NCBI GenBank assembly: GCA_016794615.1 | Contig: JAEUJO010000111.1 | Span: forward strand, 1-37,262 | Source: Pseudonocardia sp. | GTDB lineage: Bacteria; Actinomycetota; Actinomycetes; Mycobacteriales; Pseudonocardiaceae | DNA length: 37,262 bases | Direction: 5' to 3' | The notes under the pieces: model-generated | Seen by the model: only the letters and a program-made list of their open reading frames with translations | Databases searched by the model: none | What the model was told of the DNA's origin: nothing | Program-made: the position numbers and the translations under genes | Part shown: positions 1-37,262 of the stretch, in pieces | How the letters are laid out: each line of letters begins with the position of its first letter | Numbering within the stretch: the first letter of the stretch is position 1

Positions 1-990
1 CGGGGCGAGGGCGTAGCCGGGATAGCTGGCGAGCCACGTGGCGCTGCCCAGGCTCACCGCGTCGGCGCCGGCCCAGAAGTACTCCCGGCAGTCGTCCACG
101 GTCCTGATCCCGCCGGTCGCGACGATCGGCAGAGTGATCCCCGCGTCGCGCAGCTCGGCGACCACCCGCAGCCCGATCGGTTTGACGGCCCGGCCGGACA
201 GGCCGCCGAACCGGTTGGCCAGCAGCGGCCGCCCGGTGCGCGGGTCGAGGCGCAGCGCCTTGACGGTGTTGATGGCGGTGAGTCCGGCGACGCCCGCGCG
301 GGTGGCCTGGGTGGCGTTGCGCAGGTAGTCGTGGTCCGGCGAGAGCTTCAGCAGCACGGGGTGGTTGCTGCGCGGCACCGCCTCGCCGAGCACGTCCTGG
401 AGGATCGTGGAGAAGTCGAAGTTGACGTTGTGACACGAGACGTTCAGCTCGAGGGCCGCGATGTCGCCCACCGGAACCGCGGCGTTGACCCGGTCGACCA
501 GGGTCACGAACTCCTCCGCGGAGAACCCGCCGAGAGAGATGATCGTCCACTGGTCGCGGGTGCGGGGGTAGTAGTCGCGCAGGTAGGCGTCGATGCCGAC
601 GTTGCACCAGCCGAACGCGTTGACGAAGCCTGCGTCGGTGCGGTGCAGCACCGTGCCGTAGCGGCGCAGCAGGCCCGGCAGCTCGCGCAGCGGCCAGCGG
701 TCACGGGTGGTGAAATGCCCCTCGCGGGGCTCCACCGTGAGGGTCCGGGTGGTGACGGCACCGAACTCGGACAAGGGCACGAAGAGCGACACCGGGCTCA
801 TGCCGTACGGCACGAGCGGGGAGTTGGCCACGCCGTAGCCCAGCAGGCTGGATGCGGTCACCACCCGGTTGCGCAGCACGATGTCACCGATCCGCACGCC
901 CTCGCCCGGGCCCGGGCCCGGGCGGGTACTGCGGGACGGGGTCGTGGGGGATGTCGTCGTGCGGGGGCGGGTCAGCCGAGTGCGGAGCAC
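1..990 (-). CDS. Dihydroorotate dehydrogenase family protein (class 1-like), C-terminus cut by window edge
   Basis: The frame is open from a GTG at 990 to the left edge (330 codons), so the C-terminus is missing. It reads as an FMN-dependent TIM barrel of the dihydroorotate dehydrogenase/dihydropyrimidine dehydrogenase family. Visible motifs are ELNVSCHNVN, which carries the cysteine that acts as base in class 1 enzymes (usual form SCPN, here SCHN), GGLSGRAVKPIGLR, and the FMN-phosphate segment VATGGI followed by GADAVSLGSA. The first 30 residues are Arg/Thr/Pro-rich. GTG at 897, which starts VRIGDIVLRNRVV, fits the family start better and is preceded by a GGGCGAGG sequence, so it is a good alternative. 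The gene follows the PH-domain gene after 9 bp and lies far from the pyr operon. Many actinobacteria use a class 2 membrane PyrD instead. It may be the missing pyrimidine step, but a related substrate is possible, so I give no symbol. Confidence 0.8.
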   Translation of the reverse strand, partial: MLRTRLTRPRTTTSPTTPSRSTRPGPGPGEGVRIGDIVLRNRVVTASSLLGYGVANSPLVPYGMSPVSLFVPLSEFGAVTTRTLTVEPREGHFTTRDRWPLRELPGLLRRYGTVLHRTDAGFVNAFGWCNVGIDAYLRDYYPRTRDQWTIISLGGFSAEEFVTLVDRVNAAVPVGDIAALELNVSCHNVNFDFSTILQDVLGEAVPRSNHPVLLKLSPDHDYLRNATQATRAGVAGLTAINTVKALRLDPRTGRPLLANRFGGLSGRAVKPIGLRVVAELRDAGITLPIVATGGIRTVDDCREYFWAGADAVSLGSATWLASYPGYALAP

Positions 991-999
991 GGTCCGATG

Positions 1000-2257
<1,258 letters not shown>

Positions 2258-2262
<5 letters not shown>

Positions 2263-3688
2263 AGGGGATGCCCGCCCGCCCCGACCGCGCCGACCGCGCC
2301 GGGCGCGGCGTCCCCGGGTCGGCGTCGTCCGGCAGATCGGGCAGGTCGTGGCCCATGCGGTCGCGCTTGGTGGTCAGGTAGTGCAGGTTCTCCGGTACGG
2401 CCCGCACCGGCAGCCGCACCCGGCCCAGCACGCGCAGGCCCCACCCCTCCAGCCCGGCCCGCTTGTCCGGGTTGTTGGTGAGCAGTCGCATGGACCGCAC
2501 GCCGAGGTCGCAGAGGATCTGCGCGCCGGTGCCGTAGTCACGGGCGTCGGCGGGCAGCCCGAGCGCGAGGTTCGCGTCGACCGTGTCGGCGCCCGCCTCC
2601 TGCAGCTGGTAGGCCTGCAGCTTGTGCAGGAGGCCGATGCCGCGCCCCTCGTGCCCGCGCATGTAGAGCACCACCCCGCGGCCCTCGGCGGCGACGGCGG
2701 ACAGGGCGGCGTCGAGCTGCGGGCCGCAGTCGCAGCGCAGCGAGCCGAACACGTCCCCGGTGAGACACTCGGAGTGCACCCGCACCAGCACGTCCTCGCC
2801 GTCGTCGGTGGCCCCGTTGAGGTTGCCGACGTCGCCGCGGACCAGCGCGATGTGCTCGATGCCGTCGAGCAGGGAGTCGAAGCCGTAGGCGACGAACTCG
2901 CCGTGCGGCGTCGGGATCCGGGCCTGCGCGACGCGCACCACGTGCTTCTCGGTGTGCCGCCGGTGGGCGATCAGCTGCGCGATGCTGATCAGTGCCAGGT
3001 CGTGGTCCTCGGCGAACACCCGCAGCTCGTCGCCGCGAGCCATGTCACCCTGCTCCTTCTGCGAGACGATCTCGCACAGCGCCCCGACCGGGGCGAGCCC
3101 GGCGAGCCGGGCGAGGTCCACAGCGGCCTCGGTGTGCCCGGGTCGCCGCAGCACCCCGCCCTCGCGAGCGCGCAACGGCAGCACGTGTCCCGGCCGCACC
3201 AGGTCACCGGCCACCGCGTCCCGGTCGGCCAGCAGCGCGATGGTCCGGGCCCGGTCCGCGGCCGAGATGCCGGTGGTGATCCCGGTCTTCGCGTCGACGG
3301 TCACGGTGAAGGCGGTACGGAAGCTGTCGAGGTTGGTGTGGTGCATCGGCGGCAGGTCCAACCGCTCGCAGTCGGCCTCGGTGAGCGCCACGCAGATGTA
3401 GCCCGACGTGTAGCGCACCATGAACGACACCAGCTCCGGGGTCGCCTTCTCGGCCGCGAAGATCAGGTCGCCCTCGTTCTCGCGGTCCGCGTCGTCGACC
3501 ACCACCACGGGCCGTCCGGCGGCCAGGTCCGCCAGGGCCCGCTCGACCGAGGCGAACCCGGTGTCCGCGTCGACACCCTGGGGAGCAGCCATGGGCCCGG
3601 CGCCGGGCGGGGTCGCCGCCGCCGGAGGACCGGCCACCGTCAGGCCCCCCGCCGGGACGCCGGCCCGCTCACCCGCCATCCCACTCAT
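2258..3688 (-). CDS. ribBA: Bifunctional 3,4-dihydroxy-2-butanone-4-phosphate synthase / GTP cyclohydrolase II
   Basis: A 476-residue fusion that makes both riboflavin precursors. The N-terminal DHBP synthase domain (about 40-245) has the acidic loop [16 protein letters not shown], the RPGHVLPL segment and [14 protein letters not shown] with the catalytic histidine. The C-terminal GTP cyclohydrolase II domain (about 250-440) has the zinc ligands C-X10-C-X-C in [15 protein letters not shown] and the catalytic [10 protein letters not shown]. The first 32 residues are Gly/Ala/Pro-rich and lie outside the family, so ATG at 3592 ([12 protein letters not shown]) is an alternative start. The ATG at 3688 overlaps the ribE stop, and a dispersed repeat just upstream supplies its GAGGGAG ribosome-binding site. 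The tail after about 445 is low complexity. Confidence 0.97.
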
Positions 3689-4407
3689 CTGGCTCCCTCG
3701 CTTCGCTCGGTCGGGCCTGCGTACCCGGCCGTGAGCCGCTCGACGTACTTGGCGACCACGTCCACCTCGAGGTTGACGCTATCCCCCACGGCCCGCGACC
3801 CGAGTGTGGTGTGGGCCAGCGTCGTCGGGATCAGCGCCACCGAGAACGTCGCGCCGTCGGTACCGGCGACGGTCAGCGACACCCCGTCCACGGTGATCGA
3901 CCCCTTCTCCACCACGTACCGGGACAGGGTGCCGGGCAGGCTGAAGGACAGCTCGTCGCTGCGCGCACCGGGGTCGCGGCGCAGCAGGGTTCCGACGCCG
4001 TCCACATGCCCCTGCACGATGTGGCCGCCGAGGCGACCGCCCACCGCGACGGCACGTTCCAGGTTGACCCGGGTGCCCGCCCGCACGTCCGCCAGGCTCG
4101 TGCGCGCCAGCGTCTCGGGCACCAGCTCGACCCGGAAGGCGCCACCCCCGGCACCGTCGGAGCCGGAACCGTCGGAGCCGGAACCGTCCGGGGAGCCACC
4201 GCCGGCGGCGGACGCCCCGACCTCGCCGGCAGGCGCCCCCGGCGGCTCCACCGCGGTCACGGTCAGGCAGACCCCGCTCACGGCGATCGAGTCGCCGTGG
4301 CGCGCGTCCGACGACACCGTCGGGCCACGGACCGTGAGCTCCAGCACCTCGTCGGTGCGGCGCACGGCCACCACCTCGCCGATCTCCTCCACGATGCCGG
4401 TGAACAC
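3685..4407 (-). CDS. ribE: Riboflavin synthase, alpha chain
   Basis: A 240-residue enzyme that dismutates two 6,7-dimethyl-8-ribityllumazine molecules to riboflavin. It shows the standard start [12 protein letters not shown] and two tandem lumazine-binding barrels with the paired motifs [11 protein letters not shown] (about 40-50) and [11 protein letters not shown] (about 170-180). The usual length is near 200-215. The excess is a Gly/Ser/Asp-rich insertion at about 55-90, built partly from 15-bp tandem repeats. The C-terminus [10 protein letters not shown] is encoded by a dispersed repeat. The GTG start follows the ribD stop directly with no gap, and its stop overlaps the ribBA start. The name ribC is also used for this gene. 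Confidence 0.95.
3691..3720 (-). repeat. Dispersed junction repeat, partial copy 2 (ribE/ribBA)
   Basis: The minus strand reads GCAGGCCCGACCGAGCGAAG then CGAGGGAGCC, the promoter-distal half of the repeat. It encodes the last residues of riboflavin synthase (GPTERSEG) and places GAGGGAG a few bases before the ribBA ATG. Confidence 0.6.
4153..4189 (-). repeat. 15-bp tandem repeat in ribE linker
   Basis: Two exact units of ACCGTCGGAGCCGGA (4153-4167 and 4168-4182) plus a partial third. They are in frame and encode the Gly/Ser/Asp linker of riboflavin synthase. Confidence 0.85.
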
Positions 4408-5649
4408 CTACACCGCCCCTTTCCGCAGCGTGCCCTCGTGCAGCGTGCCCTCGCGCAGCGGGCTCCCGTCGCCCCCCGGCACGGCGGACCCCGGTGTGGC
4501 GGACCCCGCCCGTGCCGGGCCCGCCCCGTTCACGGTGCGCTCCGGCCGGGCGTCGACGAGCACGTCCACACCGACCCGGCGCACGTCGTCCACCTGCAAC
4601 CGCGCGATGTCGGCGATCGTTCCCACCCCGGCCTCGTGCAGCGCCGCCGGCCCGGCCCCCAACAGTGCCGGAGCCAGGTACGCGAGCACCCGGTCCACCC
4701 GGCGCGCGGCGACGAACGCGCCGGCCAACCGCGGGCCGCCCTCCAGCAGCACGTCCACCACACCGCGGTCGTGCAGTGCGGCGAGCACCACGTCCGGGTC
4801 GCGAGTGCGCAGGTGCAGCACGTCCGGGGCGTCCAGCGCGAACCCGGACGGGACGTCGCGGTGCCCGACCACCACGCGCAGCGGGCTGCGCTCGTGCAGG
4901 GAACCGTCGGAGCGGCGCGCGGTCAGTGACGGATCGTCGGCGAGCACGGTGCCCGTGCCCACGACGATCGCGTCCACACCGGCCCGCAGCGCGTGCACCT
5001 CGGCGCGGGCATCCGCACCGGTGATCCAGCGGCTGGTGCCGTCCGCCGCGGCGCTGCGCCCGTCCAGCGTGGCGGCGAGCTTCCAGGTGACGTGCGGCCT
5101 ACCGGTTCGCACGGCGTGCAGCCACGCCCGCAGCGGCCCGCGGGCGACCTCGTCGCCCAGGACCCCCTCGCGGACCGCGACACCACCGGCGCGCAGCACG
5201 GCGGCGCCACCACCCGCGGTCGGGTGCGGGTCGCGCACCGCGAAGACGACCGTCGCCACGCCGGCGGCGGCGAGCGCCTCGGTGCACGGCGGGGTGCGGC
5301 CGTGATGCGCGCAGGGCTCGAGCGTGACGACCGCCGTGCCGCCCCGGGCGCGCGGGCCCGCCTCGCGCAGGGCGGTCACCTCGGCATGCGGGCCACCGGG
5401 CGGTGCCGTGGCCCCGACCCCCACGACGGCGCCCGCGGCGTCGAGCACCACTGCGCCGACCGGCGGGTTCGGGCTCGTCGTTCCGTGCACGGCGACGGAC
5501 GCCGCGAGCGCCCGGCGCATCGCGCCTGCGAGGGTCACGCCCGTCGCGGGCGCGGCAGGGTCGCGGTCGCCGGCAGGATCGGAGTCGTCAGCAGGATCGG
5601 AGTCGTCGGCAGGGTCGTGCGGGACGGCGCCGCGGAGCGGCCGGGTCAT
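4408..5649 (-). CDS. ribD: Bifunctional diaminohydroxyphosphoribosylaminopyrimidine deaminase / 5-amino-6-(5-phosphoribosylamino)uracil reductase
   Basis: A 413-residue bifunctional enzyme for the second and third steps of riboflavin synthesis. The deaminase domain (about 38-180) has the zinc site HAEVTAL and PCAHHGRTPPC. The reductase domain (about 185-370) begins RPHVTWKLAATLDGRSA and contains SRWITG, GVDAIVVGTGTVLADDP and LLEGGPRLAGAF. A leader of about 35 residues, rich in Asp/Pro/Ala and built from an 18-bp tandem repeat, precedes the deaminase. The C-terminal tail (about 375-413) contains a second, 15-bp repeat. An internal start near 5535 would remove the leader. Its stop abuts the ribE start. 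rpe ends 48 bp downstream of the next gene boundary, so rpe and ribD are probably co-transcribed. Confidence 0.96.
   Translation of the reverse strand: MTRPLRGAVPHDPADDSDPADDSDPAGDRDPAAPATGVTLAGAMRRALAASVAVHGTTSPNPPVGAVVLDAAGAVVGVGATAPPGGPHAEVTALREAGPRARGGTAVVTLEPCAHHGRTPPCTEALAAAGVATVVFAVRDPHPTAGGGAAVLRAGGVAVREGVLGDEVARGPLRAWLHAVRTGRPHVTWKLAATLDGRSAAADGTSRWITGADARAEVHALRAGVDAIVVGTGTVLADDPSLTARRSDGSLHERSPLRVVVGHRDVPSGFALDAPDVLHLRTRDPDVVLAALHDRGVVDVLLEGGPRLAGAFVAARRVDRVLAYLAPALLGAGPAALHEAGVGTIADIARLQVDDVRRVGVDVLVDARPERTVNGAGPARAGSATPGSAVPGGDGSPLREGTLHEGTLRKGAV
4424..4464 (-). repeat. 15-bp tandem repeat in the ribD 3' end
   Basis: Units close to CGCAGCGTGCCCTCG at 4424-4438 and 4439-4453, with a partial third copy. 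They encode the C-terminal string LREGTLHEGTLRKG. Confidence 0.8.
5573..5617 (-). repeat. 18-bp tandem repeat in the ribD 5' end
   Basis: Units GCAGGATCGGAGTCGTCA and GCAGGATCGGAGTCGTCG (5573-5590 and 5591-5608) plus a half unit. They encode an acidic leader (DPADDS repeats) before the deaminase domain. Confidence 0.85.
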
Positions 5650-5697
5650 GTCGTGCTCACGGGTTGCGGTCCGCCCGACCGCCGCCGACCCGGCGGC

Positions 5698-6390
5698 TCA
5701 CGCGGTCCACCGGTGCGGGGTGGCGGCGTGCACCCGCTCGCGCAGCAGCGCGACGGCCCGTCCCGGATCGTCGGCGTCGTACACCGCCGAGCCGGCGACG
5801 AAGCAGTCGACGCCGGCCTGCGCCGCGGCCTCGATGGTGTCGTCGTTGATCCCACCGTCGATCTCGACCAGCAGCCGCAGGTGCCCGGTGTCGACCAACC
5901 GGCGCGCCGCCCGGACCTTGTCGAGCACCTCCGGCATGAAGACCTGCCCGCCGAACCCGGGCTCGACGCTCATCACGAGCAGCGTGTCGAAGTGGCGCAG
6001 GGTCTCGACGTACGGCTCCAGCGGCGTGCCCGGCTTGATCGAGAGACCGGCCAGGGCACCGGCCGCGCGCAGGTCCTTCGCCAGGGCGACGGGGTCAGCG
6101 GCGGCCTCGACGTGCACGGTCACGTTGTGGACGCCGGCCTCGGCGTACCCGACGGCCCACCGGTCGGGGTCGTCGATCATCAGGTGGCAGTCGAGCGGCA
6201 CGTCGGTCGCCGCCAGCAGTGCCTTCACCACCGGCAGCCCCAGCGTGAGGTTCGGCACGAAGTGCGCGTCCATCACGTCGACGTGCAACCAGTCGGCACC
6301 GTTCCCGCCCGCGTCCGCGACGGCCGCGGCCTCCTCGGCCAGCCGGGCGAAGTCCGCCGAGAGGATGCTCGGAGCGATCATCGGGTGCAC
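5698..6390 (-). CDS. rpe: Ribulose-phosphate 3-epimerase
   Basis: A 230-residue TIM-barrel epimerase interconverting ribulose 5-phosphate and xylulose 5-phosphate; ribulose 5-phosphate is also a riboflavin precursor (RibBA substrate). Motifs are [14 protein letters not shown] at the N-terminus, [14 protein letters not shown] with a catalytic metal-binding Asp, [19 protein letters not shown] and [10 protein letters not shown] with the second catalytic Asp. GTG at 6390 (VHPMIAPS) gives the family N-terminus. ATG at 6381 is the alternative. The open frame extends far upstream but only antisense-like sequence lies there. No strong Shine-Dalgarno sequence is visible. rsmB ends 71 bp upstream. Confidence 0.95.
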
Positions 6391-6461
6391 GTCGCGAGGG
6401 TACGCCGAGCCGGTACTCGCGTCCGGTACGCGGGCGGCCGCGAGCCAACCGCCGGGCCGGA

Positions 6462-7970
6462 TCAACCGCTGCGGCGCAGCAGGGCCAGGAACATCGCGTC
6501 CGTGCCGTGCCGGTGCGGCCACAGCTGCACCTCGGGGCCCGGGCCGAGGTCGGGCACGTCCGGCAGGTACGCCCGGGCGTCGAGCTGCTCGACACCGATC
6601 ACCTCCCCGTCGGCCGCCTGCTTGCCGCGGCGGCGGCTCACGGCCGCCACGACGCCGACGGTCTCCGCCAGGTGCGGCGAGCAGGTGACGTAGGCGACCA
6701 CCCCGCCGGGGCGCACGTGCCGCAGCGCCGCGGTGAGCAGCTCGCGCTGCAGCCGGGTCAGCTCCGGGACGTCCTCGGGGCGGCGCCGCCACCGCGCCTC
6801 CGGGCGGCGGCGCAAGGCCCCGAGGCCGGTGCACGGGGCGTCGACCAGCACGCGGTCGTAGGCCGCGTCGGGCAGCGGCGCGCTGCGGCCGTCCGCGACG
6901 TGCACGGTGACCGGCAACCCGTCGACGGCGCGCCGCACCAGCTCGGCGCGGTGCTCGGCAGGCTCCACGGCGTCCAGGGTGCCGCCGTCGAGGGCGACGA
7001 GCCCGCCCAGCAGGGCGGCCTTGCCGCCCGGACCGGCGCACAGGTCGAGCCATCGGTGCCCGTCGCCGTCGACGGGGACACGCGTCAGCGCCAGCGCCAC
7101 GAGCTGGCTGCCCTCGTCCTGCACGACAGCGAGGCCCTCGCGCACGGCGTCCAGGTCCCCGACGTCGCCGCCCCCTGGTTCGAGGTGCACCCCGTAGGGG
7201 GAGTACGGGGCCGGCTCGCCCCCTGTGACCAGCGCCAGCTCCTCGGCGGTGATCTCACCTGGCCGGGCGAGCAGGTGCACGGTGGGGCGCGCGTCGTCCG
7301 CGGCCAGCGCCGCGTCGAGCTCCTCGTCCGCCTGGGCGCCGAGCGCGTCCGCGAACGCCTGCGCGACCCACCGCGGGTGCGCGTGCGCGAACGCCGCGTG
7401 CCCGACCGCGTCCTCCTTCGGGTCCGGGGCCAGCTGCTCGACCCACGCATCCTCGCTGTGCTCGGCGATCCGGCGGAGCACGGCGTTGACGAAGCCCGCC
7501 GAGCGCGAGCCCGCGTCGACGCGCACGAGCTCGACGGTCGTGTCGACCGCCGCGTGCGGCGGTACGCGGGTACGCAGCAGCTGGTAGGCGCCCAGGCGCA
7601 GGGCGTCGAGCAGCGGGAACTCGATGCGCTGCAGCGAGCGTTCGGTACAGGCGTCGATCACGGCGTCGAGCAGCCCCTGGGCGCGCAGCGTGCCGTAGCC
7701 GAGCTCGGTGGCCAGCGCGGCGTCGCGGTCGCGCAGCCCGTGCCGCCGCAGGATCGCCGGGAGCGCGAGGTTGGCGTAGGCGTTCCGGACGCGGACGGCG
7801 GTCAGCAGTTCCAGCGCGGCCATCCGGGCCGGGTCGAGCTCCGGCGGCCGCGACGGGCCCTGGCGGCCACGCGGCGGCCCGGCCCCGCGCGGGCCCGCGG
7901 GACGGCCGCGCTGCGGTCGCCCGGAACGGCGGGGCTCCCGGGGCGCCCGCTCGGTCACCGGGACCACCAC
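6462..7970 (-). CDS. rsmB: 16S rRNA (cytosine-5) methyltransferase RsmB/Sun family
   Basis: A 502-residue protein with an Arg/Pro/Gly-rich basic leader (1-45), an N-terminal NusB-like RNA-binding domain (about 50-190, with [11 protein letters not shown] and [11 protein letters not shown]) and a C-terminal Rossmann methyltransferase domain (about 235-500). The S-adenosylmethionine loop is [27 protein letters not shown] and [13 protein letters not shown] carry the two conserved cysteines of m5C methyltransferases. The nearest upstream in-frame stop lies in a dispersed repeat, so GTG 7970 is the earliest start; GTG 7958 is also possible. Gene order fmt-rsmB-rpe matches mycobacteria. The exact rRNA target is inferred from the family. 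Confidence 0.93.
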
Positions 7971-7979
7971 CGCGGCGCG

Positions 7980-8100
7980 GTGACACCGACTCGCTCGCTG
8001 CGCTCACTCACCGCGCTCACTCACCGCACTCCCTCGCTGCGCTCGGTCGGCGCTGCGCGCAAGCGCTGTGACACCGACTCGCTCGCTGCGCTCACTCACT
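7980..8100 (-). repeat. Dispersed junction repeat, copy 3 (one full and one partial unit)
   Basis: On the minus strand a complete unit (8100 to about 8028) contains GTGAGCGCAGCGAGCGAGTC, GGTGTCACAGCGCTTGCGCG, CAGCGCCGACCGAGCGCAGC and GAGGGAG. A second, truncated unit begins with GTGAGTGAGCGC. This is the clearest copy and defines the consensus. It lies just upstream of the rsmB start. Confidence 0.85.
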
Positions 8101-8201
8101 GGTGCACCCTCCTCGTGTCCGAGCCCGGGTCTCATCGCGCTCCCCCGCTGCGCTCGGTCGGCGCTGCGCGCGAGCGCCGTGACACCGATCCGCTCGCTCA
8201 T
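8004..8201 (-). CDS. 65-codon ORF made of two junction-repeat units
   Basis: The frame begins ATG at 8201, overlapping the fmt stop (ATGA). It encodes [20 protein letters not shown] twice (the second copy reads [20 protein letters not shown]), separated by [12 protein letters not shown]. It ends with TGA 34 nt before the rsmB start. The overlap with fmt and the repeat-supplied GAGGGAG sites suggest that ribosomes could run through it and help initiate rsmB. No family is recognised. It may be translated as a by-product only. Confidence 0.35.
8139..8197 (-). repeat. Dispersed junction repeat, copy 4 (immediately after fmt)
   Basis: The minus strand reads GAGCGGATCGGTGTCACGG, CGCTCGCGCGCAGCGCCGAC and CGAGCGCAGCGGGGGAGC. 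The fmt stop TGA at 8200-8198 takes the place of the repeat's first TGAGCGAGCG bases, so the repeat begins exactly at the end of the gene. Confidence 0.85.
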
Positions 8202-9250
8202 CCGAGCACCTCGCCCGGCGTGATGCGCACCCCGCGCGCCCAGTCGGCGGCCGGCATGGGGCGGCGCCCGACGGGGCGGACCTCGCCCAGCACCACCGCC
8301 CCGGTCGCCGTCCCGGCCAGCACCCGCCGCTTCTCGGCGTGCAGCTCGCCGGGCTTGAGCTCGGACCCGCCCGCGAAGTCGGCCGGGAGCACCGGCCCGA
8401 GCCCCAGCCGCTCGCCGCGGAACACCGTCCAGGCGCCGGGGTCGGGGGTCACGGACCGGACGAGCCGGTCCACGGCCGCGGTCGGCGCCGCCCAGTCGAC
8501 CTGCGCGTCCGCGACCGCGACCTTCGGCGCGTGCGAGACGCCGTCGACAGGCTGGGGGCGGGGGACGAGCGTGCCGTCCGCGATCCCGTCGATCGTCGCC
8601 GCCAGCAACGCGGCCCCGGAGCGGGCCAGCCTGCCCAGCAGGTCGCCTGCCGTGTCGGCGGGCGCGACGGCCTCGGTCACCACCCCGTACACGGGCCCCG
8701 TGTCAAGCCCTTCCTCCAGGCGGAACGTGGCCGCGCCGGTGATGTCGTCGCCGTGCCGCACGGCGGCCTGCACCGGCGCGGCGCCCCGCCATGCGGGCAA
8801 CAGCGAGAAGTGCAGGTTGACCCAGCCGTACCGCGGCACGTCCAACGCGGCCCGGGGGACGAGCGCGCCGTAGGCGACGATCGCGCAGCAGTCGGGGGCG
8901 AGCGCGCGCAGCGTGTCGAGGAACTCGGGGTCGGACGGCCGGCGCGGCGTGAGCACCGGGAGCCCGGCCTCGTCGGCCAGTGCCCCGACCGGCGACCGGA
9001 CCATCCGCCGCCCGCGCCCCGCGGGGGCGTCCGACCTGGTCAGCACGGCCACGACCGTGTGCCGGGAGTCCAGCAGAGCGCGCAGCGACGGGACGGCCGC
9101 CTCGGGGGTGCCCGCGAACAGCAGGCGCAGCCCCGGGCCGGTCCCGCTCCGCCCCGCTCCCTCGCTGCTCCCGGTCGGCCCGGAACGGTTCGACTCAGCG
9201 CGAAGCGCGGTGACACCGGTTCGCTCGCCGTGCCCGCCCACCGCCGTCAC
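8198..9250 (-). CDS. fmt: Methionyl-tRNA formyltransferase with repeat-encoded N-terminal extension
   Basis: This enzyme formylates initiator Met-tRNA using 10-formyltetrahydrofolate. The family normally starts at [30 protein letters not shown] carries the catalytic Asn and His, and [10 protein letters not shown] the conserved Asp. The C-terminal OB-like domain follows from about residue 240. GTG 9250 overlaps the def stop (GTGA) and gives 350 residues. That includes about 43 extra N-terminal residues, most of them encoded by a dispersed repeat ([20 protein letters not shown]). No ATG, GTG or TTG lies between the repeat and the family start. Translation must therefore begin upstream (9250 or 9241), unless a CTG is used. 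def and fmt together handle formylation and deformylation. Confidence 0.93.
9156..9230 (-). repeat. Dispersed junction repeat, copy 5 (inside fmt 5' end)
   Basis: The minus strand reads CACGGCGAGCGAACCGGTGT, CACCGCGCTTCGCGCTGAG, then CCGACCGGGAGCAGCGAGGG and AGC. It has the same orientation and the same GGTGTCACnGCGCTT core as the other copies. It lies between the def stop and the conserved start of Fmt and is read through in frame. Confidence 0.8.
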
Positions 9251-9795
9251 CGGGCCTTCCCGAACAGCGGATGGGGGCTGACCTTCACCAGCGGGGCGGA
9301 CCCGGCGAACCACGGGGCGGAGCGGATCTCGGCCATGGCCGCCTTGCGCGTCTCCGGGTCGAGGCGGTCGACGAACAACACGCCGTCCAGGTGGTCCACC
9401 TCGTGCTGGATGCAGCGGGCGAGCATCTCGCTGCCCTCGACCGTGACCGGTTCGCCGTACATGTCGAAGCCGCGCGCGACCACGGTCAGGTGCCTGCGGC
9501 AGTCCCAGGACAGCGCGGGGATCGACAGGCAGCCCTCCGGGCCGAACTGCTCCTCGTCACCGACCGGCTCGAAAGTCGGGTTGACCAGGTGCCCGGCGAA
9601 CCCGCCGCAGTCGTAGGTGAACACCCGCAGCCCGACGCCGAGCTGCGGGGCGGCGAGGCCGACACCGCGCTCCTCGTGCATCGTGTCGGTCAGGTCCGCG
9701 ACCAGCCGGCGCAGCTCGGCGTCGAAGGTCGTCACCGCCGCGGCGGGGGTGCGCAGCACGGGATCACCGAAGAGCCGGACGGGCTGGACGGGCAC
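9247..9795 (-). CDS. def: Peptide deformylase
   Basis: A 182-residue metallohydrolase that removes the N-formyl group from new proteins. All three family motifs are present: [10 protein letters not shown] (motif 1), EGCLS with the metal-binding Cys (motif 2) and HEVDHLDG with two metal-binding His and the catalytic Glu (motif 3). The start is the GTG at 9795 because AAGGAGA lies 5 nt upstream and the protein then begins [18 protein letters not shown] as the family does; the upstream ATG at 9879 would add a Pro/Arg-rich stretch with no similarity. The stop overlaps the fmt GTG. The 201 bp to priA hold no gene. Confidence 0.96.
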
Positions 9796-9996
9796 GGGTC
9801 TCCTTCGACTCGGGGGGCGACCGCGGATCCGCTGCGGGGGCGCGATCCCGGAGGACGGTGGACACGGGTCGCCGGGCAACGGGTGTCACCGCCGGCGAGA
9901 TGGTCCTGCGGGGACGACCCGATTCTGCCACGTCGCGCTGCCCGCTCGTCCCGTCACGTCCTGGCCGCGCCTCGGCGGGCCCGGACATGCGGCCGG

Positions 9997-12144
9997 TCAG
10001 CCGACCTCCGGTGGGTCCAGGCGCACCCGGACCGGGTCGGGCGCCTTGCGCGCCGAACGCCCGGCCGCCACCGCGGCGAGCGCCGCCGCCAGCGCGCGGC
10101 CCTGCGCGCGCGGCACGCGCACCAGCGCCCGTTCGCGGGGCGGCGCAGCGGGGTCCGCGCCGTGTTCGGGGTCCAGCTCGACCGGGCCGAGCACCTCGAC
10201 GTCCGGGGGCTGCGGCCCGCCTGCGGTCCCGTCGCCGAGCAGGGTGTCGACGACCTCGGCCACGGCCGAGGCGGTGCCCTCCACCGACGCCATCCGCACC
10301 GCGGGCGGGAACCCGACCTCCGTCCGCGCCGCCAGCTCGGCGGCCGCGTGCCACGCCGGATCCCACCGGACAAGGGCCTGCACCGGCGGCAAGCCCGCCT
10401 CCGCGACGACCACCACCCGGCCCAGGCGTCCGCCGTCGGCGGCCGGCACCACCAGCGCCGCAGCACCCATCCAGCGCCGCAGGGTCTCCTCGGCCACCCG
10501 CAGGTCCGGGCGGGACAGCATCGCCCACCCGTCGAGCAGCAACGCCGCGCCGTACCCGCCCTCGGCGGGCGGCTCCGCACCGGGCGTGGCGACGACCAGC
10601 TCGGGCCTGCCGGGCACCCGGTCCAGCACCGGAACGCTGCCACCCGACGTGCGCACCGTCGCGCCCGGGAACGCGCGGCCCAGCTCCTCCGCGGTGCGCC
10701 CGGCCCCGACGACCCCCGCCCGCAACCGCTGCGACGCGCACACCGGGCAGCGGAACACCCGCTCCACCCGGCCGCACCATCGGCAGTGCGGCAGCCCGGC
10801 CCCGCCCGGGTCCGGCCGCTCCCCCGATCGACCCTGCGGCGGAGGGCCGCTCCCCGCAGGCGACGACGGGCCGCCGGGCGAGCCGGGCTCCCGCCGCGCC
10901 GCGCCGCTGCTCATGCCCAGCGGGCCGGCGCAGTGGCGGCACCGCGCGGTCTCACGGCACTGCGCGCAGGCCAACCACGGCAGGTACCCGGCCCGCGGCA
11001 CCTGCACCAGCACCGGCAGGCCCGCGGTCAGCGCGGCGCGCGCGGCCTCGAACGCCACGGCGGGCAGGCGGGCGGCGCCCTGGTCCGGGTCGCGCGCGAC
11101 CTGGTCGCCGGTCTCGTTCAGGGCCGTGATCCGGGGGGCCGCGGCACGGACGGTCGCCCGGTCCGCGACCACGTCACGGGCCCACCCCGACTCGACCAGG
11201 ACCTGCGCCTCCGCGGTGCGGGCGAACCCGCCCACGAGCAGCGCCGCACCGGCCGCGTGCGCACGCAGCACCAGTACGTCGCGGACGTGCGGGTACGGCG
11301 CGCGCGGCTCGGCGTGCAGGTCGTCGCCGTCGTCCCAGACGGCCAGCAGCCCCGGCCGGTCCAGAGGGGCGAACACCGCCGAGCGGGTGCCCACCACGAC
11401 CCGGGCCGCACCGCGCCGGACCGTCAGCCATCGCCGGTAGCGTTCGGCGGGCCCGAGCTCGGCGGTGAGCGCGACGACGTCGCGCTCCCCCAGCCTCGCC
11501 GTGCACGCCGCGTGCAGGGCGGCGACGTCGCGCTGGTCGGGCACCACGAGCAGGGCGCCCCGGCCCGCCCGGACGGTCGCGGCGGCGGCCTCGGCGAGGC
11601 GGTCGGCCCACGACTCGCCCGGCAGCGCCTGCCAGACCGCGTGCGCGGCCCGGCCCCCGGCCAGCGCGTCGAGCAACGCGGGCCCGCGAGGGTAGCGGGC
11701 CCAGCCCGGCGCCCCGTCGTCGCCCGGGATCTCGGCGTCACCGGGGGCGACCGGCGCCTCGGCCTCCACCCGCGCGTGCCGCGGGGGAACGGCCAGCCGC
11801 AGGACGTCCGCCAGCACCCCCGCGTACCGGTCGGCGACCGCCCGGCACAGGGCCGCGACCTCGGCCGTCAACACGGGTTCCGGCGACACCACCCTGTCCA
11901 CCCACGCCAGCCGCCCGGCGTGGTCGGTGTCGGCGACGCGCTCCAGCAGGAACCCGTCGACCAGCCGCCCGGCGAACCGGACCCGCACCCGCACCCCCGG
12001 CGCCGCCGCCTCGTCGAGGTGGGCGGGCACCCGGTAGTCGAAGGGCCGGTCGAGGTGGGCCAGCGCGACGTCCACGGCGACCCGGGCGACCGGCAGGGTC
12101 GCGGCAGGGCGCCACTCCCCCCGCGCGCGGGTCGCCCGCGTCAC
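9997..12144 (-). CDS. priA: Replication-restart protein PriA, helicase-degenerate actinobacterial form
   Basis: A 715-residue PriA-like protein. The N-terminal DNA-binding part (about 15-120) contains HLDRPFDYRVPAHLDE. The helicase core is recognisable, for example ARVVVGTRSAVFAPLDRPGL. However, the Walker A site reads ALPGESWADR where helicase PriA has GVTGSGKTEV. The DEEH box reads VWDDGDD. It therefore probably lacks ATP hydrolysis, as is known for actinobacterial PriA. The zinc-binding CXXC pairs remain (CAQC, CRHC, CRWC, CPVC). A Pro/Gly/Ser-rich insertion of about 45 residues lies between the second and third pairs. The start GTG 12144 has a strong GGAGGAGGAG just upstream. metK ends 28 bp upstream. 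Confidence 0.93.
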   Translation of the reverse strand: MTRATRARGEWRPAATLPVARVAVDVALAHLDRPFDYRVPAHLDEAAAPGVRVRVRFAGRLVDGFLLERVADTDHAGRLAWVDRVVSPEPVLTAEVAALCRAVADRYAGVLADVLRLAVPPRHARVEAEAPVAPGDAEIPGDDGAPGWARYPRGPALLDALAGGRAAHAVWQALPGESWADRLAEAAAATVRAGRGALLVVPDQRDVAALHAACTARLGERDVVALTAELGPAERYRRWLTVRRGAARVVVGTRSAVFAPLDRPGLLAVWDDGDDLHAEPRAPYPHVRDVLVLRAHAAGAALLVGGFARTAEAQVLVESGWARDVVADRATVRAAAPRITALNETGDQVARDPDQGAARLPAVAFEAARAALTAGLPVLVQVPRAGYLPWLACAQCRETARCRHCAGPLGMSSGAARREPGSPGGPSSPAGSGPPPQGRSGERPDPGGAGLPHCRWCGRVERVFRCPVCASQRLRAGVVGAGRTAEELGRAFPGATVRTSGGSVPVLDRVPGRPELVVATPGAEPPAEGGYGAALLLDGWAMLSRPDLRVAEETLRRWMGAAALVVPAADGGRLGRVVVVAEAGLPPVQALVRWDPAWHAAAELAARTEVGFPPAVRMASVEGTASAVAEVVDTLLGDGTAGGPQPPDVEVLGPVELDPEHGADPAAPPRERALVRVPRAQGRALAAALAAVAAGRSARKAPDPVRVRLDPPEVG

Positions 12145-12172
12145 CGCTCCTCCTCCGCCGGGTCGCGGAGGG

Positions 12173-13384
12173 TCACATGCCGAGGGCGGCCCTCAACGCG
12201 TCCGCGCGGTCCGTGCGCTCCCAGGGCAGGTCGACGTCCGTCCGCCCGAAGTGCCCGTACGCCGCCGTCGGCGCGTAGATCGGCCGCAGCAGGTCCAGGT
12301 CGCGGATGATCGCCGCCGGCCGCAGGTCGAAGACGTCGGTGATCGCGCTCTGGATCCGCAGCGGGTCGACCCGCTCCGTGCCGAAGGTCTCCACGAACAG
12401 CCCCACCGGGGCCGCCTTGCCGATCGCGTAGGCCACCTGGACCTCGATCCGGTCTGCCAGCCCCGCCGCCACGACGTTCTTCGCGACCCAGCGCATCGCG
12501 TACGCCGCCGACCGGTCCACCTTCGACGGGTCCTTGCCCGAGAAGGCGCCACCGCCGTGCCGGGCGAAGCCGCCGTAGGTGTCGACAATGATCTTGCGAC
12601 CGGTCAGGCCCGCGTCACCCATCGGGCCGCCGACGACGAACCGCCCCGTCGGGTTCACCAGCAACCGCACGTCCGAGCAGTCCAGCGGCAGCTCCGCGAT
12701 CTCCGGGCCCACCACCTGCTCGCGGATGTCCGGCGAGAGCATCCCGTCGAGGTCGATGTCCGCGGCGTGCTGGGTGGAGACCACGACGGTGTCCAGGCGC
12801 ACGGCCTTGTCGCCGTCGTACTCGATCGTCACCTGAGTCTTGCCGTCCGGCCGCAGGTAGGGCAGCACACCCTGCTTGCGCGCCTCCGTCAGCCGCCGGG
12901 CCAGGCGGTGGGCCAGCGCGATCGGCAGCGGCAGCAGCTCGGGGGTGTCGGTGTTCGCGTAGCCGAACATCAGGCCCTGGTCGCCGGCGCCCTGGCGGTC
13001 GATCTCGTCGGCAGGGTCCCCAGCCGACTCGACCCGGCTCTCGTAGGCGGTGTCCACGCCCTGCGCGATGTCGGGCGACTGCGCCCCGATCGCCACGTTC
13101 ACCCCGCACGACGCGCCGTCGAAGCCCTTCGCCGACGAGTCGTAGCCGATCTCCAGGATCCGGTCACGGACCAGCCCCGGGATGTCCACGTAGCCGCTCG
13201 TGGTGACCTCGCCCGCGACGTGCACCTGGCCGGTGGTCACCATCGTCTCCACCGCCACCCGGCTCAGCCGGTCCTGCTCGAGCAGCGCGTCGAGGATGCT
13301 GTCGCTGATCGCGTCACACATCTTGTCCGGATGACCTTCGGTCACCGACTCGCTCGTGAACAACCGTCGACCTGCATTCGCCAC
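12173..13384 (-). CDS. metK: S-adenosylmethionine synthetase
   Basis: A 403-residue enzyme making S-adenosylmethionine from methionine and ATP. It shows [16 protein letters not shown] at the N-terminus (ATP site), [12 protein letters not shown] (signature 1) and [16 protein letters not shown] (signature 2). I choose GTG 13384 ([13 protein letters not shown]): GGAG lies 6 nt upstream and the length matches relatives. ATGs at 13402 and 13396 are alternatives adding at most six residues. In mycobacteria metK follows coaBC directly; here an accessory block of about 3.3 kb separates them, so metK needs its own promoter. Confidence 0.96.
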
Positions 13385-13420
13385 GCCGTGCTCCATCCTC
13401 ATCTGCGCTCAACCGGTCAA

Positions 13421-13499
13421 GAGCCTAATCCAGCGCCCGGCACCGGCTCCCGCGCCGTTGTCACGTGGGCCATCCGGTTCTCGTCACCGATGCTGTCAA
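13421..13499 (-). promoter_or_regulatory. metK: Candidate metK promoter region
   Basis: The minus strand has a perfect -35-like TTGACA (13499-13494) with CGGATG 17 nt later, and a separate -10-like TAGGCT (13426-13421) nearer the gene. Neither pair is complete, so the transcription start is uncertain. No S-adenosylmethionine riboswitch could be recognised in the leader. Confidence 0.3.
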
Positions 13500-13609
13500 G
13501 GTTACGGGTGCCCGGGAGGCCGCTCACCCACCGCGGTGTCCGCCCGCGTTCGTCACCACGTCCGGTGATCCGCGCCTCCTCCTCCCAGGGATGGCCCGCC
13601 GCTCAGGCG

Positions 13610-13825
13610 ATGAGCCCCGAAGTAGCTCTGCGTGACGTTGGCGATGCCGACGAGGTCGAGCGCCAGCCGTGCCCGTGGTGCGAGGTCCAGCCGGGCTCAC
13701 CGTGGCGAGCGGTCCGGCGCGGTCGCCAGCTCTACCGCATTGGCCGAGGGCCGGATGCGATATCGGCCGCCAGCAGCAGGGAGGCGTTCACGGTTGATCA
13801 CACATCGGCTGAAGCCACTTGCTGA
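13610..13825 (+). CDS. Possible small zinc-finger-like protein, degenerate
   Basis: A 71-codon plus-strand frame starting MSPEVALRDVGDADEVE and containing QPCPWCEVQPGSPWRAVRRG. This resembles the small actinobacterial zinc-finger pattern CPxCxxxPGxPCRxxxxGR, but the third cysteine is Trp and no clear histidine ligand follows. It lies alone between metK and the helix-turn-helix gene and overlaps the latter's 3' end by 38 bp on the opposite strand. It could be a decayed gene or chance. The rest of the 13385-13787 gap holds only the metK promoter region and a weak hairpin at 13749-13768. Confidence 0.25.
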   Translation: MSPEVALRDVGDADEVERQPCPWCEVQPGSPWRAVRRGRQLYRIGRGPDAISAASSREAFTVDHTSAEATC

Positions 13826-14711
13826 GCACCCAGCCACGCACCTTCGTCGAGCCCTCGGACTCCCCGTAGGACCAGGCCTTCCCCTTCTTCTTCTCGACCC
13901 GGAACACATCGCCCCAGCTGAGCGAGGCGAGCACCGCAGTCTCAGCCTTGGGTAGTGGGTCCCTCACCACGCTCAACGAGTCCGCACACACCGCACGGCG
14001 CACCGGCTCGGGTGAGGAGACGACAGGCGGGGCCGTGCGCGTCGGAGCGGCGACCGGGGCGACCGGGGCGACCGGGGCGACCGGGGCGACCGTGGGTGCT
14101 GGCACCTGTGCCCGAGCGGCAGCCGGGATAAGCGGACGTGCCGGCACGTCCGCTGGATCGTCAGCCGACAACCGGGAAAATCCCATGGCGCCGATCGCAC
14201 CCAGGGCCAGTATCGCCAGTCCGAGTGCGGCGACCCGCCGGGGAACCCTGCAAGATCGCCATACTGCCGGCAACCTCGACGGCTCGGGCCCGGTCGCCGC
14301 GGGGATGTCCAATTCGGTCGTGGCATTCAGCCCGACTGATGGCAGCTGCTCAGCTGGGTGTTCGCCATCGCAATTTGCAGCACTGGATCCGTTCGTGTTC
14401 GGGCGCGAGGAGAGAAGCCGCGCCTGATCCCATTGCTCCCATCGGCGCTCCCACGGCTGTTCGTCGAGCCGGAGAAGCCTGACCAATGCGATGAACAGCG
14501 GCTTCTCAGGCAGGCTCTTACGGTTGACCAGCCAGTCCTGCAAAGTGGTGTGAGCCGGTCCTTCGCTGGGAAACTGCCGGCGAAGCTCGGCCGCCAGGGC
14601 CCGCAGCGAAATCCTGTGCCGCACGCGCTGCTCCCGCAGCTCGTCCCAGCACCTTCTGGCCAGGCTCGCTGGATCGTCACCGAGGGGCGGTGAACGGTCA
14701 CGGCGGTGCAT
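13788..14711 (-). CDS. Helix-turn-helix / single-membrane-helix / extracellular SH3-like protein
   Basis: A 307-residue protein of three parts. Residues about 16-100 form an all-helical region with a helix-turn-helix-like stretch (ISLRALAAELRRQF followed by HTTLQDWLVNRKSLPEKP). Residues about 160-181 are one membrane helix preceded by basic RVPRR, which puts the N-terminus in the cytoplasm. After a Val-Ala-Pro linker (about 207-222), residues 242-304 look like a bacterial SH3-type domain (GDVFRVEKKKGKAWSYGE, then VRGWVLSKWLQPMC). It is bracketed by Cys242 and Cys304, a likely disulfide. ATG 14711 is chosen for its GAGGTGG 5 nt upstream; the frame extends to 14873. Codon use is less GC-biased than in neighbours. 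I infer a trans-envelope sensor or regulator. It is divergent from the secreted-protein gene at 15335. Confidence 0.7.
   Translation of the reverse strand: MHRRDRSPPLGDDPASLARRCWDELREQRVRHRISLRALAAELRRQFPSEGPAHTTLQDWLVNRKSLPEKPLFIALVRLLRLDEQPWERRWEQWDQARLLSSRPNTNGSSAANCDGEHPAEQLPSVGLNATTELDIPAATGPEPSRLPAVWRSCRVPRRVAALGLAILALGAIGAMGFSRLSADDPADVPARPLIPAAARAQVPAPTVAPVAPVAPVAPVAAPTRTAPPVVSSPEPVRRAVCADSLSVVRDPLPKAETAVLASLSWGDVFRVEKKKGKAWSYGESEGSTKVRGWVLSKWLQPMCDQP
14051..14095 (-). repeat. 9-bp tandem repeat encoding a (Val-Ala-Pro)n linker
   Basis: CGACCGGGG is repeated four times and followed by a variant CGACCGTGG. It is in frame with the membrane protein and encodes its extracytoplasmic stalk. 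Confidence 0.9.
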
Positions 14712-15334
14712 CGTGCCACCTCGGAACGACTCGCCTCTGCTCGGGTTCCACCCGATCGCGATGTACGGCTTCGTCCGAGGCTGTTCGGGCCTATCCGATA
14801 TCCGTCGTCCCACCGGGTCATGATCAGCAGGCGGGGAGCCGTCATGACGCCTCATCTTGGCGCCGATCCGCACATAGGTCGGTGGTGGGCCACCGCAGCG
14901 ACCGCTGTACGGGTGTGTACGTGCAGCGTACGGGACTGTTCGAGGTTGTCCGGACTGGCTCGAACGGGTTGACCGACCACTGCTCCCACGACCACGCTGA
15001 TGCCACCGACCCCGACGCTCTCACCGCAAGCTCCCCGCTACCACCGGACCGCGGTCCGCGAGCCATCACCTCCGCTCACAAGTGACCGGGTCTGCGCGGA
15101 CCAGATTTGACCCTGGCGACGTGAAGCCAGTCAAACGTAGCGCTTGTGTGTACGGAGCTGAACCATCTGCAGGACGCGTGACCCGCTCGCCTGCACGGCC
15201 CCCTTGTTCGCTACGGCCAACTCGAGTTTCGCGTGGTCGTGGCCTCACTGGCGGAAGCCGCTCACCTTTACCCAAGCATCCCCACGGTCATCGCAACACA
15301 TGATGGGCCACCAGGCCCGAGAAAGGACTGCACC
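14712..15334 (+). other. Divergent intergenic region, no convincing gene
   Basis: These 623 bp separate the divergent helix-turn-helix gene and the secreted-protein gene, so promoters for both should lie here. Several frames are open but have neither family resemblance nor ribosome-binding sites. Around 14907-14937 the sequence GTACGGGTGTGTACGTGCAG is followed by CGTACGGGA, giving repeated GTACG words that could be an operator. No clear -35/-10 pair was found. Confidence 0.4.
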
Positions 15335-15652
15335 ATGAGGTCTCTGTTCAAGCGACTGGCTGTCGCTTCGGCCACCATCGGAGTGCTGACATCTGGCATG
15401 GTCCTGACCGGTACGTCGCAGGCTCTAGCGGAACCATGCGGCCTCTACTACACGACCGGCAGCGTTCCCGCACTTCATCTCACGACGGTGTTCTACAGCA
15501 TTCGAAACTGTCACAACTTCACGGTGAAGCGAAAGCTGGATATTGCTGGAACCACCGACGAACCGTGCCTCACCCTCGGTGCCGGGCAGACAGTCTCGAG
15601 AAAGCGCCTCATCGCGGAGTGGGCAGGTGTGAGGGGCATGAAGCGCTGCTAG
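15335..15652 (+). CDS. Small secreted four-cysteine protein, tendamistat-like cysteine pattern
   Basis: A 105-residue precursor. The start ATG 15335 has GAAAGGA 7 nt upstream. Residues 1-32 form a clear Sec signal peptide (MRSLFKRLAVAS, a hydrophobic core, then SQALA before EPC). The mature part of about 73 residues has exactly four cysteines (35, 59, 78, 105). Spacings between the last three, and the local pattern C-x3-TVK, PC-x5-GQ and a terminal C, recall the streptomycete alpha-amylase inhibitor tendamistat, which has four cysteines in two disulfides. The inhibitory Trp-Arg-Tyr loop is absent, so amylase inhibition is not implied. It is probably an exported, disulfide-bonded beta protein of unknown target. 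A terminator-like hairpin follows at once. Confidence 0.75.
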   Translation: MRSLFKRLAVASATIGVLTSGMVLTGTSQALAEPCGLYYTTGSVPALHLTTVFYSIRNCHNFTVKRKLDIAGTTDEPCLTLGAGQTVSRKRLIAEWAGVRGMKRC

Positions 15653-15662
15653 ACGGTATGGA

Positions 15663-15706
15663 GGTCCGGGCTGGGGCCTCGCCAAGAGAACTCCCCACCC
15701 CGGACC
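15663..15706 (+). terminator. GC-rich hairpin after the secreted-protein gene
   Basis: GGTCCGGGCTGGGG (15663-15676) pairs with CCCCACCCCGGACC (15693-15706), a 14-bp stem with one mismatch and a 16-nt loop, starting 10 bp after the stop codon. There is no U-tract, as is common in actinobacteria. Confidence 0.65.
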
Positions 15707-15795
15707 CCACATCCTGGCCCGTACCCGCCGGTCACCGGCGTGTCGTGGGCTCAACCAACCGATCTTGTTGAGATCACCTTACTGGAGGCCACCTC

Positions 15796-16635
15796 ATGCC
15801 TGATGCCCCTCAGCGACGGCGGTTTGTCAGCCCGGCACTGCTCCTCGCCATTCTGCTGTGCTTCTTCCTGCCCTTCTTCTCCGTGTCCTGCACGGCTGGT
15901 GTAGGTCAGATGAGGGCCACGGTGACCGGCATGGATCAGGTCTTCGGTGGGGAGCCCGAGTACACCGGATTCCGACCACCTCCCACCGCGCAGGGAACGA
16001 CCGCGGTTGCCGAGCAGAACAGCCGGGTCTCCCCACCGGCGTTGATCGGGTTCGCCGCGATCGTTGTCGGCATCGGCGTCGGTCTGGGCTTGCCACGAGC
16101 GAGGGCCCGCTGGATGGCCGGCGCGGCTACGAGCGGGATCGCCCTGGTTGCCGTGGTGGTCAATCAAGTGATGGCCCACGACAGAGCGCAGGAGGCGCTC
16201 GGCGGGGTCGGGTCATCCTTCCGGTCGCAGCTCGGTAACAATCCGATCTTTGGCCGGTCGATCCCGACGTCGATGTTCGAGCTCGATGACGAATCTGGGT
16301 TCTGGGTCGTCACGGTGCTGCTCGCCGTTGTCCTCGCGTACAACGTGTATGAGGTCGTAGTTTCGAGGCGCGGGTCGAACCGCCCGGAACTGGCTGCGGG
16401 CTGCGCCGGTGTACCGCAGACGCCGCCGGTGCAGTCCGGGCGCACTGGTGCTGGTGGATGGCCGCAAGCTGCGCCACCGCGGCAGCACAGCAGTCAACCG
16501 ACAGATGCCTGGCCCGCGCCGCAACATCCGCAGCCAGACCCGCAAGATCCGGCTCCGGGATACCCGGCCGGCGACAGGCAGCCCCCGCATCAGCCACCGC
16601 CTGCGATGCCGGGCTACCCGCCGAGCCAGGCCTGA
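15796..16635 (+). CDS. Four-helix membrane protein with Pro/Gln-rich cytoplasmic tail
   Basis: A 279-residue protein of unknown function. Predicted membrane helices lie at about 13-31, 81-99, 106-125 and 168-188. The first loop (32-80) would be outside, following a basic N-terminus (PQRRRF). Residues about 195-279 are dominated by Pro, Gln, Ala and Gly (for example HPQPDPQDPAPGYPAG), a disordered cytoplasmic tail like those of many actinobacterial membrane proteins. The ATG has GGAGG 7 nt upstream. It lies 143 bp after the secreted four-cysteine gene, beyond that gene's hairpin, so it may have its own promoter. It converges with coaBC. No family is recognised. Confidence 0.75.
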   Translation: MPDAPQRRRFVSPALLLAILLCFFLPFFSVSCTAGVGQMRATVTGMDQVFGGEPEYTGFRPPPTAQGTTAVAEQNSRVSPPALIGFAAIVVGIGVGLGLPRARARWMAGAATSGIALVAVVVNQVMAHDRAQEALGGVGSSFRSQLGNNPIFGRSIPTSMFELDDESGFWVVTVLLAVVLAYNVYEVVVSRRGSNRPELAAGCAGVPQTPPVQSGRTGAGGWPQAAPPRQHSSQPTDAWPAPQHPQPDPQDPAPGYPAGDRQPPHQPPPAMPGYPPSQA

Positions 16636-16728
16636 CGATCGGTCTCGGTACTGCCGCACTTCGGCCGTCGTTGCTCCTCATCGCGATCCCGCCGCAACCG
16701 ACGTCGCGGTGATGGGGGCCCGACCCGG

Positions 16729-17961
16729 TCAGGAGGGGCGGGCCAGCCGCGCGGCGACGGCGTCCCACACGCGCGACGCGAGCAGCCCCTTCGATCCCGT
16801 CGGCAGCTCGGCCTCACTGCCGTCCGCGCCGAGCAGCCAGCCGGCGTTGTCGAGGACCTCGAACGCGCGGCCGTCACCGACGGCGTTGACCACCAGCAGG
16901 TCCGCCCCCTTCCGGGCGAGCTTGGCCCGGCCGTGATGCAGGACGTCGCCGGTGTCGTCGCCGGTCTCGGCGGCGAACCCGACGACCACCTGCCCGGGCG
17001 GCCGCGTGGCGGTGAGCTCGACGAGGATGTCCGGGTTGCGGGTCAACACCAGCGGCTCGGGGTCCGTCGACCCCTTCTTGATCTTGTTGGCGGCGAACGT
17101 CGCCGGGCGGAAGTCGGCGACCGCCGCGGCCATCACGACCGCGTCGGCGTCCTTCGCGGCGGCGAGCACCGCCTCGCGCAGCCCGCGTGTCGAGCCGGCG
17201 CGCACCACGTCCACCGCTGCCGGATCGATCAGGTCCGCCGTGTGCGCGGCGACCAGCGTCACCGACGCTCCGCGCTGCGCCGCGACGCGGGCCAGCGCGT
17301 AACCCTGCCGGCCCGACGACCGGTTCCCGAGGAACCGCACGGGATCGAGCGCCTCGCGGGTACCCCCCGCCGAGACGACCACCCGCCGGCCCGCGAGGTC
17401 ACGCGGCAGCGCGTCGGGCCGCTCCAGCAGCAGCCGGGCGAACTCGGCGATCTCGGCGGGCTCGGGCAGCCGACCGGGACCGGTGTCACGGCCGGTGAGC
17501 CGCCCCGAGGCCGGCTCCATGACCACGGCGCCGCGGCGGCGCAGCAGCGCCACGTTGTCCTGCGTGGCCGGGTGCTCCCACATCTCGGTGTGCATCGCGG
17601 GGACGAACAGCACCGGGCAGCGGGCCGTCAGCAGCGCGGCGGTGAGAAGGTCGTCCGCACGGCCGGCCGCGGCGCGCGCCAGCAGGTCCGCCGTCGTCGG
17701 CGCGACGACCACGAGGTCCGCCTCCTGGCCGAGCTTGACGTGCGGGACCGCCGGGACGTCCGCGAACACCCCGGTGTGCACCGGCTGCCCGGAGAGCGCC
17801 TCGAACGTGGCGGCACCGACGAACTCCAGCGCCGACACCGTGGGCAGCACGCGGACCGCGTGGCCGGACTCGGTCAGCCGCCGGAGCAGCTCGCACGCCT
17901 TGTACGCGGCGATCCCGCCTGCGACACCGAGCAGGACGCGGGGGGCGACAGCCTCGGTCAC
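16729..17961 (-). CDS. coaBC: Bifunctional phosphopantothenoylcysteine decarboxylase / phosphopantothenate-cysteine ligase
   Basis: A 410-residue coenzyme A biosynthesis fusion. The flavin-dependent CoaC domain (about 8-190) opens RVLLGVAGGIAAYKA and has VPHVKLGQ with the catalytic-type histidine. The usual PAMN motif is PAMHTEMW here, and the usual ACGDxGxGRM segment reads LTGRDTGPGRL without its cysteine. The CTP-dependent CoaB domain (about 190-405) has VVSAGGTREALDPVRFLGNRSSG, AAVADFRP and NKIKK. The order gmk-rpoZ-coaBC is conserved in actinobacteria. rpoZ ends 21 bp upstream, so these are likely one transcript. Confidence 0.96.
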   Translation of the reverse strand: MTEAVAPRVLLGVAGGIAAYKACELLRRLTESGHAVRVLPTVSALEFVGAATFEALSGQPVHTGVFADVPAVPHVKLGQEADLVVVAPTTADLLARAAAGRADDLLTAALLTARCPVLFVPAMHTEMWEHPATQDNVALLRRRGAVVMEPASGRLTGRDTGPGRLPEPAEIAEFARLLLERPDALPRDLAGRRVVVSAGGTREALDPVRFLGNRSSGRQGYALARVAAQRGASVTLVAAHTADLIDPAAVDVVRAGSTRGLREAVLAAAKDADAVVMAAAVADFRPATFAANKIKKGSTDPEPLVLTRNPDILVELTATRPPGQVVVGFAAETGDDTGDVLHHGRAKLARKGADLLVVNAVGDGRAFEVLDNAGWLLGADGSEAELPTGSKGLLASRVWDAVAARLARPS

Positions 17962-17982
17962 GACACCCGACCGCCCCGCGGG

Positions 17983-18264
17983 CTACTCGGCGCCCTCGGT
18001 GTGCTCGAGGAGCCCCGCCTGGATCTCGCGCATGGCGATCGACAGCGGCTTCTCGCGCGGGCCCGGCTCGACGAGCGGGCCGACGTACTCGAGCAGGCCC
18101 TCGCCGAGCTGTGAGTAGTAGTCGTTGATCTGGCGGGCCCGCTTGGCCGCGTAGATGACCAGGGCGTACTTGCTGCTCACCTGGTCCAGCAGGTCGTCGA
18201 TCGGGGGGTTGGTGATGCCTTCAGGCGTGGCACCGGCGGGGGCGCCGGTCAGCGGCATGCTCAC
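17983..18264 (-). CDS. rpoZ: DNA-directed RNA polymerase omega subunit
   Basis: A 93-residue omega subunit that helps assemble RNA polymerase. Recognisable segments are [32 protein letters not shown] and [15 protein letters not shown]. The GTG at 18264 has AGGAG 7 nt upstream and overlaps the gmk stop; ATG 18258 is an alternative. Length and position between gmk and coaBC match other actinobacteria. Confidence 0.96.
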
Positions 18265-18932
18265 TCAGGAACTCCTGTGGTCGGGGGGGCACCGGCCGGG
18301 ACGGTGGCGCTGTTCTGGGTGGCAGCGCCACCGGAGCCGGGACCGACCAGCAAGTCTACCAACCGCGCGACGACCGTACGCACGTCGTCGTTCACCACGA
18401 CGACGTCGAACTCGTGGCAGGAGGCCATCTCCTCGCGGGCGGTCTCGATCCGGCGGGCGAACTGGGCGGCGGTCTCGGTGCCGCGGCCCTGCAGCCGCCG
18501 GACGAGCTCGTCGAACGTGGGTGGCGCGAGGAAGACCGTCACCGCCTCGGGCAGCACCGTCTTGACCGCGCGGGCGCCGTGCAGGTCGACCTCGACGAGC
18601 ACGGGCCGCCCGGCGTCGAGCGCCTCCTCGACGGGCACGCGGGGCGTGCCCGACCGCTGCAGGCCGCCGTGGATCTCGGCCCACTCGAGCAACTCCCCGC
18701 GGGCGATCAGGTCGTCGAAGCCCGCGATCCCGACGAACCGGTAGTCGCGACCGTCGACCTCGCCCGGACGCGGGTCACGCGTCGTCGCCGACACGCTGAA
18801 GTAGAGCTCGGGCAGCGCGGCCCGCAGGCCCGCCACCACGCTGCTCTTGCCGACGCCGGAGGGGCCGGCCAGGACGATCAGCCGGCCCCTCCGGGGGTCG
18901 TGTGTCGCGGGCGTCACGCCGCCGTGGGCCAT
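18261..18932 (-). CDS. gmk: Guanylate kinase
   Basis: A 223-residue kinase phosphorylating GMP to GDP. It has the P-loop GPSGVGKSS (about residues 24-32), the GMP-binding [18 protein letters not shown] and the downstream [14 protein letters not shown] 18932 ([12 protein letters not shown]) gives a normal short N-terminus before the P-loop; the frame continues upstream without similarity. It overlaps rpoZ by four bases. mihF ends 70 bp upstream, and the mihF-gmk-rpoZ order matches mycobacteria. Confidence 0.96.
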
Positions 18933-19002
18933 TGATCCGCACGCTGGTCGGCTGCCGCGCACGGAGTGCGCGAGGGACGAGTGGGGTGCGGACCGGCCAC
19001 CG

Positions 19003-19317
19003 TCAGGACTCGAAGTCGGCCAGCAGCGCCTTGCGCTGCCGGTCTCCCAGGCCACGCAGGCGCCTGCTCGGCGCGATCTCGAGCCGCTCCATGATCTGGG
19101 CGGCGCGGACCTTGCCGACACCCGGCATGGCCTCGAGCAACGCCGAGACCTTCATCTTGCCGAGGACCTCGTCGGTGTCGGACTGCGTGAGAACCTCCTT
19201 GAGGGTGGTCCCGCCGCGCTTGAGCCGGTCCTTCAGCTCGGCCCGGGTCCGACGCGCCGCGGCCGCCTTCTCCAACGCGGCAGCGCGCTGTTCCTCGGTC
19301 AGCTGGGGAAGGGCCAC
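19003..19317 (-). CDS. mihF: Actinobacterial integration host factor
   Basis: A 104-residue nucleoid protein of the mIHF/sIHF family, unrelated in sequence to HU-type IHF. It binds and bends DNA. The N-terminus [20 protein letters not shown] is typical, followed by a coiled basic helix ([14 protein letters not shown]) and the helix-two-turn-helix core [20 protein letters not shown] and [18 protein letters not shown] 19317 is fixed by GGAGGAGACC directly upstream; the longer frame to 19551 has no similarity. It lies upstream of gmk as in mycobacteria. Confidence 0.96.
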
Positions 19318-19663
19318 GGTCTCCTCCGTCGTTCTGTGCAACCCGCACGGCACCGGGTGGGTCCGGTTCCGTATCCCGCGGGGGCCTCCCGTCGGGTGTA
19401 TCCGAACGTACTCACGGACGACGGATTTGGGAAAACCGGGGTCCACCTGGTGGTTCTCCGTCGTGGTCACCCGGACGGGCGGTGTGGCCGCCGACCCGCC
19501 GTGCGGTCGAATCCCGCCGTTGAGCGCACGGCGACACCTCCGGAAGGCCACTGTCCGTGCCTGAAAGGCCGCTCGGCGTGTCCGATCGTCCCGGCGGCAT
19601 CGGATGAGCGACGCTACCCCGGGGCGAGCGACCGGTGGGCGCAGAACACCGCCTGCCTGGCTG
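19318..19663 (-). other. Intergenic region upstream of mihF
   Basis: About 345 bp between the receiver gene and mihF. It should hold the mihF promoter and is less GC-dense near 19395-19440, but I found no convincing -35/-10 pair. The frames here have no recognisable product. Confidence 0.4.
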
Positions 19664-20026
19664 CTATCGAAGTGCGCGCAGGGTGGCGGGGCAGAGGTCT
19701 TCCTTGTTGAGGTACGTCACGGCACCGCAGGTGGTGGCCTCGGGCGGCAGATCGGCCGCGGCGTAGGTGGAGAGCAGCACCACGGTCGTCCCCGGGTACG
19801 AGGCGACGATCCGGCGGGTCGCCTCGATGCCGCTCATCCCCGGCAGGTTGATGTCCATGAGCACGACCTCCGGCCGCACGCGCTCGGCGGCGAGCACCGC
19901 GTCCTCGCCCGTCTCGGCCTCCGCCGCCACCCGCCAGCCGCCGACCAGGCCCACGACCGTCCGGGCGACCGACCGGAAGGGGCGCTGGTCGTCGACGATC
20001 AGCACATCCACCGGATCCTCCGTCAC
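19664..20026 (-). CDS. Stand-alone response-regulator receiver domain
   Basis: A 120-residue protein that is only a CheY-like receiver. The acidic pair is in LIVDDQRPF (12-13), the phospho-acceptor is Asp58 in VVLMDINLPGMSG, the conserved Ser/Thr is in VVLLSTY (86-87) and Lys108 is in TYLNKED. No DNA-binding or enzymatic output domain follows, and no histidine kinase is in the window. GTG 20026 is the nearest start. GTG 20044 (adding VTQSGA) has GGAGG 12 nt upstream and is equally possible. The gene sits between pyrF and mihF. Confidence 0.85.
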   Translation of the reverse strand: MTEDPVDVLIVDDQRPFRSVARTVVGLVGGWRVAAEAETGEDAVLAAERVRPEVVLMDINLPGMSGIEATRRIVASYPGTTVVLLSTYAAADLPPEATTCGAVTYLNKEDLCPATLRALR

Positions 20027-20132
20027 GGCCCCAGATTGCGTCACGGTCCGATGGGTCCTCCAGGGTGGTAGTACCCCCTCGGCTCGCCGGATACGTGACG
20101 CCGAGCACTCGTGCGGAAACCGGTGTGGCGGG

Positions 20133-21059
20133 TCAGTGCCGGGGGCCCTGCGCGGCGATGAGCTGGTCACGCAGCGCCTGCGCCGCTGCCCGGACGTGAG
20201 CCGGGTTCGGCCCCGCCGCCAGCACCGAGCGGGACGCCGACGGCAGCACCACCCCGCGCACGCCCGCGAACCGGGCCGCCAGGTCCGCGGGGGTGGCACC
20301 CTGCGCGCCGAGGCCCGGTGCCAGTACCGCACCCGAGAGCGTCGACAGGTCCAGCCCGTGCTGCGCGGTGGCCCCCACGACGACGCCCACCGGCCCCCAT
20401 GCCGGGAGTCCGCTCCCGCCGCCCGGCGGGGCGGCGCCCGCCTGCGCCTGCTCCCGGGCCGCGGCCAGGGCGTCCCGGTTCGCCGCCGCTGCGGCGTCGA
20501 CGATCCCCTGCGCCACGGATCGGCCCGCCCGGTCGGCGAGCTGGACCTCCACGCCCTCGGCGTTGGAGGTGCGGGCCAGCACGAACACCCCGCGCCCGGC
20601 GCCGTCCGCGGTCCGGATCGCCGAGGCCAGCGAGCCGAACCCGAGGTAGGGCGAGACCGTGACGGCGTCGGCCCCGAGCGGTGCGCCGACGGCCAGGTAG
20701 GCGTCGGCGTAGCCGTCCATGGTCGAGCCGATGTCGCCGCGCTTGACGTCGAGCAGCGACAGCGTCGCGGGCGATCCGGGACCGGTCCGGGCCGCCAGCC
20801 CGGCGAGCACCTTCTCCAGCACCGCGATGCCGGGCGACCCGTGCCGCTCGAAGAACGCCGACTGCGGCTTGACGACGGCGACGTGCCCGGCGAGGGCGTC
20901 GACGCAGGTCAGCGCGAAGCGCTCCAGCCCGCGCGGGTCGTCGCCCAGGCCCCACTCGGCGAGCAGGGCCGGGTGCGGGTCGATCCCGACGCACAGCGGC
21001 CCGTACGCGCCGATCGCCGCCGCCAGCCGCTCCCCGAAGGATGCGCGTGACCCCGTCAT
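20133..21059 (-). CDS. pyrF: Orotidine 5'-phosphate decarboxylase (type 2)
   Basis: A 308-residue enzyme for the last UMP step. It has the long mycobacterial-type form with GPLCVGIDPHPALLAEWGL, AVVKPQSAFFERHG, LLDVKRGDIGSTMDGYADAY (catalytic Asp-Lys-Asp region), FVLARTSNAEG and APGLGAQGATPADL. A Gly/Ala/Pro-rich insert at about 205-220 is low complexity. ATG 21059 is chosen because the family begins at about SFGERLAAAI; sequence upstream overlaps carB in another frame. It is 37 bp after carB, the end of the pyr operon. Confidence 0.96.
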   Translation of the reverse strand: MTGSRASFGERLAAAIGAYGPLCVGIDPHPALLAEWGLGDDPRGLERFALTCVDALAGHVAVVKPQSAFFERHGSPGIAVLEKVLAGLAARTGPGSPATLSLLDVKRGDIGSTMDGYADAYLAVGAPLGADAVTVSPYLGFGSLASAIRTADGAGRGVFVLARTSNAEGVEVQLADRAGRSVAQGIVDAAAAANRDALAAAREQAQAGAAPPGGGSGLPAWGPVGVVVGATAQHGLDLSTLSGAVLAPGLGAQGATPADLAARFAGVRGVVLPSASRSVLAAGPNPAHVRAAAQALRDQLIAAQGPRH

Positions 21060-21096
21060 GGCGACCCCCGCCTGCCCGTCCGAGCCGGGTGCGGCC

Positions 21097-24416
<3,320 letters not shown>

Positions 24417-24417
<1 letters not shown>

Positions 24418-25538
24418 CAGCGGCCCTTCCCGTTCTCCATCAGGTCCACGAACCGGTCGAACAGGTCCGCCGCGTCGTGCGGGCCGGCCGCCGCCTCGGG
24501 GTGGTACTGCACGCTGAACGCCGGGGCGTCCAGCAGCGCCAGGCCCTCGACGCAGCCGTCGTTCGGGCAGGTGTGGGTGATCTGCGCGGGGCCGAACGGG
24601 GTGCCGAACCGCTCCCCCGCCTCGCCCTCGACGGCGAACCCGTGGTTCTGCGCAGTGATCGACACCGTGCCGGTGGCGTGCTCGATCACCGGGATGTTGA
24701 CGCCCCGGTGCCCGTAGCGCAGCTTGTAGGTGCCCCGGCCCAGCGTGCGGGCGAGGATCTGGTTGCCGAAGCAGATGCCGAACAGCGGGATCCGGCGCTC
24801 GAGCACCTGGCGGGTGAGCGCGACCGGGACCTCCGCGGTCGCCGGGTCACCCGGGCCGTTGGCGAGGAAGAACCCGTCCGGGGCCAGCTCCTCGATCCGC
24901 TCGACGGGCGTGTGGGCGGGCAGCACGTGGGTCTCGACGCCGCGCGCGGCGAACATCCGCGGGGTGTTGGACTTGATCCCGACGTCCAGCGCCGCGACCC
25001 GGAACCGGGTCTCACCGTCGGCGGGCACGACGTACTCGCGCGGTGTCGAGACGGCGCCGAAGAGGTCCGCGCCGAGCATCGACGGGCCCGAGCGCACCCG
25101 GTCGACCAGCTCGGCGTCCGGCGCGAGGGAGTCACCGGAGAACACGCCGGCCTTCATCGCGCCCCGCTCGCGCAGGTGCCGGACCACCGCGCGGGTGTCG
25201 ATCCCCGCGAGGCCGACGATCCCCTGGCCCTCCAGCGCGTCGGCGAGCGACCGGCGGGAGCGCCAGCTCGACGCCGTCCGCGACGGGTCGCGCACCACGT
25301 AGCCGGCCACCTGGATGCGTGCCGACTCGTCGTCCTCGTCGTTCCAGCCGGTGTTGCCGATCTGCGGGGCGGTCGCGACGACGATCTGGCCGTGGTAGCT
25401 GGGGTCGGTCAGCGTCTCCTGGTAGCCGGTCATCGCCGTGCAGAAGACGGCCTCGCCGAGGGTCTGCCCCACCGCGCCGTAGCGCTCGCCCCGGAAGAGC
25501 CGGCCGTCCTCGAGGACCAGCAGTGCCGGGCCCGTCAT
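24417..25538 (-). CDS. carA: Carbamoyl-phosphate synthase small chain (glutaminase)
   Basis: A 373-residue glutamine amidotransferase subunit. The N-terminal CarA domain begins [20 protein letters not shown] and contains [14 protein letters not shown]. The class I glutaminase domain (about 185-370) has the nucleophile in [11 protein letters not shown] and the His/Glu pair in [16 protein letters not shown] 25538 matches relatives. A TTG at 25553 overlaps the pyrC stop (TTGA) and has GGAAGG 7 nt upstream, so it may also be used. No gene lies between pyrC and carA, unlike mycobacteria, where a membrane-protein gene intervenes. Confidence 0.97.
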
Positions 25539-25549
25539 GCTGCGCCCAC

Positions 25550-26848
25550 TCAATTGGCAACCTTCCCGTCGCGCGCGGTGATCCGACCGCGCAGCACCGT
25601 CGCGGTCACCGTCGCCGGCAGCCGCATGCCCTCGTAGGGCGTGTTCGTCGAGCGGCTGGCCAGCGCCGCGCCGTGCACCGTCCAGATCCCGTCCGGGTCG
25701 ACGAGGCAGAACGTCGCCGGCTCACCGACCGCGATCGGGCGTCCCTGGTCGGCCAGGCCGCCGATCTCCGCGGGGCGCTCGGACATCACCCGGGCGACAC
25801 CGCGCCAGTCCAGCATCGCCGTCTCGACGCAGGCGGCGACGACCACCGACAGCGCCGTCTGCAGCCCCAGCATGCCCGGCCGGGCGGCCGCCCACTCGGT
25901 GTCCTTGTACTGCGCGGCGTGCGGAGCGTGGTCGGTGGCCACGACGTCGATCACGCCCTCGGCGAGGGCCGCGCGCATCGCGGCGGTGTCGTCGCCCGTG
26001 CGCAGCGGCGGGTTGACCTTGTGCACGGGGTCGTAGTCGCGCAGTGCCGCGTCGGTGAGCAGCAGGTGGTGCGGGGTGACCTCGGCGGTGACGCGCACGC
26101 CTGCGGCCTTGGCGGCCCGCAGCACGGCGATCGTGTGGGCCGACGACACGTGGCAGACGTGCAGCCGCGACCCGGCCTCGCGGGCCAGCGCGCAGTCGCG
26201 GGCGACGATCGTCTCCTCCGCCGCGGCAGGCCACCCGGCCAGCCCGAGCTGCGCCGCGACGACGCCCTCGTGCGCCTGCGCGCCCGCGGTGAGCCGGTGG
26301 TCCTCGGCGTGCTGGGCGATCACCGCGTCGAGCGAGGAGGCGTACTCCAGCGCCCGACGCATGACGACGGGGTCGTGCACGCACCGGCCGTCGTCGGAGA
26401 ACACCCGCACCCGGGCACGGGAGGCGGCCATCGTGCCGAGCTCGGCCATCCGCACGCCCGCGAGCCCGACCGTGACGGCGCCGACCGGGTGCACGTCGAC
26501 CAGCCCGACCTCCTCGCCGAGGCGGCGCACGTGCTCGACGACGACGGCGGAGTCGGCCACCGGGTCCGTGTTCGGCATCGCGAAGACCGCGGTGTAGCCG
26601 CCGAGGGCGGCGGCGGCGGAGCCGGTGGCGACGGTCTCGGACTCCTCACCCCCGGGTTCGCGCAGGTGGGTGTGCAGGTCGACGAGGCCGGGCAGCAGCA
26701 CGAGGCCGTCGGCGTCGAGGGTCTCCACCGACGCCGATCCGGCAAGGCCCGGCCCGATCTCGGCGACGACACCGTCGCGGACCAGGACGTCGACGGGCTC
26801 CCCCTCGCCGTAGGGCCTGGCGGAGCGGATGAGCAGCTCGGCGGTCAT
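25550..26848 (-). CDS. pyrC: Dihydroorotase
   Basis: A 432-residue zinc amidohydrolase (class I type). It shows the metal motif [11 protein letters not shown], the substrate-binding [10 protein letters not shown], the later metal His residues in QHAEDH and [10 protein letters not shown], and the catalytic Asp in [14 protein letters not shown]. The C-terminal strand region carries [17 protein letters not shown] 26848 has GGAGGAG 5 nt upstream. Unlike most junctions of this operon, it is separated from pyrB by 133 bp, which contain a strong hairpin and tandem repeats. Confidence 0.97.
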
Positions 26849-26875
26849 CGGTGCTCCTCCGTCGATTGGTCGGCC

Positions 26876-26964
26876 GGGGGTTCCAGCGGGGGTTCCAGCG
26901 GGGGTTCCAGCAAGGTGGCCTTGCTGCAATCCGATTGGAGAAGGGCCACCTTGCTGCAACCCCC
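26876..26964 (-). repeat. Tandem 12-bp repeats plus long hairpin between pyrB and pyrC
   Basis: Three exact copies of GGGGGTTCCAGC lie at 26876-26911. The last copy also starts a 21-bp stem. Bases 26900-26920 pair with 26944-26964 with one mismatch, around a 23-nt loop that itself repeats TTGCTGCAA. In the pyr mRNA this forms a very stable structure just before the pyrC ribosome-binding site. It could attenuate, process or stabilise the transcript, or be a dispersed palindromic element. Confidence 0.85.
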
Positions 26965-26981
26965 GGCGACCGGTGGGCGAG

Positions 26982-27947
26982 TCACGCGGCCGCTCCCGCA
27001 AGCAAGTGGTAGAGCACCGCCATGCGCACGTGCACCCCGTTCTGCACCTGCGCCAGCACGGCGCTCGACGCGGCGTCCGCCACCGCGGGCGCGATCTCCA
27101 TGCCGCGCACCATCGGCCCCGGGTGCAGCACCACGGCGTGGTCGGGCAGCAACGCGGCACGGCGTTCGGACAGCCCGTAGCGCACCGCGTACTCCCGCGC
27201 CGACGGGAGGAACGCGCCGTGCATGCGCTCGGCCTGCACCCGCAGCATCATCACGGCGTCCAGGCCCGGCAGCTCATCCTCGAGCGCGTCGCCCACCCGG
27301 CACGGCCACGCCGCGACGCCGACCGGCAGCAGCGTCGGCGGCGCCACGAGCACGACCTCGGCGCCCAACGTCGCGAGCAGGAAGACGTTCGAGCGGGCGA
27401 CCCGGCTGTGCAGCACGTCCCCGACGATCCCGATCCGCCGACCGGCGATCCCGCCGAGCCGGTCCCGCACCGTCGCCGCGTCCAGGAGCGCCTGGGTGGG
27501 GTGTTCGTGGGTCCCGTCACCGGCGTTGACCACGCTGGTGGACGACCCCGGACCGGTCGGCCCGACCGCGCCCGTCGCCGCGTCGCGCTCCGCCCAGTGC
27601 GCCATCCGGTGCGCCGCGCCGGAGGCCGGGTGCCGCACGACGATGCAGTCGGCGCCGATCGCGGCCAGCGTCGCAGCGGTGTCGCGCAGGGACTCCCCCT
27701 TGCCGACCGACGACCCGCTCGCCGCCACGTTGATCGTGTCCGCGCTCATCCACTTGCCCGCGACCTCGAAGGAGACACGGGTGCGCGTGGAGTTCTCGTA
27801 GAACATCGTGACGACCGTGCGCCCGCGCAGCGTCGGCAGCTTGCGCACCTCCCGGCCCAACAGCGCCTGCTTGAGCCGGTCGGCGGTGTCGAGCAGCCCG
27901 ATCGCGGACGCGGCGTCCAGGTCGGTCACCGACAGCAGGTGCCTCAC
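26982..27947 (-). CDS. pyrB: Aspartate carbamoyltransferase catalytic chain
   Basis: A 321-residue enzyme joining carbamoyl phosphate and aspartate. It has [14 protein letters not shown] (carbamoyl-phosphate site S-T-R-T-R), [32 protein letters not shown] and [13 protein letters not shown]. An insertion of about 12 residues ([12 protein letters not shown]) precedes the NAGDG motif. GTG 27947 overlaps the pyrR stop (GTGA), which implies coupling. No regulatory pyrI is present. Confidence 0.97.
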
Positions 27948-28552
27948 GAACCCGGCCCCGCGCTCTCGGCGGCACGCCGCAGCGCCACCCCGTCGCGGCC
28001 GTCGGTCTCGACCAGCAGCACGACGATCGACTCGCCCTGCGCGGTGGGGACGTTCTTGCCGACGTAGTCGGCGCGGATCGGCAGCTCGCGGTGCCCGCGG
28101 TCGACGAGCACGGCCAGCTGCACCGCGCGCGGACGCCCGTGCTCACCCAGCGCGTCGAGCGCGGCACGCACCGTCCGGCCGGAGAACAGCACGTCGTCGA
28201 CCAGCACGACCAGCCGGTCGTCGAGACCGCCGTCGGGCAACGCGGTGTCGCCGAGCGGGCGGGCGGGGCCGCGGCGCAGGTCGTCGCGGTAGAGGGTGGG
28301 GTCGACCGTGCCGACGACCGGGGCGACGCCGGTGAACTCGGCGATCGCCACGGCCAACCTGCTCGCCAGGACCGCTCCGCCGGTGGGGATGCCGACGATC
28401 ACGAGGTCGTCGGGGTTGTCCGGCCCGAAGGTGGTCTTCTCGATGATCTGGTGCGCGATGCGCGCGACGGTGCGGGTGACGTCGGCGGCACTGAGCAGCT
28501 CCCGGTCGGGAGCGGCGGTGCGCCGGGGGTCCCCGCGGCGGTCGATCGCCAC
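27944..28552 (-). CDS. pyrR: Bifunctional pyr operon regulator / uracil phosphoribosyltransferase
   Basis: A 202-residue type I phosphoribosyltransferase fold that binds pyr mRNA in response to UMP. The PRPP loop is [40 protein letters not shown] and [14 protein letters not shown] are also typical of PyrR. GTG 28552 is set by AAGGAG 6 nt upstream; the long frame upstream is unrelated. The mRNA leader contains a PyrR-binding hairpin that pairs with this ribosome-binding site, so PyrR probably represses its own translation and, by coupling, pyrB and later genes. Confidence 0.97.
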
Positions 28553-28558
28553 GGAACT

Positions 28559-28593
28559 CTCCTTCCCCGCCTCACCGGACGGGCTTAAAGGAA
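28559..28593 (-). promoter_or_regulatory. pyrR: PyrR-binding RNA hairpin that sequesters the pyrR Shine-Dalgarno sequence
   Basis: Minus-strand RNA has CGUCCGGUGAGGCG (28581-28568) against the PyrR consensus ARUCCNGNGAGGYU. The only two differences (A to C, U to G) form a compensating C-G pair. It folds with the hexaloop CGGUGA (28577-28572), an upper stem 28583-28578/28571-28566 and a purine bulge AAG (28586-28584) on the 5' side. The lower stem UUCCUUU (28593-28587) pairs with G-AAGGAG (28565-28559), the ribosome-binding site. Bound PyrR would stabilise this fold and block translation. Confidence 0.85.
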
Positions 28594-28650
28594 CGGACCC
28601 GACCGCCGTCGCGGAACGGACCCGGGCGGCACCGGGCCGCCGTCGCCGAC

Positions 28651-28660
28651 CGTATACCAA
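28651..28660 (-). promoter_or_regulatory. Candidate -10 region for the pyr operon
   Basis: The minus strand reads TTGGTATACG, with TATACG as a -10-like hexamer about 100 bp before pyrR and upstream of the PyrR hairpin. No matching -35 is visible, so this is tentative. Confidence 0.3.
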
Positions 28661-28835
28661 CTGCCTCCGCGCGCTCCCGGAGGGGACGTCTCGGTCCCGG
28701 GTGGTCGCTTTCGGTACACGGCGAACCGGTTCCGGATCGCGCACGACACCCTCAGGTAACGCCCGGATCGCCGATGTCGATCAGCCGTTCGAGTGGACTC
28801 GACCTGTTCGGACCGCTCGACGGGCGCGTTGTGGC

Positions 28836-28877
28836 TTGACCAGACGCGGAGCACCACCGAGGATTACTCTCCGTATC
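28836..28877 (+). promoter_or_regulatory. bldD: Candidate bldD promoter with overlapping BldD-box-like site
   Basis: TTGACC (28836-28841) is followed after 17 nt by GAGGAT (28859-28864). ATTACTCTCCGTATC (28863-28877) matches the published BldD consensus nTnACnCWGnGTnAn at 7 of 9 fixed positions and overlaps the -10 region. That would suit autorepression, as known in Streptomyces. The rest of the 28553-29022 intergenic region holds the pyr leader and a bldD leader of roughly 150 nt. Confidence 0.4.
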
Positions 28878-29022
28878 GATCGGGTGTGTCCGGGTGGCCG
28901 CGGTCTGCGGGGGGCACCACCAGGGGCACCGGAGGGCCGGGGCCTCACGCACCGGTCGCACGCACCATGCAGCTCTCGACGTCGGTCCCGCGGCCGACGC
29001 CAGCGAAGAAGGAGGTCGCCAC

Positions 29023-29505
29023 ATGGGCGACTACGCCAAGGCGCTCGGCAGCAAGCTGCGCGCCATTCGACAGCAACAGGGCTTGTCGCTGCACGGGGTC
29101 GAGCAGAAGTCGGGCGGCCGCTGGAAGGCGGTCGTGGTGGGCTCCTACGAGCGCGGTGACCGGGCCGTCACGGTGCAGAAGCTGGCCGAGCTCGCCGACT
29201 TCTACGGCGTCCCCGTCGCCGAACTGCTCCCGGAGGGCCGCGTCCCGTCCGGGTCGGAGCCCGCCACGAAGATCGTTATCAATCTGGAACGTCTGCAGCA
29301 GCTGCCCGCCGACAAGGTCGGTCCGCTCGCCCGCTACGCCGCAGCGATCCAGAGCCAGCGTGGCGACTACAACGGCAAGGTCCTCTCGATCCGGGCGGAG
29401 GACCTGCGCTCGCTGGCGATCATCTACGACAAGACGCCCGGCGAGCTGACCGATCAGCTCATCGACTGGGGTGTCCTGCCTCCCGAGGCCCGCCCCATCG
29501 GCTGA
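29023..29505 (+). CDS. bldD: Developmental regulator BldD (cyclic di-GMP-responsive)
   Basis: A 160-residue transcription factor. The XRE-type helix-turn-helix domain (about 8-70) reads LGSKLRAIRQQQGLSLHGVE and later SYERGDRAVTVQKLAELADF. The C-terminal domain (about 80-160) contains R113-G-D115, then eight residues, then R124-A-E-D127, exactly the RXD-X8-RXXD cyclic di-GMP signature. It should therefore form a second-messenger-bridged dimer. ATG 29023 has GGAGGT 6 nt upstream. It is divergent from pyrR and converges with nusB, as in other actinobacteria. Confidence 0.97.
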   Translation: MGDYAKALGSKLRAIRQQQGLSLHGVEQKSGGRWKAVVVGSYERGDRAVTVQKLAELADFYGVPVAELLPEGRVPSGSEPATKIVINLERLQQLPADKVGPLARYAAAIQSQRGDYNGKVLSIRAEDLRSLAIIYDKTPGELTDQLIDWGVLPPEARPIG

Positions 29506-29519
29506 CGGGCAGCCGGGAG

Positions 29520-29563
29520 CGCCGGTGCCCGTTGACCGGTTGCCGCCGCATCCGGCACCGGCG
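29520..29563 (+). terminator. Hairpin downstream of bldD
   Basis: CGCCGGTGCC (29520-29529) and GGCACCGGCG (29554-29563) are perfect inverted repeats with a 24-nt spacer, beginning 15 bp after the bldD stop. No U-tract follows. The remaining bases to nusB (up to 29773) show no supported gene. Confidence 0.6.
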
Positions 29564-29773
29564 CACCCGAACCGGGCCACCACGCACCCCGTGCGGCCGC
29601 TGCACCCTGCACAGCAGGTGCGCCCGGCCCGACGCGGTGTGCGACGGCACGCGCGGCATGCGACATCGCCGCCGCGCCGAGATTCTGGCCGGCGGCCGGC
29701 CGGGCCGGTGGTGCGCCCGTCGCCGCGCCACGAGAGCGGTGCCGTGGCGCTGGTCGCCCTCGGTGCGGTTGCG

Positions 29774-30196
29774 TCAGCGAGTGGTCCGCAGGTAGACGGC
29801 GAGGTCGGCGATGCGGCTCAGTACACCGTTCAGGAAGCGCGGTGAGTCGTCCGTCGACAGCGTCCGGGCCAGCTCGACGGCCTCGGTGATCGCCACGGGG
29901 TCGTCGATCTCGTCCACCCACAGCAACTCGAACACGGCGATCCGCAGCAGGTTCCGGTCGACGGCCGGCATCCTGGCCACCGTCCAGCCCTCGGCGTGCT
30001 CGGCGAGCAGCTGGTCGATCCGGTCGCGGTGCGCGACGACACCCTCGACGAGCATCGCCGCGTAGTCCGAGACCGGCGGCGCGTCGTCGGTCTCGCGGCG
30101 CTGCACGAGGACCCCGCAGGGGTCGACGCCGCGCGCCTCGGACTCGAAGAGGATGTCGAGCGCGCGTTTGCGCGCCTTCGTGCGGGCCCTGGGCAT
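29774..30196 (-). CDS. nusB: Transcription antitermination factor NusB
   Basis: A 140-residue all-helical RNA-binding protein that acts with NusE on rRNA operon leaders. It begins MPRARTKARKRALDILFESE (the arginine-rich RNA-binding segment). It contains HRDRIDQLLAEHAEGW, PAVDRNLLRIAVFELLW and PVAITEAVELARTLSTDDS, then PRFLNGVLSRI. ATG 30196 lies 10 bp after the efp stop; the upstream GTG would overlap efp. The efp-nusB pair is conserved widely. Confidence 0.97.
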   Translation of the reverse strand: MPRARTKARKRALDILFESEARGVDPCGVLVQRRETDDAPPVSDYAAMLVEGVVAHRDRIDQLLAEHAEGWTVARMPAVDRNLLRIAVFELLWVDEIDDPVAITEAVELARTLSTDDSPRFLNGVLSRIADLAVYLRTTR

Positions 30197-30206
30197 GCCG
30201 GCCGGC

Positions 30207-30767
30207 TCAGGACACCCGGCCGAGGTACCGGCCGTCACGGGTGTCGACCTTCACCTTCTCGCCGGTCGAGAGGAACAGCGGCACCTGGATCTCGGCGCCG
30301 GTCTCCAGCGTGGCCGGCTTGGTGCCGCCGGTCGAGCGGTCGCCCTGCAGGCCGGGGTCGGTGTGCGCGACGATCAGCTCGACGGAGGTGGGGAGCTCGA
30401 TGTAGAGCGGCACGCCGTCGTGCGTCGCGACCATCGCCGTCTGGTTCTCCAGGAGGTAGTTCGCGGCGTCGCCGACCGTCGACTCCGCGATCGGGATCTG
30501 GTCGTAGGTGTCACCGTCCATGAAGACGAAGTCCGTGCCGTCGCGGTAGAGGTAGGTCATGTCACGCCGGTCCACGGTGGCGGTGTCGACCTTCGTGCCC
30601 GCGTTGAAGGTCTTGTCGACGACCTTGCCGGTGAGCACGTTCTTCAGGGTGGTGCGCACGAACGCACCGCCCTTGCCGGGCTTGACGTGCTGGAACGCCG
30701 TGACCGCCCAGAGCTGGCCGTCGAGGTTGAGCACCAGGCCGTTCTTCAGGTCGTTCGTCGTCGCCAC
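30207..30767 (-). CDS. efp: Translation elongation factor P
   Basis: A 186-residue factor that relieves ribosomes stalled at polyproline. It has an N-terminal KOW-like domain ([20 protein letters not shown]), the tip loop [17 protein letters not shown] with Lys32 at the position that contacts the peptidyl-transferase centre, and two OB domains ending [11 protein letters not shown]. No modifying enzyme gene is in the window. GTG 30767 has GGAGAT about 7 nt upstream. The many proline-rich proteins encoded nearby would be natural substrates. Confidence 0.97.
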
Positions 30768-30900
30768 GGGCGGTATCTCCTGCGTCTGCTGCGGGGGCGC
30801 GGTCTGGTCACGCGCCGGATGTCTCGGTGCCGGCGCCCGGACCGGCGCCGTCGTCTCGTCGAGCCTACCCGGACCGGAACACCCCTCCCCGGGCGCCCGG

Positions 30901-31626
30901 TCAGGCGGCGACCGCGTGCACCACCTCGACGGTCACCGACACGTCCTGCGTGCCCGGTTGGATCGGGACGGCCGCCTGCGCCGCCGCGCTGTCGCGGGTC
31001 ACCGGGGCCGGAGGCCGGCCACCACTCACCTCGGTGATCGACAGGATCGGCCCGAGGCCCACGTCCGCGGCGTCGGCGAGCTGGCGGGCCTGGGTCACGG
31101 CCTGCCGGACGGCATCGGCGCGGGCCTGGGCCCGCGGCTGCGAGTCGTCGTCGATCGCGAAGGCGATCTGCTGCACGCGCACCGCGTCGCCCGCGGCCTG
31201 CGCGGCGGCGTCGACGAGCGCTCCCGCCCCGGCGATGTCGCGCAGGGTGGCCGTGACCTCGTTGGTCACCTCGTAACCGCTGATCCGGCCGTCGGTCTCG
31301 AACGTCGGCGAGATCGACAGGCCGCTGGTCCGCAGATCCTCGTCGGCGACGCCGCGGCCGCGCAGGACGTCGAGCAGGCCGCCGGTGCGGGTGTTGTTGT
31401 CGGCCAGTGCGTCGGCCGCGGACGCCGCGCGGGTCTGCACGCCGAGGACGACCGTCAGCGTGTCCGGGGTGCCCGCGACGGTGCCGACACCCCGGGTGGT
31501 GATGCTCGTCCGGTCCGGCGCCGCCCGGCCGAGCTCGGCTGTCGTGCCCGACGCGCACCCCGCGAGCAGAAGGACGCCGGCGAGGACGGCGATGCGGGTC
31601 AGAGCGCGGGTCAGAGCGCGGGTCAT
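30901..31626 (-). CDS. SIMPL-domain (DUF541) lipoprotein
   Basis: A 241-residue exported protein. A basic N-terminus ([11 protein letters not shown], encoded by a short tandem duplication) precedes a hydrophobic stretch and the lipobox LLAGC, so it should be lipidated and anchored outside the membrane. The body matches SIMPL proteins: [20 protein letters not shown] at the start, [23 protein letters not shown] in the middle and a C-terminal ISITEVSGG. The function of the family is unclear. ATG 31626 gives a proper signal; the longer frame to 31686 does not. It lies between efp and the M24 peptidase gene. Confidence 0.85.
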
Positions 31627-31730
31627 GGCGATGGCCTTTCGGTCGACGTGCCGACAGGACGGAGGAACCGGGGTGGCGGGTTGCATGCCGCGGCGGAGAG
31701 CCCGGCGCGCCGTCGGGCAGCGGCGCGCGG

Positions 31731-32822
31731 CTAGCCGATCTCGAGCAGCTCGCGCGGGGAGCGGGTGAGCACCTCGGGCACGCCGTTGCGGACGATCAGG
31801 GTGTCCTCGATCCGCACCCCGCCGCGCCCGGGCAGGTACACCCCGGGCTCGACCGTGACGACCATGCCCACCTGCAGCGCACCGGTCCCGGTGGGGCCGA
31901 GCAGGGGCGGCTCGTGGATCTGCAGGCCGACACCGTGCCCCAGCCCGTGCACGAACTCGTCGCCGTAGCCCGCACCCGCGACCACCTCACGGGCGGCGGC
32001 GTCGACGTCGACGACCTGCGCGCCCGGGGTGAGCCGAGCCCGCCCCACCTCCTGGGCGGCGGCGACGAGCGCGTGCAGGTCGCGCTGCCAGCCTGCGGCC
32101 CTGCCGAGCACCACGGTGCGGGTCATGTCCGAGTGGTAGCCGTCGACGAGCGCACCGAAGTCGATCTTCACCAGGTCCCCGCGGCGCATCGACGAGTCCG
32201 TCGGACGGTGGTGCGGCACCGCGGAGTGCGGGCCCGCTGCGACGATCGTCGGGAACGACGGCCCCTCGGCGCCGCGCGCCCGCATGCGCGTCTCCAGGTC
32301 GTACGAGACGTCCCGTTCGCTGCGGCCGGACCGCAGGCCACCCGCCGCGATGAGGTCGGCGAGCGCGGAGTCGGCGACGGCGCACGCGGCGCGCAGCGCG
32401 GCGATCTCGGTCTCGTCCTTGACCAGCCGCAGGCGACCCACCAGACCCGGCGTGCGGTGCAGCAGCACGGTGTCGCCCGCGGCGTCGACCAACGCCTCGT
32501 GCTGGTCGACGGTGACCACGTCCGACTCGAAGCCCAGCCGGGTCACCCCCAGGTCGTCAGCCGAGGTTGCGAGCGCGAGGGCACCGCCGCGGTCGATCAT
32601 CCGCTCCAGGTCGCCGACCTCCTCGGCGCTCTGCGTGTCGTACCGCCCGTCCGTGCAGAAGCGGCTGGCCGCGTCGCCGTCGACATGCAGCAGGAGGCTG
32701 GCCTGGGAACCGGTGAACCCCGTCAGGTACCGGACGTTCACCAGATCCGTGACCAGCAGTGCTTCGACGTCGGCGGTGCGCAGCAGCCCGCGCAGTGCCG
32801 CGCGGCGGGAGGCGTGGGACAC
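31731..32822 (-). CDS. M24-family aminopeptidase (Xaa-Pro type)
   Basis: A 363-residue cytoplasmic metallopeptidase. The N-terminal creatinase-like domain (about 1-130) has LLVTDLVNVRYLTGFTGSQA. The pita-bread domain has all five metal ligands: two Asp in DFGALVDGYHSDMTRT, His in GLGHGVGLQIHE, Glu in VTVEPGVYLPG and Glu in GVRIEDT. It resembles the pepQ gene located next to efp in mycobacteria. GTG 32822 starts SHASRRAALRGLL; the frame extends upstream through another gene. Prolidase or aminopeptidase activity cannot be told apart by sequence alone. Confidence 0.9.
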   Translation of the reverse strand: MSHASRRAALRGLLRTADVEALLVTDLVNVRYLTGFTGSQASLLLHVDGDAASRFCTDGRYDTQSAEEVGDLERMIDRGGALALATSADDLGVTRLGFESDVVTVDQHEALVDAAGDTVLLHRTPGLVGRLRLVKDETEIAALRAACAVADSALADLIAAGGLRSGRSERDVSYDLETRMRARGAEGPSFPTIVAAGPHSAVPHHRPTDSSMRRGDLVKIDFGALVDGYHSDMTRTVVLGRAAGWQRDLHALVAAAQEVGRARLTPGAQVVDVDAAAREVVAGAGYGDEFVHGLGHGVGLQIHEPPLLGPTGTGALQVGMVVTVEPGVYLPGRGGVRIEDTLIVRNGVPEVLTRSPRELLEIG

Positions 32823-32832
32823 GCCCGGGAGC

Positions 32833-33060
32833 CTACGGCTCGGAGGCCGCGGACAGGCCCAGCACCTGCCGGACGAGCTGCGGCACGAGCGCATCGCGGT
32901 GACCGAGATAGCCGAACTCGGCGTGGGCGAGCAGCTCCCGGGCGGCGAGCTCGCCGAGCGGACCGGGTATCGCGCGGCGGGCGTGCACGGCCGCGGCGCG
33001 CAACCGGCCGATCTCGTGCGCAGCCAACCGCGGCGCGTGCGACGTGGGGACGACGGACAT
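32833..33060 (-). CDS. Small conserved-looking protein of unknown function
   Basis: A 75-residue, largely helical protein (APRLAAHEIGRLRAAAVHAR, then LGELAARELLAHAEFGYLGH) with no signal peptide or membrane helix. ATG 33060 has GGAGGTG 3 nt upstream and the stop is 10 bp before the peptidase start, so the two are probably co-translated. The longer frame to 33165 runs into a hairpin region. I do not recognise a family. Confidence 0.65.
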   Translation of the reverse strand: MSVVPTSHAPRLAAHEIGRLRAAAVHARRAIPGPLGELAARELLAHAEFGYLGHRDALVPQLVRQVLGLSAASEP

Positions 33061-33411
33061 GGGCACCTCCGATGCCGGTGGGTGGGCCGGCCGGCGGGCC
33101 GACCCACCAGGAGGAGGGCGGAGGCGCCCGCTTGATACCGGGCGCGGATCCGCCGGCGGCCCCACCGCGGGCCGAGTGGGATCCGGGGCCCGGTATCGGC
33201 CGAATGATCAGCCTGCCCGGGTCGAGCCCGATCGTCCAGGGGTCGGGTTGGCCGATCCGGCGCCGATACCCGCCGGATGTGCCGCGGTCGGCCTGCTCGG
33301 CTCGACCGCGAGCGTCGTGATCTCCCGGCGGTCCGCGGGGTCGCGGCACGAGGTGCACGTCGGACGAGCGCTCCTGCGCCTCCAGCGACGGCACGAGCCG
33401 TCGGTGAGGGG
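33061..33411 (-). repeat. Intergenic region with two long imperfect palindromes
   Basis: No gene is supported in these 351 bp between aroB and the small ORF. GGTGGGCCGGCC (33081-33092) pairs with GGCCGACCCACC (33097-33108), with one mismatch. GATACCGGGCGCGGATCC (33134-33151) pairs with the complement of 33179-33197, differing only in the central two to three bases. A related GGTATCGGCC/GGCGCCGATACC pair spans 33192-33270. They may terminate aroB transcription or be dispersed palindromes. Confidence 0.6.
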
Positions 33412-34605
<1,194 letters not shown>

Positions 34606-35313
34606 TCACGGGCGAGGGCGGACGAACGGATCGGGCAGCGGCGTACCCGCGACCGGCGTCGGAACGTCCAGCGGGTCCGCGGCCGACGTGGCGCGCGGGG
34701 TGCCGTACGGCGGGGTCGGCTCCAGCGCGGCACGCACCAGAGCGTCGTCCAGGGTTCCCGGGTGGGCCTGTGCCACCCCGACGAGCACCGCCCGTACGAC
34801 CTGGTTCGCGCTGCGCCGTGACGTGTCGACCTCGACGGTCGCGACCTCGCGGTACAGCGGGGCGCGGGCGTCGAGCAGCGCCTTGAAGGTGGCGCGCGGG
34901 TTCACCCCCGCCAGCAGCGGCCGCGCGGTCGACATCCCGGTGCGCCGGATCCCGTCGACCAGCCCGACCCACAGCAGCACCACGCGGTGGCCGCGCAGGC
35001 GCTCGCGGGTGGACGCGGCCAGCACGGACCCACCACCGAGCGCGAGCACACCGCGGGCGGTGGTCAGGGCTTCGGCCACGAGCTCACGCTCCAGAGCCCG
35101 GAAGGCGTCCTCGCCGTCCTCGGTGAAGATCGACGCGATCGGCTTGCCGGCGCGCTCCACGATCAGCGCGTCCACGTCGGTGAACGTCACCCCCATCCGC
35201 CGGGCCAGCACCCGGCCGACCGTCGTCTTGCCGGCACCGGGCGGACCGACCAGGACCAGGACGGGACGGCCCTGCGCCGGACCTTCTTGTGCCGGATCTT
35301 CTGGGGAACTCAC
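34606..35313 (-). CDS. aroK: Shikimate kinase with Pro-rich C-terminal extension
   Basis: A 235-residue kinase. The P-loop is VLVGPPGAGKTTVGRVLARR. The shikimate-binding Asp and Arg are in FTDVDALI and FRALERELV, GVLALGGGS is the GGG motif, and STARPLL is the lid Arg. The family is usually about 170-180 residues. Here a 15-residue leader (with GPAQEGPAQG) and a tail from about 185 rich in Pro/Thr/Asp (TPPYGTPRATSAAD) are added. GTG 35313 has GGAG 4 nt upstream. It phosphorylates shikimate between AroB and AroC steps, and its gene lies between theirs. Confidence 0.95.
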   Translation of the reverse strand: MSSPEDPAQEGPAQGRPVLVLVGPPGAGKTTVGRVLARRMGVTFTDVDALIVERAGKPIASIFTEDGEDAFRALERELVAEALTTARGVLALGGGSVLAASTRERLRGHRVVLLWVGLVDGIRRTGMSTARPLLAGVNPRATFKALLDARAPLYREVATVEVDTSRRSANQVVRAVLVGVAQAHPGTLDDALVRAALEPTPPYGTPRATSAADPLDVPTPVAGTPLPDPFVRPRP

Positions 35314-35407
35314 GACGCTCCAGGGTAGAGGACGCGACCGCACTCACCGACCGGCATCTCACTCCTCCTCCGGCCGGCCCGCCCGGTGACCCACGTCGGT
35401 GAGCGGG

Positions 35408-36655
35408 TCAGCCGCGGCCCGCCTCCCGATAGGCCCGGACGTTGCGGCGGGTCTCCGCGAGGGAGTCGCCGCCGAACTTCTCCAGCGCCGCGTCGGCCAG
35501 CACCAGCGCCACCATCGCCTCGGCCACGACCCCGGCCCGCGGCACCGCGCATGCATCGGAACGCTGATGGATCGCGGTGGCCGCCTCCCCGGTCGCGACA
35601 TCGACCGTGCGCAGCGCGCGTGGCACCGTCGAGATCGGCTTCATCGCCACCCGCACCCGCACGGGCTCGCCGTTGGTCATCCCTCCCTCGATGCCACCGG
35701 CCCGGTTGGACAGCCGTCGGACGGGAGGGACGACGCCGGGCGACCCCGAGGGCTCGTCCGGCCGGGCGTGCGACCCCGACCTCGTCCTCTCGTCCGCGTC
35801 GCCGGGCAGCATCTCGTCGTGCGCGACGCTGCCCCGCCGGTGCGCGGTGCGGAAGCCGTCGCCGATCTCGACCCCCTTCATCGCCTGTATCCCCATCAGC
35901 GCCCCGGCCAGCCGGGCGTCGAGACGCCGGTCGGAGTGCACGTACGAGCCGAGCCCCACCGGCAGTCCGTACGCGATGACCTCGATGACGCCGCCGAGCG
36001 TGTCGGCGTCGTCGTGTGCGGCGTCGATCTCGGCCATCATCGCGGCTGCGGTCGCCTCGTCGAACGCGCGGACCGGGCTCGCGTCCACCCGCTCCAGATC
36101 CCCGGGGCCCGGCACCGGCTCGTCGTCAGGAGCGTCGATCGCACCGATCGCCACGACGTGGGAGACGACCTCGACGCCCAGGGCCTGCCGGAGGAACGCC
36201 TTCGCGACCGTGCCGAGCACGACCCGCGACGCGGTCTCCCGGGCGCTGGCCCGCTCCAGCACGGGCCGGGCATCGGTGAAGCCGTACTTCGTCATCCCGG
36301 CCAGGTCGGCGTGTCCCGGCCGGGGCCGCGTCAGTGGCGCGTTGCGGGCACGGTTGGCGATCAGCTCCGGGTCGACGGGGTCGGCCGCCATCACCGTCTC
36401 CCACTTCGGCCACTCGGTGTTGCCGATGCGCACTGCGACCGGTCCGCCCTGGGTCAGGCCGTGCCGGATCCCGCCGATCACCTCGAGCTCGTCGGCCTCG
36501 AACGCCATTCGCGGGCTGCGGCCGTGCCCGAGCTTGCGCCGGGCCAGCTCGGTGGTCAGCTCCTTGGTGGTGATCTCCACACCGGCGACCATGCCCTCGA
36601 GCACAGCGACCAGCGCAGGACCGTGGGACTCCCCGGCGGTGATCCAGCGCAGCAC
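35408..36655 (-). CDS. aroC: Chorismate synthase
   Basis: A 415-residue FMN-dependent lyase for the last common aromatic step. It has [17 protein letters not shown] (signature 1), [42 protein letters not shown] (signature 2) and [17 protein letters not shown] (signature 3). GTG 36655 ([12 protein letters not shown]) fits the family exactly; a longer frame upstream is unrelated. A charged insertion ([18 protein letters not shown], about 300-320) adds roughly 20 residues. The next gene, aroK, starts 94 bp downstream. Confidence 0.97.
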
Positions 36656-36692
36656 GCCCCCATCATCCCCCTGCCTGCACCGGCCACACGTC

Positions 36693-37262
36693 TCAGGGAC
36701 CCCGCGCCCCGGATGCGGCGACGAACAGGCCGGCGAGGAGCATCGACGGGCCGTGTGGCAGCACCCCGCGCCGGCCCCGGACCACCAGCAGCACGGCCGC
36801 AACGGCACCGCTGAAGATCGCGGCGAGCACGCCACCCACGACCAGCGCCTCCCACGACACCCCGGCGAGCACCGCGCCGAGCGGCGCGGCCAGCTTGACG
36901 TCGCCCGCTCCCAGCGCCGCCGGCGCGGCGAGGTGCACCGCGGCGTATGCCGCGGACGCCAGCACCGCGCCCACCGCCGCGCGCAGCACCACCGCGGGGC
37001 CGAGCGGCGCGAGCAACAACAGCGCCAGCGGTAGCGCAGGCAGGGTCAGCGCGTCCGGCAGGCGCCGGTGCAGCACGTCGACCGCACCGGCCACGACCGC
37101 GAGCCAGCCGAGGCCGAGCAGCACCGGCAGCCACGGCGCGGGGACGAGGCCCGCCCCGGCGGCGGTACCGACCGCGCCCCACGCGAGCGCGACCCCGAGC
37201 TCGCACCACGGCGGCGGCACGCAGGCCCCGCGGCGCAGCCGACCCAGGAGCCGCCGGGCGGC
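36693..37262 (-). CDS. Prepilin peptidase / A24-family protease, N-terminus cut by window edge
   Basis: The frame is open to the right edge, so the true start may be outside; GTG 37220 would give 175 residues. It is almost entirely membrane helices. Both catalytic aspartates of the family are present, in [14 protein letters not shown] and [13 protein letters not shown]. The N-terminal cysteine-rich methyltransferase domain of long forms is not visible, though PPPWCEL precedes helix 1. It would process type IV pilin-like or tad-type prepilins. An A24 gene next to aroC is common in actinobacteria. It ends 37 bp before aroC. Confidence 0.88.

Follow-up and report, generated by a model that had tools for sequence, protein, structure and literature searches.

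A gap between pyrB and pyrC, filled with short tandem repeats and a long hairpin, interrupts the pyrimidine operon of this Pseudonocardia, which raises the question of whether a mobile palindrome landed there or an RNA signal altering the ratio of PyrB to PyrC is kept there. Both possibilities had been put forward in the original prediction, made from the window, that is, the whole stretch of 37,262 nucleotides analysed here. With a probability of roughly 0.77, the element belongs to a family of dispersed, non-autonomous double-hairpin repeats of 55 bp in Pseudonocardia.

The pyrB-pyrC gap and its palindrome

The operon follows the order pyrR-pyrB-pyrC-carA-carB on the minus strand (Table 1). 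According to the longest ORFs, there is a 4-bp overlap both between pyrR and pyrB and between pyrC and carA, with carB directly after carA; the 133 bp between pyrB and pyrC, against neighbours that overlap or abut, are indeed the sizeable gap in a packed operon that had been described. A sigma-70 promoter was sought in this gap and none was found, and an Rfam scan of the window returned nothing at gathering scores.

Table 1. Coordinates of the pyr operon and of the element between pyrB and pyrC (positions in the window).
Feature	Positions	Strand	Remarks
carB, carbamoyl-phosphate synthase large chain	21097-24417	-	
carA, carbamoyl-phosphate synthase small chain	24417-25553	-	longest ORF; start uncertain
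pyrC, dihydroorotase	25550-26848	-	
pyrB-pyrC intergenic gap	26849-26981		133 bp
GGGGGTTCCAGC three times, tandem copies of the element's edge	26876-26911	+	third copy belongs to the hairpin arm
Extended palindrome with GGGGG / CCCCC edges	26900-26964	-	footprint of covariance model R1
55-bp core	26905-26959	-	arm TTGCAGCAAGG, TGG, arm CCCTTCTCCAA, centre TCGGA, arm TTGCAGCAAGG, CCA, arm CCTTGCTGGAA; operon strand
pyrB, aspartate carbamoyltransferase	26982-27947	-	
pyrR-like phosphoribosyltransferase	27944-28744	-	longest ORF; start uncertain

The details of the element agree with the original prediction. There are three exact 12-bp repeats (GGGGGTTCCAGC at 26876-26887, 26888-26899 and 26900-26911), the last of which is the outer part of the left arm of the stem. 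The stem (26900-26920 paired with 26944-26964) has one mismatch in 21 positions, and the loop repeats arm sequence, TTGCTGCAA being found both at 26921-26929 (loop) and at 26951-26959 (right arm). The period-12 stretch, the longest in the window, covers 37 nt, and the best match between 33-nt arms in the window comprises 29 pairs; as 60 Markov-1 sequences gave no more than 23 nt and 25 pairs, respectively, neither is due to chance. Compared with shuffles, the folding of the 65-nt element has a z of -7.0 as RNA and -7.5 as DNA. The window contains other repeats as well: one around CACTCCCTCGCTGCGCTCGGTCGG and GCGCTGTGACACCGACTCGCTCGC is found several times (7975-8198, also 2200, 9154 and 34519), and a nine-base tandem, GGGCGACCG, occupies 14048-14101.

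Copies in the host genome and its relatives

A genome-wide search for the palindrome retrieved many further copies. There are 70 occurrences of the core 13-mer, CAGCAAGGTGGCC, in the host genome, against 3 of a reversed control, and they often form inverted pairs at a fixed distance. A total of 41 host copies were aligned, one of them broken off on one side, and 39 of these served to build a covariance model, R1, which detects about 45 copies of full length in the 4.36-Mb genome, among them the one in the pyr operon (C192:26900-26964, E 8.7e-22), plus a few that are partial or in tandem. The flanks of the copies are mostly unrelated to one another, while the copies share a common plan of 55 bp, composed of an 11-nt arm, TGG, an 11-nt arm, a 5-nt centre, an 11-nt arm, CCA and an 11-nt arm. 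Each copy consists of two inverted hairpins of about 25 nt with complementary triplet loops, which may alternatively pair with each other into a single long hairpin. A target-site duplication would show as an excess of flanks that match, and none is clear at any of the offsets tried. At two contig ends (L050 in C317 and L051 in C337), the sequence stops shortly past a copy that breaks off into similar-ended sequences (GATTGCAAGTTTGACC and CCTTGCAAAGTTGATC), as though the palindrome had been hit by an insertion sequence; upstream of the element at L050, tandem CTGAACGCCGCTTTCGGTGCACTCAACG-like repeats adjoin it.

All 41 aligned host copies are mismatched at pair 21:35 or 22:34. This mismatch was considered as a universal recognition mark and rejected, as it is present in only 19 of 40 copies from other species, and for the same reason it is probably a feature of the lineage. 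Among the copies inside the host genome there is no compensatory change, which is expected from their recent common descent. The 40 copies (39 of them distinct) taken with the model from nine other Pseudonocardia genomes provide such changes: in the long-hairpin register, 92% of positions in the distinct copies are paired, against 72% with partners shuffled, most stem positions show two or three standard pair types, and in G023 TGG/CCA has co-changed to TGA/TCA. The arms differ between species through compensatory changes over much of the long stem.

Copies matching R1 at E<=1e-8 are found in 24 of 62 Pseudonocardia genomes, host included. The opposite, CCA-first arrangement (RGCCACYTT-N-AARGTGGCY) is present in 28 of these 62 genomes, with as many as 458 matches in one of them and hardly any for a control pattern; it is nearly always 37 bp long among the matches listed, and recurs repeatedly in two other genera of the host's family. 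At the pyrB-pyrC junction itself, most congeners have no such element. In 21 of 25 relatives the two genes overlap, adjoin or leave a palindrome-free gap of no more than 41 bp, and an order-level relative from another family (L081) has an 89-bp gap with no such element by eye. Three congeners (L062, L070 and L072) carry a CCA-first palindrome between pyrB and pyrC, and the site is occupied by a palindrome in 4 of the 16 Pseudonocardia genomes examined. The simplest reading is that of separate insertions into a tolerant junction; this occupancy could also mean that a hairpin is selected for there.

The 12-bp repeats had been described as joined to the hairpin; they turn out to be no separate module, but duplicates of the element's own edge. 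One-sided tandem duplications of this kind accompany 15 of the 41 host copies. Their unit starts inside the edge and continues into the flanking sequence, the period ranging from 12 to 51; 15 of the 82 sides are affected, where a flank-swap null gives 4.7% (p about 6e-6). Other species show them less often (3 of 80 sides, with 0.9% in the null). At pyrB-pyrC, the edge would have been duplicated later to give the three 12-mers, most simply via replication slippage at the base of the hairpin.

Copies between and within genes

From the perspective of genomic context, established from individual loci and with a home-made gene finder (a simple scorer), the intergenic copies lie in co-directional (17), convergent (7) and divergent (6) gaps, convergent gaps being over-represented with respect to 35 background gaps (p 0.02). 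The gene finder places eight of the 41 copies within ORFs, two of them sharing one gene. For the seven ORF copies whose frame was checked, the sequence to either side scores as coding in a single frame, the score being weak in stretches near the element. Pfam assigns five of these proteins to glycerate kinase, CobN/magnesium chelatase, an alpha-amylase domain (by reading, a TreY-like protein), CDC48_N plus AAA and 2-oxoacid dehydrogenase acyltransferase. Homologues of CobN and of the glycerate kinase are found without the stretch at the same place, and the CobN proteins of G006 and G008 contain a related element elsewhere. Six of the seven in-frame copies read QQGG...IGLxQGHLAA or nearly so (p about 0.007 against an expectation of one third, from a small number of copies and with ORFs called by the simple scorer), which suggests a preferred reading frame for copies inside genes. 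In the amylase-family ORF (L042), an expansion rich in Pro-Gly and Pro-Ser comes right after the peptide of the palindrome.

Candidate origins and known counterparts

The idea of a mobile palindrome that landed between pyrB and pyrC is supported at the level of the family, by the number of host copies, the related repeats in other Pseudonocardia and the element-free junctions of congeners. Movement as such is what we infer from these, with no excision or fresh insertion observed and no target-site duplication. New sites would receive a copy of the whole 55-bp unit, probably in the form of a folded single strand on which an enzyme other than a Y1/RAYT transposase acts, and the copy at pyrB-pyrC would be a tolerated passenger that separated two adjoining cistrons. 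A broader and more tentative proposal, on balance doubtful, is that of a family-wide class of double hairpins that spreads without any Y1/RAYT, by a mechanism based on single strands or on the replication fork, and that adds a short preferred-frame peptide to conserved enzymes.

Other explanations have to be weighed against the dispersed repeat. A regulatory RNA hairpin, kept at this site to stabilise, process or attenuate the pyr mRNA, is unlikely. As RNA, the element is predicted to have a very high stability (-45 kcal/mol over its 65 nt), and the junction is occupied repeatedly within the genus, but the gap lacks an intrinsic terminator (a G+C-rich stem plus T run was sought, with no U-tract and no terminator match), most congeners do without the element, and the copies located within genes as well as in gaps of all three orientations (convergent, co-directional, divergent) speak against a single dedicated function as RNA. 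Even less probable is a genuine REPIN/REP population, for which a RAYT (TnpA-REP) or an IS200/IS605 TnpA working in trans would provide the transposase. This would fit the REP-like inverted doublets that form hairpins in many, mostly intergenic copies, as well as the four Y1_Tnp (PF01797) matches in the host genome. However, none of these matches lies beside a copy of the repeat, the host Y1 genes resemble short IS200/IS605 types or fragments and none is palindrome-flanked, and the column composition of the 41 copies reveals neither GTAG nor CGTC as a conserved edge tag. Furthermore, Y1_Tnp occurs in 5 of the 62 Pseudonocardia genomes, is absent from most palindrome-rich ones, and is missing from all seven other family members, most of which are palindrome-rich; as a mobiliser it was rejected on this distribution. 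No enzyme that mobilises the repeat emerged from the analysis, which covered the Y1 family. The remotest candidate, a MITE derived from a DDE-transposase insertion sequence whose terminal inverted repeats match, would equally be small, dispersed and palindromic, but no target-site duplication was found, each half is itself a hairpin, the length is fixed and, among the copies read (a non-exhaustive set), none flanks a transposase gene as a terminal repeat.

The dispersed double hairpin has counterparts among described repeats. Like REPINs (Bertels and Rainey 2011, PMC3116915), it consists of many dispersed, mainly extragenic units of two inverted REP-like hairpins; unlike them, it has no GTAG tag, a fixed length of 55 bp with a 5-nt centre and complementary triplet loops, two opposite arrangements (TGG-first and CCA-first) and, in most carriers, no RAYT partner. 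CGTC-tagged REPs (Di Nocera et al. 2013, PMC3733652) are also palindromic repeats apparently without a dedicated transposase, some of them inside genes, but the Pseudonocardia repeat lacks the CGTC tag at its edges; the main text of that study mentions neither Actinobacteria nor the four actinobacterial genera looked for. Rickettsia palindromic elements (RPEs; PMC10969869) share with the seven copies described above the in-frame insertion into protein-coding genes, whereas the Pseudonocardia repeat is shorter (55 against about 150 bp), mostly intergenic and from other bacteria. The repeat works as a REPIN does, and within genes as an RPE does; since neither a GTAG/CGTC tag nor a Y1/RAYT partner is found, it is assigned to neither. 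Among the titles and abstract openings listed from a limited open-access literature on actinobacterial palindromic repeats, nothing describes this family.

The copying of REPINs is generally attributed to RAYTs, and here the same plan is found without a RAYT, in dozens to hundreds of copies per genome, which makes this repeat family a natural test of whether such palindromes need a RAYT transposase at all. The duplications at its edge offer a way of tracing slippage at hairpins, and CobN, glycerate kinase and a TreY-like enzyme, with their in-frame copies, represent an actinobacterial case of palindromes entering proteins.
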